Virus record (IMG/VR): IMGVR_UViG_3300009499_000148
Location: 42,060-106,059 of that record
Strand: one strand, 5' to 3'
DNA length: 64,000 nt
From: a virus
Below the pieces are notes generated by a model that saw only the letters and a program-made list of their open reading frames with translations, had not been told where the DNA came from and ran no database searches. A program made the translations under genes and the position numbers. Below are positions 1 through 64,000 of this stretch, piece after piece. Position 1 is the first letter of the stretch; each line of letters starts with the position of its first letter.

Positions 1-324
1 GTCGACCGTGAGATTCTCAAAATCAAGCTCCTTGCTCCACTCATGGCTGTTATTGACTAGAATGTCGATGCGACCCGTTCTGTTGAGAACGACATCAACG
101 ATTGATGACATCGGGTCTGCTGTGACGTCAGCGACGACTGTGTGAAAGTTGCTGACATTGATGTGTGTCGTGAATGATGTGCTCTTACCCCTCGACACGG
201 CAAAGACATCACAGCCAAGCTCACTCAATGTCTCACACATCGGAGCGCCGAGCCACCCAGTGCCTCCAGTGACTATCGCAGTGCGACCCTTGAGGTCAAT
301 CAGCTCATTTATCGGTTTCATCAT
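1..324 (-). CDS. Short-chain dehydrogenase/reductase, partial (C-terminus off window)
   Basis: N-terminal 107 residues of an SDR-family oxidoreductase; the rest lies beyond the window edge. The Rossmann motif TGGTGWLG is near residues 19-26, and IDILVNNSH near residue 95 is the NNAG-type strand of the family. It overlaps the 3' end of the preceding isomerase gene by 20 nt, so the two are probably translationally coupled. Two ATG codons in tandem (324 and 321) leave the start uncertain by one codon. It is the last visible gene of the surface-sugar operon, and a nucleotide-sugar or sugar-acid substrate is inferred from that context only. Confidence 0.85.
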   Translation of the reverse strand, partial: MMKPINELIDLKGRTAIVTGGTGWLGAPMCETLSELGCDVFAVSRGKSTSFTTHINVSNFHTVVADVTADPMSSIVDVVLNRTGRIDILVNNSHEWSKELDFENLTVD

Positions 325-1132
325 ACCCAAGAATTCTATTAACAAATGCAACGTTGTTCATGAAAAGCTCTTTCTCTTTGCCGTTCTCACCGCGTGCTGT
401 CTGAAACGTCACATACTCTACACATGGCCATCCCTTGATGTACTCGATATCATCCAACGAGGTGTTTCCCTGACCGAGTGGCACTGTCGAACCAAGCCTC
501 TTTGAAAAATCCTTCACATGAACATTATCAACCCATTTGCTGACATGCTTATCGTAATCTGTGATGTAGATGCCGTGCTTCGTCATGTTTCCCGTGTCCA
601 TCGTGATACGAAAAACATCATCATGCTTGTTCAAGAGCTGCATCATCGCCTCTAACGTGTACGGGTCGAGGTCTGTCTCTAAAGAGAACGTGATGCCTTT
701 CCATATCCTAGCGACATTGACGAGCTCCATCATCACGCAAAGCATGAGTGATGTATCGTGTGCAAGCGATGCCTTCTCAAGGAATGGAAGCACAAGCTTT
801 CTGATGTGTTGCTTCTGCAACGTTACACATGCATCAGCCAACACTCTGCTTCTGAACGATGACGATATGAACTCATCAGATATCAGAACGTCTAGACACA
901 CTGCACTGACATCAACGGGTAGCTTTCTCACATCACACCTGTCAAGCTGCAACACTGACTCACGCTCAGTCCATATCCACTCGATGTGTGATGCTTTGAC
1001 CTCACGTGCTATGTCAAACTCTTCTTCCCATCGACCCCATGGAAAGCTCTGGATGAAATCACTCTCCTGTGGAAGAAGACGTCCCTGTATCACACCGTAC
1101 ATACGCGGTGTCGTGCGTATGAAATCACTCAT
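305..1132 (-). CDS. Sugar phosphate isomerase/epimerase-like TIM-barrel protein
   Basis: 275 residues resembling the xylose-isomerase-like/AP endonuclease 2 TIM-barrel family. The N-terminal GVIQGRLLPQ is the usual opening strand of sugar-phosphate isomerases found in polysaccharide loci. Barrel strands carry the expected metal ligands: the E in SLETD, the D in MDTGN and the H in NVHVKD. The length fits the family. It sits between a small unknown gene (8-nt overlap) and an SDR, which suits conversion of a nucleotide-activated or free sugar. The substrate is not known. Confidence 0.8.
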   Translation of the reverse strand: MSDFIRTTPRMYGVIQGRLLPQESDFIQSFPWGRWEEEFDIAREVKASHIEWIWTERESVLQLDRCDVRKLPVDVSAVCLDVLISDEFISSSFRSRVLADACVTLQKQHIRKLVLPFLEKASLAHDTSLMLCVMMELVNVARIWKGITFSLETDLDPYTLEAMMQLLNKHDDVFRITMDTGNMTKHGIYITDYDKHVSKWVDNVHVKDFSKRLGSTVPLGQGNTSLDDIEYIKGWPCVEYVTFQTARGENGKEKELFMNNVAFVNRILGYDETDK

Positions 1133-1316
1133 CGCTTTTCAACATCCGTGAGACGCTGTCAGTGATTGACGACGTCAATGAACCCACAAGAGGTATGTGC
1201 AACAGAGAATGTGCATTTATGATATCGATTCGATTGATAAGCACATTCTCTGTATACTGAATGTTTCGACCTGAGAAGTCAAGGGCATCAGTCATACACA
1301 CGCCCGACGCTTTCAT
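1125..1316 (-). CDS. Small hypothetical protein (63 aa)
   Basis: No recognised family. The frame is retained because both ends fit the operon exactly: its ATG overlaps the stop of the gene before it (ATGA, 1313-1316) and its 3' end overlaps the isomerase start by 8 nt. The protein has mixed polarity with no membrane segment, and no function can be given. Confidence 0.5.
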   Translation of the reverse strand: MKASGVCMTDALDFSGRNIQYTENVLINRIDIINAHSLLHIPLVGSLTSSITDSVSRMLKSDE

Positions 1317-1882
1317 CGATTGTCCTCGTACAGTGCGGCGCGCCTGGCAGAGCGTTCTAGCTCTGAGATGATGCCGCTAAGACCGAAAATACAATCACCT
1401 GAAAGAATCAGCTCCTGCATACCTATGAACGTAGATGTTTCTGTCGTGTTGAGATTCCAGATACGCTTGAACTGCTTAGAGTGTAGCATGCAAACATCAC
1501 CCATCGGTTCTCCATCATCGTTAACGATTGCAAAGACGTAATACGTGTCATCGCCGTCTTTATTGAATGACTCAACATGGTCGTGTGTAGCAGTGATTGT
1601 CGTTCCATTTTTCACAGACTTACAGCTCAATCTTGCGAATCGCCGACCGTTCGAATAAAGCAAGATGCCGCCGTACCTCTCGTCTAGGCTCGGTATGAAT
1701 GATGAAAACAGCTGCCTCGATGAAGACTTTCCACAAAACGCGTCGATTAGTTGTTTAATTGTCACGATACGAACACAATCAACATTCAACTTGGCGCTCA
1801 ACATCCGCTGCATATATTTTTCAAAATCATGGCCCTGCTTAGCTCTGCCTGATTCTTTATCATACGTCATGATGCTCTCCAA
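1313..1882 (-). CDS. Hypothetical protein, possible PD-(D/E)XK-like fold
   Basis: 189 residues, unrecognised. The N-terminus (QGHDFEKYM) and the later RFARLSCKSVKNG loosely resemble restriction-endonuclease-like folds, where a helix with Glu precedes a strand ending in a Lys. A clear D...ExK signature is not visible, so this is only a suggestion. It is joined to the downstream 63-residue gene by ATGA and follows a Cys-rich mini-protein gene. Confidence 0.55.
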   Translation of the reverse strand: MESIMTYDKESGRAKQGHDFEKYMQRMLSAKLNVDCVRIVTIKQLIDAFCGKSSSRQLFSSFIPSLDERYGGILLYSNGRRFARLSCKSVKNGTTITATHDHVESFNKDGDDTYYVFAIVNDDGEPMGDVCMLHSKQFKRIWNLNTTETSTFIGMQELILSGDCIFGLSGIISELERSARRAALYEDNR

Positions 1883-2083
1883 TCAAATCTCATTAGCACA
1901 CGTGCGTGTGCATTCATCGCAACAGTTGCAGACATCATCATCACAACCGTTGACGTCGCTATCATATGGGCATGGATGACGTTTAGTGCCAGCGTTTATG
2001 CCGCACTTTTTGCATTTTCTTTTTCGTTGTCTCTTAACGTCAATCGGCTTCACACTCTCATCACTGCTTTCATCATGTTTCAT
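1883..2083 (-). CDS. Cys-rich zinc-binding mini-protein
   Basis: About 66 residues with a basic N-terminal half (KRQRKRKCKKCG) and a C-terminal cluster of closely spaced cysteines (CDDDVCNCCDECTRTC), about ten Cys in all. This suggests a small zinc-stabilised protein. The start chosen at 2083 gives an ATGA overlap with the SDR stop; an alternative in-frame ATG lies at 2095. Function unknown; nucleic-acid binding is possible from the charge and cysteines. Confidence 0.6.
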   Translation of the reverse strand: MKHDESSDESVKPIDVKRQRKRKCKKCGINAGTKRHPCPYDSDVNGCDDDVCNCCDECTRTCANEI

Positions 2084-2763
2084 ATGATTGTCCATCCACC
2101 GTCAATGATTATCTCTGCACCCGTCATGTATCTGTTATCTTGTGAAAGAAGCATTCTCATGGCTGGCTCAAGGTCCTTCAGTGAAGCCATCCTACCCATC
2201 GGTGCATACGAGCCATATAGGTTCTTAAACTCAATCGGTTGGTCATGTGAGACACCGCCAGGAACGATGCAGTTGACGCGTATGTCGGGTGCAAGATGCA
2301 CAGCAAGGATTCGTGTCAGATGTGCAACGCCCGCTTTCGACACAGAGTAACCAACGTGCTTATGAGCGCCGTCATACATGTCTGGTCGAGCAGAGACGAT
2401 GCCAGTCGATGCACCAAAATTAACGATGTTGCCGTGCTTGTTGTTTCGTGCATACTCACGACAGACTGAAAAGAGCGACGTGAGATTGACCTCAAGACAG
2501 TCTCTAAAGCTCTGCAAAGGAAGGTCGAACAGCGTTCCTCTCTTCTCACCTGAAGCAACGTGGTCGTTGAATGCGAACAGATTCACTATCGATGATGCCT
2601 GGCCCTGCGGAGATGCAAAGAACTCCCTGACATACGCTTCATCAGTGAGGTCATGGCCGAGCGCGACATCAAGCTCGATGACCTCCTCAAGCAACGTATT
2701 CATTATGAACTGCACCATGTGCTGTCCAATCAATCCCCTAGAACCTGCAACTATCACAGTCAT
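2080..2763 (-). CDS. Short-chain dehydrogenase/reductase
   Basis: A complete 227-residue SDR. It has the nucleotide-binding GSRGLIGQ near residue 7, NLFAFN in place of NNAG near residue 62, catalytic YSVSK (Tyr-x-x-x-Lys) near residue 138, and the C-terminal IIDGGW typical of the family. The catalytic Ser is probably within NFGASTG. It lies directly after a homing endonuclease gene whose stop codon overlaps this start (ATGA at 2760-2763). Probably a ketoreductase acting on a nucleotide-linked sugar in this cluster. Confidence 0.9.
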   Translation of the reverse strand: MTVIVAGSRGLIGQHMVQFIMNTLLEEVIELDVALGHDLTDEAYVREFFASPQGQASSIVNLFAFNDHVASGEKRGTLFDLPLQSFRDCLEVNLTSLFSVCREYARNNKHGNIVNFGASTGIVSARPDMYDGAHKHVGYSVSKAGVAHLTRILAVHLAPDIRVNCIVPGGVSHDQPIEFKNLYGSYAPMGRMASLKDLEPAMRMLLSQDNRYMTGAEIIIDGGWTII

Positions 2764-3638
2764 TTTTCGACCTCAATAATTGAAAAATTTTTCGACCTTA
2801 CATCACTTTCACGTATTCTAACTAATTTTAGACAATGCTCAGCAAACCATTGATTTTGTTCTTTATCAGTTTGAATTTTTTTCAAAATTACTTTATCTCT
2901 AGCAGAACTTGAATTAAGAAGTTGTTCTATCGATCTATCAAGACCATGCCAATAATCACCATCAACTTGAATATAAAGCTTTTTAGACTTAACATAAAAA
3001 TCGATCGGCCACTTATGAACAAACACTTGATATTCAACATCATCAATTCCAAACAGTTTTTGAAGAAAAATATCTACATGACATTCAGGCTGTGTTTTTT
3101 GTCCATATGATGAATTTCGCTTCATCGTTTCATGTTGTCTAGCCCTAATCGACGGATCATTTTCAATGGCTTTTTTCATAGAAAAGCTTTTTTTCATTTT
3201 GACTTCAGGTCTATTTTGAGATTCTGTAAGAGAGATTATCCGTTTTTCTCTAACAACTGGATCTATCCAACTAATTTTTAGCTTTTCACTTTTTTTGAAT
3301 CGAACTTCAGGTCTATTTTGTGCTTCTTTATTTGAGATTCGTTGTTTTTCTTTGACTGTCGGATTAGCTTGTATCTTTTTTGATATCTCAGAACGTATTT
3401 TTCTTACACCAGGTTGAGACCAGATTTCTTTTTGAGCTTTACTCTTTTTTTCTCGAATATCATCACGATTAGCAAACTCTTTCATTGCTAGTTTATGATT
3501 TTTTTTAGCTTCTACTGTTTGACAACCATTTCTTTGTGAAAGATCTCTAATCTCTTTCCATTTTTCATCATGATGCTTACGATGAATACGCATTCCTTTG
3601 TTTGATTGAAAATTTCGAAGACAAATATCACAAATCAT
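2760..3638 (-). CDS. Free-standing homing endonuclease: C2H2 finger, NUMOD-like repeats, Vsr-like nuclease
   Basis: 292 residues. An N-terminal C2H2 finger (CDICLRNF...HRKHH) is followed by about eight copies of a basic repeat built on NRPEVRFKKS, like NUMOD DNA-binding repeats. The C-terminal nuclease has PIDFYVKSKKLYIQVDGDYWHG, matching the Vsr/EDxHD-type core (Asp on one strand, D-x-x-W-H later). The gene is clearly AT-richer than its neighbours. Both ends form ATGA overlaps, with the aminotransferase stop upstream and the SDR start downstream. It is a close paralogue of the endonuclease at 16993-17877, with matching MKRN..YG and WPIDFYVKS segments. Confidence 0.88.
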   Translation of the reverse strand: MICDICLRNFQSNKGMRIHRKHHDEKWKEIRDLSQRNGCQTVEAKKNHKLAMKEFANRDDIREKKSKAQKEIWSQPGVRKIRSEISKKIQANPTVKEKQRISNKEAQNRPEVRFKKSEKLKISWIDPVVREKRIISLTESQNRPEVKMKKSFSMKKAIENDPSIRARQHETMKRNSSYGQKTQPECHVDIFLQKLFGIDDVEYQVFVHKWPIDFYVKSKKLYIQVDGDYWHGLDRSIEQLLNSSSARDKVILKKIQTDKEQNQWFAEHCLKLVRIRESDVRSKNFSIIEVEK

Positions 3639-4597
3639 CTTTTATTCCATTCTTTAACTTGACTAATAAAATCAATGCCAACATTTCGTGACCACTGTTG
3701 ACATATTTGCTGTGTAATCAGCCCCATTGGTTCTGAGTTAATACAACCCTTTATCAATTGCCCGTTGAGACGATTACATGGAATAAGATTAGTGAACGTC
3801 CCAGTGAAAAATGCCTCATCTGCATTTAGAACATCATAAGGTTCAAAATTACATTCAATAACCTCGAGACCAAGCACCGGTGCTATGACATCGATGATGT
3901 ACGTCATGCTACATCCACGAAGCACATTCCTGAGTTCTGGAACGATAATCTTACGGTCTTTAATGATGACAAAGTTCGCACCTGTGCCCTCTGCGATAAG
4001 ACCCTGTTCATCAAGCAGTAGCGCCTGCGCGTCCTTACCGTAGTGATTGGCCTGGATGTTCGCCAACATTAGATGAGCCCTTGAACGAGATTTCACCTTA
4101 GGGTCGAGGTATTGAGACGATATCTGTCTCTGCGGCACGATGACAGCATTCGCACCAGTCTCATAGAAATGAGCCATCGTCTTTGCTGTCTTACTGAGAG
4201 GCCATGCGTTGATAATCCACGTCGGCTGGCCCCATTCCTCACCCTCATCAAGCTCAAATACCTCACGATACACAGGTAGTGGGCCACGAGAGACATTAAT
4301 CATGAAACGATACTCGTCATCTCTATAATGGGATTCATTCCTAACCATGACATCATGGATGATATCACGGAGCTCATTTCGCGTCTTATTGATGGGAATT
4401 GAAAAGCTTCTCATCGATGAAAAAAGTCTATCGATGTGCTCGTCGAGTAAGAAATGACGATGAACAAACGTTCGATGCATCTCAAAACAACCATCACCAA
4501 ACATGAATTGTGAATCAGTCCATGAGATGGAAAGCTCCTCATCAGGAAGCCAACGACCATTCTTATAACCGATGCGGCCCGTAGAAATTGGTCTCAT
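3635..4597 (-). CDS. Class IV PLP-dependent aminotransferase (BCAT/DAAT-like)
   Basis: 320 residues of fold-type IV aminotransferase. The N-terminus carries the RIGYKNGRW and FGDGCFEM motifs. The PLP Schiff-base Lys is most likely in DPKVKSRSRAHLMLAN, and the C-terminal part has EGTGANFVI, the turn that binds the cofactor phosphate, and DEAFFTGTFTNL. Its place between a cytidylyltransferase and an SDR suggests amination of a keto-sugar or keto-acid precursor of a surface glycan rather than amino-acid supply, but that is inference. It starts 34 nt after the cytidylyltransferase stop. Confidence 0.88.
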   Translation of the reverse strand: MRPISTGRIGYKNGRWLPDEELSISWTDSQFMFGDGCFEMHRTFVHRHFLLDEHIDRLFSSMRSFSIPINKTRNELRDIIHDVMVRNESHYRDDEYRFMINVSRGPLPVYREVFELDEGEEWGQPTWIINAWPLSKTAKTMAHFYETGANAVIVPQRQISSQYLDPKVKSRSRAHLMLANIQANHYGKDAQALLLDEQGLIAEGTGANFVIIKDRKIIVPELRNVLRGCSMTYIIDVIAPVLGLEVIECNFEPYDVLNADEAFFTGTFTNLIPCNRLNGQLIKGCINSEPMGLITQQICQQWSRNVGIDFISQVKEWNKR

Positions 4598-4631
4598 TGG
4601 ATGACCCTCAACAAGATACAGTTAAAAAAAA

Positions 4632-5357
4632 TCATCCCTCAATCTGCCTCTTCTTCCAATCATCATTACGATACTGATTGATGACCGTCAGCCCAGGATG
4701 TTTCATGAAGAAATCGACAATCTCAGAACGAGTGCATCCAGAGCCAAGGATGCGATGCACTGTCGAAATGACCCAATAATCTTGCTCATAATCAAGCGTA
4801 AGACGGATGTCCTTCTCAATCGGTTCAACATAAAATCCAAGCATCGCCTGCTTCAGACCCGGCAACAGATGCTTCCACACCATCTCAGTGCTGATGTTTG
4901 GATTAACGTTGTCAAGCGACGATACTATCGACGACGTCTTGAATGCCCAGCCATGTGAGCCAAGATACGCATCCATGTTAGGAGCAACGACGTCTAGGCC
5001 CCTTGCTTCAAGCTGGTCCATCGACTGCTGACACAACCCACCATCAAAGAATGGGTCGTCAGCATCGACTGTGATGAACTGTTTCACACCAAAACGCTCA
5101 CATGCCTGTGCCCACCTCAACATCTTATTCTGAGCAGGGCCCCTGTGGATACGTTCTCCGACGATTGGACGCAACATCTTCACAAGAGCATCATCAGAAG
5201 AGTCATCTGTCGTCGCGATGATGGGAGAAAATCCGAACCCGATGCATCTATGAACGACATGCTGTATCACAGTCGTCGTGCCAAGAGGCAGGAGACACTT
5301 TCCAGGAAGCCGCGTCGATGCAGTTCGAACAGAGATGATTGCATCAATCATTCCCAT
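4632..5357 (-). CDS. SpsF/CMP-sugar cytidylyltransferase-like nucleotidyltransferase
   Basis: About 241 residues. The N-terminal IISVRTASTRLPGKCLLPL is the hallmark nucleotide-binding loop of the SpsF, KdsB and NeuA cytidylyltransferase family, and TVDADDPFFDG is the metal-binding strand. The start at 5357 was chosen because AAGGAGC lies just upstream; a longer frame to 5375 is less likely. It overlaps the preceding XRE gene by 14 nt. It is expected to make a CMP- or NDP-activated acidic sugar for the glycosyltransferases nearby. Confidence 0.85.
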   Translation of the reverse strand: MGMIDAIISVRTASTRLPGKCLLPLGTTTVIQHVVHRCIGFGFSPIIATTDDSSDDALVKMLRPIVGERIHRGPAQNKMLRWAQACERFGVKQFITVDADDPFFDGGLCQQSMDQLEARGLDVVAPNMDAYLGSHGWAFKTSSIVSSLDNVNPNISTEMVWKHLLPGLKQAMLGFYVEPIEKDIRLTLDYEQDYWVISTVHRILGSGCTRSEIVDFFMKHPGLTVINQYRNDDWKKRQIEG

Positions 5358-5604
5358 GCTCCTTCTCAAGAACACGCATCAGATGCTTGAACGTCGAACG
5401 CATGAACGCGGGGGCGGGTGTTGTTGCACCGTCCATCCAATGCTTAATCGTCTGTTGCGACACACCCATCTTCTCAGCAAGGTCTGCAAGCTTAAATTGC
5501 ATCAATGCATATGCATTCACTAACGCTGTCCTACATGCGGGTGCATCCTCAAAATCAACAGCACGAAGCTCATCCATCAATGCAATGTATTCACTGACAT
5601 CCAT
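5344..5604 (-). CDS. XRE-type helix-turn-helix protein
   Basis: 86 residues with a clear Cro/C1-like HTH near residues 40-60 (LADLAEKMGVSQQTIKHWMDG). Its ATG shares one base with the upstream glycosyltransferase stop (TAATG) and its 3' end overlaps the cytidylyltransferase, so it is an integral operon member and not a stray ORF. It may regulate this operon or bind DNA as part of a host interaction; nothing in the sequence decides between these. Confidence 0.8.
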   Translation of the reverse strand: MDVSEYIALMDELRAVDFEDAPACRTALVNAYALMQFKLADLAEKMGVSQQTIKHWMDGATTPAPAFMRSTFKHLMRVLEKEHGND

Positions 5605-6533
5605 TATGTGAATAACTGTATCATGAATTGATGAACGTTTTCACTGGCGACATCGACACGATTCAAATGAGCGCCACGGCACATACCAACGATTGCATCA
5701 ACGTCTGTTTCAAGCAAACGCGTGTATAGGTCATGCTCAGGATGTGAAAATGTGCTCCATGGATGCTTGTCTGGGTGAAGGTCAATGTTTATGTACCTAC
5801 AACCGGCCTCGATGAGGTCAGTGTATGCAGTCGAACCGAATCCGACGACTGCGCGTGATGCCAACGCCAGCTCAATGCCCTCCGCGGGATACCACACATC
5901 ATCCCACACAACAGTGCAGTCTGACGATGAGACTGCCTGATGCTTGCGGCGTTGCTTAACAACGACAGAGAATCCATCGTCTTTGAGCGCCGTGATGACA
6001 GCGTTTGCTGATGCAACATCACCCGCATCAGGATAAAAGATGAGGATGCGCTTTTCATCGACATCAACCCTTGATGCTCCATCCCAGAATGGAATTGGGT
6101 GTGGCGGGTGGAGAAGATTGAGACGAGAGCCACGAGAACGAACATGCTCAATCATCCATCGTGTCGGACAGACATACACATCACACAGCGCAGAGACGTC
6201 ATCGTGGTGCCAATTACAATCGAACCCGTGCTGTATCGATACTCTCTTAACGTTGCTACTGAACCTCTCTGCAGGAAACTCAAGCGACACAGCGTAATCA
6301 ACGACAGACGAAGTATCAAACGGCCTAACCTCTGCCCAGGGACAGCGTTCACTGACACGGTCGAGCAGCACCTGAAAGTTCTCGTGTCGTGCGAAACCGT
6401 TATACTTCTCACTTCGTCTTGAGACATCGAACGACTGGACGACATCTGGCATGACATGATGTAGCACCCTACTGAAGGGTATCATGTAGCGAAGCTCAGT
6501 GAGCCCCGTCATGATGAACGATGCGCGCTTCAT
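5604..6533 (-). CDS. Putative GT-B glycosyltransferase
   Basis: About 309 residues. Features are like those of CDP-glycerol transferase or polysialyltransferase-type GT-B enzymes: SIQHGFDCNWHHDD mid-protein (the catalytic or donor loop 'QHG'), IFYPDAGD, and a C-terminal ALASRAVVGFGSTAYTDLIE, where S/T-x-A and the acidic residue usually bind donor phosphates and ribose. The start at 6533 gives an ATGA overlap with the methyltransferase stop (6530). Donor and acceptor are unknown. Confidence 0.7.
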   Translation of the reverse strand: MKRASFIMTGLTELRYMIPFSRVLHHVMPDVVQSFDVSRRSEKYNGFARHENFQVLLDRVSERCPWAEVRPFDTSSVVDYAVSLEFPAERFSSNVKRVSIQHGFDCNWHHDDVSALCDVYVCPTRWMIEHVRSRGSRLNLLHPPHPIPFWDGASRVDVDEKRILIFYPDAGDVASANAVITALKDDGFSVVVKQRRKHQAVSSSDCTVVWDDVWYPAEGIELALASRAVVGFGSTAYTDLIEAGCRYINIDLHPDKHPWSTFSHPEHDLYTRLLETDVDAIVGMCRGAHLNRVDVASENVHQFMIQLFT

Positions 6534-7168
6534 CTCTTTGGATGGCCCAATGTGATTATGTAGAGCTGTGGAGATGCTGGCCAAAGCATCTTGAACCTGA
6601 TGCGTTCGTAATCGTAATCAACGAGCGCTGGCACCTCATCACAGATGATTTTATCAATGTCGGGTGCATCAGAATACCCGAAGCGCCCAGCGATGCTCTT
6701 CACAAACGCCTGGACCTCGGGTTGCATCACAAACTCATGACGCCATAGGCATGAATGAAGCGTGTTACGTTTATCATACGCCCACTCATGCTCACCGTTC
6801 CTGACCCAACCGACCTTGAACGCATCGAAGCGCCAATGGTCGCCGAGCCCAAAATCAAGCATGATGCGCCCACCAACATTGAGATGAGCATCACACCTAT
6901 CGATGAAATCACGTGGATTACGTGAAAAATACGGACACCTCGTCGAGACTATCAGGTCGTACTTTCGCTTGAGGCTCCACTCTGAGTTGATGTCCCACGA
7001 ACCTGCTCCACCCAGACGAATGTCATAGAAGTCTCTGACAGAGCCTGGCACAGACGCTGTGAAAGCGTTCTCTCCATCGAACCCCAAGAACGCAGTTGCA
7101 TCAGACATGACGCCCTCAAGTATCTGTCGATACTCTGCAAAAATGTATGGGTCAGACTTACCCATCAC
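6530..7168 (-). CDS. SAM-dependent methyltransferase-like protein
   Basis: 212 residues. The pattern LIVSTRCPYFSRNPRDFI then NVGGRIMLDFGLGDHWRF is the post-motif IV/V part of a class I methyltransferase, in which a loading helix precedes the GG-R strand. The canonical glycine-rich motif I (E-x-G-x-G) is not clear, so the SAM site may be divergent. ATGA overlaps join it to genes on both sides (start 7168 with stop 7165, stop 6530 with start 6533). Probably decorates a sugar. Confidence 0.6.
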   Translation of the reverse strand: MMGKSDPYIFAEYRQILEGVMSDATAFLGFDGENAFTASVPGSVRDFYDIRLGGAGSWDINSEWSLKRKYDLIVSTRCPYFSRNPRDFIDRCDAHLNVGGRIMLDFGLGDHWRFDAFKVGWVRNGEHEWAYDKRNTLHSCLWRHEFVMQPEVQAFVKSIAGRFGYSDAPDIDKIICDEVPALVDYDYERIRFKMLWPASPQLYIITLGHPKR

Positions 7169-7887
7169 ATGCTACCTGACATGAGACCGTCGATAAAACT
7201 GAACTCATACTCACCGACATGCTCATGAAGGAATGCAATCAGCTCTGTCGTCATCTCACTAGAAAGGTAGTTGCTGTCCCATTCACATGCATGATACATG
7301 ACCTCGAGTGCATCATCACGCATGACCAATGGCTTCTGCGGAGGAGCACAGTGATACATCACATGTCTCAAAGATGCATAGGCACCGTCATACGTCTTCA
7401 TCGCATAATCATCTGGGCTCAATGCAAACAACGTAAAGCCCCTATCGTGGAATGCACGCATCGCATCAGGGCTCATACGCCATGCAGGAGGCCTGATGAT
7501 GGGCTTGAATGCATCGATGAGGCCGGCCTTGGTGACACCTTCGAACATCCCATCGATGACACACAATGCATCGTCGTAGCTCAGGTGCTGTAATTCATCA
7601 TTATTTGACCTGCCCGGTATCCCATGATGAAGACCATGATATGCAAGCTCATAGTTATTCTTGTCTAGACCACGCAACACATCACAGAAGTCGGGATGCT
7701 CATGAAGCCAAAGGGGTTCTGCTGTCGCCGTGTGCCCCACTGTTCTCCAGTATGCTATCGGGACGAACAGCGTGAACTTTACATCAGGAAATTCCTTGAT
7801 GATGCGCTCACACTGCCGAAGCACACGTATTGATGACATCGGGTGTGGAGAAACATCGTCTATTGATATGTTCAGAGGTGTTGTCAT
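7165..7887 (-). CDS. Polysaccharide deacetylase-like (CE4/DUF2334-type) protein
   Basis: About 240 residues. NISIDDVSPHP near the N-terminus supplies the catalytic and metal Asp pair, ELAYHGLHHG supplies the H-x-x-x-H metal ligands, and RPPAWRMS corresponds to the R-P-P motif of NodB-type esterases. The start at 7887 creates an ATGA overlap with the homing endonuclease stop (7884). It is expected to remove N- or O-acyl groups from a glycan or sugar intermediate. Confidence 0.75.
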   Translation of the reverse strand: MTTPLNISIDDVSPHPMSSIRVLRQCERIIKEFPDVKFTLFVPIAYWRTVGHTATAEPLWLHEHPDFCDVLRGLDKNNYELAYHGLHHGIPGRSNNDELQHLSYDDALCVIDGMFEGVTKAGLIDAFKPIIRPPAWRMSPDAMRAFHDRGFTLFALSPDDYAMKTYDGAYASLRHVMYHCAPPQKPLVMRDDALEVMYHACEWDSNYLSSEMTTELIAFLHEHVGEYEFSFIDGLMSGSM

Positions 7888-8750
7888 TTTTTGGGTCTTC
7901 CAAACGTCCACCCCAATTCAAGATACTTGTCGACTTCATCTACTTTGACATGCTTATATCCAGACATCTCTGGATTCGACATTATCTTTCGACCTGAAAG
8001 ACTTTCAGTCATTTTCTTTTTATTTTTAGGATTTGAGAATTGGCGCTTAGTTGCTATACGTTGCTTTTCTTTCGTTTCTGGATTTGACATCGCTAACTTT
8101 ATTGCATCACTTCGACGTTTTTTAACGTCAGGCCTTGCATCAGTAACTTTTCTACGAAGTTTTCGATCGGCATCAGTCCACATTTTTCGAAGACCTTTGC
8201 TGCGATTTTCTTTTGCTTTTGGCGTCGACAAGCTTTCTTTAACAGCTTTTGAATGACGCTCCTTTACGTCTGGTTTATTTAAAGCATTTTTTATCGCTAC
8301 ATTACGCTTTTCACGATTTTCAATACTAGCATTTGCCCATACTGCTTTGCTAGCAGCTGATTGTCTAGCCTTTACTTCAGGTAATGCTAACGTTTCTTTC
8401 ATTGAAAGGCTTAGTCGTAGTAATGCTTCTTCACTCAAAGACGAGCCTCCAGCTAGTTTATTATAACCGTACCTTGAATCATTCGTTTTCCATAGTGCTA
8501 TATGTTCAATTTCTCGTTTATCAAGCTCTTCTCTTGATGAACATTCACAAACTAACTGCCACTTGAACCCGTTAAAGCCGTATTTCTTTAGAGCATTATC
8601 TAAATGAAGATTATGACCTTTCTTGCTATATCTCTTAGAGAGATATTTCAATAAATCAACTACTGCAACTCGATTTCTTGTTTGTCCAACATAACGTTTT
8701 TGATTTACAATGTTCGTTGCACAATAAATCACTCCATAAACATTAGACAT
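7884..8750 (-). CDS. GIY-YIG homing endonuclease with NUMOD-like repeats
   Basis: 288 residues. The N-terminal GIY-YIG domain shows GVIYCATN then YVGQTRN, with a later arginine/helix region and a glutamate in KREIEHIAL. The middle and C-terminal parts are basic repeats (ARPDVKKRRSDAIK, NPETKEKQRIATK) like the NUMOD repeats in the other endonucleases of this operon. The ATG at 8750 overlaps the preceding glycosyltransferase stop by 8 nt and its own stop overlaps the deacetylase ATG. The gene is AT-rich compared with its neighbours. Confidence 0.88.
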   Translation of the reverse strand: MSNVYGVIYCATNIVNQKRYVGQTRNRVAVVDLLKYLSKRYSKKGHNLHLDNALKKYGFNGFKWQLVCECSSREELDKREIEHIALWKTNDSRYGYNKLAGGSSLSEEALLRLSLSMKETLALPEVKARQSAASKAVWANASIENREKRNVAIKNALNKPDVKERHSKAVKESLSTPKAKENRSKGLRKMWTDADRKLRRKVTDARPDVKKRRSDAIKLAMSNPETKEKQRIATKRQFSNPKNKKKMTESLSGRKIMSNPEMSGYKHVKVDEVDKYLELGWTFGRPKK

Positions 8751-9696
8751 ACTTTTCAATTAACTCCACTAATGATTGACCAGCGCTTTTTCTAATATTA
8801 TAAACAGGAAAATTTCCAGCATTGACACGATTTGCTAGTGTTGATAATGCTGTCTCGAACGACTCATTGAATGATTCTCCACAATTTCTGACATACTCTG
8901 GGATGCTTCCTCCATTCATATGATAAAGGATGGGAAGGCCACAAGCCATCGCCTCTAGAACGTGGTTGGCGCCTGCCTCTTCCTCAGACGCTGTCACATA
9001 CACATCATGCATCGGAAGAGACCTCGCAAGCTCATCGACGTCTAACACACCAGATGATGTGAATGTTGCCGTATCGGGTGCACGTCCGTAGAACGTGAAC
9101 GTGTGCCCATTGTTCTTACACCACGCATCGAGCTCATTGTAGAACGCGAAGCCCTTCTTCGGGTTCATCGACCAATGATGCGTCACGAACCTGATGTTCT
9201 TCTGAGGAATTGGACGACTCACACGTCTATGTGCAAAGAACGCTGGATTGGGTGAATTCCAAATGACAGCATAGTCATTCATCATCTTTCCTAGCTTGAA
9301 AAGACTGTCATTGACCATCGTGGAGCACCACTCACTTGGAAATATCACGAAGTCAGACACGGGTGCAGTTCGAATGACGAGGTTTCTCAACTCTGGTTTC
9401 CCATGTGTTCCAATGTCTCCGACGCGCTGCACGATGAACGGTCGCTGTGATGCATTCGGGAAGATTGCCATGATTGCATCGTGTGAAAGCTCATCACTCG
9501 TTGCACCCTGTCGTGGGTCCATGCAGAAAATGACATCGACACGTGCATCATCACGGAATGCATCTGATAATGAAAAGATGACATCATGACCAGCTGCACG
9601 TGCCTCATTGATGAATGACTGGAGGATGCGATTACCTCCTCCCCACGGGCCAGTGACCGGCTTGCGATTGCAGTATATCGTTAGTCTTGTTGTCAT
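8743..9696 (-). CDS. GT4-family glycosyltransferase
   Basis: 317 residues with a GT-B fold. The glycine-rich N-terminus PWGGGNRILQSF binds the acceptor side, and ASEEEAGANHVLEAMACGLP is the E-x7-E donor-binding signature of GT4 retaining enzymes. The start overlaps the stop of the upstream homing endonuclease (ATGA, 9693-9696). It probably uses an NDP-sugar to extend a surface or virion glycan. Confidence 0.88.
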   Translation of the reverse strand: MTTRLTIYCNRKPVTGPWGGGNRILQSFINEARAAGHDVIFSLSDAFRDDARVDVIFCMDPRQGATSDELSHDAIMAIFPNASQRPFIVQRVGDIGTHGKPELRNLVIRTAPVSDFVIFPSEWCSTMVNDSLFKLGKMMNDYAVIWNSPNPAFFAHRRVSRPIPQKNIRFVTHHWSMNPKKGFAFYNELDAWCKNNGHTFTFYGRAPDTATFTSSGVLDVDELARSLPMHDVYVTASEEEAGANHVLEAMACGLPILYHMNGGSIPEYVRNCGESFNESFETALSTLANRVNAGNFPVYNIRKSAGQSLVELIEKYV

Positions 9697-10790
9697 GATT
9701 GTGCTCGTTTTAATGCAGTGATGATTTTCTGACGTGCTAAATCAACATCATCGTACGACCATACAATAATAACATTATATCCCATTTTTTCAAGCTCTAA
9801 AACCCTTCTTCTATCTACATCCCACTTTTCTGATGCAGAGTACCCGAATCCTTTGACGATATCATCTGGCTTAAAGCGTAAAGGAGTTGCATGAACATGG
9901 TCGCCATAAAATTCAACAATGACTTTTTTTTCTTCATTGAGCTCATCGACGATTTTGCTTTTAACATGTTGCTCTGGTACAAACCCTAGCTCGTCCATTC
10001 CGATTAAGCTTCGCATTTTTTGATGAAGCTTTGAGAGACGACATCCTGAACGGGACGTCTTTAAAAAGGCCTCAAGCTTTTCTGGATTATCTGCAAAATA
10101 CTGTTTCATTTTGGCAGATATCTTCGCACGCTTTTCTGGTTTAGAGTTCGCTACCCTAGTCGCATCAGCATGATGTTTCTTTTTTTCGACATCAGAGTAT
10201 GCTGCATTCACTGATGCTACTCTTTTTTCTCTAACATCAGGGCGATTTTGCGCTTCTTTTTGTGCATTGGAGCGCTTCTCTTTCATCTCTGGCGTTGCCA
10301 TCATTTCTATCATTTTTTTATGATAGTCTTCATTTAACCATAACAACTTAATTCTATTGCCGACTTTTTCTCGTCTAGTCGGGTCGTCGATATACACCTG
10401 TTTTTGTGCATCACTTCGTCGTTTTTTTACATCTGGACGAGCATTAGCTTCATCAATTGTGCGACGAAACTCATCAGAATTGTAGTACGCCTGTCGAGAA
10501 GCTCTCTTCTCAGGATTAGCATGTTGTTTTATGGCTGATAAGCTACGTTGCTTTCTAACCTCTGGCTGTGATGCATACGTTTTTGTAGCAATTCGTCTAC
10601 GTTCTCTTGATGCTGGGTCGTGGTTTTTAATATGAATCGCTAGACCGTTGCTCGTCTTGAACAGCCTATCACAGATAGGGCACTTAACATCGATGTTCTG
10701 CATTGCATGCACATGCTTCATGTGAATGCGGAGCCCCTTTAAAGAAGAAAACTCTCTATTACATTTTTCACAGCACAGATTGGAGGACAT
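9693..10790 (-). CDS. Homing endonuclease: two C2H2 fingers, NUMOD-like repeats, C-terminal nuclease
   Basis: 365 residues from an ATG at 10790 preceded by AGAGGT. Two C2H2 fingers (CCEKCNREF, CPICDRLF, each with H-x3/4-H) are followed by many basic repeats (RPDVREKRVASV type). The C-terminal domain contains KKVIVEFYGDHVHATPLRF and YNVIIVWSYDD, consistent with a Vsr/DUF559-like nuclease. It overlaps the upstream glycosyltransferase by 23 nt, and its stop overlaps the next glycosyltransferase start (ATGA). Confidence 0.85.
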   Translation of the reverse strand: MSSNLCCEKCNREFSSLKGLRIHMKHVHAMQNIDVKCPICDRLFKTSNGLAIHIKNHDPASRERRRIATKTYASQPEVRKQRSLSAIKQHANPEKRASRQAYYNSDEFRRTIDEANARPDVKKRRSDAQKQVYIDDPTRREKVGNRIKLLWLNEDYHKKMIEMMATPEMKEKRSNAQKEAQNRPDVREKRVASVNAAYSDVEKKKHHADATRVANSKPEKRAKISAKMKQYFADNPEKLEAFLKTSRSGCRLSKLHQKMRSLIGMDELGFVPEQHVKSKIVDELNEEKKVIVEFYGDHVHATPLRFKPDDIVKGFGYSASEKWDVDRRRVLELEKMGYNVIIVWSYDDVDLARQKIITALKRAQS

Positions 10791-11667
10791 ATTCGTACCT
10801 CTCTGCGACGTATCCGATGTCGATGTTAGTGTCAAATCTGCCCTGTCTTACAAGAGAAAAGTCCATTTTCGGTGGGTTGTACAACTCACATGGTTTAAAG
10901 TCCCACTCATCTTCTAGAATTATTGTAGAGTCTAAACCAGCAATCTCTTCTGTGCCACCTGTGGATGAACAAATGATATGACAACCAGCGGCGCGCGCAT
11001 CAACAACAATGTTCGGGCAATGGTCGATATACGCGCAATGGATGAACGTGTCTGTCGCTCTCAACAGTGATATAAGCGCATCTCGCTCTAAATCTCCAGC
11101 ATAGAACACACGCGTGTCTGCGATTCTAACGTCTGGGTCCTTACCCGCGATTATTAGAACGTCTTTCGGGCCTGAGTGCTCCATGAAATACCTGATATTC
11201 TCTCCAAGACGCTTATGCGGTCGCCATGCAGACGCGCACGTCCATACTTTCTCAACATCATGGAGCTCAGGAACGTGAAGGGCGTCGCATGACTGTATGG
11301 CTTCAACGTCGGTACCGTTGTGAATCACATGCATGTTCATGCGTGCTCCGAAGTAATTCTCAACCAAACGCCTATCAAACTCTGACTGCACAATCACGCC
11401 CTCAACCCTCTTATACGTATCCCGTATCGGTCTGTTGAGAAGCTGCCAATCCTGCGCACTGTTGAACCATATGCCATCGAGGCGTTGCACTATTGGAAGG
11501 CCCTCAAGACGTTGCGTCGCCTGGATGAACGAGAGCTGTACATCTGGTGACTCATGCTTCTCAACAACCGTGTGCCCTCTCATTGATAGAGCAGTCGCTA
11601 TCTTGAGACCGAATCCATTCGGACCGCTTCTAGATTGAAGCTGCACATTGTCAAGCATGATACGCAT
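10768..11667 (-). CDS. GT4-family glycosyltransferase
   Basis: 299 residues. It has the GT-B features VQRLDGIWFNS, VIVQSEFDRRLV, HVIHNGTDVEAI (hinge) and the C-terminal donor site YIDHCPNIVVDARAAGCHII, ending in STGGTEE. The start at 11667 shares one base with the preceding GT2 stop (TGATG). A longer in-frame extension to 11730 runs into the upstream gene and is unlikely. It probably adds one sugar in the same glycan pathway. Confidence 0.87.
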   Translation of the reverse strand: MRIMLDNVQLQSRSGPNGFGLKIATALSMRGHTVVEKHESPDVQLSFIQATQRLEGLPIVQRLDGIWFNSAQDWQLLNRPIRDTYKRVEGVIVQSEFDRRLVENYFGARMNMHVIHNGTDVEAIQSCDALHVPELHDVEKVWTCASAWRPHKRLGENIRYFMEHSGPKDVLIIAGKDPDVRIADTRVFYAGDLERDALISLLRATDTFIHCAYIDHCPNIVVDARAAGCHIICSSTGGTEEIAGLDSTIILEDEWDFKPCELYNPPKMDFSLVRQGRFDTNIDIGYVAERYEYVLQSVL

Positions 11668-12386
11668 CACTTTAAGAACCCTCTTGCTCTGACCAAATTG
11701 ACTGTCGCAAGCTGTTTTCTCTCTGCCCAATCCCTATCATCAACAGAACAACTCCTGATGCGATACAGATAACACACATCTGGGATGTATTTTCTTACCT
11801 TCGCAACCGTCAATAGTGGCAACATGAGAGATTGATCGTATCCCCTTTGAAACCACACACTCTTGTTATCCTTGAAGTTATCATCAGATATAGAGTTCAA
11901 CAGACGAGCGTCGAACGTTCTGAGATGTGATGAGCACCACGGCCACTGATATGGATTAACGTTCTGTGGCATCTCCCTTGAGATGTTTATGTCATTGATG
12001 TCCCACCGGTGTGCTGTCCATGCCACGGTATCGGGCTGTGAGTGTGCATCCTTCACCAACCTGACGGTCTCAGTGTTGCAGAGCTGGTCATCGCCGTCAA
12101 TGATTGCGATTATGTTTCTGTCTGCATCATTGTTGGCGATGATTGTACGTGATGCATGAATGATGTTATAAAGAGCATACATCCTGCTTGACCCAAGAAC
12201 GACAGCAATCCTACCATCAGACGCCATGGCCTCCTTTAGAGCATCTCTCGTGTCGTCAGTCGAACAATCGTCTATGAATAACGCAGACCAATCTGCGTCA
12301 GATTGCGCCTTCAACGATTGCACCAGGTCGTGGATGTTCGGAGCAGCATTATAGCATGGAATGATGAACGTTAACATATGTTTCAT
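11667..12386 (-). CDS. GT2-family glycosyltransferase
   Basis: About 239 residues starting MKHMLTFIIPCYNAAP. This is the standard GT-A opening, with FIDDCSTDDT as the nucleotide-binding Asp pair and AIIDGDDQL as the D-x-D metal site. The start at 12386 lies 4 nt after the stop of the first PGTL-array gene; longer frames would run through that gene. It links the small-protein array to the glycosyltransferase genes in one transcript. Confidence 0.87.
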   Translation of the reverse strand: MKHMLTFIIPCYNAAPNIHDLVQSLKAQSDADWSALFIDDCSTDDTRDALKEAMASDGRIAVVLGSSRMYALYNIIHASRTIIANNDADRNIIAIIDGDDQLCNTETVRLVKDAHSQPDTVAWTAHRWDINDINISREMPQNVNPYQWPWCSSHLRTFDARLLNSISDDNFKDNKSVWFQRGYDQSLMLPLLTVAKVRKYIPDVCYLYRIRSCSVDDRDWAERKQLATVNLVRARGFLK

Positions 12387-12390
12387 GATA

Positions 12391-12663
12391 TCATACATCA
12401 TCTGATGTGAATTGAACAGGGTGTGCCGTGTCATCATTCGGTCCATAAAACACCCACGAAGTTCTCCACGCACGGGGGTCAGAAAACTCAACAATGTTAC
12501 CGTCGGCTATTAAAAATACAAACCGTCTTACGTGCTTTTGAAGCACTCCTGCGTTGGTGTTGACATCGACCAATAACAGAATAGACAATTCATAATTGCT
12601 ACGTGAATCCATGAATCCCGTGTAGACGAACAACGTTCCAACTTCAAACACTGATGTGCTCAT
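12391..12663 (-). CDS. PGTL-family small protein (array 1, member 8)
   Basis: About 90 residues, last of eight related tandem genes. It shows the family pattern: hydrophobic VGTLFVYTG at the N-terminus, a central VFLIADGNIVEF (the FL-DG element) and a later AWRTSWVFYG tryptophan pair. The start at 12663 overlaps the preceding stop (ATGA). Probably a single small beta-rich domain; function unknown. Confidence 0.72.
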   Translation of the reverse strand: MSTSVFEVGTLFVYTGFMDSRSNYELSILLLVDVNTNAGVLQKHVRRFVFLIADGNIVEFSDPRAWRTSWVFYGPNDDTAHPVQFTSDDV

Positions 12664-12962
12664 TCTTTGCATCTCTTCATCACATAAGACTTATAATCGT
12701 ATAACGTCATCTCATCATGCCCAGGCTCATGAACAGTCCAGTTGATGATGTTGTACAGCCACGCAACCGGTTCTGGCAAATCATCATGATAATCTGGTTC
12801 TCCACCGCCATTTGACCAATCAATGACATCTAAAAACCGATGATGACCATCTATTTCACCTACATAGAGACGATACATTGTTCTCATGCCAAGCCAACGT
12901 TCTGCTGACATGCTATCATCAACAATCATAATGAACAGCGTTCCTGGCACATACTCATTCAT
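12660..12962 (-). CDS. PGTL-family small protein (array 1, member 7)
   Basis: 100 residues. It begins MNEYVPGTLFIMIVDD, carrying the family motif, then RFLDVIDW in the central strand and a Trp-containing C-terminal half (PVAWLYNIINW). ATGA overlaps occur at both ends. It is acidic and soluble, with no signal peptide. Function unknown; it belongs to the same paralogue array as its neighbours. Confidence 0.72.
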   Translation of the reverse strand: MNEYVPGTLFIMIVDDSMSAERWLGMRTMYRLYVGEIDGHHRFLDVIDWSNGGGEPDYHDDLPEPVAWLYNIINWTVHEPGHDEMTLYDYKSYVMKRCKE

Positions 12963-13219
12963 ACATCACTGTTTATGACAAAAAGACTGGTACATTCACC
13001 GTTTAACGGACTGACAAGCCTCCAGTTCTTCGCGTTCCAACTACGTGGGTTGTCAAGCTCAAAAACATCACCAAAAGAAGACAGAAAAAACATAGCGTTA
13101 TCATTAACACTGACGAGAATAAATCTCTGCTTACACTTAGCAGTACATGAGCAGTAAAATAATGTTCCTGGAATGAATTGCTCTGCATCATCTAGAAATA
13201 AGTTTTTAAAGTTTTTCAT
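12959..13219 (-). CDS. PGTL-family small protein (array 1, member 6)
   Basis: 86 residues from an ATG at 13219 (a TTG at 13228 is also in frame). IPGTLFYCSC, MFFLSSFGDVFEL and SWNAKNWRLV follow the family order PGTL, FL-x-x-GD-F, W-x4-W. It overlaps the next gene by ATGA and the previous one by 14 nt. The most typical member of the first array. Confidence 0.75.
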   Translation of the reverse strand: MKNFKNLFLDDAEQFIPGTLFYCSCTAKCKQRFILVSVNDNAMFFLSSFGDVFELDNPRSWNAKNWRLVSPLNGECTSLFVINSDV

Positions 13220-13484
13220 TTGACTCAACTGGACCCAAGAATGTCGCTACTCCATCTGGAGAGACGATAAGCCACCCATTTGACCACATACCCACCCACA
13301 TGTGTGGATTTACGACTGTTTCAAACATGACTGCACCGTTGTCATGTTTGCTATGTGAATGACTTAAAAAACGATACCACATTAAATTATCAGATTTAAT
13401 TTCAAGGCTAACGAATAGACGAACCTCAACCTCCCATAAATTCTGCTTTATTAACAGACAACCGGGATAGATGTTATTGCTCAT
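13206..13484 (-). CDS. PGTL-family small protein (array 1, member 5)
   Basis: 92 residues. The opening MSNNIYPGCLLIKQN is the PGTL motif with T replaced by C; WYRFLSHSH and MWVGMWSNGWLIV keep the central FL and C-terminal tryptophans. The 3' end overlaps the next member. Function unknown. Confidence 0.7.
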   Translation of the reverse strand: MSNNIYPGCLLIKQNLWEVEVRLFVSLEIKSDNLMWYRFLSHSHSKHDNGAVMFETVVNPHMWVGMWSNGWLIVSPDGVATFLGPVESNEKL

Positions 13485-13493
13485 ACCATCGCT

Positions 13494-13763
13494 CTATTTC
13501 GAAAACACCACAAGTTCATCTGAACATGATGAAAGCACATACCATATGCCGGGCCACCAGCGAGGATGAATGTAATCATGCAGGTCGCATGTCGTGGCAC
13601 CTGAGTCATAAACGAACGTTCTTAAAAAGAGATAACGTCCATCAGACAGACTCGAAACAAAGAGAGCAGTGATATGCGATGCATATTGATGCGTCATATC
13701 GTCCATTTTTCTAATCAACAGCATACCTGGAGTAAGCGTCTGTATCATAGCATCAGTGACCAT
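13494..13763 (-). CDS. PGTL-family small protein (array 1, member 4)
   Basis: 89 residues. TLTPGMLLIRKMDD, RYLFLRTFVYDSG and PRWWPGIWYVL keep the three family elements. It ends in a TAG stop and overlaps the previous member's stop by 11 nt. Function unknown. Confidence 0.7.
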   Translation of the reverse strand: MVTDAMIQTLTPGMLLIRKMDDMTHQYASHITALFVSSLSDGRYLFLRTFVYDSGATTCDLHDYIHPRWWPGIWYVLSSCSDELVVFSK

Positions 13764-14079
13764 CTACGTCTCCCAATATCAGTTCATTGGTTGAACCGAG
13801 AAAAACGACCTTCGTTTCAGGTGCAAACACAGGATTCCATAACGACACAACCTCGATTGATTCAACGTCGTGTGCACCGCTGGGTCTAACGCAGACATCC
13901 ACCTCTAAGAACACGTACACATCACCAAATGGATGCTCATTGTCACGAATGCGATTCACCAACAATCGATACACTGTGCCTTGTCTCACATTCCGTTTGT
14001 TCCAAATCAGCAACGTTCCCAGAGGGATATTCACGTTTGACAGAAACACATGTTCTCTCTTAAAAGCGGACATAATCAT
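13753..14079 (-). CDS. PGTL-family small protein (array 1, member 3)
   Basis: 108 residues, the longest of the first array. It has an N-terminal extension before NIPLGTLLIWNKR, then DVYVFLEVD and VSLWNPVF. The 5' end overlaps the preceding member by 20 nt. Function unknown. Confidence 0.7.
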   Translation of the reverse strand: MIMSAFKREHVFLSNVNIPLGTLLIWNKRNVRQGTVYRLLVNRIRDNEHPFGDVYVFLEVDVCVRPSGAHDVESIEVVSLWNPVFAPETKVVFLGSTNELILGDVDGH

Positions 14080-14320
14080 TCAACCTAACAGGGTATGACT
14101 CCCCAACATTGATGAATGAAACATTTTTTTTGGATATCCAAAGATGAGGAGCATCGTAGCATGCTAAATAAGAAACGCCGTTAAACGTCTCTAAAAACTC
14201 ATACTTGTTTTCAACAAACAAATCACCCATGACAACTCGTCGAATCAACAACAGAATCATGTTTGGTATGTCTTCAGATTGAGGTTCTACAAAAAACAGC
14301 GTCCCTGGCAACCACTCCAT
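14060..14320 (-). CDS. PGTL-family small protein (array 1, member 2)
   Basis: 86 residues. MEWLPGTLFFVEPQ, NKYEFLETFNGV and APHLWISKKN match the family layout. It is separated from member 1 by 8 nt. Function unknown. Confidence 0.72.
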   Translation of the reverse strand: MEWLPGTLFFVEPQSEDIPNMILLLIRRVVMGDLFVENKYEFLETFNGVSYLACYDAPHLWISKKNVSFINVGESYPVRLNDYVRF

Positions 14321-14328
14321 ACTGATGA

Positions 14329-14619
14329 TTATAGCACGACTTTAACATCCATTACAACGCTGTAGTATGCATCGTTGTACTCAGTCAAAGGCCTCTCTAC
14401 ATCATCCGGCTGTATGTAGCACCATGAACGTGAGTGCCAGTCTATCGGTGACGACTCAAATAGCTCACCATCGCCATCGAGAAACACGTATGACGAAGAG
14501 CTGCCAGGTGATTGTCGTATCAGAAGCAACGCTGCATGGCGGCGAGCCAACACAGAACGGAAATCTTTCCTAAAGAACAGCGTCCCTGGCTTAAAAAACT
14601 CATTCACAGACGTCTGCAT
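14329..14619 (-). CDS. PGTL-family small protein (array 1, member 1)
   Basis: 96 residues, the first gene of the array in transcription order. FFKPGTLFFRKD, SYVFLDGDGELFE and DWHSRSWCYI are the clearest statement of the family consensus. The ATG at 14619 lies inside the 3' end of the radical SAM gene (20-nt overlap), so the array is translated with the sugar operon. Confidence 0.75.
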   Translation of the reverse strand: MQTSVNEFFKPGTLFFRKDFRSVLARRHAALLLIRQSPGSSSSYVFLDGDGELFESSPIDWHSRSWCYIQPDDVERPLTEYNDAYYSVVMDVKVVL

Positions 14620-15838
14620 CAATTGAGAAGATGTTATCAGAAAGCAACCTAATCGCTCCTGTCGGTGATGACATCAGCTCTTCTGTCTGAAATGGTTTGA
14701 GCGTCTCTCTAACGGCGGCGTCCCTACGGGCCTTATACGCCTCGTGGTCAAGCGAACGAAGCGCGGCGTTCCCTGGGTCCTTGCACACTCGACATATCGG
14801 CGGCACAGACAGCGGGTTGGGAAGCCTCATTGAGTTGAACACAGGATGATGCCACGCCCAAAACAGGTCATCATTTGTCATCTTGTCAATGTCTGCTATC
14901 ATCGGGCTTATCCTGTTGCAGACAGCTAGCTCAGACTGTCCCTTTCGAAACGGGTCTGACTTGAACAGAAAGCTGCTGAACGGCTCATGGCATCCACCAG
15001 CATACGGCTTCTCATCAGTTGGGAATGCAGTCTTTCCACTCACAACATCAAGCGCTGGGATGATTGACTGCTGCTGGTGCTTCTGCTCAACGATGAACTT
15101 CGGCTCTTTCGGGTCAAGCTGTAATCCAACACGAGCTGCCTCATCATAGACTGCTCTTAGAGTGTCATTCGTTAGCTTGACATCATCGTACAATGAGACA
15201 TCTTCATCAAAGTCATTTGGAGACTTATAATAAAGATAGACGGTCATCATATCAACACCAAGAGACTTCGCCATCCTCACTGCCGCGACTGCATCTACCT
15301 GATTCAAACGTCCAATCCCAAAGTTGATGTTCGTCCTCGTCGGCACACCCTTTCTTGCGGAGCAAAAATACCTGATGTTCTCAATCACACGCTCGAACCT
15401 GTTTTTATTGCCCGGGCCCATCACCCTAGCATAGACCTCAGGTGTCGCTGCATGCAATGAGAACGTCAATGAGACGGGTGCATGCGCAATGAGAAAATCA
15501 GACCTCTCTTTCGTTAGAAGAAGACCGTTCGTCGATAGGTCTATCACGATGTTCTTGTTGATGTCCCTTATCGTCCTGATGATGTCGTCGAACGTTGGCG
15601 CATATAGGGGCTCACCCAACCCAGTCCGACCACCGATATTCACGACACGTGCAGAGCGCAACATCGACGTGAACGCTAGAACGTTCTCTACAGTCATGAT
15701 GTTGCGTTGGTAGCTCTTTCCTATCTTATGAAGCTTCTCATCGACGCCGTTGATTTCACAGAAACCACACCTATAATTGCATTGTGCGATTATGGGAAGA
15801 GAAATGAAGTCAGGTCTCATCTGTGTGTTCATAGTCAC
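14600..15838 (-). CDS. Radical SAM enzyme with C-terminal Cys motif
   Basis: 412 residues. QCNYRCGFC near residue 20 is the C-x3-C-x2-C [4Fe-4S] site and GGRTGLGEPL is the SAM-binding GGE-like strand. NINFGIGRLN and later C-x2-C (ICRVCKDPG), with further cysteines (GGCHEP, LAVCNR), suggest an auxiliary cluster as in SPASM-type proteins. It sits between the PGTL array and glycan genes and may carry out a radical step on a sugar or on a small peptide; the substrate is unknown. Confidence 0.85.
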   Translation of the reverse strand: MTMNTQMRPDFISLPIIAQCNYRCGFCEINGVDEKLHKIGKSYQRNIMTVENVLAFTSMLRSARVVNIGGRTGLGEPLYAPTFDDIIRTIRDINKNIVIDLSTNGLLLTKERSDFLIAHAPVSLTFSLHAATPEVYARVMGPGNKNRFERVIENIRYFCSARKGVPTRTNINFGIGRLNQVDAVAAVRMAKSLGVDMMTVYLYYKSPNDFDEDVSLYDDVKLTNDTLRAVYDEAARVGLQLDPKEPKFIVEQKHQQQSIIPALDVVSGKTAFPTDEKPYAGGCHEPFSSFLFKSDPFRKGQSELAVCNRISPMIADIDKMTNDDLFWAWHHPVFNSMRLPNPLSVPPICRVCKDPGNAALRSLDHEAYKARRDAAVRETLKPFQTEELMSSPTGAIRLLSDNIFSIDADVCE

Positions 15839-16224
15839 CGACTTAGCTTAAATCGCTTCTTTAAAGCATCTCTAAGCATATTAATTTTATTTAAACGAGC
15901 TTCATGTTCTGGTGCTAGTTGATAATTACAGTGCTCACGATGCATACCTTCAAAATCTTTAAGACTAAGTCCAACAGCTTCTTTACGAAGGGTTTCAAGA
16001 TCTTTATCGTTGTGTGTATCTAAGCCTCTAATCTTAGATTGCTGGTTAGCAAAATTTTGATTAACAATATTATGATTTATACCACGTGGAGGTTTAAAGT
16101 TATCAATCCACTCTTCAAAAAACGCACAAATTTGAACAAGCGCTTGTCTTTTAGCTTCTTTTTTACCAACGTTAAATATGAAGCTAAAAATATCAAAAAT
16201 ATTAAAATGAAAAATGCTAAACAT
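15835..16224 (-). CDS. AT-rich hypothetical protein (129 aa)
   Basis: Unrecognised. A hydrophobic, Phe-rich N-terminus (FSIFHFNIFDIFSFIFN) could be a membrane-associated helix, followed by a charged helical remainder (APEHEARLNKINMLRDALKK). The DNA is visibly AT-richer than the flanking enzymes. Its stop overlaps the radical SAM start (ATGA), the same junction made by the homing endonucleases here. It may be recent cargo; no nuclease motif is visible. Confidence 0.6.
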   Translation of the reverse strand: MFSIFHFNIFDIFSFIFNVGKKEAKRQALVQICAFFEEWIDNFKPPRGINHNIVNQNFANQQSKIRGLDTHNDKDLETLRKEAVGLSLKDFEGMHREHCNYQLAPEHEARLNKINMLRDALKKRFKLSR

Positions 16225-16261
16225 ATGTTCCTAAATTTCAAAAAATTCTAACTTCAATATA

Positions 16262-16996
16262 TCACCAATCATTCAAGAATGCACTTGCATCGAACTTAGG
16301 ATGCTTCACAAGCACCTGTCCGTAGTCAATCTGCTCATCAGGGATGCGTCTATCGTCAAAGAAAATCCTGCGGTCAGAGCGAATGAGTTCTTTGTCTTCG
16401 TCAAGCCCGTCGATGAACCTAGCAACCTGCATGTCTGGGCTCTTTGATGATGGGTCGTAGTCGTCGAAAAGTACAAACTTATTATACCTATCCTTGAGAC
16501 ATTCCCAGTCGTACTTTACACCCTCGAATGTGTGAAGCCCATCGATGTAAATCAAATCGACGTTCTCCTTGATGTTCAGGACTGCATCATTGACTGTTCC
16601 CTTTATGAGATTGAGCTTCGAAAGCCACTCCCTTGGAAACGCCTGACCCAGGAGCTTGAGGTGGTTCTCATCGAAGTTCGGGTCGACGCTATACACCCTG
16701 CCGTCGTCAAAGCCCATGTCTGTCATTGCCTTTGCAGCGCAGAGGGATGCATAGCCACGACCGAACCCTATCTCCAACATCGTTCGAATCTCATAGCGCT
16801 TGATAAGGGCATAGATGAGGAGACCACGCTCAAAATTCGGTCTAAAAAAAGCTCCTGCAGAGCGATAAAGCGGGTCTGATGGATGACGAGACTTTTTAGC
16901 AGTCAGCTCACCAATCTGGTCAAAGTCTCCAAGTGAAAGTGAAGAAACTGGATAATGTAGCTCTTCTAGCTTCTGTCTAATGTCTGTGTGTTTCAT
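16262..16996 (-). CDS. Class I SAM-dependent methyltransferase (Methyltransf_24-like)
   Basis: 244 residues. MLEIGFGRGYASL is motif I, VYSVDPNF is motif II, and LIYIDGLHTFEGVKYDW is the motif IV/post-IV region typical of the O-methyltransferase or cephalosporin-hydroxylase-like family of glycan clusters. The length is complete. The start overlaps the homing endonuclease stop (ATGA). It probably methylates a sugar or its lipid carrier. Confidence 0.85.
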   Translation of the reverse strand: MKHTDIRQKLEELHYPVSSLSLGDFDQIGELTAKKSRHPSDPLYRSAGAFFRPNFERGLLIYALIKRYEIRTMLEIGFGRGYASLCAAKAMTDMGFDDGRVYSVDPNFDENHLKLLGQAFPREWLSKLNLIKGTVNDAVLNIKENVDLIYIDGLHTFEGVKYDWECLKDRYNKFVLFDDYDPSSKSPDMQVARFIDGLDEDKELIRSDRRIFFDDRRIPDEQIDYGQVLVKHPKFDASAFLNDW

Positions 16997-17877
16997 GGTA
17001 GGAATTCCTTTAATTTAGAAAAATCACCGCGCTTAACTTCTTTATCTGTTATTCTAACCAGCTTTAAATTATTGGTTTTAAACCAAGCATTTTGTTCACT
17101 GTCAGTGTGGCGTCTGCTATAGATGTTAATGTCTCGTTTTGTTTTTAACAAAGCTAATTCTTCGACTGTTCTGTCAAGGCCATGCCAATATACACCATCA
17201 AGCTGGATATACGCATCAACACTCTTGACATAAAAGTCAATAGGCCATCTATGAATGAATTTCTGATAAATGACATTGTCAATGCCAAATGTTGATTGTA
17301 GAAATGTCTCAAGCTTGGCTTCAGGTTTTGTTTTTTTTCCATATGTCCCATTTCGCTTCATCGTTTCATGACGTCTTTGATGAGCTTCTGGTGTCCAAGC
17401 TTCTTTAATTGACTTACTTTTTTTCTCTTTAATTTCTGGTCTATTTTGTGCTTCTTTTTGAATTTCACTTGCTTTTGCTTTATACTCAGGAGTACTATGT
17501 GAACGTTTAATAGACACACTTCGTTTTTGCACAACATCATGACGGTTTTGAGCTATTTTTTGAGCTTTAGAACGTTTTTCTTTGACATCTGGTTTCGATA
17601 ATGATTTTGTAATAGCAGCTATTGTTCGCTCCCTAATCTCTTGATTTTGCCAATTTTCTTTCGTCTTACTGACATTCATCGAATGAACTTTTCCGCCAGG
17701 TTTGTTTGCATTTTTTCGACAATCATCATTACAAAATGTATATTTCTGTTTAAGAAAATCAAGATTATGTGGTCTTATAAATGATAACGAGCATTGATCG
17801 CAAATAAAACGCATAACAGTTTTCTTTTTATTCTTTCTCGGATGTGAATACTCAATCGTCTCAAACTTTATGAACAT
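16993..17877 (-). CDS. Homing endonuclease with NUMOD-like repeats and Vsr-like nuclease
   Basis: 294 residues. A zinc-finger-like N-terminus (CDQCSLSF...CNDDCR) precedes five to six basic repeats (NRPEIKEKKSKSIK). The nuclease domain PIDFYVKSVDAYIQLDGVYW matches the copy at 2760-3638 closely, so the two are paralogues. Its stop overlaps the methyltransferase ATG. The start could be 17877 or an internal ATG at 17814; the first overlaps the upstream glycosyltransferase by 17 nt. AT-rich. Confidence 0.87.
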   Translation of the reverse strand: MFIKFETIEYSHPRKNKKKTVMRFICDQCSLSFIRPHNLDFLKQKYTFCNDDCRKNANKPGGKVHSMNVSKTKENWQNQEIRERTIAAITKSLSKPDVKEKRSKAQKIAQNRHDVVQKRSVSIKRSHSTPEYKAKASEIQKEAQNRPEIKEKKSKSIKEAWTPEAHQRRHETMKRNGTYGKKTKPEAKLETFLQSTFGIDNVIYQKFIHRWPIDFYVKSVDAYIQLDGVYWHGLDRTVEELALLKTKRDINIYSRRHTDSEQNAWFKTNNLKLVRITDKEVKRGDFSKLKEFLP

Positions 17878-19795
17878 TTCTCTTCATCCACTCTTCTATC
17901 ACTTTAGGATGTTTAATTTGACACCTTATGCTTGGTGTTGGCCTTGAAAAATCAACTCTCTGATGAAAAATCCATCCACCCATTTCTTTGCTCAACTTCT
18001 TTGCTAAAATGTCAATTTCATCATCACTGACGTCTGACCACTTCTTGTCGAAAAATTTATTGTTATCTGCAGTATCTTCTTGCTTAACGTCGTAAAGACT
18101 TTCCCAATGCTTTGACCAATAATTCTTATAAGTTTTTATCTTTCTTTCGATATTGAACCAACTATAATGATGCACTGACGGGAGGGCTTTCACAGCTTGA
18201 TTGAACCACTCTTCGAACTGTTTTAGTGCATCAGGATTGCTAAATGCAGCCTGCCGAACTTGTTCAACATCAGGCGTATAGAACGATGCAGCAGGGACAA
18301 CATCAAATGTATCATGTCTGACATAATCACAACCATCGCTTCCAGGAGCTGAAAATAATTCGCCGTCGCTGTCGAACTTTCTCAACTGTCGCGGAATACC
18401 ATGTGTAGTAGTTGGAGCGTTCCAACTCAATCGCCACTTCCAAACGTTGATATCCATTCTTACCTTGTCTGGCCCACCCCAATATTCAATCACTGGTAAT
18501 GAAAGAACAGGAATGTTTTTCGGAAGGATTTTTGCAACATCTCTAACCTTTTGATAATCATCTTCATGAACTAGTTCGTCGCTATCTTGCTGCCAGCATA
18601 ATGTTTTTGTGCAAAGCGACCGAGCCAACGCCTTTTGTGCTCCATCAAATACAGCAAACCTCTTATGGCTCCAGTCTCTCTTCTGCTGATGAATAACAAC
18701 ACGTGCATCAGATGCAGCTAACGACTGCAACTTTTCCCACGTTCCATCAGTTGAGCCGCCATCAACAATCACTACTTCATCACAAAACCCTAACATTGAC
18801 GTAATACACTCGACGAATGGATAATCTTGGCTTATACAATCTTTTGTCGTCGTATATCCAGATATCGTTGGCCTGTAGTCGATATCTGCTTTAATACCAT
18901 TCCAGAATGTCTCTCTTGCTGCATAGAGATACGCTTCTGTGTTGAACATATCATCAGTTTCAAACCAAAGTTCATGACGATGCTGAACATTATCATTCAG
19001 ATAAAGCTTACATCCAAGAAGTTTTGCTTCGATAACGAGGCGTGGACATGTATCTTCGCCTTTTGGAAGAAAGACAAGTCCTTCTGCTTGAACAAGCTCT
19101 TCAAGCATTTTTTCATAAGGTAGCCCCCAAACAACACGATGCTCAAGGCCATGCTCATTGCAGTATGCAACTGCATCATCAGTGCCCTTAACCCAAGACG
19201 GAGAACCACATACGATATTTCCCTTTCTAGGAAGTTGTTTTGCATTAAGAAGCTTAATTCTAGCGAATGTCTCATCATCAAATACAGATGAAAGTACCAT
19301 ATTGGGACGCTGTGATAGAAACGGAAATGCCTTATGATGTATATCCATCTGCTTTTCAGACATCCACCACAACGACTTAGCACCATAAAGAAATGCAGAT
19401 ACAAGCTTCCCTCTATCTTCGTTCTGACAATCACATTGAGTTTTCTCAATATCACTGTGCTTCATCGGAGAACGATAACGACAGAAGTGAAAATCAAAAC
19501 TGATAATTGAATAACTCATATTGCCAACAATTGTTGGAATGAGCTCTGTGTTCAAATTTGAAAAGTTTCCGAATATCCAGTGTTTCCCATGGCCTTGTTG
19601 TAATAGCTCAACAGAAACATCACGTGAATGAACACGATACACTTCAAATGGAGATGCTTTAATTAAAGCCTCTGTCGTTAGTTCTGCTCCTCCGTTATAA
19701 TCAGAAAGGAACATGTCAGAAACGACAACAACATCGCAGTCTGCAATCGACTTTGCTTTTGAAAAAAGATGTTCTGCTAAATTGATAATAGTCAT
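17861..19795 (-). CDS. Two-domain glycosyltransferase (GT4-like plus GT2)
   Basis: 644 residues, a fusion. The first half is GT-B-like (VVVSDMFLSDYNGGAELT, IVCGSPSWVKGTD, FLPKGEDTCPRLVIEAKLLG). The second half opens with SGYTTTKDCISQDYPFVEC and has EVVIVDGGSTDGTWE and WQQDSDELV, the GT-A Asp motifs of GT2 enzymes. Two catalytic domains in one chain could make successive transfers. It is the first gene of the operon as seen here; the 228 nt upstream hold no gene. Confidence 0.85.
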   Translation of the reverse strand: MTIINLAEHLFSKAKSIADCDVVVVSDMFLSDYNGGAELTTEALIKASPFEVYRVHSRDVSVELLQQGHGKHWIFGNFSNLNTELIPTIVGNMSYSIISFDFHFCRYRSPMKHSDIEKTQCDCQNEDRGKLVSAFLYGAKSLWWMSEKQMDIHHKAFPFLSQRPNMVLSSVFDDETFARIKLLNAKQLPRKGNIVCGSPSWVKGTDDAVAYCNEHGLEHRVVWGLPYEKMLEELVQAEGLVFLPKGEDTCPRLVIEAKLLGCKLYLNDNVQHRHELWFETDDMFNTEAYLYAARETFWNGIKADIDYRPTISGYTTTKDCISQDYPFVECITSMLGFCDEVVIVDGGSTDGTWEKLQSLAASDARVVIHQQKRDWSHKRFAVFDGAQKALARSLCTKTLCWQQDSDELVHEDDYQKVRDVAKILPKNIPVLSLPVIEYWGGPDKVRMDINVWKWRLSWNAPTTTHGIPRQLRKFDSDGELFSAPGSDGCDYVRHDTFDVVPAASFYTPDVEQVRQAAFSNPDALKQFEEWFNQAVKALPSVHHYSWFNIERKIKTYKNYWSKHWESLYDVKQEDTADNNKFFDKKWSDVSDDEIDILAKKLSKEMGGWIFHQRVDFSRPTPSIRCQIKHPKVIEEWMKRNVHKV

Positions 19796-19978
19796 TCAGC
19801 TCAATTATAACATGTGATAGTTCAACTGTTCAACAACTTGCTGATATTAAAGAGGTTATGACGTTCTAGAAGAACATTTACAAATTTATCAGACTAATTT
19901 TAATCAAACTAACTTTTGCGTGGTATTTGTTGTTCAACACACAACACAACCTGCTAGCGTTTGATTTCTTATTATCAA
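19796..19978. other. Intergenic region, likely promoter region of the sugar operon
   Basis: AT-rich spacer between the two-domain glycosyltransferase start and the hairpin terminator. No ORF with coding character was seen on either strand. It is the only sizeable gap upstream of the 20-kb sugar operon, so a promoter is expected here, but no strong -10/-35 pair was recognised. Confidence 0.35.
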
Positions 19979-20017
19979 AGGGCACGGCACCTGACGGTGC
20001 CAACAGCCCTCCCTTTT
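19979..20017 (-). terminator. Hairpin terminator downstream of phoH-like gene
   Basis: A nested perfect hairpin lies just past the PhoH stop: outer AGGGC/GCCCT and inner GGCACC/GGTGCC with a 4-nt loop. On the plus side it is followed by CCCTTTTTC and on the minus side by a short TTGATAA, so it could work in either direction. It separates the PhoH transcript from the sugar operon. Confidence 0.6.
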
Positions 20018-20023
20018 TCTATA

Positions 20024-21322
20024 TCATAGAATCTCAGCAGCAAGAGTCGCTAGCGCACTACGTTCTCCCTTAATGAGTGCGATGTGTGCAGCCATGGCAT
20101 GCTCTTTAAACTTCTCAGCCGTATACGTCAATCCGTTTGACAGTGCATCTATCTGTGGATTATCAACCTGTTCTATATCACCTGTCAGAACTATTTTTGT
20201 TCCTTCACCCACACGTGTTATGACTGTCTTGACCTCATGCGGTGTCAGGTTCTGTCCCTCATCAATGATGATGTATGCATTTGGAATAGACCTACCCCTG
20301 ATGTACGTTATTGCCTCAACCTCTATGATACCTTGGTCGAAATACATCTGCACCATATCACGCTTTCTAGAACCAAAAAGGAATTCAAGATTGTCCATGA
20401 TGGGCTGTATCCACGGTTCCATCTTCTCTTCTTTTGTGCCCGGCAAATAACCGATATCACGTCCCATTGGTTGTATCGGCCTAGATACGATGAGCTTACT
20501 GAACTTTTTCTCTTCTATGACCTGTTTAATGCCTGCAGCAAGAGCTAAAATCGTCTTACCACAACCAGCAGCACCAATCATAGTCGTCAGCTTAACGTTG
20601 TCATCGAATAGAGCATCAAGCGCAAATCTCTGCTCTTTGTTTCTCGGCTTCAACCCCCAGACGTCATCAACGTTTATGATTGGTTTAAGCGTTCCATCTA
20701 CACACTTTGAAAGACCAGACGTTGAGTGTCCGTTCTTGATTACGACGTATTCGTTTGGAAATAGGTCTTCATCGATGTTAAGCTTATCAACATCAAGCCC
20801 CTTGCTTCGATAAAACTCATCAAGGTTAGCCTTCGTCGTATTAACGACACGAACGCCTCCGTAGATGAGGTCGCTCTTTCCAATGTGATGTTTTAGATAA
20901 TCTTCACATTTCACGCCGAGCGCATCACATTTGATACGCATGCTGATATCCTTCGTTATCAGCCTAACGGGCTCACCAAGCTCTTTTTGAAGCTCCAGCA
21001 CTGCTGAGATGATGAAATTATCAGCCCTGTTCTTATCAAACTCTTGAGGGATGTCAGCGCTGAGCGTGCTTCTAATGATGCGAAGCGTTCCTCCACCTGG
21101 GAGCTTCACACCCTTCATCAGGTCTCCGGTGTGTCGAAGCTCATCTAGCACCCTGTTCGTGATGCGTGCATTTTTTCCTGCATCATCGAACCTATGCTCT
21201 TTGAGCTTATCAAGCTCTTCTAAGACTATGATTGGAATGACAACGTCGTTGTCCTCGAATGAATACACGGCACGAGGGTCGTATATGAAAACGTTCGTGT
21301 CGATGCAAAATGTCTTTTTCAT
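20024..21322 (-). CDS. phoH: PhoH-like ATPase with N-terminal PIN domain
   Basis: 432 residues in two domains. Residues about 1-140 form a PIN nuclease domain (FCIDTNVFIYD, PIIVLEELDKLK, RADNFIISA, with the usual Asp set). Residues about 220-432 form a PhoH ATPase with Walker A GAAGCGKTILA and Walker B YIIIDEGQN followed by KIVLTGD. The architecture is that of bacterial YlaK/PhoH2 proteins with RNA unwinding and cleavage activity. It is common in large phages; RNA turnover is the likely role. Confidence 0.93.
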   Translation of the reverse strand: MKKTFCIDTNVFIYDPRAVYSFEDNDVVIPIIVLEELDKLKEHRFDDAGKNARITNRVLDELRHTGDLMKGVKLPGGGTLRIIRSTLSADIPQEFDKNRADNFIISAVLELQKELGEPVRLITKDISMRIKCDALGVKCEDYLKHHIGKSDLIYGGVRVVNTTKANLDEFYRSKGLDVDKLNIDEDLFPNEYVVIKNGHSTSGLSKCVDGTLKPIINVDDVWGLKPRNKEQRFALDALFDDNVKLTTMIGAAGCGKTILALAAGIKQVIEEKKFSKLIVSRPIQPMGRDIGYLPGTKEEKMEPWIQPIMDNLEFLFGSRKRDMVQMYFDQGIIEVEAITYIRGRSIPNAYIIIDEGQNLTPHEVKTVITRVGEGTKIVLTGDIEQVDNPQIDALSNGLTYTAEKFKEHAMAAHIALIKGERSALATLAAEIL

Positions 21323-21383
21323 TCAATCTCCACCTGTGCAACATCTGAACGTGCACAGCAGTATGCATTACCATCATCTTTAG

Positions 21384-21647
21384 ATGAATAATGACGATGT
21401 TCCTGTCCCAGGAGACACATGCTTCTCAGCACATGCTCGATTTCGAGTCGAATGTCCGCGTGCAACATGCAACTACTGGATTGAAAACCCAGAGACGCAG
21501 AACTGTTCATTGCTAGCTGCCCAACATGGTGGTATGACTCTTGAAGCAATCGGAAGCTTCTTCGGTCTGACGAGAATGCGAGTCTGTCAGATTGAGAAGA
21601 ACATCTATCAAAAGATTATGACCCAGCTTGAGGAACATCAGTCTTAG
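21384..21647 (+). CDS. Sigma-70 region 4-like HTH protein
   Basis: 87 residues on the plus strand, divergent from the PhoH-like gene. The C-terminal half, MTLEAIGSFFGLTRMRVCQI, has the sigma region 4 layout (T-L-x-x-I-G-x2-x-G-x-T-x2-R-x-x-Q-I-E). The N-terminal CPRATCNYW and NCSLLAAQHGG recall the Cys-containing sigma-4-like proteins of delta-type proteobacteria. It is too short to be a full sigma factor. It may redirect host RNA polymerase or act as an operator-binding regulator. The 3' end overlaps the opposing gene by 32 nt. Confidence 0.75.
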   Translation: MNNDDVPVPGDTCFSAHARFRVECPRATCNYWIENPETQNCSLLAAQHGGMTLEAIGSFFGLTRMRVCQIEKNIYQKIMTQLEEHQS

Positions 21648-22083
21648 GCTCTTGTTTCTTTTTCTGAAACTTTCCTGACTGTTTCTTTTCAGCCTTCTGC
21701 TCTTGTGGCTGTTGAACATCAACACTTTCTGTCGTATCAACGCTCAACCCAAGCACTTTTGACTGCTCTTGCTCAATCTTAGCATCAGCTGGTGTAGCAA
21801 CATGTTTTGGTTGTTCAACCTCATGCTTCACATCATTCTGCTCCACGCTGCTTACGACGACCTCTGTCTCTACGACTTGTTCGACAACAACATGTGTGTG
21901 CTTAACAGATGTAATGATGTCAGGAGTTGCTTCAGGCTTGGGTGCCTGAGCAACAACCTGAACGTTGGCGTCAATGACATGAACATCGTTTTGGATGAAT
22001 TCACCCTTGTGCGTTGTCGAATAAGACTTGGTGTGGTCCAACCCCTTCACTTCAATGTCATGTCGAATGTGTCTTCGTGCCAT
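21616..22083 (-). CDS. Low-complexity, Val/Gln/Glu/Lys-rich hypothetical protein
   Basis: 155 residues, largely disordered in appearance: an N-terminal MARRHIRHDIEVKG segment, then repeats of V, T, E, Q and K (VVVEQVVETEVVV, PQEQKAEKKQSGKF), ending basic. No domain recognised. It lies downstream of the release factor gene by 16 nt and is probably co-transcribed with it. Could be a scaffold or binding partner; no evidence. Confidence 0.6.
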   Translation of the reverse strand: MARRHIRHDIEVKGLDHTKSYSTTHKGEFIQNDVHVIDANVQVVAQAPKPEATPDIITSVKHTHVVVEQVVETEVVVSSVEQNDVKHEVEQPKHVATPADAKIEQEQSKVLGLSVDTTESVDVQQPQEQKAEKKQSGKFQKKKQEPKTDVPQAGS

Positions 22084-22099
22084 ATGAACTAACTATACA

Positions 22100-22781
22100 T
22101 CACCAGAGCACTTCAAGCTCTCCTTTCATGACACGAGCTAAAGTTGCTTTCTTTCCTGTGATATGGTCATTCACAACATCATCTCGTTCTCTGTAAGTCC
22201 GACGCTTATCGCCGCGGGCTCCACAACCCACCATTTGTTTTCTATCAGAACTTAACTGTTGTGAAAATGATGTATCATGAATTTCTTTAAGACGTCTTTC
22301 AAGCTCATTCCATGCATTTGCTCTATTTTGTGCTTGTGAACGCTCGTTTTCAGATCTAACTTGTATTCCAGTCGGACGGTGTGTTAATCTACATGCAGTT
22401 GATGTTTTATTTCTGTTTTGGCCGCCCTTACCGCTTCCTCTCATAAAAGCTTCATCAACATCACTTGGATTAAGTTTAAATGTGCTTTTCGCACCGTCTT
22501 TAATAACAGCAACCGTGACAGTTGATGTTTGCACTCTATCTCTCTTTTCAGTCGGCGGAATTCTTTGCCATCTATGGCCGCCTGTTTCATTCTGAAATGA
22601 TGCATATGCACCATCGCCCTTCACTTTAAGAATGATTTGCCCATCATGCTCAAGTCTTTCAATGACGCTAAAGACGCCTCCGAGAACAAAACTTTTCATA
22701 CATCGCTGCCATATCCTGCGCTAATAATTTTGCATCTTGGCCGCCTTCTGCCGCCCTAATTTCAACCGCTATGATATCCAT
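22100..22781 (-). CDS. RF1-like peptide chain release factor with in-frame UAG and +1 frameshift signal
   Basis: Two overlapping frames that together read as a class I release factor of about 226 residues. Frame 0 starts at 22781 after GGGAGATAAC and encodes 37 residues (MDIIAVEIRAAEGGQDAK...), the start of RF domain 2 (EIRAGTGGDEA in E. coli RF1), then stops at UAG (22670-22668). After CUU, a +1 shift enters the second frame (SVIERLEHDGQ...KVKGDGAYASF), exactly continuing the RF1 alignment. Later motifs are HRWQRIPPTE (PxT, here PPT, the RF1-type stop-codon tripeptide), GSGKGGQ (peptidyl-tRNA hydrolysis) and RRTYRERDDVVNDH. Domain 1 (about 100-130 residues in host RFs) is missing. By family, it should recognise UAA/UAG. 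An ATG inside frame 2 at 22699 would give a truncated 199-residue form. Confidence 0.93.
22667..22681 (-). promoter_or_regulatory. Programmed +1 frameshift signal (prfB-like, with UAG)
   Basis: Read on the minus strand the site is GGAGG CGU CUU UAG C. In bacterial prfB the signal is AGGGGG UAU CUU UGA C: an SD-like stimulator, three nt, the slippery CUU codon, a stop and C. Spacing, slippery codon and following C are identical here; only the stop differs. The frame change it permits (0 to +1) is exactly the one needed to join the two halves of the release factor. Confidence 0.88.
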
Positions 22782-22795
22782 GTTATCTCCCTGTG

Positions 22796-22817
22796 TCAAT
22801 GGAACATGTCCCATTGA
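22796..22817 (-). promoter_or_regulatory. Hairpin in release factor 5' leader
   Basis: Perfect 7-bp inverted repeat TCAATGG/CCATTGA with an 8-nt loop, ending about 5 nt upstream of the SD of the release factor gene. It could control initiation or be the end of an upstream transcript; it has no T-run after it. Confidence 0.35.
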
Positions 22818-23056
22818 CTCGTCGTATCACTCTAATGCATTGATTATCTGTAGATGATAATCACATAGTCATAAAAATCGATGACTTGGAGTGTGTCAGG
22901 TGAAACAGAAGCTAAAATACGGGTGGGTCTTCATCTGAAGATGAGAGCGCAATATTCTTTGCATTAACTTGCTTATCTTGTTCAAGTTCATCATACGCTT
23001 TCATCATTAATACAATTTAAGTATAAAGTACGGTAAATAACACTACTGAAAAAAAA
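22818..23056. other. Leader region between tmRNA and release factor
   Basis: About 240 nt without a confident gene. It holds a second 7-bp inverted repeat (GATTATC...GATAATC, 22842-22862), a short palindrome TCATCT-GA-AGATGA near 22930, and an 8-T run right after the tmRNA 3' end. A 31-codon minus-strand frame (22912-23007) lacks an SD and is not called. Confidence 0.5.
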
Positions 23057-23348
23057 TGGAGCTGCCGGCGTTTGCAAGCCGGGTCCAAAAGACTTAGAAG
23101 CGATGTTCATTCACAGGTTTGGTGGGCTAAGCCCACGTTCCGTTGAAACAGATATGTGTCATAGCATTAACCCAAGCTAGACGGGTCTTTGCTTCGTTTA
23201 TCGGGTGTGCAAAGAGACCCGATGAATCACGCCGCGAGGCGTAGTTCAGATTCGAAATCGTTGCCGATTATCAATGTTGTCTTCTTAAGGGAAAAGACGG
23301 CCCACCTGCACATCGTATCATCATCCTCTGTCGAAACTTATCAGCCCC
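23057..23348 (-). ncRNA. ssrA: tmRNA (ssrA)
   Basis: Both tRNA-like ends match tmRNA. The 5' end is GGGGCUGAUAAGUUUCGACAG (E. coli GGGGCUGAUUCUGGAUUCGAC). The 3' end is CCGGC-loop-GCCGG then CAGCUCC-A, so the 7-bp acceptor stem is the same as in E. coli, with one G-U pair. CCA is not encoded; eight T follow. The tag frame at 23265-23227 reads GNDFESELRLAA then UGA, preceded by UAAUC (UAGUC in E. coli), and ends LAA like the host degradation tag. Paired segments after the tag (GGGUCU.UUUGC with GCAAAGACCC; GUGGGC with GCCCAC) fit pseudoknot and hairpin positions. At 292 nt it is short but complete. Confidence 0.93.
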
Positions 23349-23354
23349 AAAGAA

Positions 23355-23564
23355 TTACTCTGTCGCGGCGGCCTTCTTGGCCTCTGACACCGTCAACTGC
23401 ACAAGGTCATGGGCCTCCTTCTTTAGGACTCGAAGGCCCTTGCGAGCTCTGACTCCGGCTGACGAATTACCCTTAGCGTTCTTCAGGACGTCATCCTCAA
23501 TCGAAGCCACAAGGACCTTGAGTCGTTCCCACTGTTCAACAATCACTGCATTAGGTTCCTTCAT
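23355..23564 (-). CDS. Histone H1/Hc1-like small basic DNA-binding protein
   Basis: 69 residues from an ATG preceded by AGGAGG (7 nt away), so the longer upstream frame is rejected. The central KGNSSAGVRARKGLRVLKKE matches the GN-x-A-A-G-R-R-A-R-K helix of Hc1-type bacterial histone H1-like proteins. It is lysine- and alanine-rich, with an ending VSEAKKAAATE. It lies 6 nt upstream of the tmRNA 5' end, so the two may share a transcript. Likely compacts DNA or acts on nucleoid structure; family assignment moderate. Confidence 0.68.
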   Translation of the reverse strand: MKEPNAVIVEQWERLKVLVASIEDDVLKNAKGNSSAGVRARKGLRVLKKEAHDLVQLTVSEAKKAAATE

Positions 23565-23730
23565 TTTTGCCTCCTGCGTTCTTCTGACGCTTTTCACTAT
23601 ACACCCATGAGCGTGGGTTGTAATGTCTCGTTTTTTAAGCTCATCTTTTGTTTCATCACTGCGTCTCCATGACGGCCATCTCGACACACATTTAGTTGCA
23701 GATGAAAGAACGCTTAAAAACAACTTTTGT
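23565..23730. other. Spacer with hairpin between homing endonuclease and histone-like gene
   Basis: 166 nt with no convincing gene. It contains ACCCA-TGAGCG-TGGGT (about 23606-23621), a 5-bp hairpin that might end the endonuclease transcript, and the SD of the histone-like gene at its lower end. The longest frame passing through (to 23747) has no coding character before the internal ATG. Confidence 0.4.
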
Positions 23731-24699
23731 TCATTTTTTTGTCTCATATTTCAACTTGTTCATGCTTTCTTTTAGTTCATCACTGATTTTATTAAAGCTT
23801 TCTTTTGAAAAATCAGTGATTCTCATCAATGAAAAACCCAACTTCTGTGCTAGCTCTGTTTTAAGCTTATCATTCAAAGCGATGCCCATTACTTTTGAGA
23901 TATGCTTAGCACTAAATTTTTTATCAATGCAATGCTGAACATCATGCCAACACTTACCGTCGATTTCAATCAACAAATTAAGTTGTGGAATATAGAAATC
24001 GTATAATTTCCATGCTTTACGTCCTGATTGTTTTGTGTATGCAATCCTATACTGTGCTACGTAATTTATACGTTCATTTAATAATTGTTGTTCAAACATA
24101 AATTCTGGAAACGATTTAGCTTTCTTTCGATATAGAGAAAGCTCTGATTCTGACATGATTTTATTGTCTAAAATCTGCTTAATGACCTTTTCTTTACTTA
24201 AAGAAACGATTGATACTATCGTGGGAATTGATGCTTTTTTTGTTAAAAGTTCGTTTATTTTTAAGACAGTAAGTCTGTCTACTTTAATGAAACGTCCGTT
24301 GTTCGGGCCTGCCGTATTACCGAAGTTATTTTCTGGCTTATACGATTTGTTCTTTGCACGTGTTATAAGCATGTTTTTTATGCTTGTTGGATTGAGCATT
24401 GGGCTTTTCCAATCTGGATTGTTGGCCCTCCATGTCTCAACTTGACGTTTTTTTCTATCATTTTGGTTAACAAGCAACGAACAAATTTTTCCTCTTGTTT
24501 CTTTTAACACGTGCTCATCAACACAGTTTTTGAGTATTCGACGTATGATACCTCGATTCGTATTATAGCGTTTCGCAATATCATCCATTTTCATTAGATG
24601 ATTAACGTATAAATCAACGATAACACATACATCATCATCTGTTAATGTAGATGTAGTCTTACGAAAAAAACGTTTACTGAATATTTCTGTTAGCTTCAT
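23731..24699 (-). CDS. Homing endonuclease with HTH and Vsr/DUF559-like nuclease
   Basis: 322 residues, AT-rich. The N-terminal third looks like an HTH/NUMOD recognition segment (MDDIAKRYNTNRGIIRRIL, a sigma/recombinase-like turn). GPNNGRF near residue 133 is a NUMOD3-like motif. The C-terminal YDFYIPQLNLLIEIDGKCW and later LMRITDF fit a Vsr-type nuclease core with its acidic residues. Its ATG overlaps the helicase stop (ATGA, 24696-24699), so it is coupled to that gene. Confidence 0.83.
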   Translation of the reverse strand: MKLTEIFSKRFFRKTTSTLTDDDVCVIVDLYVNHLMKMDDIAKRYNTNRGIIRRILKNCVDEHVLKETRGKICSLLVNQNDRKKRQVETWRANNPDWKSPMLNPTSIKNMLITRAKNKSYKPENNFGNTAGPNNGRFIKVDRLTVLKINELLTKKASIPTIVSIVSLSKEKVIKQILDNKIMSESELSLYRKKAKSFPEFMFEQQLLNERINYVAQYRIAYTKQSGRKAWKLYDFYIPQLNLLIEIDGKCWHDVQHCIDKKFSAKHISKVMGIALNDKLKTELAQKLGFSLMRITDFSKESFNKISDELKESMNKLKYETKK

Positions 24700-26339
24700 G
24701 CTTTCTTTAGTGCTTTTTTGAATGACTCTGGAAACATATTTTCATGCTGTTGATAGAACTTTTCCCAATTGCTATCCAAAATGTATGTGATTGCGTGGTC
24801 TGTTTCATTTCTAATGCTTCTACCAACAGACTGTATGATTGTTTTTGCAGTCTGATACGGATACCACAGTCTATTTTTTGTCATACGCTTTTTTGTGAGA
24901 GGGTCCCCGAGGTATGGAAACGGTATCTTACACAGGATTTGGAATCGGCTCAGCTCATCCTTGAGGTCAATTCCCTCTGACAGGGATGGTGATAGAAGAA
25001 TCGTCGGTTTCGATGACGCCGCGTGTTTCGCAATCATTTCTTCACGATTGAAGCTATCATGCATCAGCAAACGGCTGCTTTTCACGTTTCTCTTGATGTA
25101 GCTTGCGATTTTATACGACTGACAGTGGATGATTCCCTTGTCTCCCTTGTGTTGCTCCATGATTAGCTTCACCATTTCTGCAAGCTTCGGGAGTGTCTGG
25201 TCAATCGTCGACTGTGCCATTGCACCTACTGGCGCGTAGTAAATCGGTCTATTCTCAATCGGAAACGGTGAGTCTATCGACAAAAAATCGACCTCATCTT
25301 GTCTGAGGCCGAGCGTGGCACAGAACACGTCCTTATCAACGATTGTCGCTGACATCATCAGTACGCGTCTGCCGTACGATAACAGTAGGTCATTCGTGTA
25401 TGGGCTGACATCGACTGGTTTGAACTCAAGCTTCTTGAGACCCTTCTCTTCGCTTTCAACGATGCTCATCACCCAATTGTCATCAGACCACATCTCCATG
25501 AACCGATGCATCTTACAGATGTGCTTATCAAGTAGCTCAATCTTAGATGATATCATCTCAAAGTCCTTGAGCTTATCCTTCATATTCAACTTCAAAATCA
25601 TCAACTGTGCCTGCTCTAGATGAGCAACTGCTGCTGGGATGTAGGTCGTCCTCAGCCACTCAATCATCTTCGTCGGATTCGATGTTGATGGCCATTTCAG
25701 CTTAAGCGTATCCTTCGCGAATTTCTCTGAGACAGACGTTTCAACGAACTTGCTCAGCTCTGATTCAAGGTTATGGCATTCATCTAGCACAAGTAGCTCT
25801 CGTGGCTTAAGCTTTCCTCCGTATTTCGTCTCAGCCATGAAGTATGAATAGTTTGTCGTCCCTTCCTCTGAATCAATAAACAACTTCTTCTGACGCTTGT
25901 AGCAACAGTCTGTCGTGCATTTGCGCCAAAATGCGCTTCCCTGCGTCTCGTTCTTCACAAGTCGTTGGCTTTCACCACATGTGTTTCCAGTGTAAAATTC
26001 ACATTTGTAGTTGCTCGCCGACTTGATTGACTGAAGCTCACCATTCGGTGGCCCAAAATCATGTACGTACTGTTCTTGTAAGACTTTTTGTGTCGTTAAG
26101 ACGTAGGTACCGGGCACGTAATCATCATTTGGAATGCGAATTGAGTTCAAATATCTACCGACAGTTAAGCCAATGGCAGACTTTCCTGTTCCTGTCCCGA
26201 GCTCTGCTATTACATAACGTTTGTTGCTTTTAAGAAATGATGAAAGAATAAAGTTGATTGCTTTTTCTTGTGTATCTCTGGTAATTGAAAAAGGAAAAAA
26301 ACGCTTCCATTGATAATCTGTATTCATTTTATTATTCAT
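24696..26339 (-). CDS. XPD/DinG-type SF2 helicase, probable Fe-S protein
   Basis: 547 residues. Walker A ELGTGTGKSAIG (about residue 46), DECH box VLDECHNLE (about 187), MMSATIVD (motif III), LSPSLSEGIDLKD (motif V) and QSVGRSIRNETDHA (motif VI) define an XPD/DinG-like 5'-3' helicase. Cysteines at about residues 113, 121, 141 and 145/146 lie where XPD-family proteins hold a [4Fe-4S] cluster. Homing endonuclease genes flank it on both sides with ATGA junctions. Likely acts in phage DNA replication or repair. Confidence 0.9.
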   Translation of the reverse strand: MNNKMNTDYQWKRFFPFSITRDTQEKAINFILSSFLKSNKRYVIAELGTGTGKSAIGLTVGRYLNSIRIPNDDYVPGTYVLTTQKVLQEQYVHDFGPPNGELQSIKSASNYKCEFYTGNTCGESQRLVKNETQGSAFWRKCTTDCCYKRQKKLFIDSEEGTTNYSYFMAETKYGGKLKPRELLVLDECHNLESELSKFVETSVSEKFAKDTLKLKWPSTSNPTKMIEWLRTTYIPAAVAHLEQAQLMILKLNMKDKLKDFEMISSKIELLDKHICKMHRFMEMWSDDNWVMSIVESEEKGLKKLEFKPVDVSPYTNDLLLSYGRRVLMMSATIVDKDVFCATLGLRQDEVDFLSIDSPFPIENRPIYYAPVGAMAQSTIDQTLPKLAEMVKLIMEQHKGDKGIIHCQSYKIASYIKRNVKSSRLLMHDSFNREEMIAKHAASSKPTILLSPSLSEGIDLKDELSRFQILCKIPFPYLGDPLTKKRMTKNRLWYPYQTAKTIIQSVGRSIRNETDHAITYILDSNWEKFYQQHENMFPESFKKALKKA

Positions 26340-27172
26340 TTTTTAGTAAAAGACTTTAAAGAACTTTGTATAAACACAACATCTGCATCTAGCAATGCAT
26401 CTTCAAAAGACACTTTTTTGAAATCTAGCTCTGTTAAAACAGAAAATGTTATGTCTTTTGATTCAAAGAACTTTTTAGCTGCTTTCCATTTTTCGCAATC
26501 TGGAGATTGATTTTTCTTTACAACCCATGACTGTTTAATTTCATATACTGATTTAGTTTTTTCTATGTAGAAGTCTATTGTGTATGTTCTTTTTACGCCG
26601 TTCAATTCATAATTGACTTTAAAACATTCTTGCTTTATATCATTCAATGAAAAGCCATTATTCTCTAGGTGTTTTATAAATGAATACTCTAACAAGCTTC
26701 TAAAAAAACGACCCTTATAATAACCTTTGACAGAGCGACCACCCTTTTGATAAACTTTACCAAAAGCAGGATTCTTTTCACCTTTTGTGTTATTTGAAAA
26801 TTTTAATCTAATTTCTCTAGCTTTATCAATTCCGTGGATTTCTTCTAAAGTTTTTCCACGAAGCGACTTATTGTAATTAACTCGAACAGCTCTAGCAACT
26901 TCTTTTTGATGAGTCATATCAGCTGCTAAGATTGCTTTACTTAAAGTTTGTTTATATTCAGACATTTTTACGTCTGCATATTCTTTACCATGTTTTTCTA
27001 AAACATATTCATACCATGGTTTATGCGGGTTGAAACCAATTTTTCTAATACCTTTTGCATGTTGCCATGCATTAGAACATGATTTATTACAAAATCTTCT
27101 TTTATCACAACGCCGAAGACGTCGTTCTTTACCACAAAACTCACAATTAATTATTTTCCAAAATTTACTCAT
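26336..27172 (-). CDS. Homing endonuclease, zinc finger plus PD-(D/E)XK-like nuclease
   Basis: 278 residues, AT-rich. The N-terminus INCEFCGKERRLRRCDKRRF with a later CNKSCSN is a zinc ribbon. GEKNPAFGKVY is a NUMOD3 motif. RSLLEYSFIKHLE, then TIDFYIEKTKSVYEIKQSW, gives the E...D...E-x-K pattern of the PD-(D/E)XK fold. The stop overlaps the helicase ATG (26336-26339). The 44 nt upstream to the ClpP-like gene are noncoding. Confidence 0.83.
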   Translation of the reverse strand: MSKFWKIINCEFCGKERRLRRCDKRRFCNKSCSNAWQHAKGIRKIGFNPHKPWYEYVLEKHGKEYADVKMSEYKQTLSKAILAADMTHQKEVARAVRVNYNKSLRGKTLEEIHGIDKAREIRLKFSNNTKGEKNPAFGKVYQKGGRSVKGYYKGRFFRSLLEYSFIKHLENNGFSLNDIKQECFKVNYELNGVKRTYTIDFYIEKTKSVYEIKQSWVVKKNQSPDCEKWKAAKKFFESKDITFSVLTELDFKKVSFEDALLDADVVFIQSSLKSFTKK

Positions 27173-27216
27173 GTTATTAAATATGAGTAAGGAACTGATT
27201 GTGGTTCTTATGTTCT

Positions 27217-27813
27217 TTAAATTATTGAGTCAATCGCACCGAGCTTCTTTGCCTCTTCGGCAGAGATGTACCTATCACGCGTCGGTCCGTCGCGGTCATA
27301 TAACTTTCTAACATTCTCAAGCGTTAGGCCAGTCTCAGCAGCAAAACATGAATCATATTTGTCTTCCTGCTGTTCAAATGCCTGAAGTGATGCGCGCATC
27401 TCAAAGATGTTTCCGTGGATGTGGTCCCATCCACAGTGGTACATCATCTGTGCATTTTTCCCCATCTTTCTTTCACCCTTCTTTCCAGCAGCAAGAAGAA
27501 GACAACCGGCAGACATTATCTTGCCAAGCCCGACAGTGTGAATTGGTGTTGAGACGTATTTCATCAAATCATACAGCATGAATGTGTCATACACGTCGCC
27601 ACCGTATGTATTAATAATCATTGTGATTGGAGACTTTGCATCACGTTCTGATAGAGCAATCAACTTCTCTGTCGTTGAACGTATCATCTCTTCATCGATA
27701 TCACCGACGAGGTAAATCGTTCTACTATCCTCACCACCCTCTACAACTTGTTCAGCATCGAATTGCTCAAACTCACGCTTTCGTTGCCTCGTCTGTTGCT
27801 TTCTGTTCTTCAT
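27217..27813 (-). CDS. clpP: ClpP-like serine protease
   Basis: About 198 residues. It follows the ClpP fold: INTYGGDVYDTF (oxyanion region), KIMSAGCLLLAAG with catalytic Ser, QMMYHCGWD with catalytic His, and LYDRDGPTRDRYISAEEAKK with the Asp. It ends GAIDSII. An ATG at 27813 is used; a TTG at 27825 directly follows GAGGT and is a second option. A basic N-terminal extension (KNRKQQTRQRKREF) is unusual. It may process prohead proteins or clear tmRNA-tagged or host proteins; no Clp ATPase is obvious nearby apart from the AAA+ protein at 33 kb. Confidence 0.9.
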   Translation of the reverse strand: MKNRKQQTRQRKREFEQFDAEQVVEGGEDSRTIYLVGDIDEEMIRSTTEKLIALSERDAKSPITMIINTYGGDVYDTFMLYDLMKYVSTPIHTVGLGKIMSAGCLLLAAGKKGERKMGKNAQMMYHCGWDHIHGNIFEMRASLQAFEQQEDKYDSCFAAETGLTLENVRKLYDRDGPTRDRYISAEEAKKLGAIDSII

Positions 27814-27821
27814 AGTAAGTT

Positions 27822-28061
27822 TCAAACCTCAGTGATAAGAGTGCTTCGTTGTTGGCCAGACTCTAGACGCTCAATCAATGACGTGATGTCTTGAAGATAA
27901 TCTCGATTCTCAAGCTCTAATGCTAACAAAAAGATGATTTTAAGCTTTTCCTTTTCAGAGACGCCGAAATCAATCAGTGTTCTAACGATTTGCCTGCATT
28001 TAACATTATGCTCTGCGCTATCTTCTTCTGTCGTTGTGCCGTAATGTTTTACATCAGACAT
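27822..28061 (-). CDS. Small hypothetical protein (79 aa)
   Basis: Unrecognised, acidic and helical (EKEKLKIIFLLALELENRDY). It directly precedes the ClpP-like gene and may be cotranscribed; nothing shows a protease adaptor role. Starts 33 nt after the upstream gene. Confidence 0.6.
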   Translation of the reverse strand: MSDVKHYGTTTEEDSAEHNVKCRQIVRTLIDFGVSEKEKLKIIFLLALELENRDYLQDITSLIERLESGQQRSTLITEV

Positions 28062-28094
28062 GTAGCAATCATATCATCCATCGATGACATTGTT

Positions 28095-28568
28095 TCAATG
28101 TTGTGGAAAGACAAATGAGTTGCTAAACGGCTCTATACGGATGCTGTTTGGGCCATCAACACGTAGGCATTTTCCACTAACAACGCCAGACACATCCTCA
28201 GATGAAAGGATGATTGTAGTGTCCCATGCTTTATTTGCGATGACCCATGCGACACACTCCCAGATTGATACATCTGCACTGTATGATTCTAAAACAGAGA
28301 TGATGTTTGAGGGTAGTGATACCTTTATATCATTTATTGAAATGATTGATGCATTGTTTTCAAGGCCGCTCAGAATCTCTGAATGACCGATGTCAATGAC
28401 ACGATGTACAACACCACAGTTATTGCATTGCGCAAACTTTGAAATGACATTGTCATTTTCATCAATCTCAGAAAACACAATGAACCGATGATAGACGATG
28501 TCTTTTCTATCACGAAACTGAGGAAGTGTGCAATGACACTCTACAAGATGTCGTATGCATGACTTCAC
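28095..28568 (-). CDS. Zinc-ribbon-like phage protein of unknown function
   Basis: 157 residues. The N-terminus CIRHLVECHCTLPQF and the pair QCNNCGVVHRV (C-x2-C) suggest a bound zinc shared between the two Cys groups. The rest is mixed alpha/beta with SIWECVAWVIANKAWD. No family named. Its ATG overlaps the previous stop (28565-28568). Confidence 0.65.
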   Translation of the reverse strand: MKSCIRHLVECHCTLPQFRDRKDIVYHRFIVFSEIDENDNVISKFAQCNNCGVVHRVIDIGHSEILSGLENNASIISINDIKVSLPSNIISVLESYSADVSIWECVAWVIANKAWDTTIILSSEDVSGVVSGKCLRVDGPNSIRIEPFSNSFVFPQH

Positions 28569-28852
28569 TTCTTTTCAGTGATTCGACCTTCTTTGATTGC
28601 AACGCGTAATGTTTCACTGACCTGCTTTGAGCTTTGGATGAATGCATCATCGATTGACTTACTGATGATGAAATCGAGGCCCGATAGCTTACTTTCATCA
28701 ATCGAAATCTGTTTATTTCTGATTGCATTCGTTAGATTCTTTGAAACAAGCGCTTTCGCATGTTTAAACATCAGTTGCACGGCTACATTAACATCTCGTT
28801 CAATGCTCATGCTATATCTTAAACGTTTGAGCACTCCTGTATAATAAGACAT
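28565..28852 (-). CDS. Helical hypothetical protein (95 aa)
   Basis: Unrecognised, mostly helical, with a basic N-terminus (VLKRLRYSM). An internal ATG at 28810 is an alternative start. It is divergent from the plus-strand gene at 28893, with TATAAT-like sequence at 28839-28844 between them. Confidence 0.55.
   Translation of the reverse strand: MSYYTGVLKRLRYSMSIERDVNVAVQLMFKHAKALVSKNLTNAIRNKQISIDESKLSGLDFIISKSIDDAFIQSSKQVSETLRVAIKEGRITEKK
28838..28844 (+). promoter_or_regulatory. Possible -10 element (GTATAAT) upstream of plus-strand gene
   Basis: GTATAAT lies about 50 nt before the ATG at 28893. A hexamer 17 nt upstream (CTTAAA) is a poor -35, so this is only a candidate promoter. Confidence 0.3.
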
Positions 28853-28892
28853 GCAACGATGTTGCTACTTATCACAATCCGGGGACAGAGCA

Positions 28893-29798
28893 ATGAAAAC
28901 ACTCAAAGAAACGCATCAAAAAAAGCTAGCAATCCTGACAGAGCAGTTGAACAATAATCCAGATATCCTTCGAGAGGCAATCGACCAAAAGCAAATCGAT
29001 GATATACAACGCGCTGTTGAAAAATTGACTAGGCTGTTTTCTGCTCCTGAGTTTGAAGAGCTACAATCAATGAGAGCAGGACTCTCAAGGGCTTATGAGA
29101 ATCTGACTGACCTGTTGGCTGCTAACAGAATGACACGTTGGATGAAGCTCGGCAAGGAGCTCAAAGATGTTGGAACATTCACGACGGGTGTGATGGCATT
29201 TTTGCGACAGCTCCCACAGATAGCAATGATGATAACGAACTCTGTGAATGCTGGTGGAAACGTGAATAGAGATGAACCGATTGCACATATTTTAAGTGGA
29301 GACCAGGGCACACTCGGTAAGCTGTCATCAATCATTGTTAAGTCTCTTAGGCCAGCATCATTCTTTGGACAAAAACAGCTTCCATACGTTGATATGGAGC
29401 AGATTGCATTTGAAGTACTCGGACTGTCACTAAATCAGATTGATAAATTGAAGGAGCTTTCAACGCAATCACGTGTTGTTAAGAAAACACTCAATCCAGA
29501 GCTATTCAAATCGATTGATGATGCACTAAAGAGTCTAGGTCAGCCCTCCAAACCCGATGAAGCGAGTGAGCAGGGTCAAGAAAGCACAGTAACAAAACAA
29601 AAGCTACCCACGGTCGCTGTTGTCAAGCAAGACTTTCCTGTCATGTTTAGAGCGGCGGTCGCGAGCGCCTTTCCTGAGAGGGAGAAGGATGACTATGGTC
29701 ATGTCAAGATAGGAACACGTGAAGCTGTCGCAAGGGACCTCTTCATAAAGAACATCATTGAGTGGTTAAAAGAGCACGGTCTTATCGAGACAAAGTGA
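28893..29798 (+). CDS. Hypothetical protein, possibly structural
   Basis: About 301 residues on the plus strand, starting MKTLKETHQ after GGGGACAGAGCA. Mostly helical; the second half has a Gly/Asn segment (SVNAGGNVNRDEP), then SLGQPSKPDEASEQGQES as a flexible linker and a C-terminal EWLKEHGLIETK. No recognised domain. Plus-strand genes in this window are few and several look like virion or export proteins, hence the guess. The 3' end overlaps the opposing chaperonin-like gene by 33 nt. Confidence 0.65.
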   Translation: MKTLKETHQKKLAILTEQLNNNPDILREAIDQKQIDDIQRAVEKLTRLFSAPEFEELQSMRAGLSRAYENLTDLLAANRMTRWMKLGKELKDVGTFTTGVMAFLRQLPQIAMMITNSVNAGGNVNRDEPIAHILSGDQGTLGKLSSIIVKSLRPASFFGQKQLPYVDMEQIAFEVLGLSLNQIDKLKELSTQSRVVKKTLNPELFKSIDDALKSLGQPSKPDEASEQGQESTVTKQKLPTVAVVKQDFPVMFRAAVASAFPEREKDDYGHVKIGTREAVARDLFIKNIIEWLKEHGLIETK

Positions 29799-31064
29799 TG
29801 CTCCATCAAATGATTTCATGATGCTCGTTGCGTAATGAATTGCAGAACCGATGATTATTGCAGATGATTCATCCTCTAGAATGCCATCAAGCAATGAGAT
29901 GTCGTAACCGCTTATCTTTTGACGTTGAACGACCCCGTATTTAAGCATCGAACGAATCACCTTCAGCCCGATGTCTAGGTCATGCATCATCTTACTACCC
30001 AACGACCCAGCATCAGACACACGTATCACGACTGACGCACCCGTCAATGACCTGACGCGTTTGTCAAGTATCATTCGTAGCGCAGGAATCTGTTCATCGA
30101 TGCGTCGTTGAATGAGATTTTGTAGATGTGGTTTAATACCGTTTGTGCTTGAGCTTGAAATGATTGTTGTTGAGCCAGTGCATGTCACATTTTGGACCGT
30201 TGGAAGCTCATCATACTTGATTTGTGATATGACGTCACCCTTTAGCGATGATACAACATCACAGCCCGCAACCATCGCAACATCAATGAGCACATTTGCT
30301 GTCTCAAGCCCAAACTCAACGACGACTGGGACGACGTTCAGTGTTTTACGTGCATAATTGACGTTGAGCGTTGATATGACATCACGGCTGAACCCCCTAG
30401 CCATGATGACCATCGGTCTCTTAAGCTCATGACTACGTTGCAACATGTGGTCAATCTCTGACACATTCTCAATCGTGCCGTCAATCAGCGCTAGCTTAAC
30501 ATCAGATGCGAACCATCGTCCGTTTTTAAGAAATGATGCATTTGCACCGATGTTGAACATATGACCCATCAATAGTTCAACCGTGTTCGTCCCTGTCGTT
30601 GATGGTTCTATGAATATCTTACAATCACTTCCTGCCAACGCTATTGCCTCTTCAAGCATTCCAGCAACATTTGGCACGGTGCTTCTTAAGCGTTCTTTAA
30701 GAGCGACAGATGTCGTTGAACATGAAAATTCATCAATCATATGAAGCAATTCATCATATGATTTTATGATGCTAGCAGTCGAAAGCTCTGACGTGATGCT
30801 GTTCTTTAATAGCCTAATGAGATGCTTGCTTGATGTAGGAGCGACAATCTCACTTTTTTTACATGCATCAATGATGATTGAGCGAATGATGCTCTGTGAT
30901 TCAGGAGCACGACTTAGCACGCTCAACACAGCGTATGCATCATTCATAACGTCTATCGAGCCATCTGGCATTCGCATGACAGTGAGGCCACCGTGTGTCA
31001 TCGCTTCAAGCTCATTAACGACGATTGATAACGCTGATTTAATCTGTTCCTTGTCAGACAGCAT
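29766..31064 (-). CDS. Degenerate GroEL/Cpn60-like chaperonin
   Basis: 432 residues (GroEL about 548). The apical domain is clear: NTVELLMGHMFN, LALIDGTIENVSEID, RPMVIMARGF, then the descending part TSTTIISS-like and RRIDEQIPALRMILDKRV, with GASVVIRVSD matching GGVAVIKVGA. The equatorial ATP site GDGTTT is replaced by IVAPTSS, and the C-terminal equatorial half is only about 55 residues. It probably cannot hydrolyse ATP like GroEL. It may modulate host GroEL or work as a passive folding or assembly factor. Phage chaperonins are known (for example in phiEL), but this one is much reduced. Confidence 0.8.
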   Translation of the reverse strand: MLSDKEQIKSALSIVVNELEAMTHGGLTVMRMPDGSIDVMNDAYAVLSVLSRAPESQSIIRSIIIDACKKSEIVAPTSSKHLIRLLKNSITSELSTASIIKSYDELLHMIDEFSCSTTSVALKERLRSTVPNVAGMLEEAIALAGSDCKIFIEPSTTGTNTVELLMGHMFNIGANASFLKNGRWFASDVKLALIDGTIENVSEIDHMLQRSHELKRPMVIMARGFSRDVISTLNVNYARKTLNVVPVVVEFGLETANVLIDVAMVAGCDVVSSLKGDVISQIKYDELPTVQNVTCTGSTTIISSSSTNGIKPHLQNLIQRRIDEQIPALRMILDKRVRSLTGASVVIRVSDAGSLGSKMMHDLDIGLKVIRSMLKYGVVQRQKISGYDISLLDGILEDESSAIIIGSAIHYATSIMKSFDGASLCLDKTVLF

Positions 31065-31076
31065 GATAAATCATAA

Positions 31077-31148
31077 CGCGCCCAATGGGATTTGAACCCA
31101 TGACGTAGCAATTTAGAATTGCGTGTTCTACCGCTGAACTATAGGCGC
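31077..31148 (-). tRNA. tRNA with anticodon CUA (amber suppressor)
   Basis: A full canonical cloverleaf: acceptor GCGCCUA/UGGGCGC (7 bp, one G-U), D arm GUUC-AGCGGUA-GAAC, anticodon stem CGCAA/UUGCU (4 of 5 bp) with loop UU-CUA-AA, variable ACGUC, T arm AUGGG-UUCAAAU-CCCAU. Discriminator G; CCA not encoded. U33 and A37 are present. Anticodon CUA reads UAG. The charged amino acid cannot be told. It begins at the last codon of the Fe-S carrier gene: the C of G1 shares the first base of that gene's TAG. Confidence 0.9.
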
Positions 31149-31492
31149 TAAGCAAACGAATTTCCACAACCACACGTCGTGGATGCATATGGATTAATGA
31201 ACTTGAATCCAGTTCCTGATAGACCCATGATGTAATCAATCATCACTCCCTCTAGATGCATCGCAGATACTGGGTCGATATACACGGTGATTCCATCATG
31301 CGTTGATACAATGTCATCATCGTTTTTGTTTGAAAAATCAAGAACATACTCAAACCCAGCACAACCGCCTCCTCTGATTCCCACACGTAATCCATCACCG
31401 ACTACGTTCGGTTCTAGCATGAATTCTTTTATTGCAATGATAGCCTTCTGCGTGATTGTGATTATCTCATTGCTGTTTTCGCTTTCTTGCAC
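31148..31492 (-). CDS. A-type iron-sulfur carrier (IscA/ErpA-like)
   Basis: About 114 residues from a GTG at 31492 (GAGG 3 nt upstream); the frame continues upstream without a good start. GLRVGIRGGGCAGFEYVLDF carries the first conserved Cys, and TTCGCGNSF the C-x-C pair, the three ligands of the family. Length fits IscA/ErpA. The gene ends in TAG, whose first base is inside the amber tRNA. It may supply clusters to the XPD-like helicase or radical SAM enzymes encoded here (inference). Confidence 0.87.
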   Translation of the reverse strand: MQESENSNEIITITQKAIIAIKEFMLEPNVVGDGLRVGIRGGGCAGFEYVLDFSNKNDDDIVSTHDGITVYIDPVSAMHLEGVMIDYIMGLSGTGFKFINPYASTTCGCGNSFA

Positions 31493-31796
31493 GTGCCTCT
31501 TCCTTATACAATCGATTGAGTTGTTCTTGTCTGTCAAGCTGTATCGCAGTGAGACGGCGCTTGCTGATATCGTGTCTCTTTTCGGCTGCAACGACAACGT
31601 TAGACATACGCTTAAGCATTGCGTCTATTGCTCGTATAACGTTTATTAGGACAAGCAGAGCACTCTTCTCAAAGCCCCTTGACTGTGCAACATCCTTATA
31701 CATCGCCTTGAGTGTGCCATCAGCATCAAGCGACGACTGCATGCCATCTAACAGCTTACGAAGTGCGTTAGCACGTTCTTGAAATGATGCACTCAC
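31467..31796 (-). CDS. Coiled-coil hypothetical protein (109 aa)
   Basis: Unrecognised. Helical throughout, with a highly charged C-terminus (LNRLYKEEARARKRKQQ). It overlaps the Fe-S carrier start by 26 nt, implying coupling. Function unknown. Confidence 0.6.
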   Translation of the reverse strand: MSASFQERANALRKLLDGMQSSLDADGTLKAMYKDVAQSRGFEKSALLVLINVIRAIDAMLKRMSNVVVAAEKRHDISKRRLTAIQLDRQEQLNRLYKEEARARKRKQQ

Positions 31797-31800
31797 GTGA

Positions 31801-32037
31801 TTATCTCTTAAGTTCTTTGATGCGTTCTTCGATTTCGTTTATCTTTTCAATCATCGCCTGATGCTCTGCTTCAAGACACACCAGCCGATATGAGCCAGGA
31901 TGTTTTCTACACATACCGCTAGCAGAAGCATCTCCACATGTGCATGCAGGAACACGCAAAATTATGCTCTCAGACAAACTCATGACAGCATTAGATATCC
32001 TGCTTCGTAGCTTGCCATATAGCTTTGTTATCATCAT
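31801..32037 (-). CDS. Small Cys/His-containing hypothetical protein
   Basis: 78 residues. VPACTCGDASASGMCRKHPG has a C-x-C...C-x2-H arrangement that may bind a metal; the C-terminus is a charged helix (IEKINEIEERIKELKR). Function unknown. Confidence 0.58.
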   Translation of the reverse strand: MMITKLYGKLRSRISNAVMSLSESIILRVPACTCGDASASGMCRKHPGSYRLVCLEAEHQAMIEKINEIEERIKELKR

Positions 32038-32080
32038 GTCTTAATCACTAGGATACACCCTTATTCATCGAAATGTCATT

Positions 32081-32530
32081 TCAATTGACACAATCATCAT
32101 CATCATTCGATGTGCTACGCTTCATTATAGAGCTTGCCCACTGGACGTATTTAATGAGCTTTTTGTCTGTCGGTTGAACGTCTAATGAGCCATTGACAAA
32201 AATCATGTAGCTATCAAGCGCATACCTTCCTACTCCTGGAAGGTTTTTCACATCTACACCATCTATAAACGCCCTTGACATCTTAATGATTGTTGCTGCC
32301 CTTCGATTGTAGAAACCAAGTGAGCGTATCACCTCTATCATCTCTTGGATGTTTGCTGATGCTGCAGCCTCAGGCGTCGGCCATTTAGTAAAAAAAGCAT
32401 CTACAACACATCTTACCTGTTTGATGTTTGTTAGATTTAAGAACATGCAACACACAAGAAGCTTCCATGGCTCATTTCGAAGCTCTTCCTGAATCAATCC
32501 ATATGGTGAACGCTCAACAGGAGTCATCAA
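32081..32530 (-). CDS. MBD4-like HhH-GPD DNA glycosylase
   Basis: 149 residues, a short HhH-GPD domain. LIQEELRNEPWKLLVCCMFL, RSLGFYNRRAATI and the hairpin LPGVGRYALDSYMIF align with the glycosylase domain of vertebrate MBD4 and its bacterial relatives. QPTDKKLIKYVQW matches MBD4 HPEDHKLNKY, so the catalytic Asp is kept. No Fe-S cysteines, as expected for this subgroup. By family it should remove T or U from mismatches or damaged bases. It could protect a modified phage genome or act on host DNA. Confidence 0.85.
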   Translation of the reverse strand: MMTPVERSPYGLIQEELRNEPWKLLVCCMFLNLTNIKQVRCVVDAFFTKWPTPEAAASANIQEMIEVIRSLGFYNRRAATIIKMSRAFIDGVDVKNLPGVGRYALDSYMIFVNGSLDVQPTDKKLIKYVQWASSIMKRSTSNDDDDCVN

Positions 32531-32591
32531 CTAATTCTACAATGCCGCGTCTTATCGAAAGCAACACAAATAGCACGCCATATTTAACGTA

Positions 32592-33212
32592 ATGAAGATA
32601 CGACTCAGTGAAGTCAGGCACATCCTAGAACGCATCGTTTTAGAGGCTGTCGGAGATGAACCAGCAGTTGATATACGCTTCGTTGTAGATGAAACGTTAC
32701 CATTGTTTCGTGAAGTCAGAGTTAAAAAGCTGAATGATGGAACATTCTTCGGTGGCGAGCCACGAGGACCGGGAGCAACGTATAAAACACTGCCAGCCGG
32801 CACAGAATGCTTGGTGCTCCAAAGAATTGGAGGAAAAGCAGCATGGTGTCAGGTAGAGGGATTTGACGCTCCCATCCGGATGGACATCAATAAATTCTGT
32901 CCGACGAAGGCAGAGGTCTATCTGTCTAGGCAAAGAAAGAAAGCTCAGATGGAACCGCCACCGCTACGTGGAGCTAAAAGCACATCAAGCATTAAGGATG
33001 CTGAACAGCAATTGCGTGATGCAGAGCGTGTATTGATGCTTGCGAAGCAACAGTTCGAAAAACTAAAAGCATCACAAGAGCAAGAGATAGAAGCAGAACC
33101 ACCAGAAGAGCACACAGAAGATGAATCGCCCTCAGAATGGGAAGACACTGGTGATTCTGATTGGGAAAGCGTTCTTAACGACCTTTCACCACAGACGAAA
33201 TCGAAACGCTAA
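32592..33212 (+). CDS. Hypothetical protein with LRxIxRE-type N-terminus
   Basis: 206 residues, plus strand. The N-terminal MKIRLSEVRHILERIVLEAV resembles the openings of the proteins at 58227 and 54801. The middle has TYKTLPAGTECLVLQRIGG (beta strands) and the C-terminal third is coiled and very acidic (EPPEEHTEDESPSEWEDTG). Possibly a virion protein with a cleavable or targeting leader. Function not known. Confidence 0.62.
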   Translation: MKIRLSEVRHILERIVLEAVGDEPAVDIRFVVDETLPLFREVRVKKLNDGTFFGGEPRGPGATYKTLPAGTECLVLQRIGGKAAWCQVEGFDAPIRMDINKFCPTKAEVYLSRQRKKAQMEPPPLRGAKSTSSIKDAEQQLRDAERVLMLAKQQFEKLKASQEQEIEAEPPEEHTEDESPSEWEDTGDSDWESVLNDLSPQTKSKR

Positions 33213-34472
33213 TCAAAATCCCGTCTTAACGCGCTCAGACTTCATGACAGCTGACTCAATATGAGTCAACAGGTCGATAAGACCCTTTTTTACATCATCA
33301 TTTTCAATCACACGCGACGTTCGTTCAATCGTGTAGCTAGCAGCAGTCGCAAATAGCTCTTTGTGAAATGCATATGAATGACCCTTAAGCTTCTTACATG
33401 CATCACGAAGAACGTCAGCATCAACATTTTCACCAGAAAATAGCTTCTGCATGTATGCAAATCCCTCATCTTCAGAGGGCTGTGCATAGAATACCTGCTT
33501 GTCGAAGCGACCAGGGCGTGCTAGCACCTGTTGGTCAAGCGTCTTCGGTTCATTCGCTGTCGCAACAACAATCATGTTGCGACGTTCGACTGCACCATCA
33601 AGCGCCTGAAGGATTGCTTGAAGCGTGACCTGCGTGTGCTTCGTGCCGTCTCTTGGGAAGATGCGGTCGATATCCTCTAGAACGAGGAGACGGATAGGCG
33701 TTCTCTCAACTGAAGCAACATCACGTTCATCATTTTCATCATCATCACGAGCAATTCGCTCAGACTCACCCAACACCCATGCCTTAAACTCATCATCAGG
33801 AGAATTTCTTGAAGCAGAAAAATCAAACGTTTCAGGCTTAGTGTTCAAAAACTTTGCCAACGCCTTGATTGTCGTCGTCTTTCCATTGCCTGGAGGACCG
33901 TGCAAGAGGTATGAACGACTGTATGCCATGTCACGCGAATCGAAAAACTTCTTTCCAGATACGAAAAATTCGATATCACGCTTTAAAATAGCCGTATCAT
34001 CATTCCAATGAACAGACGTTAGAGCATCATAGTTGTACTCTTTTGGAGCAATCTCAGTCTCAGACATGAGTTGCTCAAACTTTGACAGCTCAGAAGACAG
34101 AACGATAAACTTCCCAGGCTCGATGGTAGAGATGATTTTCAATCCAAACTTATCATTTTTAAGAACTGACCAAAGAGGAGGAAGCTCATCACCCACAAAC
34201 TTAACACATCTAATGAGGTTGTTCTTTCTGTGGTCGATGTTAAACTCAATCTCTTCACCTGGATACGTCATGTCAAGCTCAAACGCCTTATTGATTGCAG
34301 GCATCGGTACCTTAACAAAAACGACATCAACAGAGCCCAAGACGCTGTTGATGTAGTGCCCGTGGCTATCAAGAAGCAACTGTCTGTCAATCTCTGACTC
34401 ATATCGACAGACGTAGTTGATGTTCAACCCTTCTTTTGGAGTTGGCTGCTTAATGACGGTTGGATTATCCAT
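33213..34472 (-). CDS. AAA+ ATPase (BCS1/CDC48-like)
   Basis: 419 residues. An N-terminal domain of about 170 residues is unrecognised; the AAA+ core has Walker A LLHGPPGNGKTTT, Walker B LLVLEDIDRIF, sensor 1 VATANEP and arginine-finger RPGRFD. The C-terminal lid is helical. Organisation is like BCS1-type or phage AAA+ proteins that remodel complexes. The stop (33213) abuts the opposing plus-strand gene stop (33212). May partner the ClpP-like protease or act in replication; undecided. Confidence 0.9.
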   Translation of the reverse strand: MDNPTVIKQPTPKEGLNINYVCRYESEIDRQLLLDSHGHYINSVLGSVDVVFVKVPMPAINKAFELDMTYPGEEIEFNIDHRKNNLIRCVKFVGDELPPLWSVLKNDKFGLKIISTIEPGKFIVLSSELSKFEQLMSETEIAPKEYNYDALTSVHWNDDTAILKRDIEFFVSGKKFFDSRDMAYSRSYLLHGPPGNGKTTTIKALAKFLNTKPETFDFSASRNSPDDEFKAWVLGESERIARDDDENDERDVASVERTPIRLLVLEDIDRIFPRDGTKHTQVTLQAILQALDGAVERRNMIVVATANEPKTLDQQVLARPGRFDKQVFYAQPSEDEGFAYMQKLFSGENVDADVLRDACKKLKGHSYAFHKELFATAASYTIERTSRVIENDDVKKGLIDLLTHIESAVMKSERVKTGF

Positions 34473-34791
34473 TCTTCGCTCCAGTCTTGTTCGAGGACAG
34501 GTTCTTCAAAAGCTTTGAGCATAAATCATCATATGCTCTGCTCAATGCGATGTTGTATCCAATGTTAGGGTCGTACAAGTCATCAGGCATCATCTTCGAT
34601 GCACCCAGTCCCACTGCATGCTTAATTGGCATAGAGATAGCTACTACAGTAAAATTTCCTGCAATTGAAACATCGATGGATGTGCTTGCCTGCTTGAACA
34701 GCGCATAAACTGCAATCACATCATTCGGTGTTGCATTCAACCGCTTAAGAGAACGACTAACAAGTGTTTTTTCATTAGCAATTTCAACCAT
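34465..34791 (-). CDS. Small hypothetical protein, dsRBD-like ending
   Basis: 108 residues from ATG 34791; an upstream ATG at 34815 is possible. PDDLYDPNIGYNIALSRAYD recalls the DUF1876/dsRBD-like small proteins (P-x-Y-x-P-x-IG-x-x-IAL-x-RA). N-terminal half has a beta-type core (VVAISMPIKHAVGLGA). It overlaps the AAA+ gene start by 8 nt. Nucleic-acid binding is a guess. Confidence 0.58.
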   Translation of the reverse strand: MVEIANEKTLVSRSLKRLNATPNDVIAVYALFKQASTSIDVSIAGNFTVVAISMPIKHAVGLGASKMMPDDLYDPNIGYNIALSRAYDDLCSKLLKNLSSNKTGAKNG

Positions 34792-34830
34792 GATAGCATC
34801 ATAACACGACAACACATTTGTTTCACAACA

Positions 34831-35241
34831 TCATGATTCATTATCAAACATCTTAATGCGTTGAAGAATTAGCTTCTCATTATGAGACAATTGCTTTTTT
34901 TCTACATGCTGGCCCTGTGCTGATGACTCAAACTGCTCTTTCTTTTCTTTTTCTATCTTAGCAAACTGAAGCATCATGTAGTAGCTGAGCGCTTCAAGGA
35001 TATCCTTCTTATCAGAAAGATAATCTTCTAGCTCAATTGACATCTTCATCGTGCGAGCATACACAAGCATGTCCTCGTAGAATGATTCATCAATTATTGA
35101 CAATAGAAGTAGTTCATCATCAGTTATGGGCTCAAACTTAGACAAAGGGTCAAGCGCACCCTTACGAAGAAAAAAAACAAGGATGCACAATACAATCAAT
35201 GCACTGATACATCCCAATGCTAATAGCTTAAGCACCATCAT
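34831..35241 (-). CDS. Single-pass membrane protein
   Basis: 136 residues. One N-terminal membrane helix (LLALGCISALIVLCILVFFL) is followed by a positively charged turn (RKGA) and a helical, charged domain predicted in the cytoplasm. No lipobox. Function unknown; could anchor a phage complex to the inner membrane. Confidence 0.65.
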   Translation of the reverse strand: MMVLKLLALGCISALIVLCILVFFLRKGALDPLSKFEPITDDELLLLSIIDESFYEDMLVYARTMKMSIELEDYLSDKKDILEALSYYMMLQFAKIEKEKKEQFESSAQGQHVEKKQLSHNEKLILQRIKMFDNES

Positions 35242-35245
35242 TCGT

Positions 35246-35770
35246 TCACTGTTTGTTGTCGGGCTGCGCTAACCAATCTTTCCATTCAATTGGAAGGTCA
35301 TTCCTCCAAATTAGCATAAATCTCATTGAAAAGGGAAGCGTTTTCGGTTTAACGGGTGTAGAAAGCAGTCGTAATCCTGCTTGGCTCGGTGTCAAAGAGC
35401 CTTTCTTTTGATTACAGGCATGGCATGCAATGACGATGTTTTCCCACTGCGTCTTACCACCAGCACGTCGTGGTACAACATGGTCATACGTTGCTTCATA
35501 TTTTGCAACGCTTACATTGCAATACTGACAGCGACCCTTATCACGCATGTACACGTTTTCACGTGAAAACTTAATGACAGACTTCTTGCGATATCTCGTC
35601 AGCTCTCTAACGACTGCTGGCATCTTTATGACGAATGATGCAGACCTAATGTCTCTGTCCTCGTATGATTGAATGATTTCAACCTTACCCTTACACCACT
35701 GCGTGATTGCTCTATCCCACGAGATATGACCAGCGGGCTGAAAGTTAAAGTCTAAGACAAGCGTTTCCAT
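35246..35770 (-). CDS. HNH endonuclease (McrA-like, non-homing type)
   Basis: 174 residues. The N-terminus LVLDFNFQPAGHISWDRAI is characteristic of the common bacterial HNH proteins of this length. RCQYCN and CHACNQKKG form the zinc ribbon and TYDHVVPRRAGGKTQWENI is the HNH core. SD GGAG sits before the ATG. It could cut phage DNA during packaging or host DNA. Differs from the NUMOD-bearing homing enzymes here. Confidence 0.85.
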   Translation of the reverse strand: METLVLDFNFQPAGHISWDRAITQWCKGKVEIIQSYEDRDIRSASFVIKMPAVVRELTRYRKKSVIKFSRENVYMRDKGRCQYCNVSVAKYEATYDHVVPRRAGGKTQWENIVIACHACNQKKGSLTPSQAGLRLLSTPVKPKTLPFSMRFMLIWRNDLPIEWKDWLAQPDNKQ

Positions 35771-35792
35771 TATAGCTCCAGATGCCCGTTCA

Positions 35793-35821
35793 TTAGGGCA
35801 ACGTCATTCCGGAGGCCCTAA
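35793..35821 (-). promoter_or_regulatory. Hairpin in leader of HNH gene
   Basis: Perfect 7-bp inverted repeat TTAGGGC/GCCCTAA with a 15-nt loop, 22 nt upstream of the HNH start on the same strand. No T-run follows, so a leader structure is as likely as a terminator for the upstream gene. Confidence 0.4.
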
Positions 35822-35897
35822 CAAAGGATAAATATGTTGTTATCGTTAAGCATTGCTATCACATTATATTACTACACACGTAGCATAAAATACACTA

Positions 35898-36116
35898 CTA
35901 TCTGTGGTGATGTCGCATCCTTAATAAAAGACGCTCAGCGAACATCGTTAGCAAGCGTTGGTCTGATAATGTTAAACGGCGCCAGATGAGTTGTAGTGTA
36001 TCATCGATGTCAGCGATTTCATACCGCTTAAGCTCAGATGCGTTGTCATGTCTATTAAGTAGAGAAATCACGCGACGTATCAATTTTTTTGAGATGATGA
36101 TATCTCTGTTAAGCAT
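35898..36116 (-). CDS. Small basic hypothetical protein (72 aa)
   Basis: Basic helical protein (KKLIRRVISLL...RLLLRMRHHHR) with no recognised family. Ends in TAG. Nine nt separate it from the phosphoesterase gene upstream, consistent with one transcript. Confidence 0.55.
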   Translation of the reverse strand: MLNRDIIISKKLIRRVISLLNRHDNASELKRYEIADIDDTLQLIWRRLTLSDQRLLTMFAERLLLRMRHHHR

Positions 36117-36125
36117 CTATTTGTT

Positions 36126-36887
36126 CTATACATCGATAAGAAGTGCTTTGTTAAAGTCTGGGTTGATATCTGACGGCCAGTAGCCTCGAGGGTTGCACAC
36201 AACACGTGTAGACTTGCTTGTATCATAATGCTCAATGCGATAATCAAATGAGTCATGAGTGTGTCCGTGTATCCAAAGCTTCGGTCCATTTGTACGGATG
36301 AATTCATCCATGTCAGTCAGATAAAACGACGTAAGCTCACTGTGCTTAAATCTCTCTGCAACACTCATTTTTGATGGAAGATGATGCGTGATTAATATGT
36401 CAGATGCTGATGCTTCACTGTTAAAGAACGCTGTTGCACGTGCATTTTCATCATACACCCAATCTCTGATGCACTTGATTATGCGAAAATCATTCATGAA
36501 AAATTCGTACTGTTGGTTTCGTACATGCCACGGAAACCACATCGTGGCACCAAGAAACCTCTGTCCCTTCACTGTGATTGTTCCACAATCAAGCCAGTGA
36601 AGGTTTGAATTCTGTCTCATCGCTTCATGCGATAGCGCCACTATCGTATCTCTGTCAGATGCATAATATTCATGATTACCATGAACCCATATGACGTCAG
36701 AGTGCTCATACCTTTTGCATAGCCTAGACATGACCTCAATGATTTGAGATTTTGTGCATATATCACCTGCTAGCACCAAAACATCGACGCCATCTGGGTC
36801 GAGCGTGCTGATAAAGGATGAGATGCTTGATGTTTTATGGTCGTCATCAAATTCTAGATGAATATCACTCATGATAGCTAATTTCAT
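36126..36887 (-). CDS. Calcineurin-like metallophosphoesterase
   Basis: 253 residues with the full metal-site set: MSDIHLEF (D-x-H), LVLAGDI (GD-x), VHGNHEYY (GNH[E]), ITHHLPS and WIHGHTHDS (GH-x-H). Length fits the standalone family. It sits with RNA ligase genes and might remove phosphates from nucleic-acid ends or cyclic nucleotides, but the family is broad. Ends in TAG. Confidence 0.9.
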   Translation of the reverse strand: MKLAIMSDIHLEFDDDHKTSSISSFISTLDPDGVDVLVLAGDICTKSQIIEVMSRLCKRYEHSDVIWVHGNHEYYASDRDTIVALSHEAMRQNSNLHWLDCGTITVKGQRFLGATMWFPWHVRNQQYEFFMNDFRIIKCIRDWVYDENARATAFFNSEASASDILITHHLPSKMSVAERFKHSELTSFYLTDMDEFIRTNGPKLWIHGHTHDSFDYRIEHYDTSKSTRVVCNPRGYWPSDINPDFNKALLIDV

Positions 36888-37165
36888 GATTCACACTCTA
36901 CATACGCATCTATACTATAGAGCATTAAATTTTCGCATACAAAAATGCTCTGACCAATCAATAGTTTTGCACCAGATAACGTCTTATTATTAATAACGCT
37001 TCTTGCACACGAAACAACACTACATGTCATGTCTAACAATGATATAGCGCATCTATCTTGTAAACGATTTTTACATTGCCCGCTACAGACATCAACACAA
37101 CGAGAGCTTATTTGATGAAAATGATACATGTCATGCAACACTATAAGTGAACCCTTGGCTATCAT
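36884..37165 (-). CDS. Cys-rich hypothetical protein (93 aa)
   Basis: Start at 37165 gives ATGA with the RNA ligase stop; the longer frame to 37270 would overlap that gene by 109 nt. Starts MIAKGSLIVLHDMYHFHQ, which faintly recalls the PGTL-family N-terminus, and has seven Cys (CVDVCSGQCKNRLQDRC and others). Function unknown. Confidence 0.55.
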   Translation of the reverse strand: MIAKGSLIVLHDMYHFHQISSRCVDVCSGQCKNRLQDRCAISLLDMTCSVVSCARSVINNKTLSGAKLLIGQSIFVCENLMLYSIDAYVECES

Positions 37166-37950
37166 CGAAAGATGTCCACGTATGGAGCCAACATATTTTG
37201 TATGATTGGTCTCTCTAGCCAATGTCCGTCTGCATCTGCGATTGAGTTTAAAAATGAGCTTCTCACCCACTTATAACGCTCTAGCACTGAATCATCATTT
37301 TCTACCTTGATGTAAAGACCCTCCATCGTATCGTTCTTGTCAGTTTGACGAAGCGCAACGTCATATGCAACACCTGCATTCTGTGCCTGTGTGTTGAGAT
37401 TATCTTTCCAGCGACCCGTCTTGTAGTATGACATCGTGATGAGTTGTGTGATGTCATCTAGGCACGTGATGATGCTATCCTGAATGATGTTAACAGAAAC
37501 GATTGGAGAACCATGAAGTAGTTCAAGCCGTCTCTGTGTTGAAATAAATGTGTTTGTTTCTTTGTCAAAGACATCAAACGCTAAAAAATAATGTGGTAAG
37601 AGGTCATAGAACACAGTGTGTTTTGCGAATAACCACTCACCGTAAATGATGTATCTGTCTCCAATGATGTTTAACAGCGTGGCTTCATGAACTGCAGCCC
37701 ATTGTTTAAAAAGGTCCCAGTGCTTTTCTCGCGGGCCACCTGTAAGGTAATGCCCCCTACTTTGCAGCAGCAACGAACCATCATGCGAGAACGATATCCC
37801 AGCATTCGCGCCGTCGACCTTTTCTTCTATAATTACCCGTTTACCAAATAGTTCAGAGACACGAACCTGTGATAAGTCTTCATCACCGCTCTGTAGTCTT
37901 GAGCCCTCAAGATGAGGGGTCCGAACAAACTTGATGATTTCGATGCTCAT
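37162..37950 (-). CDS. RNA ligase (Rnl2-like)
   Basis: 262 residues. Nucleotidyltransferase motifs: I IIEEKVDGANAG (Lys that takes AMP), III-type IIYGEWLFAKH and LAFDVFD, IV MEGLYIKVE, V ERYKWVR. This order and length fit the Rnl2/RNA_ligase family without a T4 Rnl2 C-terminal domain. It would seal RNA breaks, such as tRNA cleaved by host anticodon nucleases. ATGA links to genes on both sides. Confidence 0.88.
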   Translation of the reverse strand: MSIEIIKFVRTPHLEGSRLQSGDEDLSQVRVSELFGKRVIIEEKVDGANAGISFSHDGSLLLQSRGHYLTGGPREKHWDLFKQWAAVHEATLLNIIGDRYIIYGEWLFAKHTVFYDLLPHYFLAFDVFDKETNTFISTQRRLELLHGSPIVSVNIIQDSIITCLDDITQLITMSYYKTGRWKDNLNTQAQNAGVAYDVALRQTDKNDTMEGLYIKVENDDSVLERYKWVRSSFLNSIADADGHWLERPIIQNMLAPYVDIFR

Positions 37951-38366
37951 TTATCTTCATTATCACACATATCGACGTTGCTGTGCAATGCTGTGAGCTT
38001 ATCATCTTTTTTTTGTCTTTTTATGAATAACTCAAGCCTCAGCGCTGAGCTCTTTGAAGGCATTTTTCTGCTATCACAGAGAGTTATCGGCCCTCTTCCT
38101 CGTGTGTATTTTGCACCCTTTCCATCCTGATGGGCTTTCACTCTCTTTGCTACGTCAGTTGTGATGCCAGTGTAAAGAGAACCATCGCCACATCGAACAA
38201 TATAGACGAACCACATCTTTTTTCCACCGTATTTCGGTGTCAGGTCTCCATCAGATGTATAGATTCCAACATCAACACATGAAAGAAACAATTCATGTGG
38301 TGTCATCTTACGAAGACGCTTCATTAATTTTTGATGAGCAAGTGCGTTTTGTTTCGTGTACGTCAT
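37947..38366 (-). CDS. SLX1/YhbQ-type GIY-YIG domain protein
   Basis: 139 residues. The GIY-YIG domain is at residues about 52-130: WFVYIVRCGDGSLYTGITTD, KRVKAHQDGKGAKYTRGRGP and the later Glu in ALRLELFIKR. This is the UPF0213 layout, not a homing enzyme (no NUMOD repeats). The N-terminal 50 residues are unrecognised. A structure-specific or repair nuclease role is likely. Confidence 0.85.
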   Translation of the reverse strand: MTYTKQNALAHQKLMKRLRKMTPHELFLSCVDVGIYTSDGDLTPKYGGKKMWFVYIVRCGDGSLYTGITTDVAKRVKAHQDGKGAKYTRGRGPITLCDSRKMPSKSSALRLELFIKRQKKDDKLTALHSNVDMCDNEDK

Positions 38367-38663
38367 CTAGATAACTGCTTTACCGTAGATAGACGCAGGT
38401 CCAATCCACCCGTTTATGCGACCCTTATTATTCGCTATCTGAAATCTTGTACCGTCAATCGCTTTAACAAGATGCAAATACTGCCTTCCCGCAACCTTAC
38501 ACAGCACTACGTCACCGACAGCGAGCTCTGTGATATTGACTGGATGAACGACAACTGTCTGACCGTCCTCAACACGACCTGCCATTGACCTTCCCCTCGG
38601 AGTGATGACGACGCTTTCACCACCCTGAAGCTTTTCAATCGCCATTGATGCCCAGCCCGTCAT
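38367..38663 (-). CDS. S24/S26 peptidase-like domain protein
   Basis: 98 residues. VVITPRGRSMAGRVEDGQTV holds the G-x-SM loop of the LexA/signal-peptidase fold and VGDVVLCKVAGRQYLHLVKA a later Lys, the two residues of the Ser-Lys dyad. The N-terminal DNA-binding part of LexA is absent. Such short S24-like proteins occur in phages; self-cleavage is not shown. TAG stop. ATGA with tsf. Confidence 0.7.
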   Translation of the reverse strand: MTGWASMAIEKLQGGESVVITPRGRSMAGRVEDGQTVVVHPVNITELAVGDVVLCKVAGRQYLHLVKAIDGTRFQIANNKGRINGWIGPASIYGKAVI

Positions 38664-39259
38664 TTTGACATACCCGCGCCGAAGCGTGAAAATCTGCTGA
38701 TGACGATGTTTTCACCCGTCTTTTGTACGAGATCTGTCAAAAGTGTGCCAATCTTTTTGGATTGGTCCTTCACCCACTGTTGGTCAATAAGACATATCTG
38801 CGAATACAGTTTCTCCATCTGTCCATCGACAATCTTTGACAACATCGACTCAGGTTTACCTGAGATGACAGCCTTCGACAGCAACGCGGCCCTTTCACGC
38901 TCAACTACATCTGATGGAATTGAGTTTCTATCAACATATTGCGGGTCTAATGCAGCAATCTGAAGCATCACCTCATGCATAAAATCCTTGAAATCATCGC
39001 TTCTAGCGACAAAATCAGTCTCACAATCGACCTGAAGTAGAACACCTATTCTACCCTCACCGTGAATATACGACCCTACACGACCCTCAGATAACTTTCG
39101 TTCTCTCTTTGCCTGTGCTCCAATCGAACCAAGCTCTCTTAGGAGCAAAAGTGCGTTTCCTTGGTCATATCCTGATTTTTCTAGAACGTCCTTACACAGA
39201 CTCATGCTCACGCCGGTCATTTCACGAAGCGCTTTTATTTGTTCAATCTTTGTGCTCAT
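38660..39259 (-). CDS. tsf: Elongation factor Ts (short type)
   Basis: 199 residues. The N-terminal UBA-like helices KIEQIKALREMTGVSMSLCK and EF-Tu-binding CETDFVARSDDFKDF (TDFV motif) are clear; a second core domain follows (MLSKIVDGQMEKLY). It corresponds in size to the short Thermus-type EF-Ts. It would recycle host EF-Tu-GDP. Phage-encoded EF-Ts is known mainly from huge phages and fits the large tRNA set here. Confidence 0.93.
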   Translation of the reverse strand: MSTKIEQIKALREMTGVSMSLCKDVLEKSGYDQGNALLLLRELGSIGAQAKRERKLSEGRVGSYIHGEGRIGVLLQVDCETDFVARSDDFKDFMHEVMLQIAALDPQYVDRNSIPSDVVERERAALLSKAVISGKPESMLSKIVDGQMEKLYSQICLIDQQWVKDQSKKIGTLLTDLVQKTGENIVISRFSRFGAGMSK

Positions 39260-39267
39260 TTTTTATC

Positions 39268-39714
39268 CTATAGCTGTGAAGCAATCGCAGACCTCAATCT
39301 AAAGCTACTCCTATCGAATGGTATCTGCGCCGCGACGTATCCATTACCTGCAAGGTCTGCGACCATATGCTCAGCATGTCGCACATTCAATGACCAAACG
39401 ATGACTGGAACATTTTTCCATGACAGTGAAATGTCATTCTGACACAGAAGTTTGACAGCATCACTTCCGGTCTTTCCGTCTTTATCGAGAGGCCAGTTTC
39501 CGGGTATGTCGACGATGATACCGCCGCCGATAGGGTCATTCGACCCAAGGTCGTGGTCAAGTATGATTAAAGAGATATCATCAGCAACATTATCACGTAA
39601 TGCAGCAACGAATGAGCTAACATCCTGACACCAGATTACATTAGTGTCAGGAAACGCATCTTTCAACCACTTGATGCGAAAATCAACATCTTCAAGCACT
39701 AATATCGATTTCAT
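39268..39714 (-). CDS. Cyclic-phosphate-processing receiver-like (cREC) domain protein
   Basis: 148 residues. ILVLEDVDFRIKWLKDAF and SLIILDHDLGSND place acidic residues as in a receiver domain, and the LDHDLG motif is typical of the cREC family rather than classical response regulators. By published family analysis, cREC proteins are linked to RNA end processing; that fits two RNA ligases here. No histidine kinase nearby. Could also be a degenerate receiver. Confidence 0.68.
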   Translation of the reverse strand: MKSILVLEDVDFRIKWLKDAFPDTNVIWCQDVSSFVAALRDNVADDISLIILDHDLGSNDPIGGGIIVDIPGNWPLDKDGKTGSDAVKLLCQNDISLSWKNVPVIVWSLNVRHAEHMVADLAGNGYVAAQIPFDRSSFRLRSAIASQL

Positions 39715-40784
39715 CGAAATTCAAGCCTATTCTGTATGCCACATGACTGCTTCATTGCAGACACAAGAAGCTGGTCAATGACAGCATCATCTAAAGTATA
39801 CAACGGTTGTTTTTTATCATTCACAACGTGTTGCATTCCCATGATGTGTGTTGCTATTGCGGCGTCGGCGTCAGACAACGCTGCATCACTGAATTCATTC
39901 CACCATGTGATTGTCTGTCCATCGCTGCATTTTCCAACGATTTTTTCTGTTGAGCCATGTTCTGTTGAATGTCTTACAACACTCATTCGTTCCGTTTTTC
40001 CTGCATTTAAAAACATGACGTCGATGATTTCATAATCATTCGTTCTGTCAATCATACGTCCCGTGATGATTGTGCCGTCTGAAGAGTATGCTCGCAATGA
40101 CTGAAGAGAACGAAATGGAGCTGTCTTACATGCGTATGCAAACTGATGCATCAACGTTACACCATTCTCAAACGCAATCGTCCCTATCTCCCATGAATCA
40201 ACGCTGCTGTCGACACGTAGTCCTTCACTGTTCTCGTGCTCTGCAAGTGGTGCTAGCACCCGATGAGCAAATGCTGATGTCGGTCTGTGTTGTCTTCCGA
40301 TGTATGTTCTTAGCTGTGCTATTGCGTGGTAATCGTATGACCGACAATCATTCTGAACTAGAAACGGTCGTGATACAATACCCGATGCATACACTTTTTC
40401 TTTGAACTGCTCTAATGGAAGATAAGGCCACTGCTCAATCACGCCGACACTCACACCGTATTTTCGAGCTGACTCAACTAACCGTGGGTCATCTAGAGGC
40501 GTCTCACACAAGATTGGAATCCCATGATGCATCGTTGAGCCGATGACTGCAGACGACGCCGATGCATTAACACAGACCAACAGATAGTCTGGATTTTGTG
40601 CCACTAATTCTTCACGTGTCTTAAATGCCTTTATTCCTGTGGCATCACTAAAGCGTTGTGCTGTTGATTGTGAACGTGTCGTAAATCCAACGACGTCGAT
40701 AGAGCCAAGCTTTTGTAATTTTTGCAGAATGGGAGCGTAAACGTTCGTCATTCTTTTCCCTGCACCGACTAGTCCTATACGCAT
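39711..40784 (-). CDS. Gfo/Idh/MocA-family oxidoreductase
   Basis: 357 residues. N-terminal Rossmann GLVGAGKRMTNVYAP, and CETPLDD in place of the EKP motif (Lys missing, replaced by Thr). The C-terminal alpha/beta domain has GVTLMHQFAYAC. Loss of the EKP Lys is unusual and may mean altered or lost catalysis. It is adjacent to a PhyH-like oxygenase with a 10-nt overlap. Probably sugar oxidation in a second glycan block. Confidence 0.82.
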   Translation of the reverse strand: MRIGLVGAGKRMTNVYAPILQKLQKLGSIDVVGFTTRSQSTAQRFSDATGIKAFKTREELVAQNPDYLLVCVNASASSAVIGSTMHHGIPILCETPLDDPRLVESARKYGVSVGVIEQWPYLPLEQFKEKVYASGIVSRPFLVQNDCRSYDYHAIAQLRTYIGRQHRPTSAFAHRVLAPLAEHENSEGLRVDSSVDSWEIGTIAFENGVTLMHQFAYACKTAPFRSLQSLRAYSSDGTIITGRMIDRTNDYEIIDVMFLNAGKTERMSVVRHSTEHGSTEKIVGKCSDGQTITWWNEFSDAALSDADAAIATHIMGMQHVVNDKKQPLYTLDDAVIDQLLVSAMKQSCGIQNRLEFR

Positions 40785-41479
40785 TTTAGAACCTCATTCT
40801 CATATAACTCAACCTGCTCTTTATGAACGTTGATGTCAGACAACGACCTTTCATACTGATGACGTCTTAAAAATGAATAGATGATTCTTATAGACCCATC
40901 CTGATGTGAATCTGGGATGACGCCATGCAACATGCTTGTGTTGAATATCACGAATGAATCATCTGATGATAGATAGTCCTTTCTCGGCATGCCACTGCAA
41001 CCATTCATATCATCACTAAGAGAATCAAAGTTCCTTCGATGAGAGCCGACAATCATCTTAAGCTTTCTCTCTGGCTGTCGTCCCAACGTTGGGTAATAGA
41101 TGAGCTTATGTGCAGGAGGAAAATTGCCAACAGGCTTTAGACCCGTATGGATGTATGTGTCCCTGTGCCAATCCATGTAGCTCGGCCCTGGTCTAGAGCA
41201 TCTTATCTGTGTATGCGTTAACACCATGTCTGGTCCGAGAAGTTCATCTAACAGTTTAGGGATATTGTTGATGCGGAGCGTCCCTAAAATGACTGCATCG
41301 TATGAGTGTGCATCAGGCCTCAGGTCAAGCGTGTTCTGGTACTTAGACTCCCATGTGTATGGATGCTTTAGAGATTGTGCTGAGTGTAGGTCTGTCAGCA
41401 GTGCTCTAAGTGGAGCACAGTCAACAAATTTTTTTTCGACGCAACCTGCAATTGCATACGTCGTCTCTAATGATGTCAT
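40775..41479 (-). CDS. Phytanoyl-CoA dioxygenase-like 2OG-Fe(II) oxygenase
   Basis: 234 residues. MDWHRDTYIH gives the H-x-D iron ligands, MLHGVIPDSHQDGSIRIIYSF the distal His and the 2-oxoglutarate-binding Arg. The fold order is PhyH-like. Substrate unknown; members hydroxylate small molecules, lipids or sugar derivatives. Coupled to an oxidoreductase downstream and HNH gene upstream (ATGA). Confidence 0.78.
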   Translation of the reverse strand: MTSLETTYAIAGCVEKKFVDCAPLRALLTDLHSAQSLKHPYTWESKYQNTLDLRPDAHSYDAVILGTLRINNIPKLLDELLGPDMVLTHTQIRCSRPGPSYMDWHRDTYIHTGLKPVGNFPPAHKLIYYPTLGRQPERKLKMIVGSHRRNFDSLSDDMNGCSGMPRKDYLSSDDSFVIFNTSMLHGVIPDSHQDGSIRIIYSFLRRHQYERSLSDINVHKEQVELYENEVLKCV

Positions 41480-41787
41480 AGTCTTTCTGATGCATCCCTT
41501 GCGTCATCATACGTCGTGCCGATTGCGCTGTAAATGTCATTTGGATGATAGCCCTTCACCCAGTAGAGCCCAGAACTTATGTGATACACCTCAGCAAGAA
41601 AGTGATGATGTGCACACACAGATACACCATTTTCGACTGCGTATCCATCATTCGGCATATCATGTCTGTCAGTTATATGGTGTGCGTCGACAGCAGGGAG
41701 CACACAAAAAACGCAACGATGTCCATCACGTTTAAAAACGCCATCTCGAAATAAGACACGAAGCTTCTTAGCCCGAGACTTGTCCAT
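41476..41787 (-). CDS. HNH nuclease (small)
   Basis: 103 residues. RDGHRCVFC and SVCAHHH form the zinc site around VDAHHITDRHDM, the His-containing HNH core. No extra DNA-binding repeats. Its start overlaps the HD hydrolase gene 3' end by 20 nt. Could be a structure-specific or restriction-type nuclease; not clearly mobile. Confidence 0.8.
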   Translation of the reverse strand: MDKSRAKKLRVLFRDGVFKRDGHRCVFCVLPAVDAHHITDRHDMPNDGYAVENGVSVCAHHHFLAEVYHISSGLYWVKGYHPNDIYSAIGTTYDDARDASERL

Positions 41788-42355
41788 TTGCTAACCTCAA
41801 AAACGTACCATTGACAATCGATGAACCCTTCACAAAGAGTTCATCAAGGTGCTTCCACATCTCAGCCTCAATAACACCCTCACCAGAGCATCTACCGCGT
41901 AATTCTGCCTTGAACGTGTCCCATTCTCGTGAATACATTGAAAATGAACCAGCACTTTGTACAGACGTCAATGACCTCACTGACTCTCCAACATTAGCAA
42001 TCCTGTCAGCTAGTTTCACCGTTATTGCGTCTGGCGTTGCCCTGATTTTTGGGTATGTCAGCTCTTGACGTTGCTTGCGTGTTGGTGCAACATGATATGA
42101 GACAGCTCCGACTATATCAGCGACATAATCACCGAATGCAGAACGAACATCATCAATCGATGTCTCAGTGTCTTCAACAACATCATGCAACCATGAAGCG
42201 TCTAGAAGACCCTGTGATAGCTTACTTCCCGCAAAACATCTCATTGTATACACGGTATCGAAAAGATGAAATTGATAAGGCTTATCACCGTACTTTTGTT
42301 CGCCGTGTTTTTCAATTGCGAACCGAGCCGCAGCGCCAACCAAAATAAGCGTCAT
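41768..42355 (-). CDS. HD-domain hydrolase, SpoT/MESH1-like
   Basis: 195 residues. The metal site is spread over FAIEKHGEQ...PYQFHL, ASWLHDVVEDTETS (HD with the ED pair seen in RelA/SpoT hydrolases) and ITVKLADRIANV. Layout and size match small alarmone hydrolases (SAH/MESH1). By family it would split (p)ppGpp to dampen the host stringent response. Other nucleotide substrates are possible. Confidence 0.83.
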   Translation of the reverse strand: MTLILVGAAARFAIEKHGEQKYGDKPYQFHLFDTVYTMRCFAGSKLSQGLLDASWLHDVVEDTETSIDDVRSAFGDYVADIVGAVSYHVAPTRKQRQELTYPKIRATPDAITVKLADRIANVGESVRSLTSVQSAGSFSMYSREWDTFKAELRGRCSGEGVIEAEMWKHLDELFVKGSSIVNGTFLRLANGQVSG

Positions 42356-42372
42356 GAATCATTGTATAATGA
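42356..42372. repeat. AT-rich palindrome between HD hydrolase and oxidoreductase genes
   Basis: AATCATT-GTAT-AATGATT, a perfect 7-bp inverted repeat with a 4-nt loop spanning about 42358-42375. It may be an operator or weak terminator. Confidence 0.35.
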
Positions 42373-43401
42373 TTACTGTGTCGTATTCAAAGCTACACAC
42401 GTTGTATACAGTTCGTGTAGCAACTTCATCGACCCAACTGCAGCATCATACAACCCACGAGGAATGCATGCACCATCGCTGACATATGAAATGAACTTCA
42501 TGACAGACAGCTGTAATGCGCGCTCATATTCAATCTCAGCATCATATGTGCATCTTTCGACGATGGGTGCTTGTATGAAGTAGCCCCTGTCATCAAATGT
42601 TCTTCTACCACACCTGACAATGAGCTCATTATCACGTATTGAAAAAATGCCATTCGTTCCAACCACATTCATTTCAAACATGAATGGTGTTGCGTATGAT
42701 ACGAGAATGTTCGTTCGTCTGATTCGTGGTGTAATGATAGATGCATTAGAATGAACGATGTTGATGTCTGCAGTGTCGTATGCAGTGCCCGTGGGTGCCA
42801 TCTTCAACGGCAACATCGTTGCATGTGCTGTGTCATGACCGAGTGATGTCCATATCATCATCGCACGCTCAATGAAATGAATACCGAGTGTCTCAACAAC
42901 GCCAAGAGCATGCCTAGTGCCGTCAGACCTCCATGATGTTGTCCATTCATCTTCAAGCGCGAGACCGTGTCCAGCCTTAAATGAGATTGAAATTATGTCT
43001 CCAAGCGAATTAGAGCTGATTAGCTCGTCTAACATAGTGAATGACTTAGCATGAGCATACTGAAAATTGAAGTATATGTGTGTGCTATCATCATCGAACA
43101 ATGCACATAGTTCATCGATTTCATCATGAGAAACTGGCGGCTTTTCACAGAAGATGTACCCGTTGTACAGCATCTGTCTCAATTTTGTGAGATATGACAG
43201 GTGTGTATCATTCGGTGATGCAATGATGATTGCATCACATCCAATCATATCTTTAAACTCTTGAGTGCATCTAGAGTCATCGATTTTTTTATTGGGGTGA
43301 TATAGGTGCGTTACATTGGCAATGGGTTCTATGATGTCCCTGAGCCTCTGTGCATGTCCTGTCAGGCCTATGATGCCGACAGACGGTTTATCTGATGACA
43401 T
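42373..43401 (-). CDS. Gfo/Idh/MocA-family oxidoreductase
   Basis: About 342 residues. Rossmann start VGIIGLTGHAQRL, FCEKPPVS (the EKP motif with catalytic Lys), and HFIERAMMIW in the C-terminal domain. Unlike the one at 39711 it keeps the EKP. Starts at 43401 (MSSDK) or 43410/43413; it overlaps the small gene upstream by 14 nt. Likely NAD-dependent sugar dehydrogenase. Confidence 0.85.
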   Translation of the reverse strand: MSSDKPSVGIIGLTGHAQRLRDIIEPIANVTHLYHPNKKIDDSRCTQEFKDMIGCDAIIIASPNDTHLSYLTKLRQMLYNGYIFCEKPPVSHDEIDELCALFDDDSTHIYFNFQYAHAKSFTMLDELISSNSLGDIISISFKAGHGLALEDEWTTSWRSDGTRHALGVVETLGIHFIERAMMIWTSLGHDTAHATMLPLKMAPTGTAYDTADINIVHSNASIITPRIRRTNILVSYATPFMFEMNVVGTNGIFSIRDNELIVRCGRRTFDDRGYFIQAPIVERCTYDAEIEYERALQLSVMKFISYVSDGACIPRGLYDAAVGSMKLLHELYTTCVALNTTQ

Positions 43402-43636
43402 GTTGAACATCATGGGTGTAAGCAATGTACCCGCCTCTCTTGAACTTCGGCGCGCTCCTGTAATTAAACGTAGCATGATGCCCAGACAACTTACCTGCGA
43501 CGTAAAAATGTCTTCGTCGAATTATTCTTCGTGGTGTTAAAGCACCGCCGACGACAATCATACCAAGAACTCGTGCTTCACATGATTTGTCTGTTTCAAA
43601 CTGCTTCCCAATGATTCTCGCCGTGATACGTTTCAT
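43388..43636 (-). CDS. Small basic hypothetical protein
   Basis: About 82 residues starting MKRITARIIGKQ; ATG at 43636 makes ATGA with the previous stop. Strongly basic (PRRIIRRRHFYVAGKL). No family. Resembles in size, charge and style other small basic genes here (43633, 57707, 58865, 59150). Confidence 0.6.
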   Translation of the reverse strand: MKRITARIIGKQFETDKSCEARVLGMIVVGGALTPRRIIRRRHFYVAGKLSGHHATFNYRSAPKFKRGGYIAYTHDVQHVIR

Positions 43637-43899
43637 GATATGCACTTTAGATGTCTTTTTAATGGATTAATCCTAAAACGTGAAGACAGTCCATGCCTTT
43701 CATATTCAACGCTAACAACGATATATACTCCAGAATAATAGACGACTCGAGACACCTTACGTGTGTAGCTCCCACGCCCGGTGATGCATGTCCTGACATC
43801 AAGCTTTCGTGTGCGTCTAAGCTGACGACGCCTTCCAAGTTTATGAATCTCATCATAACTTATGATATCATCACTGATGTTACGCACATTAAACTTCAT
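43633..43899 (-). CDS. Small basic hypothetical protein
   Basis: 88 residues: acidic start (NISDDIISYDEIHKL) followed by a strongly basic beta-like remainder (GRRRQLRRTRKLDVRT, SRFRINPLKRHLK). Function unknown; the stop of the radical SAM gene (43900) abuts its start. Confidence 0.6.
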   Translation of the reverse strand: MKFNVRNISDDIISYDEIHKLGRRRQLRRTRKLDVRTCITGRGSYTRKVSRVVYYSGVYIVVSVEYERHGLSSRFRINPLKRHLKCIS

Positions 43900-45039
43900 T
43901 TACGAAACACCACACCTATCACATGGATTAAAGTTAGCACGGGTACCTCGTAGGTGCGCTTCTCTAAGGCGTCTATACATCCCTCCATGCCATGCATCTT
44001 TTATTGACATTGTCATTGCGTTTCCCATCGTAAGACGCGACCTGTAATCAACATCACACGGATTCATCACACCGTCCCACCAAATGTACATTCTTTCAAA
44101 AAGATATGCACATGGCTTCGTCATCTCTGGGTGCTGTGTGTTGTTGTATGTATCCCATCTCTCCTCAGCGTCTGTCATTGCGACAGTATCGACGATACCC
44201 GACCAAAGCTCGAAGAATGCTTTTTCATCCTGCTCTGTCGTCAATAGCGCTGGATTTTTCAATCGAACGCCCGCAACACGTACCTCCGTCCTACTATTTG
44301 GGTAGTGCTCTTTTTTGATTCGCATGAATTCTTTGACGTTGTTCAGCACTGTCTCAAAATCACCCCTGACACGTATCTTTGCATATTGTTCTGCATCTGC
44401 GCTATCGATTGAGATGACGACAATGCTAACGTTGGCCTTGAGTATTGCATGTGCCACGTCTGATGTGAGACGCGTTCCATTCGTGTTGAGTTTAATATCA
44501 AAAAATGCATCCTTTGATGCAGCGTACGCTAGCATATCACTGATTCTTGGGTGGAGCAACGGCTCACCTCGTGATGCTAACGTTACTGCCCTTGTTCCAC
44601 CAGCAGCAGCCTCATCGATGAGCCTTGTGTAGAGGTCATAGTCCATGTATCCCATGTATCCAGACGACTTTTTATTGAATTGCGTATCGACCTGAAAACA
44701 CATCACGCATCGAAGATTACATGCAGACGCAGGTTCAATCAAAAGATATACAGGAAAATCAGACACAATCTTTTGCTGTGGGTATATGCTCATCTTGTAT
44801 CGATAGACGAGATACGGCACTATACGTGCAGGCTCACATTGGCTGATGAAGTGCTGTTCCTGCGGGCCCCACTCAAAAGGAAGTTCATCACATGCATCTA
44901 GGCTGAGCGCGATGTGGTCGGCGATGCGTGCGTCCTCATCATTTAGTCCAGCCGGCGTCAATTCACGAACGCTCTTTGCAGATATACCATCATGACCCTT
45001 TGTCGGAGTTAAAAATCGATAAAATTCATTCTTTCTCAT
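43900..45039 (-). CDS. Radical SAM/SPASM enzyme
   Basis: About 379 residues. CNLRCVMCFQ (C-x3-C-x2-C), LASRGEPLLHP (GGEPL-like SAM strand), SIDSADAEQYAKIR, and a C-terminal SPASM region with PCAYLFER, NPCDVDY and NPCDRCGVS cysteines for auxiliary clusters. The start may be 45039 or 45054. By family it could modify a peptide, sugar or cofactor. Near oxidoreductases and a PhyH enzyme. Confidence 0.87.
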   Translation of the reverse strand: MRKNEFYRFLTPTKGHDGISAKSVRELTPAGLNDEDARIADHIALSLDACDELPFEWGPQEQHFISQCEPARIVPYLVYRYKMSIYPQQKIVSDFPVYLLIEPASACNLRCVMCFQVDTQFNKKSSGYMGYMDYDLYTRLIDEAAAGGTRAVTLASRGEPLLHPRISDMLAYAASKDAFFDIKLNTNGTRLTSDVAHAILKANVSIVVISIDSADAEQYAKIRVRGDFETVLNNVKEFMRIKKEHYPNSRTEVRVAGVRLKNPALLTTEQDEKAFFELWSGIVDTVAMTDAEERWDTYNNTQHPEMTKPCAYLFERMYIWWDGVMNPCDVDYRSRLTMGNAMTMSIKDAWHGGMYRRLREAHLRGTRANFNPCDRCGVS

Positions 45040-45235
45040 GTGCTTCACTTTCATGTCGTTGTTTATCTTCGCACCAAATCTCACACAACTCGCACCATTC
45101 ATCCTGAGGCCACAATTTCCATGCGATGAACTCACACAACCACATGTAGCGATGCTTAATAAAATGAATGTCGATAAAATCGAGTGATTTCGCTAATAAC
45201 AGCCTCATGCTACGAATGGGTCGCCTGATGTTCAT
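45026..45235 (-). CDS. Small hypothetical protein (69 aa)
   Basis: From ATG 45235 (a TTG precedes it). N-terminal basic MNIRRPIRSMRLLLAKSL, Trp- and Cys-containing middle (WPQDEWCELCEIWCEDK). Overlaps the radical SAM start by 14 nt. Possibly a short zinc-binding protein or a peptide substrate/partner of the radical SAM enzyme, but no evidence. Confidence 0.52.
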   Translation of the reverse strand: MNIRRPIRSMRLLLAKSLDFIDIHFIKHRYMWLCEFIAWKLWPQDEWCELCEIWCEDKQRHESEAHEKE

Positions 45236-45347
45236 CAATCACTCCGCATCAACTCAAACGTTATACTATAACAGCGGATGTATCACACAAAAAACGCTGA
45301 CATAATATACATCATATAACGTCGAATGACGTTTTTTCATTGCTTAA

Positions 45348-45417
45348 GCTGATGTCGTGAATCGAACACGAATCACTTTCTTACCAAGAAAGTACTCTAC
45401 CGTTGAGATACATCAGC
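45348..45417 (-). tRNA. tRNA-Thr(GGU)
   Basis: Acceptor GCUGAUG/CAUCAGC, anticodon stem CUUUC/GAAAG with loop UU-GGU-AA, T loop UUCGAUU. All arms canonical. CCA not encoded. Confidence 0.92.
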
Positions 45418-45420
45418 GCG

Positions 45421-45975
45421 TCATTTTGATAACATTGTGATGGCTGCATCAACGTTCGATGATGCAAATTCACGAGCATCTGCTTCATGAGGAGCGTCCC
45501 AATAACCGTATCTGCGCTCCCAAAAAGTGCATATGTCGTCCCAGCTTGTCTCATAAAGTGCAATCGGGTCATCGGTGATTGACGGCGGTAGCTTCTTACT
45601 CTTGACAAACTCACTTCTAAATGACATATCGTTGTCCCAGCTCATGCGCTGGTTGTAGTGCTGAATTTCGTGAAGAACATCCTCGATGCGCTCACGCATC
45701 GAAACATCTGGGTCATCGTTCAACATCAGCTCAGGATGAACGTACAGCGCTCCGAGCTGTGAGACATCACGATGAAACCCGCCCGTGGTTCGCAGTCTTT
45801 TTCCAGAGAACGCCGAGGTGAATGAGCCTCCCACGTGCTTAAGCTTCGGAGACCAGCGCCCCTGTGCAAATGCACGTATAAGCTTTTTTACGTCAGCATC
45901 AGTCAGGCGTCTGTTATCATCATGACCATCTTCTTCTTTTAGAAGCTTAATAAGCTCAAGCAGCTTTTTCACCAT
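45421..45975 (-). CDS. Putative zinc metallopeptidase
   Basis: 184 residues. VLHEIQHYNQ is an HExxH site preceded by an acidic helix; APHEADAREFA could supply the third ligand. Resembles small SprT-like or phage metallopeptidases. No signal peptide, so cytoplasmic. Lies between two tRNA genes. Confidence 0.62.
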   Translation of the reverse strand: MVKKLLELIKLLKEEDGHDDNRRLTDADVKKLIRAFAQGRWSPKLKHVGGSFTSAFSGKRLRTTGGFHRDVSQLGALYVHPELMLNDDPDVSMRERIEDVLHEIQHYNQRMSWDNDMSFRSEFVKSKKLPPSITDDPIALYETSWDDICTFWERRYGYWDAPHEADAREFASSNVDAAITMLSK

Positions 45976-45983
45976 GATAGATA

Positions 45984-46060
45984 CACCCCCGACAGGAGTC
46001 GAACCTGTATGTGTCCAATTAGCCTTTCAAGCGAGTAGAAATCGCAGGGCATACGAGGGT
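45984..46060 (-). tRNA. tRNA-like element with noncanonical D and anticodon arms
   Basis: The ends pair as a tRNA (ACCCUCG/CGGGGGU) and the T arm is good (ACAGG-UUCGACU-CCUGU), total length 76-77 nt. The middle does not fold as a standard D and anticodon arm; one hairpin GCGA-UUUCUAC-UCGC could present UCU (Arg) but is badly placed. Either a decayed tRNA or an unusual one. Confidence 0.45.
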
Positions 46061-46064
46061 TCAA

Positions 46065-46136
46065 AGCTCACGCCGGGAATTGAACCCGGGCCAACTGCTT
46101 ACGAAACAGTCGTTCTACCGTCTAAACTACATGAGC
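46065..46136 (-). tRNA. tRNA-Thr(CGU)
   Basis: Acceptor GCUCAUG/CGUGAGC, D stem GUUU/GAAC, anticodon stem ACUGU/GCAGU with loop UU-CGU-AA, T arm CCGGG-UUCAAUU-CCCGG. Canonical. Confidence 0.9.
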
Positions 46137-46137
46137 A

Positions 46138-46398
46138 TCATATTATCATGCTGCGCTGACTTATGATTTTGTGTTTGCTGATACCAGCGCACTGCTTTTC
46201 TAAGAAAGAATGTTGTGAAATGTATGTATGAGTTTTTAATCGAAATACACATGTGGGCCGTGATATGACCATCAGTCTAACTGAGCCGCACGAAAGCCTG
46301 TATATCGATTGCTCTTTATTGTTAAAAACGCATGCTGATATGAATTTTCTTCCTCGCTTGAGGATGCGACAGTCCATCATCATTCCATTAAGTTTCAC
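46138..46398 (-). CDS. Small basic hypothetical protein (86 aa)
   Basis: Basic, beta-like (MVISRPTCVFRLKTHTYIS). ATG overlaps the PTH2 stop (46395-46398). Unrecognised. Confidence 0.5.
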   Translation of the reverse strand: MKLNGMMMDCRILKRGRKFISACVFNNKEQSIYRLSCGSVRLMVISRPTCVFRLKTHTYISQHSFLEKQCAGISKHKIISQRSMII

Positions 46399-46754
46399 GA
46401 GATTTTTCCATTTTCGTCTTTCAGTCGAAGGTGCGAACCGTATAGCTTAAGAGAGCCGAAGAACTCAGGCCATTTTTCGCGTGGTTTGAACCCGATTGCA
46501 ACCTCAACATCATCGATTGCATCCTCTGTCATGATAAGAAAGTCTCCGTACTTTTTAGACTTTTCAAACTGTTCGTCTGATACGATACACGTCACCTTTC
46601 TAAAGTGCTTACTCTGTACCCATTCCTGCATGACTGGGTCATCCTTGAACTTTAAAAACGTAGCAAGGCTTGTGTGTCCGATTGCATTTGCACCCAGTCC
46701 TATCGGAATAGAACTTTTGACGAGGATGTACATCTTAAGCTTCTGTTCTGACAC
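46395..46754 (-). CDS. Peptidyl-tRNA hydrolase, PTH2-like
   Basis: 119 residues. KMYILVKSSIPIGLGANAIG with a His/Ser helix (GHTSLATFLKF), VTCIVSDEQFEKSKKYG and the ending FFGSLKLYG follow the Pth2 fold (beta strand, helix, beta, ...KLY end). It would free peptidyl-tRNA left by drop-off, which suits the tRNA-rich region it lies in. Divergent, so moderate confidence. Confidence 0.72.
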   Translation of the reverse strand: MSEQKLKMYILVKSSIPIGLGANAIGHTSLATFLKFKDDPVMQEWVQSKHFRKVTCIVSDEQFEKSKKYGDFLIMTEDAIDDVEVAIGFKPREKWPEFFGSLKLYGSHLRLKDENGKIS

Positions 46755-46807
46755 AAATGTTCCTTTATTCTTCGGTAAAAAATCCGTCCAATCATCACCC
46801 TACATCA

Positions 46808-47026
46808 CTACCTCCAAAATAGCTCCCACTCTTTTTTATCAACCTTATCTGCGAGCTTACAATATTTTTTTAGAATCCGTGTGTATTGTCGCCCTGGATT
46901 AGTGCTTTCATTGAACCAATGCTTTGGATACCTTTTTTTGATATCTTCAAGCTTGATTTCAAGCTTATCAAGCCTTGCAAACATTGTGTTCAATCGCATA
47001 ATCTCTATTGTGCGATATTTTGCCAT
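46808..47026 (-). CDS. Small helical hypothetical protein (72 aa)
   Basis: Charged coiled helix (RLDKLEIKLEDIKKRY) and a Trp-rich tail (KKEWELFWR). It follows tRNA-Ser directly. Function unknown. Confidence 0.55.
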   Translation of the reverse strand: MAKYRTIEIMRLNTMFARLDKLEIKLEDIKKRYPKHWFNESTNPGRQYTRILKKYCKLADKVDKKEWELFWR

Positions 47027-47030
47027 ACAA

Positions 47031-47117
47031 CGGAGTGTGAGAGATTCGAACTCCCGATACCCTTTCGGGTATGGCGGTTTTCAAAACCGCTGCCTTCAGC
47101 CACTCGGCCAACACTCC
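47031..47117 (-). tRNA. tRNA-Ser(UGA)
   Basis: Class II with a long variable arm (CAUACCCGAAAGGGUAUG). Acceptor GGAGUGU/ACACUCC, anticodon stem GCGGU/ACCGC with loop UU-UGA-AA, discriminator G as in serine tRNAs. Confidence 0.92.
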
Positions 47118-47124
47118 AACAAAT

Positions 47125-47194
47125 CGCGGGTTTGCGACTTGAACGCAAAACTACGGATTATGAGTCCGTTAAGATACCAATTTCTCCAACCCGC
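47125..47194 (-). tRNA. tRNA with CAU anticodon (Met or Ile2)
   Basis: Acceptor GCGGGUU/AACCCGC, anticodon stem ACGGA/UCCGU with loop CU-CAU-AA, T loop UUCAAGU. Whether it is elongator Met or lysidine-modified Ile cannot be decided here; initiator features (unpaired 1-72) are absent. Confidence 0.88.
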
Positions 47195-47252
47195 AATGTT
47201 TAATGATAATACCATTCAACATATGATGTTTTCAACACCATCGCTACAAACA

Positions 47253-47324
47253 TTCGAGCGGAGGGTAGCGCGCCCCCTTTTCACGGTTATCAGCCGTGCG
47301 TTATAACTTCTCTACTACGCTCGA
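47253..47324 (-). tRNA. tRNA-Ile(GAU)-like with unusual T loop
   Basis: Acceptor UCGAGCG/CGCUCGA and anticodon stem CACGG/CCGUG with loop CU-GAU-AA are perfect. The T stem GGGGG/CCCUC pairs but its loop is CGCGCUA instead of UUCRANY, and the D arm is poorly paired. Confidence 0.65.
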
Positions 47325-47343
47325 ATAATAAGACAATTGATAA

Positions 47344-47379
47344 AACAATCCACCGGATGTCGCCACCCGATGGATTGTT
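47344..47379 (-). terminator. Rho-independent terminator of the 47413 gene
   Basis: 9-bp perfect stem AACAAUCCA/UGGAUUGUU plus inner CGG/CCG, followed on the minus strand by UUUUAUC. It lies 34 nt past the stop. Confidence 0.75.
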
Positions 47380-47412
47380 CAATGGTCGTCGATTTGATGT
47401 CGTTTCTACTGA

Positions 47413-47850
47413 TTAGGCTGAGCCAGCAGCAATCGTAATTGAGCCTGAGCCACCGAGGATGCACCAGTTTGCGCCGTCAGACATCAGACAGACTGACGAA
47501 CCAGCAATCGCAGGAAACGTGATAGAGCTTCCATGGCTACCCGTGATGTTTCCAGCAGGGTTGCTGTATCTCTCAACAATCGTGTTGCCAGCATCACCAG
47601 ATGACGTGATTACGTGTGCGCTTGGTGATGTTGAGCGAAAGATGAACATGCTTCCAGGTGATGTTGAGACTGCCGGTAGCGTCATCGTCAGCACACCCTG
47701 TGATGCAGAGATAACCGTGACACCAGCATCATTACCACCCAATGTCGCTGACGCAGTGCGTGTGTTTGATTGCACGGCAGAGATTGAACCCTCGAAGCCG
47801 CTTCCAGGAACTATGATTACGCCTTGGTCTGTGATACGTGTTTTAACCAT
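47413..47850 (-). CDS. Beta-rich virion/tail-fibre-like protein
   Basis: About 145 residues from ATG 47850; the longer frame would run through a tRNA. Ser/Thr/Gly-rich with strand-like repeats (SATLGGNDAGVTVISASQGV, ending in a Trp-containing NWCILGGSGS). The pattern is that of decoration or tail fibre tip domains. It has its own terminator and stands between tRNA groups. Confidence 0.6.
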   Translation of the reverse strand: MVKTRITDQGVIIVPGSGFEGSISAVQSNTRTASATLGGNDAGVTVISASQGVLTMTLPAVSTSPGSMFIFRSTSPSAHVITSSGDAGNTIVERYSNPAGNITGSHGSSITFPAIAGSSVCLMSDGANWCILGGSGSITIAAGSA

Positions 47851-47896
47851 GAGCATAAGTATCGTTGCTTTTCGGAAAACACGCTGAAATATGCAA

Positions 47897-47970
47897 AGAT
47901 GTCGGTTGGACTCGCACCAACTATGACGGCATTTGCAGTGCCGTGACTCGTCTGCTTCATCTTCGACACC
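47897..47970 (-). tRNA. tRNA-Cys(GCA)
   Basis: Acceptor GGUGUCG/CGACAUC, anticodon stem CGGCA/UGCCG with loop CU-GCA-AA, T arm GUUGG-UGCGAGU-CCAAC (position 55 is G, not U). D arm has only three pairs. Confidence 0.85.
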
Positions 47971-47973
47971 ATG

Positions 47974-48046
47974 ATGCTCCCATGGAGAATCGAACTCCAA
48001 ATCCCCGATTGAAAATCGAGTGTTTTTCCTTTGAACTATGGGAGCA
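47974..48046 (-). tRNA. tRNA-Glu(UUC)
   Basis: Acceptor UGCUCCC/GGGAGCA, anticodon stem CUCGA/UCGGG with loop UU-UUC-AA, T arm UGGAG-UUCGAUU-CUCCA. Canonical overall. Confidence 0.9.
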
Positions 48047-48060
48047 TTTACTTATAGAGC

Positions 48061-48762
48061 ATGAAATCATTAAATGCAAAAAAACCATCAATCGTTATCG
48101 TTGATTACGACGTTGGAATTCCTCGCACTGAGCTTGTGATTGTTGCACGTGCGCTTCAGAAACAAGCAAACCAACATTTCGCACAACCCCCACCACATGG
48201 ATACGGCATCGGATGCACTGTTCGTGTCGCGTCAAAGCGCTCTCCTCCAAAAGAGCATGAGTGGTTGATGGGTCTGTTTAAGGATGCTGACCAACCTGGA
48301 GCTCTCGGCTACCACGATGAAACATCATCAGGAATGCCTCTCATGCGTATCTTTCCTCTTTTGGCACCCAACGAACCATGGTCAATCACAGCATCTCATG
48401 AGCTTCTTGAAACATTAGCTGACCCAAACATCTGTAGATGTGCCCAGGGCCCTGATGGCCGGATATGGGCTTATGAGGTCTGCGACGGTGTAGAGGCAGA
48501 CAGCTACGAGATAGATGGTGTTAGGGTCTCTAATTTTGGCCTACCTCCATACTTTGAGCCCCCTCCTGTACTAACTGGTGTGAGATTCGACTACATGGGT
48601 CTTTGCACACATCCGTATGAGACTAGAAAAGGAGGCTACAACCAATATTGGGATGGTCGTGGATGGCATCAGGTGCAAAACTTTCAACGCCATGCAAGGC
48701 AGTGGCTTAATGAAACGGGTCGTGGTGCACGTCGTAGAAAGAAGACGAAAGCAAACGACTGA
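48061..48762 (+). CDS. Putative metallopeptidase-like protein
   Basis: 233 residues, plus strand. SITASHELLETLADPNICRC carries H-E-x2-E with a following D-P, a zinc-site pattern seen in phage and bacterial HELLE-type peptidases. EVCDGVEADSYEIDGV and FDYMG follow. The C-terminus is basic (GRGARRRKKTK). The stop codon lies inside the opposing tRNA-Gln gene (7-nt overlap). Function inferred from the motif only. Confidence 0.62.
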   Translation: MKSLNAKKPSIVIVDYDVGIPRTELVIVARALQKQANQHFAQPPPHGYGIGCTVRVASKRSPPKEHEWLMGLFKDADQPGALGYHDETSSGMPLMRIFPLLAPNEPWSITASHELLETLADPNICRCAQGPDGRIWAYEVCDGVEADSYEIDGVRVSNFGLPPYFEPPPVLTGVRFDYMGLCTHPYETRKGGYNQYWDGRGWHQVQNFQRHARQWLNETGRGARRRKKTKAND

Positions 48763-48825
48763 GATAGACTTGAACTATCATCCCAACGCTCCAAAGGCGT
48801 GTGTAATCCATTATACTATCAGTCG
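48755..48825 (-). tRNA. tRNA-Gln(UUG)
   Basis: Acceptor CGACUGA/UCAGUCG, anticodon stem CACGC/GCGUU (four pairs) with loop CU-UUG-GA, T arm GAUAG-UUCAAGU-CUAUC. The 3' end overlaps the stop of the plus-strand gene. Confidence 0.85.
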
Positions 48826-48829
48826 ATGT

Positions 48830-48900
48830 TTGAGCCACTAGGACTTGAACCTAGACAGAAGCAGTCAGAGTGCAGCATGCTACCATTACATCATAGCTCA
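48830..48900 (-). tRNA. tRNA-Gln(CUG)
   Basis: Acceptor UGAGCUA/UGGCUCA, D stem AUGU/GCAU, loop CU-CUG-AC; the anticodon stem has only three strong pairs. T arm CUAGG-UUCAAGU-CCUAG is good. Confidence 0.8.
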
Positions 48901-48903
48901 TCA

Positions 48904-48973
48904 TGGAGTGTATGGGCACTGCCCCCACCGCGTCCGGATTGCAAATCCAGTCTCTGCCCTGTGCAGACACCCC
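48904..48973 (-). tRNA. tRNA-Ala(UGC)-like with unusual D and T arms
   Basis: Acceptor GGGGUGU/ACACUCC and anticodon stem CUGGA/UCCGG with loop UU-UGC-AA are good. T stem GUGGG/CCCAU pairs but the loop is GGCAGUG; the D arm is a short CUGC-ACAGG-GCAG hairpin. Confidence 0.62.
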
Positions 48974-48975
48974 AT

Positions 48976-50709
48976 TCATTCTATCGCAGCGAACAACGAA
49001 TCTTCCATTTTTGCTTTCACTGACCGAACGTACGCCTGCGTCTCAGCAAATGGAGGAACTCCATCGTATCGCTCAACGTTTGCCTGCCCAGCATTATACG
49101 CGGCCGCGGCAAGCTCGTAATCATTCTCAAACCTATCCAAAAGCTGTCGTAGATGCCTAGTACCAGCATCGATCGCCTGTGCTGGGTCAAATGCATTACG
49201 AAGTCCAAGACCACGGGCTGTCCTCGGCATGATTTGCATTATTCCCTGTGCTCCAACAGACGACACGGCTCTAGGATTGTAGTTCGACTCTGTTCGAATG
49301 ATTGCATCAATGAATGCTGCAGGAACCTCATACCTCTTCGATGCGCGCTGAACAAGCCTATGCAATTCACGACGTGAATACGTTCGTGTCGGTGTTGTCG
49401 TCTGCGATACAGAAGATGTCTCAGTCGGTTGTGCATCATCAATATTGATAGATGTCTCAGGTGCAACAATCGGTTCTTTATGCTTTTTTAGTGTGTGCTT
49501 TTGCGCTAAATTGCTGCCACCCACTGCCTGATGTTTTTGATTGTAATCATCAAGCGCGCCCAACCCGACCAATGATGCAACGAGAGCAGTGTTAAGCTTT
49601 TTACCCTCTTCATACGATAATCTCTTCGGGTGTGCTTTGACATCAATACCCCTTGCCCTGAGAAGCTCTATTCTGCTCTTTAGGTCCTTCAATGGGCTCA
49701 ACTCTTCATGACCCTGATGGGCCGGCTGCCCGAAGCTCCAATCAAGCTTCTTCAGCTTCTTTAAAGCCTCCTTCGGAGAATCAGATGCATTCCACACTGC
49801 AACCATCTCCATCTCAGACGGAGTAAGCTTCTGCTTGTCTGATGCTGCAACGTGTTGTTCAGCATCATTCTCGTCGTCGAATGACATCATGGGCATGTCC
49901 TCAGTGTCATGCACATCTTCAGGCTGCTCAAACTCGACGGGCTCTTCATCTTGAATGAATTCTTCAGGTGGCTCAAATGCATCATACGTGTCTAATGCAA
50001 CGTCAGGATGTTCATCCTGAACAACATCATCAGGAACGACGATGGGTTCATCGTTGAGCTTCCATCGTGTTGCACGCCGGTCGGGCAAATCTCTTATGAA
50101 ATCGTCTCCAAGCTGTTTCTTTAGCTTCCACGCCATCATTTTGATGAACTCTGGCGTCAATGTAGGGTATGCATCGTTGATGTTTTTTACAGCGTCGCGT
50201 CTGTCTTCAGAGCTATCCCAAATCTCTTTAAATTCATCAGGCGTAGGCGTATCTGTTCTCTTCGGACGACCCCTACCTGCCTTCATTATGGGTTGCTGAT
50301 TTTTCATGGCACGTTCAGCATTGATTCTAGAGACCAACTTCGAAAGCTGCATATATGTTATGTTGAGACTCTTCGCAGCAGCAGATACGTTTCCACCCGA
50401 AGCTAGCAGCGCCGACTCGATATCATGAATGGAAATCTCACGCTCTTGCTTCTGTGATGTGGGCGACATCTTCGCTAGCATTCTCCAAGGAGCATCCCTA
50501 TCCTTGAAAGATGGAAGCCTCTGTGAGTCATTTGTCTGTTTGTTGTTGTACTGTTGCGCGCGCATCGCAAGATTGTGGTAGCTTAGTCCCATCTCATCAG
50601 CTAGCTCTTGCAGCGTTTTTCCTGCCTGCCATGCAGCCCTATATGCTTTACCAAACTCGTCTAAATCCCATTTCATCGCTTCATTTAGAAACGAACGCAA
50701 GATACGCAT
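48976..50709 (-). CDS. Large protein with HTH motifs and C-terminal lytic transglycosylase domain
   Basis: About 577 residues. The N-terminal part has two helix-turn-helix-like elements (TLQELADEMGLSYHNLAMRA; Fis-like NVSAAAKSLNITYMQLSKL). An acidic linker follows (EPPEEFIQDEEPVEFEQPE). The last 130 residues are an SLT domain: AIIRTESNYNPRAVSSVGAQ (catalytic Glu), GIMQIMPRTARGLG, AAAAYNAG. The combination suggests a virion-associated peptidoglycan hydrolase. The start at 50709 avoids the tRNA upstream; 50676 is an alternative. Confidence 0.82.
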   Translation of the reverse strand: MRILRSFLNEAMKWDLDEFGKAYRAAWQAGKTLQELADEMGLSYHNLAMRAQQYNNKQTNDSQRLPSFKDRDAPWRMLAKMSPTSQKQEREISIHDIESALLASGGNVSAAAKSLNITYMQLSKLVSRINAERAMKNQQPIMKAGRGRPKRTDTPTPDEFKEIWDSSEDRRDAVKNINDAYPTLTPEFIKMMAWKLKKQLGDDFIRDLPDRRATRWKLNDEPIVVPDDVVQDEHPDVALDTYDAFEPPEEFIQDEEPVEFEQPEDVHDTEDMPMMSFDDENDAEQHVAASDKQKLTPSEMEMVAVWNASDSPKEALKKLKKLDWSFGQPAHQGHEELSPLKDLKSRIELLRARGIDVKAHPKRLSYEEGKKLNTALVASLVGLGALDDYNQKHQAVGGSNLAQKHTLKKHKEPIVAPETSINIDDAQPTETSSVSQTTTPTRTYSRRELHRLVQRASKRYEVPAAFIDAIIRTESNYNPRAVSSVGAQGIMQIMPRTARGLGLRNAFDPAQAIDAGTRHLRQLLDRFENDYELAAAAYNAGQANVERYDGVPPFAETQAYVRSVKAKMEDSLFAAIE

Positions 50710-50755
50710 GCTAATATATATCGCGTCGTCAATAGAAATTGACAACCTTAAGTAA

Positions 50756-50838
50756 TGCTTAGAGCGGGACTTGAACCCGCACGCCATCAATGACAACAAC
50801 TTCTAAGGCTGCCGCGTCTACCATTCCGCCACCCAAGC
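50756..50838 (-). tRNA. tRNA-Leu(UAG)
   Basis: Class II. Acceptor GCUUGGG/UCUAAGC, anticodon stem GCAGC/GUUGU with loop CU-UAG-AA, T arm GCGGG-UUCAAGU-CCCGC, discriminator A as in leucine tRNAs. Confidence 0.88.
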
Positions 50839-50841
50839 ATA

Positions 50842-50923
50842 TGCTCCGGGAGGGATTTGAACCCTCATGACATCAGTCGGCGCGTTTTGAATGCGCTGTG
50901 TCTGCCTATTCCACCACCAGAGC
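50842..50923 (-). tRNA. tRNA-Leu(CAA)
   Basis: Class II. Acceptor GCUCUGG/CCGGAGC, loop UU-CAA-AA, anticodon stem with four of five pairs, T arm GAGGG-UUCAAAU-CCCUC, discriminator A. Confidence 0.87.
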
Positions 50924-50929
50924 AATCGA

Positions 50930-51009
50930 TGGACCCAGACGGACTCGAACCGTCAAGCATTGCAGTCCCGTGTGGGATTTCAATACAACGCCCAGACCAA
51001 CCTGGGCCC
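50930..51009 (-). tRNA. tRNA-like gene with enlarged anticodon region
   Basis: Acceptor GGGCCCA/UGGGUCC and T arm GACGG-UUCGAGU-CCGUC are good. The stem UAUUG/CAAUG at the anticodon position encloses 18 nt that contain their own hairpin (UCCC-ACAC-GGGA). No standard 7-nt anticodon loop; isotype unknown. Confidence 0.5.
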
Positions 51010-51015
51010 AAAAAG

Positions 51016-51086
51016 CACGGTGTGAAGGACTCGAACCCTCACAATACGAGTTGGAAACGTATATGCTACCATTACATCAACACCGT
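51016..51086 (-). tRNA. tRNA-Trp(CCA)
   Basis: Acceptor ACGGUGU/ACACCGU, D stem AUGU/GCAU, anticodon stem UACGU/UCGUA (four pairs) with loop UU-CCA-AC, T arm GAGGG-UUCGAGU-CCUUC, discriminator G. Confidence 0.83.
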
Positions 51087-51094
51087 ATGCGACA

Positions 51095-51167
51095 TGCTTC
51101 AGATGGGACTCGAACCCATACGACCCGGCTTCTCGAACCGGTGACTTTACCATTTGTCCACCGAAGC
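51095..51167 (-). tRNA. tRNA-like gene, position 34-36 GAG, C33
   Basis: Acceptor GCUUCGG/CUGAAGC, D stem GAC/GUC, anticodon stem CCGGU/GCCGG and T arm AUGGG-UUCGAGU-CCCAU are all good. The loop is UC-GAG-AA: C replaces the universal U33. GAG would be Leu, yet the variable loop is short (5 nt), unlike leucine tRNAs. Isotype uncertain. Confidence 0.65.
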
Positions 51168-51170
51168 AAA

Positions 51171-51241
51171 TGGGACCTAAGGGATTTGAACCCTGACCAA
51201 CGGTGTGTAATACCGATATGCTACCGTTACACCAAGGCCCC
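51171..51241 (-). tRNA. tRNA-Val(UAC)
   Basis: Acceptor GGGGCCU/AGGUCCC, anticodon stem UCGGU/ACCGU with loop AU-UAC-AC, T arm CAGGG-UUCAAAU-CCCUU. Discriminator A. Confidence 0.88.
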
Positions 51242-51333
51242 GACACAAACAGAAGCATGGCTTAACCTTCCAGCCATCAGAGGACATGGGGATGCTCAAT
51301 CGGATGAGCCTCTTTGAGATGCTGTCCCAACAA
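51242..51333. other. Structured spacer in tRNA cluster, possible decayed tRNA
   Basis: 92 nt between tRNA-Val and tRNA-Pro with three hairpins: AUGGCU/AGCCAU, GCUCA/UGAGC and GGACA/UGUCC. The order vaguely resembles a cloverleaf with an arm GCUC-AUCCGAUU-GAGC that would show CCG, but acceptor pairing is poor and the T loop is not recognisable. Confidence 0.3.
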
Positions 51334-51407
51334 TCGAGGCGGAGGGACTTGAACCCACACGATACCCTGCTCCCAAAGCAGGTGGCCTACCATTGGCCCA
51401 CACCTCG
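51334..51407 (-). tRNA. tRNA-Pro(UGG)
   Basis: Acceptor CGAGGUG/CGCCUCG, anticodon stem CCUGC/GCAGG with loop UU-UGG-GA, T loop UUCAAGU. Canonical. Confidence 0.91.
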
Positions 51408-51412
51408 GTAAA

Positions 51413-51485
51413 TCAGAATGGGTGGAATTGCACCACCACGTGATGGCCCCGAACCACCCATGCTGCTGTTGAACATCACATCCTG
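51413..51485 (-). tRNA. tRNA-Pro(CGG)
   Basis: Acceptor CAGGAUG/CAUUCUG, anticodon stem GGUGG/CCAUC with loop UU-CGG-GG, T arm GGUGG-UGCAAUU-CCACC (G55). Confidence 0.83.
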
Positions 51486-51488
51486 AAA

Positions 51489-51560
51489 CTCCAAGGCTCA
51501 GATTTGAACTGAGATAATCTCCGTTAACAGCGGAGCGCACTGCCGTTGTGCTACCTTGGA
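51489..51560 (-). tRNA. tRNA-Asn(GUU)
   Basis: Acceptor UCCAAGG/CCUUGGA, anticodon stem CUCCG/CGGAG with loop CU-GUU-AA, T arm CUCAG-UUCAAAU-CUGAG, discriminator G. Confidence 0.92.
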
Positions 51561-51563
51561 ATA

Positions 51564-51636
51564 TGGTCTCATTCGGAATCGCACCGAACTCCCGTGCTTT
51601 TCAGACACATGCTTTCTCTATGTAAGCTAAGAGACC
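51564..51636 (-). tRNA. tRNA-Phe(GAA)
   Basis: Acceptor GGUCUCU/UGAGACC (one mismatch), D stem GCUU/AAGC, anticodon stem UGUGU/GCACG with loop CU-GAA-AA, T arm UUCGG-UGCGAUU-CCGAA (G55), discriminator A. Confidence 0.87.
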
Positions 51637-51638
51637 GT

Positions 51639-51712
51639 TGCGCCCGAGTGGACTCGAACCACTAACCTTCTCATTAAAAGTGAGCTGCTGCTACCGATTG
51701 AGCTACGAACGC
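51639..51712 (-). tRNA. tRNA-Lys(UUU)
   Basis: Acceptor GCGUUCG/CGGGCGC, D arm GCUC...GAGC-like, anticodon loop CU-UUU-AA on a four-pair stem, T arm AGUGG-UUCGAGU-CCACU, discriminator A. Confidence 0.88.
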
Positions 51713-51718
51713 ATAAAA

Positions 51719-51788
51719 CGAAGGGCCCAGATTTGACTCCAGAACTTCATCGAATCCCGATGATATGATGCTATTTCACCAGCCCTTC
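51719..51788 (-). tRNA. tRNA-like gene, possible Ile (GAU without U33)
   Basis: Acceptor GAAGGGC/GCCCUUC is perfect. The anticodon stem UCAUC/GAUGA holds loop GG-GAU-UC, so position 33 is G. The T arm CUGGA/UCUGG has wobble pairs and a six-nt loop. Noncanonical. Confidence 0.55.
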
Positions 51789-51795
51789 AGATTAA

Positions 51796-51865
51796 AGCCG
51801 TGGGTATGAATTGAACATACGACCTATCGATTAATATCGATTGCTCTACACTGAGCTACCACGGC
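51796..51865 (-). tRNA. tRNA-like gene with six-nt anticodon loop
   Basis: Acceptor GCCGUGG/CCACGGC, D arm GCUC-AGUGUA-GAGC and T arm GUAUG-UUCAAUU-CAUAC are all canonical. The anticodon arm is the palindrome AUCGA-UAUUAA-UCGAU, leaving six nt; the anticodon is ambiguous (UAA, AUU or AAU readings are possible). Confidence 0.65.
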
Positions 51866-51868
51866 AAG

Positions 51869-51952
51869 TGGAGACGGATGGATTTGAACCAATCACAGTC
51901 ATAATGACGCTTGATTTACAATCAAGTGAGCTCACCATTGCTCAGCATCTCC
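51869..51952 (-). tRNA. tRNA-Tyr(GUA)
   Basis: Class II with variable stem GUCAU/AUGAC. Acceptor GGAGAUG/CGUCUCC, anticodon stem CUUGA/UCAAG with loop UU-GUA-AA, discriminator A. Confidence 0.92.
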
Positions 51953-51989
51953 ATACAACCATTATACCAAACGTATGAATAAAATACAC

Positions 51990-52062
51990 TGCGGGCGGAG
52001 GGACTCGAACCCTCACCATTAGTTTGGAAAACTAACATGCTACCATTGGACACTACGCACGC
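51990..52062 (-). tRNA. tRNA-Gly(UCC)
   Basis: Acceptor GCGUGCG/CGCCCGC (one mismatch), anticodon stem UUAGU/ACUAA with loop UU-UCC-AA, T arm GAGGG-UUCGAGU-CCCUC. Confidence 0.9.
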
Positions 52063-52068
52063 AACTGA

Positions 52069-52157
52069 CGGAGAGCAGTGGGCTTGCACCACATACGCAT
52101 AAAGCGCACCATCTGTTTAGCAAGCAGCGCCGAATCTAGATTTTCGATTTACTCTCC
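52069..52157 (-). tRNA. tRNA-Ser(GCU)
   Basis: Class II with variable hairpin CGC-UUUAU-GCG. Acceptor GGAGAGU/GCUCUCC, loop UU-GCU-AA on a weak three-pair stem, T loop UGCAAGC (G55), discriminator G. Confidence 0.83.
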
Positions 52158-52161
52158 AAAA

Positions 52162-52232
52162 CACCACATGGGAGAATTGCACTCCCGCGAACGACTGGAC
52201 AGGTCGTCATGCTGCTACTACATCAATGCGGT
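52162..52232 (-). tRNA. tRNA-Asp(GUC)
   Basis: Acceptor ACCGCAU/AUGUGGU, anticodon stem ACGAC/GUCGU with loop CU-GUC-CA, T arm GGGAG-UGCAAUU-CUCCC (G55), discriminator G. Confidence 0.9.
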
Positions 52233-52235
52233 AAG

Positions 52236-52307
52236 GGTATCCGACGGGTGTTGCACCCGTGTCTTTCGAGCCACAGTCGAATGCTCTACTGTTGAGCTAC
52301 GGACACC
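52236..52307 (-). tRNA. tRNA-His(GUG)
   Basis: Acceptor GUGUCCG/CGGAUAC with encoded G-1 opposite C73, the histidine identity pair. Anticodon stem UUCGA/UCGAA with loop CU-GUG-GC, T arm ACGGG-UGCAACA-CCCGU (G55). Confidence 0.92.
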
Positions 52308-52310
52308 AAA

Positions 52311-52868
52311 TTAAAGTGTTAAACGCTTGGGTGCATTTCTTCGAAAACAGTGTGTGAAATAAAATTCAGGCATCCAATTTCGAATCTTTTTTGCACAAAA
52401 AACATGATTTTCATTTGTTAATTTACAAACTTTTTCTAGCCAACCGATTTTTCCAAAATCAATAGACTTATCAAGAAATGCTTGATTAATTAAATTACAA
52501 AAATTGTTTTTGTATTCAAGCTGTTCTTTTATAATTTTTTGATGAACTAGCTTTTTTTCTTCATATAAAGCTTGTCCTTTTCTAATTCTTAAAGATGTTT
52601 TTTTATTTGTTCTGCCCCAATTTCTAAAATTGGGTGTTAATGCATGACAGTTTGGACACAAAACTCTAAGATTATCTCGATTTTCGTTTTTGTGATTACC
52701 ATCTATATGGTCAATTTCTAAAATTATACCACCACAATTTCTGCGTTTATTATAACCACATTCACTACAGCTATAGTTTGCTTCCTTAAAAAGGAACTGT
52801 CGCTTTTTCTTTGCAGACAACATCTCAAAAGGAACTTCATCCCAATTAAAATTTTTCCATTGATTCAT
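52311..52868 (-). CDS. HNH homing endonuclease inside tRNA cluster
   Basis: 185 residues, very AT-rich. CSECGYNKRR and CPNCHALTPNF form the zinc ribbon around LEIDHIDGNHKNENRDNLRV, the H-N-H core (DH-x-DGN-x8-N). The C-terminal half is basic and may bind DNA. It is inserted between tRNA-His and tRNA-Thr with only a few bases to the tRNA-His gene. Confidence 0.87.
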   Translation of the reverse strand: MNQWKNFNWDEVPFEMLSAKKKRQFLFKEANYSCSECGYNKRRNCGGIILEIDHIDGNHKNENRDNLRVLCPNCHALTPNFRNWGRTNKKTSLRIRKGQALYEEKKLVHQKIIKEQLEYKNNFCNLINQAFLDKSIDFGKIGWLEKVCKLTNENHVFCAKKIRNWMPEFYFTHCFRRNAPKRLTL

Positions 52869-52905
52869 ACAATGGTCAATTATTGTGATAAAGTGTGATT
52901 GTAAA

Positions 52906-52979
52906 AGCTGATGATTGGATTCGAACCAACGACCTGAGCATTACAAATGCTCTGCTACTACCAACTGAGCTACATCAGC
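52906..52979 (-). tRNA. tRNA-Thr(UGU)
   Basis: Acceptor GCUGAUG/CAUCAGC (same as tRNA-Thr(GGU)), D arm GCUC...; anticodon stem GAGCA/UGCUC with loop UU-UGU-AA, T loop UUCGAAU. Confidence 0.92.
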
Positions 52980-52981
52980 AA

Positions 52982-53051
52982 CATCGTCGGCGGGACTTGC
53001 ACCACGCATCCTCTCAAAGAATTTTGAGAACTTTGCTTAAGCTACGACGAT
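52982..53051 (-). tRNA. tRNA-like gene, Glu- or Arg-like anticodon, degenerate T arm
   Basis: Acceptor AUCGUCG/CGACGAU is perfect. The anticodon arm UCUCAA-AAUUCU-UUGAGA has a six-nt loop with UUC or UCU. The T arm keeps only three pairs with UGCAAGU in the loop. The first gene of the tRNA cluster in transcription order. Confidence 0.5.
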
Positions 53052-53378
53052 AGTCTTCACGAATTCTTTTGTCAAACGACAACGATGATGACGGCATTAC
53101 CCAGTCATTTATCTAAAGAAATCTGTTATTCAATTTTCAAACAGCCCAACCACCCTCTCAGGCGGCTTATCGGCTGTCTGAGAGGAACTGTCTATGTTGT
53201 CGTATACCCGTTTGCAAAGAGACTATCTGATGTCAACGCTTCATTAGAAGCATTCTGCCATCTATGTAGTCCTTTGGGTTGCACGGTTATCCTCAACAAG
53301 ATGATAATAATGTATCACCTTCACGCAGTATGTATCACAACAAATTGACAATTGGTCATGCTTACAGTAAGTAAATAA
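53052..53378. other. Noncoding region upstream of tRNA cluster and protease gene
   Basis: 327 nt without a convincing gene. It carries a strong hairpin CCUCUCAG...CUGAGAGG (about 53153-53186) with further inner pairs and no T-run. Near the plus-strand protease start there is TTGACA (53345-53350) and, 17 nt later, TAAGTA. Probably holds divergent promoters. A plus-strand frame here (53085-53348) lacks coding character. Confidence 0.45.
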
Positions 53379-54266
53379 ATGGCACAAAAAGACGATGTTC
53401 ATTTAAGCTTTAAAAAAGACTTGTTAGCATTGCTGTGGTTCGTCGCCCTCAATGTATCATGTGCAGCGCAGACATCGGTCTATAGCTGTCAACCGAACTG
53501 TCAAAATGATTTAAAGCACGTTGAACAGGATGCAACGTCTGTACCTGTCGCTTCGTTTGTATATGTTCAATCGACGAACTTTTATCGTGGTGAGTGTGAA
53601 TCACAGACGTGCGTTCCAACGCTAAAGACAACATCTGGTTCAGGTTTCATAATCCATCGCTCTGTCTCTGACGCAACGACAGCATACATCATGACTGCTG
53701 ACCACCTTTGCAAGCACATGAATGATGATGAAAATGAAAAGCTTGGTCATAAATTTCTTGTCGTCGATTATCACGGCGGCATACATCGTGCTAAGCATTT
53801 CTTTTCAAATGATAGTGATGATGTTTGTGTTCTACAAATAACGGGCCTTCGTCGCGACATTCCGACGGCGCAGCTAGCTGATGCACTTCCCGCAATCGGG
53901 TCTAGAGTGTATAACGTTGCAGCACCGAGGTCTTACTTCAATCCTGATGCAGCGCTGATATTCGAGGGTATCTACTCTGGTGAGGTAAAAGGTGGCTCAT
54001 TGCACACAACTCCGACGATGCCAGGTTCATCAGGCTCTCCTGTCTTTAATGGCTCGGGTCGTGTAATCGGTATGGTCGTCGGTTTACCCCTCAAGGACCC
54101 ACCCGATGATGATGAAGACGGAATAAAGGCGATAGTCATGCATCGTATCGTTGAAAGTCTTGCGTTGGCAAAATCTCTAGCTGTAATAAGAGAGGGTTAT
54201 TCAGCAGTTGTAACGCTTGATACTGTGCTCAGTATTTCACAAACGTCGACTGTCACTTCTCGTTAG
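53379..54266 (+). CDS. Exported trypsin-like serine protease (lipoprotein)
   Basis: 295 residues, plus strand. The N-terminus has a charged start, a hydrophobic segment (LLALLWFVALNVSC) ending in a lipobox-like NVSC, so it is probably a lipoprotein. The S1 triad reads TADHLCKH (His), SNDSDDVCVLQI (Asp) and MPGSSGSPVF (Ser). It is similar to DegP-type proteases without a PDZ domain. It may help lysis, superinfection control or envelope remodelling. No SD is visible and the ATG lies close to the likely transcription start. Confidence 0.85.
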   Translation: MAQKDDVHLSFKKDLLALLWFVALNVSCAAQTSVYSCQPNCQNDLKHVEQDATSVPVASFVYVQSTNFYRGECESQTCVPTLKTTSGSGFIIHRSVSDATTAYIMTADHLCKHMNDDENEKLGHKFLVVDYHGGIHRAKHFFSNDSDDVCVLQITGLRRDIPTAQLADALPAIGSRVYNVAAPRSYFNPDAALIFEGIYSGEVKGGSLHTTPTMPGSSGSPVFNGSGRVIGMVVGLPLKDPPDDDEDGIKAIVMHRIVESLALAKSLAVIREGYSAVVTLDTVLSISQTSTVTSR

Positions 54267-54801
54267 AGCGCAGTGATTCTTTCTTAAGCTTCTTTAACCT
54301 ACGAACGATGATGTCTTTTCTAATCGTACTCAATCTGTCTATGAACAGAACACCATCGAGATGGTCAATTTCATGTTGAATGCAGGCCGCCAATAATCCA
54401 CTTGCACGCAGCAATTTCTCATTTCCGTAGCGGTCCTGGTACCTAACGCTTATCGTTCTATCACGCTTGACATCATCGTCAAACCCTGGCACAGACAAAC
54501 AACCCTCATTCCATATCATTGAGCCATCTCTGTGAGTGATGACGGGATTGACCATCTCAAACCTGCCGTGCTTTTCTGCATCAGGCTCCATGTCAGCATG
54601 CGCCTCGAGCTTGGGCACATCCATGACTATGATGCGCTTGCTGACGCCTATCTGAGGCGCGGCAAGGCCAACGCCGTTCGATTTTTCCATCATCACAAAC
54701 ATTCCATCAATCAAAAGCTGTTCATCAACATCGAATGCAGAGACGCGTGTTGCTGTCGTACGAAGGCGATGGTCGGGTGCAGCGATTATCTTTAGTTCCA
54801 T
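54253..54801 (-). CDS. def: Peptide deformylase
   Basis: 182 residues with all three motifs: GVGLAAPQIG (1), NEGCLSVPG (2, metal Cys) and CIQHEIDHLDG (3, HExxH). Full-length and close to the bacterial enzyme. The C-terminus is basic (RRLKKLKKESLR). It removes formyl from new N-termini; in phages it may sustain translation late in infection. The 3' end overlaps the protease gene by 14 nt. Confidence 0.95.
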   Translation of the reverse strand: MELKIIAAPDHRLRTTATRVSAFDVDEQLLIDGMFVMMEKSNGVGLAAPQIGVSKRIIVMDVPKLEAHADMEPDAEKHGRFEMVNPVITHRDGSMIWNEGCLSVPGFDDDVKRDRTISVRYQDRYGNEKLLRASGLLAACIQHEIDHLDGVLFIDRLSTIRKDIIVRRLKKLKKESLRSNEK

Positions 54802-55043
54802 TAGTGCTCCATGTCATCATCTATTTCATCGAAATTTTCACTAACTGTGTTATATGATACCTGTTCATCGAAGTCATTGATGTTCTTGTGCGCATCGACA
54901 TACATGCCAATCGATGACAACACCGGTCCATCAGGTCCCCCTACAACATCGTTGAATGCGTTTATAGAAACGAACCTGTCTAATCCGAACAGGCTGTCTG
55001 ATATGCTTTCCCTGATGAACGTTCTTAGCAATGTGTGTCTCAT
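54801..55043 (-). CDS. Hypothetical protein with LRxFIRE-type N-terminus
   Basis: 80 residues, start MRHTLLRTFIRESISDS, like the openings of the 58227 and 32592 proteins, then an acidic C-terminus (SENFDEIDDDMEH). Its stop overlaps the deformylase start. It overlaps the gene at 54931-55377 by 113 nt in another frame, which is unusually long for this genome. No SD seen. Confidence 0.5.
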   Translation of the reverse strand: MRHTLLRTFIRESISDSLFGLDRFVSINAFNDVVGGPDGPVLSSIGMYVDAHKNINDFDEQVSYNTVSENFDEIDDDMEH

Positions 55044-55377
55044 ACTTGTATATAGCAAAAAAGAGTGCTGGCTTTTTGCTTTTATCAGACAATCCACACA
55101 TTCGTTGAAGCATAGATGACCTAAGGAATGATTTCCACACAACTGTCTTCTTTTCTTCACCGACCAAGACATCGACAGTAAGAGCGTCATCATTTCTGCT
55201 TAAAATCATGATGACTGCGTCTTTTTCAATGACGTATGACGAATAAAACATGTTCCTCAAAGGATGATATGTCACGGCCATGTTTAAACTAAACTCACCA
55301 TACATCACGGGTCCGGTGCCCGATATCCACAATGAACCAACATCTGGGAGCCTAGATGTCATCTTATGCGATTTCAT
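54931..55377 (-). CDS. Hypothetical protein (148 aa), VGSLW-type N-terminus
   Basis: Starts MKSHKMTSRLPDVGSLWISG and overlaps the RNA ligase stop by ATGA. The first 90 residues look like a folded beta domain similar in style to the PGTL proteins; the last 50 are basic (KHIRQPVRIRQVRFYKR) and share DNA with the next gene. A frameshift joining the two frames is possible. Confidence 0.58.
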   Translation of the reverse strand: MKSHKMTSRLPDVGSLWISGTGPVMYGEFSLNMAVTYHPLRNMFYSSYVIEKDAVIMILSRNDDALTVDVLVGEEKKTVVWKSFLRSSMLQRMCGLSDKSKKPALFFAIYKYETHIAKNVHQGKHIRQPVRIRQVRFYKRIQRCCRGT

Positions 55378-56384
55378 TCTTCTTCTGTCAGCAAAAAACG
55401 ATTATTGATGCACTTGAAGCTCAAACGACCGCCAAGAACATCTGAATGGCGTTCATGCATCGGTCGAACAACGATGCCCTCTCTAACGTTTCCCGTCATC
55501 GGATACTCACCGTCAGCTAGCCTCAAGAAAGTCTCTAATGTCATAGGAAATGATTTGACATCTTCTTCATCAATCTCATATTCAACGGGCACTGTCTTCA
55601 GCTTATGTTTAAAACAGAACAGGATGAACTCATCGAAGTCGAGGTAGCGTCGTGTGTTGATGTCATAAACATTAAAGACGTACAGGTCATATTGGTCGAG
55701 CTTGAGTCTGTTCTTTTGTATCCCTGGCCCAACGACCTCACCCTGGATTACACAACCGACAGGAAGCTCATGAAGTTTATACTTGTTTGCGACGAATGTA
55801 TGCGCACAGGCTGCTGAGCCATCAATCAGTCGATTCCTTGTGCAGATATCTAACCCGTCTTGTCTTCTGATGAATGTTCCCGACATACCGTCGAGCTTCA
55901 CAGTGATATAAAATGGCACACCCTTCAATTCATCCAACACACCTAGAGCACTCTGTAGTCTGATTTCATCAGTCTTTGGAATGTCAGCCGGAAATGAACC
56001 CACGACGTTTGAACCCGATGCTTGAATCTCTGGTTCGTATTTAATAACGCCCAAAACATCAGTCACGTCATCACCAACATTAAATACGTGACGTTCATCA
56101 TCACCATGAAATACGGTCGCAATTGGAAGCGCAAGGCCCTGTGATAGACAACCTCGTAGCTTCACAGTTTTAACACGAAACTTACGCTGCTCCATGAACC
56201 TAGCCCATCCTGCAGTCGAGGGTAGGATTGAATCAATCTCAAAAAACACACAGTCGTCGCCAACACTAAACTCTTCACGACGAACGACGACATTCCAACC
56301 CATTACTGTGGCCTGCTCAATGTTATCTGCACCAACGATCGGTCTGATGTCAGAGATTTTTTGGATTGAAGCGAGTTTTCTCAT
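55374..56384 (-). CDS. RNA ligase (DraRnl/Rnl5-like, N-terminal OB domain)
   Basis: 336 residues. An N-terminal OB-type domain (ASIQKISDIRPI...FFEIDSILP) precedes the nucleotidyltransferase core: motif I TVKLDGMSGTFIRR, IIIa QGEVVGPG, IV REGIVVRP, V LSFKCIN. This order fits the DraRnl (Rnl5) group that seals nicked duplexes with an RNA 3' end. Second RNA ligase of the window. Confidence 0.85.
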   Translation of the reverse strand: MRKLASIQKISDIRPIVGADNIEQATVMGWNVVVRREEFSVGDDCVFFEIDSILPSTAGWARFMEQRKFRVKTVKLRGCLSQGLALPIATVFHGDDERHVFNVGDDVTDVLGVIKYEPEIQASGSNVVGSFPADIPKTDEIRLQSALGVLDELKGVPFYITVKLDGMSGTFIRRQDGLDICTRNRLIDGSAACAHTFVANKYKLHELPVGCVIQGEVVGPGIQKNRLKLDQYDLYVFNVYDINTRRYLDFDEFILFCFKHKLKTVPVEYEIDEEDVKSFPMTLETFLRLADGEYPMTGNVREGIVVRPMHERHSDVLGGRLSFKCINNRFLLTEEE

Positions 56385-56438
56385 TGATATATCATTTCAT
56401 GGTTGTGTTTTATTTTGCACTGCTGTTACTTACGACAT

Positions 56439-56972
56439 ATGTTAGTTCCAACAATCATCATAGCTCTAATGATTTCATCCATTGCTTTAGGATTGACGCT
56501 AAGAGCGATTGAATGGAAAAAGACACGACCAAAAAATCATATCATGGGCGTTGGCATCAGGTATCTCTCTGGAGCAAATGAAAACTGGTCTGGCATGGAA
56601 TGCGTCATCACGCACATGCATGCAGAAATCACAGCCAAATACGGAAAAGCATACGCTGACGATATTTTTTCTAGGCTTATCGTTGAGGTCGTCCCATTCG
56701 ACGGCTCAAGAACGACAGCAACGACTGTCGTGTCAGAGCAAAATAGAATTGCAGGAAGCATGAACACAGAGCGCTTCCTACCAATGACAAAAAAATTTCT
56801 TGTCGCCGTCATTCTACAAAGAAAGGTGTATCTTACGGTCAGGATGTCAGCGTTAACGCATGAGGTCATCAAGCACATCATGCCGTTCGATAGAGATGAG
56901 GGGTTAAATGAAAACCACTCTAGAATCGACCTGAATGAAATGACGGCGCGTATCGAATCAAGCTGTCTTTGA
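56439..56972 (+). CDS. Single-pass membrane protein
   Basis: About 177 residues, plus strand, starting MLVPTIIIALMISSIALGL, a signal-anchor. The soluble part is alpha/beta (LIVEVVPFDGSRTTATTVV, KFLVAVILQRKVYL) with ALTHEVIKHIMP, a weak HExxH look-alike. Function unknown; likely periplasmic. Confidence 0.62.
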   Translation: MLVPTIIIALMISSIALGLTLRAIEWKKTRPKNHIMGVGIRYLSGANENWSGMECVITHMHAEITAKYGKAYADDIFSRLIVEVVPFDGSRTTATTVVSEQNRIAGSMNTERFLPMTKKFLVAVILQRKVYLTVRMSALTHEVIKHIMPFDRDEGLNENHSRIDLNEMTARIESSCL

Positions 56973-56974
56973 CA

Positions 56975-57301
56975 TTACTCATGATTAGATAGTCTGTTAA
57001 TTGCATCAAATCGTGCAGTCGAGTGCTCATGCATGCATAGGATGAATGCACAGTCATCAGGAAGGTCATGACAATCGAGGATGAACGCAGACACAATATG
57101 AACATCATCTTTTTCGACGCCCGCTGCGAGACAGCTCTCTTTATCATCAGCCGTGAACGTAACACTTTTTTTTACAAGACATTTCTCAAGTCGCTCACAA
57201 ACGTATCCTGTATCAACTGTTGGCGTCTTATAATATAAGAACATCGCCGTGCAGACAAGCGACACCACACAGATAAGCGTACAAACGATTTCTCTTATCA
57301 T
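56975..57301 (-). CDS. Membrane-anchored Cys-rich protein, paralogue of 57302
   Basis: 108 residues: N-terminal membrane helix (IVCTLICVVSLVCTAMFLYY), then VCERLEKC, SCLAAG, LDCHDLPDDCAFILCMHEHS. The Cys pattern and DLP-DC-FI-CM block repeat in the gene next to it, so they are diverged duplicates. Probably periplasmic with disulfides. Confidence 0.68.
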   Translation of the reverse strand: MIREIVCTLICVVSLVCTAMFLYYKTPTVDTGYVCERLEKCLVKKSVTFTADDKESCLAAGVEKDDVHIVSAFILDCHDLPDDCAFILCMHEHSTARFDAINRLSNHE

Positions 57302-57673
57302 TCATTCCTCATTTTTCTTTTGAGGGATAATCATCTTTGACATCTGCATTGCAGTATCATGAGCACTCTGGTGCGCGGCCATACAGATGATAAAATCGCA
57401 ATCAGGTAGGTCCTGACAATTTAGAACGTATGAATTTTGAATCTGTCGCTCAAGCTCTGACATCTCACTATTGATGCATTTGTTCTTCATCTCTGTTGCT
57501 AGCTCTACTGGCTTCTTAAGAAATAGAAAGCATCGCTCTAAACGAGCACATACTTCATCTCTGTCAAACGTAACGGGAAAATCCTCTCTTGTGATTGGTC
57601 GAGCATTACCTACTGAACATGCAGAAAGCAATAAAAACAAAGAAGATGCAACGATTTTAGAGATTGTATTCAT
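57302..57673 (-). CDS. Cys-rich lipoprotein
   Basis: 123 residues with a clear lipoprotein signal (SSLFLLLSACSVG, lipobox LSAC). VCARLERC, KCINSE and LNCQDLPDCDFIICMAAHQS match the paralogue at 56975. Likely anchored to a membrane facing the periplasm; superinfection exclusion or lysis control are guesses. Confidence 0.75.
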   Translation of the reverse strand: MNTISKIVASSLFLLLSACSVGNARPITREDFPVTFDRDEVCARLERCFLFLKKPVELATEMKNKCINSEMSELERQIQNSYVLNCQDLPDCDFIICMAAHQSAHDTAMQMSKMIIPQKKNEE

Positions 57674-57706
57674 GGTATATCATACCATGACGACGTGCGT
57701 CTGTCA

Positions 57707-57943
57707 CTACAACCAGTAATCGTTAATTCCACTTGTGATTTTGCCCTTAATGTCTCGCTGCTTAATCTGTATCGACGGTAATGAGATGAACCTTCTACGT
57801 ATCGCTAATTTTTTACAATAGAAACTTCTTCCCTGCAACCGATGCCTTGGTGATATCCTGTTCTTTTTTTGGTCGCAGTATGAATACACACACACACGCG
57901 CATGTCTGAAACAGTAATCTGCGAAGTGGTACAGCTTAAGCAT
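57707..57943 (-). CDS. Small basic hypothetical protein
   Basis: 78 residues from ATG 57943 (longer frames overlap the upstream gene by 70 nt). Basic and Tyr/Cys-containing (KKNRISPRHRLQGRSFYCKK). Ends in TAG. Member of a loose group of small basic proteins at 43.4, 57.7-58.2 and 58.9-59.4 kb. Confidence 0.52.
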   Translation of the reverse strand: MLKLYHFADYCFRHARVCVYSYCDQKKNRISPRHRLQGRSFYCKKLAIRRRFISLPSIQIKQRDIKGKITSGINDYWL

Positions 57944-57950
57944 GTCTAAT

Positions 57951-58172
57951 TTAAGGGCCCTCAACGTGAAGTCTGATGTATTTCGTGTGCTGAGCAAGTC
58001 TGCGGCGACTGAAGTGTGCAAAATGCTTAGACACGACTCTATCCTGATGCTTCATCACACGTCTTTGTTCAAGCAACATCATGCGACTGAGCAACCTTCT
58101 AGCCGCCAGATTATCATTTGACACAACACATTTGACGTGCTTCTGATGGTTGTACACTACAAACTTATACAT
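57951..58172 (-). CDS. Small basic hypothetical protein
   Basis: 73 residues, strongly basic (RRLLSRMMLLEQRRVMKHQD, FSRRRLAQHTKYIR). No family. Precedes the previous gene by 7 nt. Confidence 0.55.
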   Translation of the reverse strand: MYKFVVYNHQKHVKCVVSNDNLAARRLLSRMMLLEQRRVMKHQDRVVSKHFAHFSRRRLAQHTKYIRLHVEGP

Positions 58173-58226
58173 GTGTTATCATAACGTGTTTGTGTGTTGT
58201 CGTTGCACAACTGATATGTATCCAAC

Positions 58227-58838
58227 ATGCATATCAGGGCAGCTAGGCTTAGAACAATCATCCGTGAGATGCTCATGTTAGAGATTGGTCCTCCAGAAAA
58301 GAGGGGCACTCCGAACGAAGAAAGGCAGAAGATGGGTCAGATGCATGCCAAAGACATGCGAGTTCCACCCCATGAGCTTAAAAAGACGATGAACTCAATG
58401 GGCATAAGCGATGAACAGATGGCAAATGAACCCACGCATGTTCCTGAGCGTCATGGACTCAAGAAATCAGTCAGGCCCATGAAACCAATGGCACGAAGCG
58501 AACGAACAAGCCCAGAGAGGCCGTCGAACATTCCAAAGCCATCTAATCAACTTGGCTCTGTCATGATATCTCCAGATGACTTTCCCGACCCAGATGAGCC
58601 GCTCCGCGACCCAGAGATAGCACAGCACAAGCAGACGACTATCGGTAGAAACCCGAACCCTGAACGAAAGGACACAATCGTTGATAATCCAGATATCGAT
58701 AAAACACAGGTTAGGTCTCAGCCGAGGCGAAACTCGAGCGACCTCGACATCTCAAAGAAAGTGATGGCTAGCCTGACTCCAGAAGAGTATGCAGCGTTAA
58801 AGGACCAGCTCGGCCTTCCTCACACTGGACACGGTTAG
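58227..58838 (+). CDS. Pro-rich hypothetical protein with LRTIIRE N-terminus
   Basis: 203 residues, plus strand. The N-terminus MHIRAARLRTIIREMLMLEI is a basic amphipathic helix shared in pattern with 32592 and 54801. The rest is Pro/Asp/Arg-rich and probably disordered (PDDFPDPDEPLRDPEIAQ), ending with a helix (MASLTPEEYAALKDQLGLP). May be a virion or scaffold protein. Confidence 0.62.
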   Translation: MHIRAARLRTIIREMLMLEIGPPEKRGTPNEERQKMGQMHAKDMRVPPHELKKTMNSMGISDEQMANEPTHVPERHGLKKSVRPMKPMARSERTSPERPSNIPKPSNQLGSVMISPDDFPDPDEPLRDPEIAQHKQTTIGRNPNPERKDTIVDNPDIDKTQVRSQPRRNSSDLDISKKVMASLTPEEYAALKDQLGLPHTGHG

Positions 58839-58864
58839 CGCGTAGCTTTTTAAAATTCAACGAG

Positions 58865-59131
58865 TCATTTGATAACTGCTTGATATAACTGAACGTTGGC
58901 CGATGCACAGAAACACTGACGTGGGGGTGATATGAACTGAAGCTTTCGTATGAGCTTCAGTGCCCGCGGCATACGAAAGTAGTTAGGGTCTCTTGAACAA
59001 ATTCGAGCGTGTCTTTTTTTGTCATTGAACAGTAGGTTTTGTGTTAGCTTGTCAAGTATGATTGTCTGTCTAACGCAGACGACACCTACGCTGCTACGTT
59101 TATATGATTTACGAGTTTTTTGTTTCATCAT
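58865..59131 (-). CDS. Small basic hypothetical protein, paralogue of 59150
   Basis: 88 residues. KQKTRKSYKRSS, VCVRQTIILDKL, LLFNDKKRHARICSR and LKLIRKLQFISPP line up with the next gene (KKKTLRKFY, LRVRHTIILHES, VVLHKKKKNRLSHER, MIKHFVLISPH). A tandem duplicate of unknown function. Confidence 0.6.
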   Translation of the reverse strand: MMKQKTRKSYKRSSVGVVCVRQTIILDKLTQNLLFNDKKRHARICSRDPNYFRMPRALKLIRKLQFISPPRQCFCASANVQLYQAVIK

Positions 59132-59149
59132 CGCACCAGAATAACATCG

Positions 59150-59428
59150 CTATTCGATACGCTCAAACGCAATTTTAGGAAGTATACTCTCTATCTGTTT
59201 AAACGTTATCGCTATAGCATGTGGTGATATCAACACAAAATGTTTTATCATACATCTTTTCATCGGTCTTCTTAAACCAATCTGCTTACGCTCATGACTC
59301 AACCTGTTCTTCTTCTTTTTATGAAGAACTACAGGTGGAAATGATTCATGAAGTATGATTGTATGTCTTACGCGCAGGATATTCGTACCATCATCATGAT
59401 AGAACTTACGCAGTGTTTTCTTTTTCAT
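59150..59428 (-). CDS. Small basic hypothetical protein, paralogue of 58865
   Basis: 92 residues from ATG 59428 (MKKKTLRKFYHDD); an in-frame start at 59458 exists. Shares the RHTIIL and FVLISPH blocks with the 58865 protein. Basic, no membrane segment. Confidence 0.6.
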   Translation of the reverse strand: MKKKTLRKFYHDDGTNILRVRHTIILHESFPPVVLHKKKKNRLSHERKQIGLRRPMKRCMIKHFVLISPHAIAITFKQIESILPKIAFERIE

Positions 59429-59527
59429 TGTAGCATTAACGTGAAAAACATGTAGCATCGTGTCGTCATGTCTTTCGAGAGCCCTCCCACGCTCATGGGA
59501 TAAAAGTTTGATGTCGTATCGACGACA

Positions 59528-59710
59528 TCAACGTTCGTCATGAACACTCATGGGTGTCTCAATAGACGGAGCAGTCGTGTGGATGTGTTGCTCAGCCCTC
59601 ACAAGCAATGACACGAACTCAACCCCGACACCAATGATGAATGATGCAACGATAACGAAGACGATGACATGATACACGATGCTAGAGGTGATTTTTCCAA
59701 AATCCATCAT
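59528..59710 (-). CDS. Small membrane protein (60 aa)
   Basis: Starts MMDFGKITSSIVYH at 59710 (an earlier start at 59752 would overlap the preceding gene). One membrane helix (VIVFVIVASFIIGVGVEFVSLL) and a polar C-terminus. Could be a holin-like or inhibitor peptide; no evidence. Confidence 0.6.
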   Translation of the reverse strand: MMDFGKITSSIVYHVIVFVIVASFIIGVGVEFVSLLVRAEQHIHTTAPSIETPMSVHDER

Positions 59711-59733
59711 TGTATCATAACACGTTAACACGC

Positions 59734-59943
59734 TCAAATGCACATCAGACATATACGCTCATACGTATCCTCTCGAAAGATGTCTGGAGCCAAAAACACC
59801 ATAATCTCCGTTGAGTCATTGAGTGAACTTGTGCGACAGACTGTCGTTCGTTCATGTGATATAGAAAGCACAAGATACGTGATGATATCACCATGATAAG
59901 AGAGAACAAAAGCATCTCCAACTTTCATATCATGGTAATTCAT
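59734..59943 (-). CDS. PGTL-like small protein (array 2, last member)
   Basis: 69 residues. DMKVGDAFVLSYHGDIITYLVL follows the family's N-terminal hydrophobic strand with V-G-D in place of P-G-T. The FL and W elements are weak. ATGA with the previous gene. Confidence 0.55.
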   Translation of the reverse strand: MNYHDMKVGDAFVLSYHGDIITYLVLSISHERTTVCRTSSLNDSTEIMVFLAPDIFREDTYERICLMCI

Positions 59944-60338
59944 AGACTAGCCACAATGTCGATGCCGCCACTCGCGTAACAGCGACCCAATGCAGTGAAT
60001 ACTCTATCCTTCAAGCGACGTCTTTTGGACGCACCAGGACCAACGCTCATGTAAACTCGCATCGAGTCATCTGTGCATTCGATGACTGTGAAGATGATGC
60101 CGGCGTATGTTGCGCCCACTAACATAAAGACATCACCGACACGCAATGCTTCCGACACATCATTCGAAAGCATGATTGGTGTGAATTCTATCTCACCCAA
60201 CATCACGTCATCCCAGACATCGTTGAATGATGTTGTAATCAGACCATCAGATGTCGTAGCGATGACATAACGTGTGTCTGCATGACCCGAAACAAAAGAC
60301 CTAAGAATGGCTGCGTTAACATTACACCTGCAATGCAT
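59940..60338 (-). CDS. Hypothetical protein with PGTL-like C-terminal half (array 2)
   Basis: 132 residues. The second half, LRVGDVFMLVGATYAGIIFTVI, resembles the VGD variant of the family; the first half is different. Belongs to the same operon. Confidence 0.55.
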   Translation of the reverse strand: MHCRCNVNAAILRSFVSGHADTRYVIATTSDGLITTSFNDVWDDVMLGEIEFTPIMLSNDVSEALRVGDVFMLVGATYAGIIFTVIECTDDSMRVYMSVGPGASKRRRLKDRVFTALGRCYASGGIDIVASL

Positions 60339-60675
60339 CGTCTATGATGATTGCATCGAACCTATAGTGTGAAAATGCATTACTTTCATGAGCGCTATAC
60401 GCCACAATCATTGAACCATTTGTGTAGCGATGTGTGTGTGCATATGCGTTAGTAACAAGAATGTTAGCGTTTGATGACGCGATGATTGAATCAACTGCAT
60501 TCAACCAAATGCGTGAACGATGAAAGTTCGCTGTCATGACAGCTATCGTCATGTTTCCCTCAAGCGCGCGCTCAGCGACATAATGTTGCAACGTCGACGA
60601 CACACCCATGCATCTGGGCGACATGCATATCAAGCGCTTCTCAGAACGGAGCGCATTCAACAGCTGTCTGTTCAT
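60322..60675 (-). CDS. Hypothetical protein, degenerate P-loop/terminase-like
   Basis: 117 residues from ATG 60675 (ATGA with the previous stop). LICMSPRCMGVSSTLQHYVA resembles the terminase ATPase Walker A region (SPR-x-x-GKT) with Lys and Thr lost, and FDAIIIDDAL resembles Walker B. It could be a remnant or a decoy; confidence low. Confidence 0.45.
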   Translation of the reverse strand: MNRQLLNALRSEKRLICMSPRCMGVSSTLQHYVAERALEGNMTIAVMTANFHRSRIWLNAVDSIIASSNANILVTNAYAHTHRYTNGSMIVAYSAHESNAFSHYRFDAIIIDDALQV

Positions 60676-60929
60676 GGTGCAGCCACGACGCACATATCAA
60701 CGGCCCACGAGAGCCCAAGCTTGTCTTTACGACCGTCAGCATCAACGAAGAACATCGTCATGACTGACACATCACTATCCCATTTATGCATCCTGACGTC
60801 TGTCACAAGAGCAGGAAAACTGAATGTATCTCTGAGAAATTTACGGACATGTGGGCTCTGATATTGGACATCTGTCTCATCATCAAGCACACCAATGACC
60901 ATGCCGACCCGGATGTCGTCATCATTCAT
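60672..60929 (-). CDS. PGTL-like small protein (array 2)
   Basis: 85 residues. IRVGMVIGVLDDE at the N-terminus and TMFFVDADGRKD (F-D-x-DG) centrally fit the family. Overlaps both neighbours. Confidence 0.58.
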   Translation of the reverse strand: MNDDDIRVGMVIGVLDDETDVQYQSPHVRKFLRDTFSFPALVTDVRMHKWDSDVSVMTMFFVDADGRKDKLGLSWAVDMCVVAAP

Positions 60930-61200
60930 GATTCATGACCTCTCCGCCCAGACTGATAACGTCGTAATTATCAGATAGTATTCTCATCGCGCTGTATGTG
61001 AACAATGCGTCTGAATCAACAGAGCCATCACGTAACAGATAATGAAATTTCATCATCACTGGTGTGTCATGACAGACTGCAACATCAATGATGATGAAAG
61101 GTGCTCTCGTCATGTTCTTTGGACACAACAGAGCACCACGAAGTTCATTGATATCAACCACTGCATATGCATCATACCATGACGTCATGCATGACGTCAA
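60922..61200 (-). CDS. PGTL-like small protein (array 2)
   Basis: 92 residues. NELRGALLCPKN, then FHYLLRDGSVDSDAL (YLL-DGS) as in its neighbours. An N-terminal extension precedes the motif. Confidence 0.62.
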   Translation of the reverse strand: MTSCMTSWYDAYAVVDINELRGALLCPKNMTRAPFIIIDVAVCHDTPVMMKFHYLLRDGSVDSDALFTYSAMRILSDNYDVISLGGEVMNHE

Positions 61201-61202
61201 TG

Positions 61203-61388
61203 CTAGACAACCTCAATCCACCCGAGCTTCATGATACAAATCGATGTGCGAGCCACCGTCCCGTCTGCTAGAAGGTATACATTAAAACCATCAGCATCAT
61301 GATTCACACACAAGACTATCGTCCACTTCTTAGAGGGTGTCGTGTACGGAGGTCTGTACGATGCTATTAGCAGTGTTCCTGGTTTCAT
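61203..61388 (-). CDS. PGTL-family small protein (array 2)
   Basis: 61 residues: MKPGTLLIASY, FNVYLLADGTVART and LGWIEVV, an excellent match to the family. TAG stop. ATGA with the gene before it. Confidence 0.75.
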   Translation of the reverse strand: MKPGTLLIASYRPPYTTPSKKWTIVLCVNHDADGFNVYLLADGTVARTSICIMKLGWIEVV

Positions 61389-61555
61389 GGCGCTATGACG
61401 TTAACGCCGAATATCTCAGCGTAATTACATTGGCTTTCAAATAAATCACCGTTCGACGTGAGGTACATGTACATAAATCTAGAATTTGTTGTGAATTTCA
61501 AACCCATGTACAACCAACAACTACGCCCAAAAACAATCAATGAACCCGGAATCAT
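61385..61555 (-). CDS. PGTL-family small protein (array 2), very short
   Basis: 56 residues: MIPGSLIVFGRS, MYMYLTSNGDLFES and a short C-terminus. Stop overlaps the next ATG and start overlaps the previous stop (ATGA both sides). The family motif and junctions make it a real gene despite its size. Confidence 0.75.
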   Translation of the reverse strand: MIPGSLIVFGRSCWLYMGLKFTTNSRFMYMYLTSNGDLFESQCNYAEIFGVNVIAP

Positions 61556-61764
61556 CGTACAATCTCACAATCGTTGAACATCTCATCATCTGAGTACGCG
61601 GTCTGTGTGAAGACATTTCCTCTATCATCAAGGAATGTGTATATCATTGTGACGCGACCCACGCCAGTATCAACATAAAAAACTGGTGCTGTCGCGTGCT
61701 TACATGAAATGATGAGGCACATCATATTCTTAAATATGAGCAAATCGCCCTGTCGCGGCTTCAT
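61552..61764 (-). CDS. PGTL-like small protein (array 2)
   Basis: 70 residues: KPRQGDLLIFKN, MIYTFLDDRGNVFTQ (the FLDD-x-GNVF element) as in array 1. ATGA on both sides. Confidence 0.72.
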   Translation of the reverse strand: MKPRQGDLLIFKNMMCLIISCKHATAPVFYVDTGVGRVTMIYTFLDDRGNVFTQTAYSDDEMFNDCEIVR

Positions 61765-61994
61765 CGCACCACCTCGTATGAGCTCAACGGAAGTTGAACA
61801 TCACTCAACGCCCACGTTACTGAAAAGACTTCGCCATTATCATCAAGGAATGTGTATTCTGCTATCTGCGTTTGACCATAACGATTGATTGAGATTACAA
61901 ATAGATGCCTCGATAGAAAGCCTCCCGTCAATGACACGAATGGATTGACACGTACACGAAGCAATAGGTCACCCACATCGTAGTCGTTAGTCAT
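61761..61994 (-). CDS. PGTL-like small protein (array 2)
   Basis: 77 residues from ATG 61994 (GGGGT upstream): YDVGDLLLRVRV and AEYTFLDDNGEVFSVTWAL, very close to array 1 members in the centre. Ends YEVVR like its neighbour (CEIVR). Confidence 0.72.
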   Translation of the reverse strand: MTNDYDVGDLLLRVRVNPFVSLTGGFLSRHLFVISINRYGQTQIAEYTFLDDNGEVFSVTWALSDVQLPLSSYEVVR

Positions 61995-62187
61995 CGTAGT
62001 ACCCCGCAACATCAATGAGCGTCCAGTTTGTAGAGTACATCAAGTTAAGCCATACACATATTGTCGTCGAACCGTCGTGCGGCGAATACACAAGGTATCT
62101 GTACCAATCATCTGTGAGACGACTGACACAGATGCAAATCCTAGGATGCGTCATATTCAGCTCACTCCAAAGCGTCCCGATTCTCAT
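61987..62187 (-). CDS. PGTL-like small protein (array 2)
   Basis: 66 residues from ATG 62187 (ATGA with the previous stop): MRIGTLWSELN, YRYLVYSPHDGST and NWTLIDV. Keeps GTL, YLV, DGS and W. Confidence 0.68.
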   Translation of the reverse strand: MRIGTLWSELNMTHPRICICVSRLTDDWYRYLVYSPHDGSTTICVWLNLMYSTNWTLIDVAGYYDD

Positions 62188-62375
62188 ACGGCGACCAGGT
62201 TCCATCCGTTGCATGTCAGGTCATAGTCGATTGTTAACAATGAACCGTCACGCAGAAGGTACACGTGTCGTGGTCTGTCATACTCGAATGTTAAACCCAC
62301 GTATATGATGTATATGTACTTATCATTTATATGACTAGTCTCATCGATTAGTAATGTCCCTGGAACAAGCGTCAT
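62184..62375 (-). CDS. PGTL-family small protein (array 2)
   Basis: 63 residues: MTLVPGTLLIDETS, HVYLLRDGSLLT and NGWNLVAV. A near-ideal family member. ATGA on both sides. Confidence 0.76.
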   Translation of the reverse strand: MTLVPGTLLIDETSHINDKYIYIIYVGLTFEYDRPRHVYLLRDGSLLTIDYDLTCNGWNLVAV

Positions 62376-62560
62376 GCAATTTCATCCCATCCGAACTCTG
62401 TTATGTCAGCGGTCGAATGCATCATATACGTTTTCTCGAAGAACGAATCATACACAAGATAATCGTATGCATCACTGCTCAACCCGAAACCAACGTAAAT
62501 GCATATGCGTGGTCTCCATGATTCATGAACGTTTTCAAGCAACAACGCTCCGGGCATCAT
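62372..62560 (-). CDS. PGTL-family small protein (array 2)
   Basis: 62 residues: MMPGALLLENV, YDYLVYDSFFEKT and FGWDEIA. ICIYVG in the second strand is shared with its neighbours (IIYVG, ICMYVG). Confidence 0.74.
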   Translation of the reverse strand: MMPGALLLENVHESWRPRICIYVGFGLSSDAYDYLVYDSFFEKTYMMHSTADITEFGWDEIA

Positions 62561-62760
62561 GGCTCAATCATCTCGTACACAGTGAACTTACCACTCAGCT
62601 CAGAGTAATCATACGTCGAATGAAACAATGAACCGCTAGCATGAATGTAGTCGTAATAATCGATTCCATACCTTTTTTGACGACCAACATACATGCATAT
62701 TTCTCTCAGCATTGCACCATGCATCTGCATTATGATGAGCGTTCCTGGCATCATTGTCAA
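62557..62760 (-). CDS. PGTL-family small protein (array 2, first member)
   Basis: 67 residues: MTMMPGTLIIMQMHG, ICMYVGRQKRY, YYDYIHASGSLFHS. First gene of the second array in transcription order, about 110 nt past the frameshifted gene. Confidence 0.74.
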   Translation of the reverse strand: MTMMPGTLIIMQMHGAMLREICMYVGRQKRYGIDYYDYIHASGSLFHSTYDYSELSGKFTVYEMIEP

Positions 62761-62871
62761 TCATATCATTTGACATGTGTTGCATTCACCACGAATGCAC
62801 GTGATTCACTCAAGTCATCGTGATGAGGGTGAATTCATCGGATTATGTCAATGAATTTGGGTGCATCGTGT
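62761..62871. other. Short spacer upstream of array 2
   Basis: 110 nt without coding character; the promoter of the second array may lie here but no clear elements were seen. Confidence 0.35.
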
Positions 62872-63131
62872 TCAATGATGCCGTTTCTTCAATGCATGCT
62901 GCGGAAGCTCAACATCATCAGGAAGCTCGCTCCATGGCCATTCTTTTCCAGAGGGCTGACGAATCCACAGTGTGCGCTTTCCTTTATACGGAGCAACAAA
63001 GTACTCGGTTGCATTGAGCAATCCATCTTCATTGTATCTCACATCAATCTCTGGGTCAAAGACATCATCAAGCCCTATATCAGCTTTCGTGATTCTATGA
63101 TGTCAGTAAATGATTTTAGCTTAAGCGCCAT
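62872..63131 (-). CDS. Small acidic protein apparently needing a -1 frameshift
   Basis: A start at 63131 (MALKLKSFTDIIESRK) overlaps the preceding gene by 16 nt but runs into TAG at 63077-63075. In the -1 frame a coding-like sequence follows: ADIGLDDVFDPEIDVRYNED, then FVAPYKGKRTLWIRQPSGKE and KKRHH to a TGA at 62872. The second frame has no ATG near its 5' end (a GTG occurs inside). The two parts would give one protein of about 85 residues if joined around CGAAAG. Real recoding, a non-ATG start or an assembly error are all possible. Confidence 0.5.
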
Positions 63132-64000
63132 AAGACATGCTCAATATCATTGACAGGAAGCCGAAATACTTCATCACAACTAGCCATCAGTCTTTGCGGA
63201 GCAATTGCTCTTGACAAACCATCATTTGGCAGGAATATGGCCCTTTTTGATGATGGACCGTATACACGGTCGAGCTTTGTTGAAAGCTCTTTTGGCATTG
63301 ATTCTCTAATGAGTTGTCTCATTGAGCGTTGCCATCTTTCCTTGAGAGGCACATCTGTCGCAACGTAAAGATGTGACTTTCCCGTCGATGATGTGACAAG
63401 CATGTGTGAACCCTTGGGAAACAGTCGTTGTGTACTCAACCATGATTCGACAAGACCGACATCCATTGAGTCGATATCGACCCACATGAGATGCTTATCA
63501 CCACCGACTGTCAGCGCTTCATTCGCCGCGACTGCGCGTAAGAGCCCGTGTGATGATTCAGCACACAGCGTGTTAAGTTTTTCAATTGGAGATGTCCATC
63601 GTCTAGACGTGACTGTTGAGTCGAAATTTTTCGTTAACTTATTCATGACAGACCACTCGATGTGTTCACTTTCATCAAGCAGTATCTTGAACGTTCCCGA
63701 GTGTGTTCGACTCTCATTGATGTCAGCCTTCAACATAGAGATGGTTGAGTCATGTTGACATACATCACGTGAAATGCATGCTTCGATTATTGATGATGTG
63801 TAGTCAAGGTTGGGTTGTCTGTTCCAGCTGTCGTTAATATCATCAAGGTCATAGACGATTGAACGGCCTTCTATCTTTGACGTTTTGTAGTATCCAGCAT
63901 CTGCTGTGTCGTTGTAGTATCCAGCATCTGCTGTGTCGTTGTAGTATCCAGCATCTGCTGTGTCGTTGTAGTATCCAGCATCTGCTGTGTCGTTGTAGTA
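63116..64000 (-). CDS. Primase/Prim-Pol-like protein, partial (5' end off window)
   Basis: The frame is open to the window edge; at least 294 residues. HLMWVDIDSMD gives the hhhDhD metal site, LVTSSTGKSHLYVA the s-x-H motif, and KRAIFLPND a later R-rich strand, the order seen in AEP/Prim-Pol primases. The part at the edge encodes exact copies of YYNDTADAG. The C-terminus ends EHVLWRLS. The assignment as a primase is tentative; no helicase domain is visible here. Confidence 0.62.
   Translation of the reverse strand, partial: YYNDTADAGYYNDTADAGYYNDTADAGYYNDTADAGYYKTSKIEGRSIVYDLDDINDSWNRQPNLDYTSSIIEACISRDVCQHDSTISMLKADINESRTHSGTFKILLDESEHIEWSVMNKLTKNFDSTVTSRRWTSPIEKLNTLCAESSHGLLRAVAANEALTVGGDKHLMWVDIDSMDVGLVESWLSTQRLFPKGSHMLVTSSTGKSHLYVATDVPLKERWQRSMRQLIRESMPKELSTKLDRVYGPSSKRAIFLPNDGLSRAIAPQRLMASCDEVFRLPVNDIEHVLWRLS
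63887..64000. repeat. Exact 27-bp tandem repeat in coding sequence
   Basis: Four perfect copies of a 27-bp unit (63887-63913, 63914-63940, 63941-63967, 63968-63994) plus 6 nt of a fifth at the window edge. On the minus strand each codes YYNDTADAG in frame with the primase-like gene. No sequence differences between copies, so they are recent or under gene conversion. The array continues beyond the window. Confidence 0.95.

What the first reader, a model, noticed from the sequence alone, without database searches (positions are those of the whole stretch)
22100..22781. Release factor gene with a prfB-like +1 frameshift signal at UAG instead of UGA
The two frames join at GGAGG CGU CUU UAG C, with the same spacing and slippery codon as bacterial prfB. 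In prfB the stop is UGA, read by RF2 itself, giving autoregulation. Here the protein has an RF1-type PxT motif (PPT), expected to read UAA/UAG, and the stop is UAG. The logic of autoregulation is thus rebuilt for the other release factor. The protein also lacks RF domain 1. I know of no described RF1-type gene with this control.
Basis: partly seen in the sequence, partly recalled or inferred. Interest (0 to 1): 0.96.

Follow-up and report, generated by a model that had tools for sequence, protein, structure and literature searches.

The report
Phage release factor with UAG frameshift
A large virus of bacteria carries its own gene for a protein that ends protein synthesis; the gene is split by a UAG stop codon that the ribosome must slip past, and nearly all of its relatives in other viruses carry a comparable roadblock (most often at UGA), which suggests a widespread virus-borne sensor of how well the cell terminates translation.

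Summary
In detail: on the minus strand a 37-codon frame ends at GGAGG-CGU-CUU-UAG-C and the rest of a 226-aa class-I release factor (RF) follows in the +1 frame. The joined protein scores as RF1 over RF2 (208 vs 135 bits), lacks domain 1, and is predicted to fold like ribosome-bound RF1 domains 2-4 (pLDDT 92.9). It is not an isolated artefact: it belongs to a widespread family of domain-1-less RFs of large phages (no description found), also present in a few bacterial isolate genomes. Of 177 distinct members, 168 carry a premature-stop recoding site: +1 shift at UGA (72), UAG (21) or UAA (2), or one or two in-frame stops (72); 9 are continuous. UGA and UAG interchange repeatedly on the tree without a change in the PxT-type motif. 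The likeliest function is a termination-capacity sensor with negative feedback. Bacterial prfB never uses UAG, and no bacterial RF1 is known with such control; Mimivirus eRF1 (CUU-UAG-C) is the closest precedent. No expression data exist.

The parts
22787..22792 (-). Shine-Dalgarno sequence AGGGAG for the RF start codon
   Evidence: direct reading, 5 nt upstream of ATG 22781
22668..22781 (-). ORF1 (0 frame): 37 codons plus UAG; first strand and helix of RF domain 2 (VEIRAAEGGQDAKLL), with E119 of RF1 replaced by D16
22677..22681 (-). internal Shine-Dalgarno-like stimulator GGAGG (within the Arg-Arg codons CGG AGG), 3 nt before CUU
   Evidence: SD-like in 75 of 87 relatives
22671..22673 (-). 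slippery P-site codon CUU (CUU to UUU re-pairing)
   Evidence: CTT at 87 of 89 non-redundant +1-shift members, against 13% of other Leu codons in those genes
22668..22670 (-). shift-site stop UAG, followed by C
   Evidence: UAG followed by C in 17 of 19 UAG members
22100..22669 (-). ORF2 (+1 frame, from AGC after CUU): rest of domain 2 with PPT, GGQ domain, C-terminal part
23054..23348 (-). tmRNA gene upstream on the same strand (tag read as ...NDFESELRLAA)
   Evidence: Rfam RF00023 51.1 bits, gathering score 47; tag read from the sequence; no SmpB found in the record

Best explanation
This is a phage-encoded, domain-1-less class-I release factor whose synthesis needs a +1 ribosomal frameshift. 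The ribosome translates 37 codons and stalls with CUU in the P site and UAG(C) in the A site, while the upstream GGAGG pairs with 16S rRNA. If a release factor that reads UAG is plentiful, the short peptide is released and no RF is made. If termination is slow, the peptidyl-tRNA slips from CUU to UUU and the full 226-aa RF is made, which then restores termination. The gene thus acts as a termination sensor with negative feedback. Shown here: the sequence anatomy, family-wide conservation of the cassette, and a confidently predicted full-length fold. Inferred: that shifting happens, that RF level controls it, and that the product itself reads UAG (expected from Q72, T77 and T85, equivalent to RF1 Q181, T186 and T194).
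For: Cassette GGAGG-3nt-CUU-UAG-C with the prfB spacing. CTT at the shift codon in 87 of 89 non-redundant +1-shift members; SD-like in 75 of 87, stop at the same codon in 79 of 87, +4 base C in 61 of 87. 168 of 177 distinct family members carry some premature-stop recoding element and 9 are continuous; five of six huge-phage genomes checked show it too, as do bacterial isolate genomes that also hold full-length class-I RF genes. The joined product matches RF1 profiles across the junction, gives AlphaFold2 pLDDT 92.9 and best matches ribosome-bound RF1 (TM about 0.88). No alternative start is conserved: 59 of 87 have no ATG in the +1 frame before the shift. The genomic setting is a translation module: tmRNA upstream here; tRNA arrays, tmRNA or RNase P RNA near the RF in relatives. 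The prfB mechanism itself is established.
Against: No expression, ribosome-profiling or protein evidence. The specificity of the product is not tested. Most relatives with the same PPT motif carry UGA, which a strict RF1 does not read, so self-sensing is unproven. Near relatives of the window are withheld or absent, so the exact window junction has no second sequence. A CUA-anticodon tRNA in the same window could also decode this UAG.
Confidence: 0.7

Rival explanations
1. Host-RF sensor: the shift site reports the host's RF1 (here) or RF2 (UGA relatives). The phage RF is made only when host termination fails, and it need not itself read the stop at its own shift site.
For: UGA, UAG and UAA interchange on the tree while the specificity motif stays the same; site stop does not track the stop usage of nearby genes (TAG about 25% near UGA sites, about 23% near UAG sites; counts).
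Against: Without feedback from the product, supply would not be limited once it is made; the prfB precedent favours self-sensing; UAA is rare, as expected if efficiently read stops are avoided (inference).
Confidence: 0.2
2. Sequencing or assembly error, or a decaying gene.
For: Single metagenomic record; no near-identical second sequence available.
Against: Same cassette at the same codon in dozens of divergent contigs, in huge-phage genomes and in bacterial isolate genomes; both halves conserved.
Confidence: 0.02
3. Internal initiation: the functional protein is the 199-aa +1-frame ORF starting at ATG 22699, with no frameshift.
For: An ATG lies in the +1 frame about 9 codons upstream of the shift codon.
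Against: 33 of 87 members have no ATG/GTG/TTG and 59 no ATG in that frame upstream of the shift; the product would lose the conserved VEIRAAEGGxD strand and helix; the CTT codon and SD would be unexplained.
Confidence: 0.03
4. Suppressor-linked switch: the phage CUA tRNA decodes the UAG in frame 0 (running into UGA after two more codons) and thereby shuts RF synthesis off, marking a phase in which UAG is recoded.
For: A well-scoring tRNA with a CUA anticodon at 31077-31148.
Against: With one anticodon-loop pattern, CUA tRNAs were found in three other family phages, all with UGA sites, and in none of the other UAG phages checked; only one long UAG-separated same-frame pair in the window, against 3 for TGA and 2 for TAA.
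Confidence: 0.05

Closest known systems
Bacterial prfB (RF2) autoregulatory +1 programmed frameshift
   Same: SD-like sequence, 3-nt spacer, CUU, stop, C; short 0-frame ORF; product is a class-I RF
   Different: Stop is UAG (never in 8,164 prfB motifs, PMC12421855); RF1-type protein; shift lies in domain 2, domain 1 is absent; relatives also use in-frame stops
Mimivirus R726 / Megavirus mg280 class-I RF (eRF1 type), PMC3521657
   Same: Viral RF gene with an in-frame UGA-C readthrough and a +1 shift at CUU UAG C (Mimivirus) or CUU UAA C (Megavirus); some phage relatives carry two in-frame stops (L026, L036), and L025 combines an in-frame UGA with a CUU UAG C site
   Different: Unrelated protein family (eRF1), eukaryotic host, no bacterial SD stimulator; the window has only the shift
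Bacterial RF1 (prfA)
   Same: Sequence, PxT-type motif, Q181/T186/T194 equivalents, GGQ, predicted fold
   Different: No domain 1; E119 to D in 146 of 146 family rows; Pro in the middle of the tripeptide; shorter domain-2 hairpin; no programmed shift known in prfA (PMC12421855)
PrfH (RF-H)
   Same: Short RF without domain 1
   Different: Far below the PrfH cut-off (71.6 vs 166.65 bits); keeps the codon-recognition tripeptide

Membership tests
prfB-type shifty-stop +1 frameshift element | SD-like sequence 3 nt before a CUU codon directly followed by an in-frame stop | tested here: met
   GGAGG CGT CTT TAG
prfB-type shifty-stop +1 frameshift element | stop readable by RF2 (UGA or UAA) | tested here: not met
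   UAG in the window; 0 of 8,164 prfB motifs have UAG
prfB-type shifty-stop +1 frameshift element | frameshifting shown and inversely dependent on RF level | not testable with these tools
   needs reporter or ribosome profiling
Class-I release factor, RF1 subfamily | RF1 profile clearly over RF2; PxT-type motif; GGQ | tested here: met
   208 vs 135 bits; PPT 75-77 and GGQ 119-121
Class-I release factor, RF1 subfamily | reaches the RF1 equivalog cut-off and has domain 1 | tested here: not met
   208 bits vs cut-off 400; PCRF matched only at 102-194; phage family is one side of a branch against sampled bacterial RF1 and RF2
Class-I release factor, RF1 subfamily | reads UAA and UAG but not UGA | not testable with these tools
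   needs in vitro release assay
PrfH | TIGR03072 over its cut-off | tested here: not met
   71.6 vs 166.65 bits
Phage with recoded UAG (code 15) | many genes with in-frame UAG | tested here: not met
   one long UAG-separated pair in the window; UAG-as-sense does not raise coding coverage
Phage with recoded UAG (code 15) | CUA-anticodon suppressor tRNA | tested here: met
   31077-31148

The most novel reading that the evidence does not exclude
A phage-wide family of release factors that read all three stop codons (omnipotent, like eRF1) and autoregulate at whichever stop sits in their own gene, by slippage or by readthrough. This would be a bacterial-virus counterpart of the Mimivirus eRF1 circuit, evolved on an RF1-like protein without domain 1.
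Probability: 0.35. Interest if true: 0.93.

Novelty: new variant of a known kind. Interest (0 to 1): 0.86.

Why it matters
Programmed recoding of a bacterial-type RF1 gene, UAG in a prfB-like cassette, and in-frame stop readthrough in a bacterial-type RF gene were each reported as not found or unknown (PMC12421855, PMC5009743). Here all three appear, at sequence level, in one phage family at about 95% frequency. It suggests that phages sense and control translation termination during infection, it offers natural variants in which stop identity and RF sequence vary independently (a direct test of RF specificity), and it shows convergence with giant viruses. These genes are easily mis-annotated: a phage entry in BFVD holds only a 164-aa piece, named PrfB.

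Tried and rejected
Alternative code (UGA or UAG as sense) as the cause of the in-frame stops: in the single in-frame-UGA class 99 of 337 flanking ORFs end in UGA with 26 ATGA overlaps, so UGA is a stop there; in the double-stop classes UGA ends few ORFs (4 of 48; 3 of 14), so this is less firm. Mycoplasma-type RF1 hits with UGA at the conserved Trp were set aside as code 4. Link between the UAG site and CUA tRNAs: not found. Coupling of site stop to T186 or H193: none, but only 6 independent pairs on supported branches, so power is low. Stop usage of nearby genes: no visible difference between UGA and UAG sites. Downstream RNA structure: none at shift sites (mean z -0.02), mild excess at in-frame sites (mean z -1.05, 52 related sequences), only suggestive. 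Single-sequence AlphaFold was poor (pLDDT 48.8) and was replaced by the alignment run. Exact search for a second copy of the window junction: none. Scans for CGGAGGNGTCTTTAGC and ...TAAC in viral contigs: 6 of 38 and 0 of 24 matches were RF genes, so the motif alone is not diagnostic.

Full report
What is there. The gene lies on the minus strand of a 106-kb IMG/VR virus record. ATG 22781 follows AGGGAG; the 0 frame gives 37 residues and stops at UAG (22670-22668); the +1 frame runs on to 22100. The junction is TCT CGG AGG CGT CTT TAG CGT. Read as CTTT = Leu, it gives one continuous 226-aa protein (which prints 11 further residues from an upstream ATG). That protein matches the RF-1 domain and the C-terminal half of PCRF, RF1 over RF2 by 208 to 135 bits, and PDB RF1 chains at 4e-41. 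With an alignment of relatives AlphaFold2 gives pLDDT 92.9, and Foldseek ranks ribosome-bound RF1 first (TM about 0.88). Domain 1 is absent. The full motif GGAGGNNNCTTTAG occurs once in the window against 0.01 expected.

The family. A first scan gave 34 relatives; four further viral scans and one genome scan followed. A pattern-based classifier on the frames between the VEIRAAEGG and PxT-type motifs gave 177 distinct members: +1 shift with UGA 72, UAG 21, UAA 2; one in-frame UGA 59; UGA+UGA 10; UGA+UAG 2; in-frame UAG 1; unclear 1; continuous 9. Two of the 72 (L025, L384) lack a CTT before the UGA. Loci the classifier missed were read by eye and most also carried such sites. Of 89 non-redundant +1-shift members 87 have CTT directly before the stop, while CTT is 13% of other Leu codons in the same genes; SD-like sequences are in 75 of 87; the stop falls at codon 32 after the motif start in 79, at 42 in 5 and at 48 in 3. 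In-frame stops cluster in the same stretch, codons 31-46. In the commonest in-frame class UGA sits where bacterial RF1 has a conserved Trp, as expected if a Trp-tRNA reads it. Of six huge-phage genomes (from the PMC7162821 data set as I recall; records LR745206 etc.) five carry such elements, including the 735-kb one. Three bacterial isolate genomes (Minicystis rosea, Achromobacter anxifer, Novimethylophilus kurashikiensis) carry the CUU-UGA form besides two full-length class-I RF genes each. Sequencing error is therefore excluded for the family, and very unlikely here.

Specificity puzzle. In a tree of 148 family rows and 36 bacterial RFs the family is one side of a branch (quick search, no bootstrap). 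UGA/UAG changes about 16 times; starred branches alone force at least 6 changes of the UAG label. The tripeptide is PPT in 151 of 177, otherwise PPN, SPT, PPS and others, and four loci have a shortened loop. Neither T186 nor H193 tracks the site stop, although power is low. E119, which in T. thermophilus RF1 contacts U1 (from my knowledge of the structures; numbering from the offset), is Asp in 146 of 146 family rows and Glu in 33 of 33 sampled RF1. So the identity of the stop is not fixed by an RF1 motif. I favour a termination sensor with feedback; whether the product reads UGA too is open.

Setting. A tmRNA gene lies upstream on the same strand. Relatives have RF genes among dense tRNA arrays, with RNase P RNA (L002, L007, L008) or tmRNA (L004, L025, L026) within 5 kb. 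The window also has 24 tRNA genes by ARAGORN, one with anticodon CUA.

Comparison with the literature. Prince et al. 2025: prfB motifs 98.6% TGA, 1.4% TAA, no TAG; no evidence for programmed shifting in prfA. Atkins et al. 2016: in-frame readthrough in RF2 genes not found and the RF1/UAG counterpart unknown, with a giant virus as exception. Jeudy et al. 2012: Mimivirus R726 reads through UGA-C and shifts at CUU UAG C. Al-Shayeb et al. 2020 mention RF1 and RF2 in huge phages without a frameshift. Nine literature searches found no description of this phage family; only open-licence PMC papers were searched.

Limits. All evidence is sequence and structure prediction. The classifier is pattern-based, sampling follows similarity to chosen queries, contigs are mostly metagenomic, and near relatives of the window are withheld.

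Noticed in passing
window 31077-31148 (-): tRNA with a CUA (amber suppressor) anticodon, Rfam 63.9 bits, isolated from the tRNA array at 45-53 kb; acceptor GCGCCUA/UGGGCGC, G73. CUA tRNAs also occur in the phages of L022, L036 and L037 (two copies).
   Followed up: partly
window 23054-23348 (-): Phage tmRNA gene (tag read as ...NDFESELRLAA) just upstream of the RF gene, missed by ARAGORN; no SmpB found in the record.
   Followed up: partly
L002:2639-2996, L007:3087-3444, L008:3097-3451: Bacterial class A RNase P RNA (260-277 bits) encoded by large-phage contigs about 2 kb upstream of the RF gene, inside tRNA arrays.
   Followed up: no
L487, L502, L248, L257: Family members whose stop-codon recognition loop is four residues shorter and lacks a PxT, yet keep a recoding stop.
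   Followed up: no
L025:4968-5031, L063, L356, L357, L359, L376: A second class of +1 shift sites, CUU UAG C without an obvious SD, about 16 codons downstream; L025 also has an upstream in-frame UGA, the same order as Mimivirus R726.
   Followed up: partly
L118:4974-5528, L124:4998-5546, L126:4965-5495: Bacterial isolate chromosomes with a third, short RF carrying the CUU-UGA shift; the L124 neighbourhood holds a ruvB-like and a NADAR-like gene by eye, so it is not clearly a prophage.
   Followed up: partly
window 31148-31597 (-): Iron-sulphur cluster biosynthesis (PF01521) gene next to the CUA tRNA gene.
   Followed up: no
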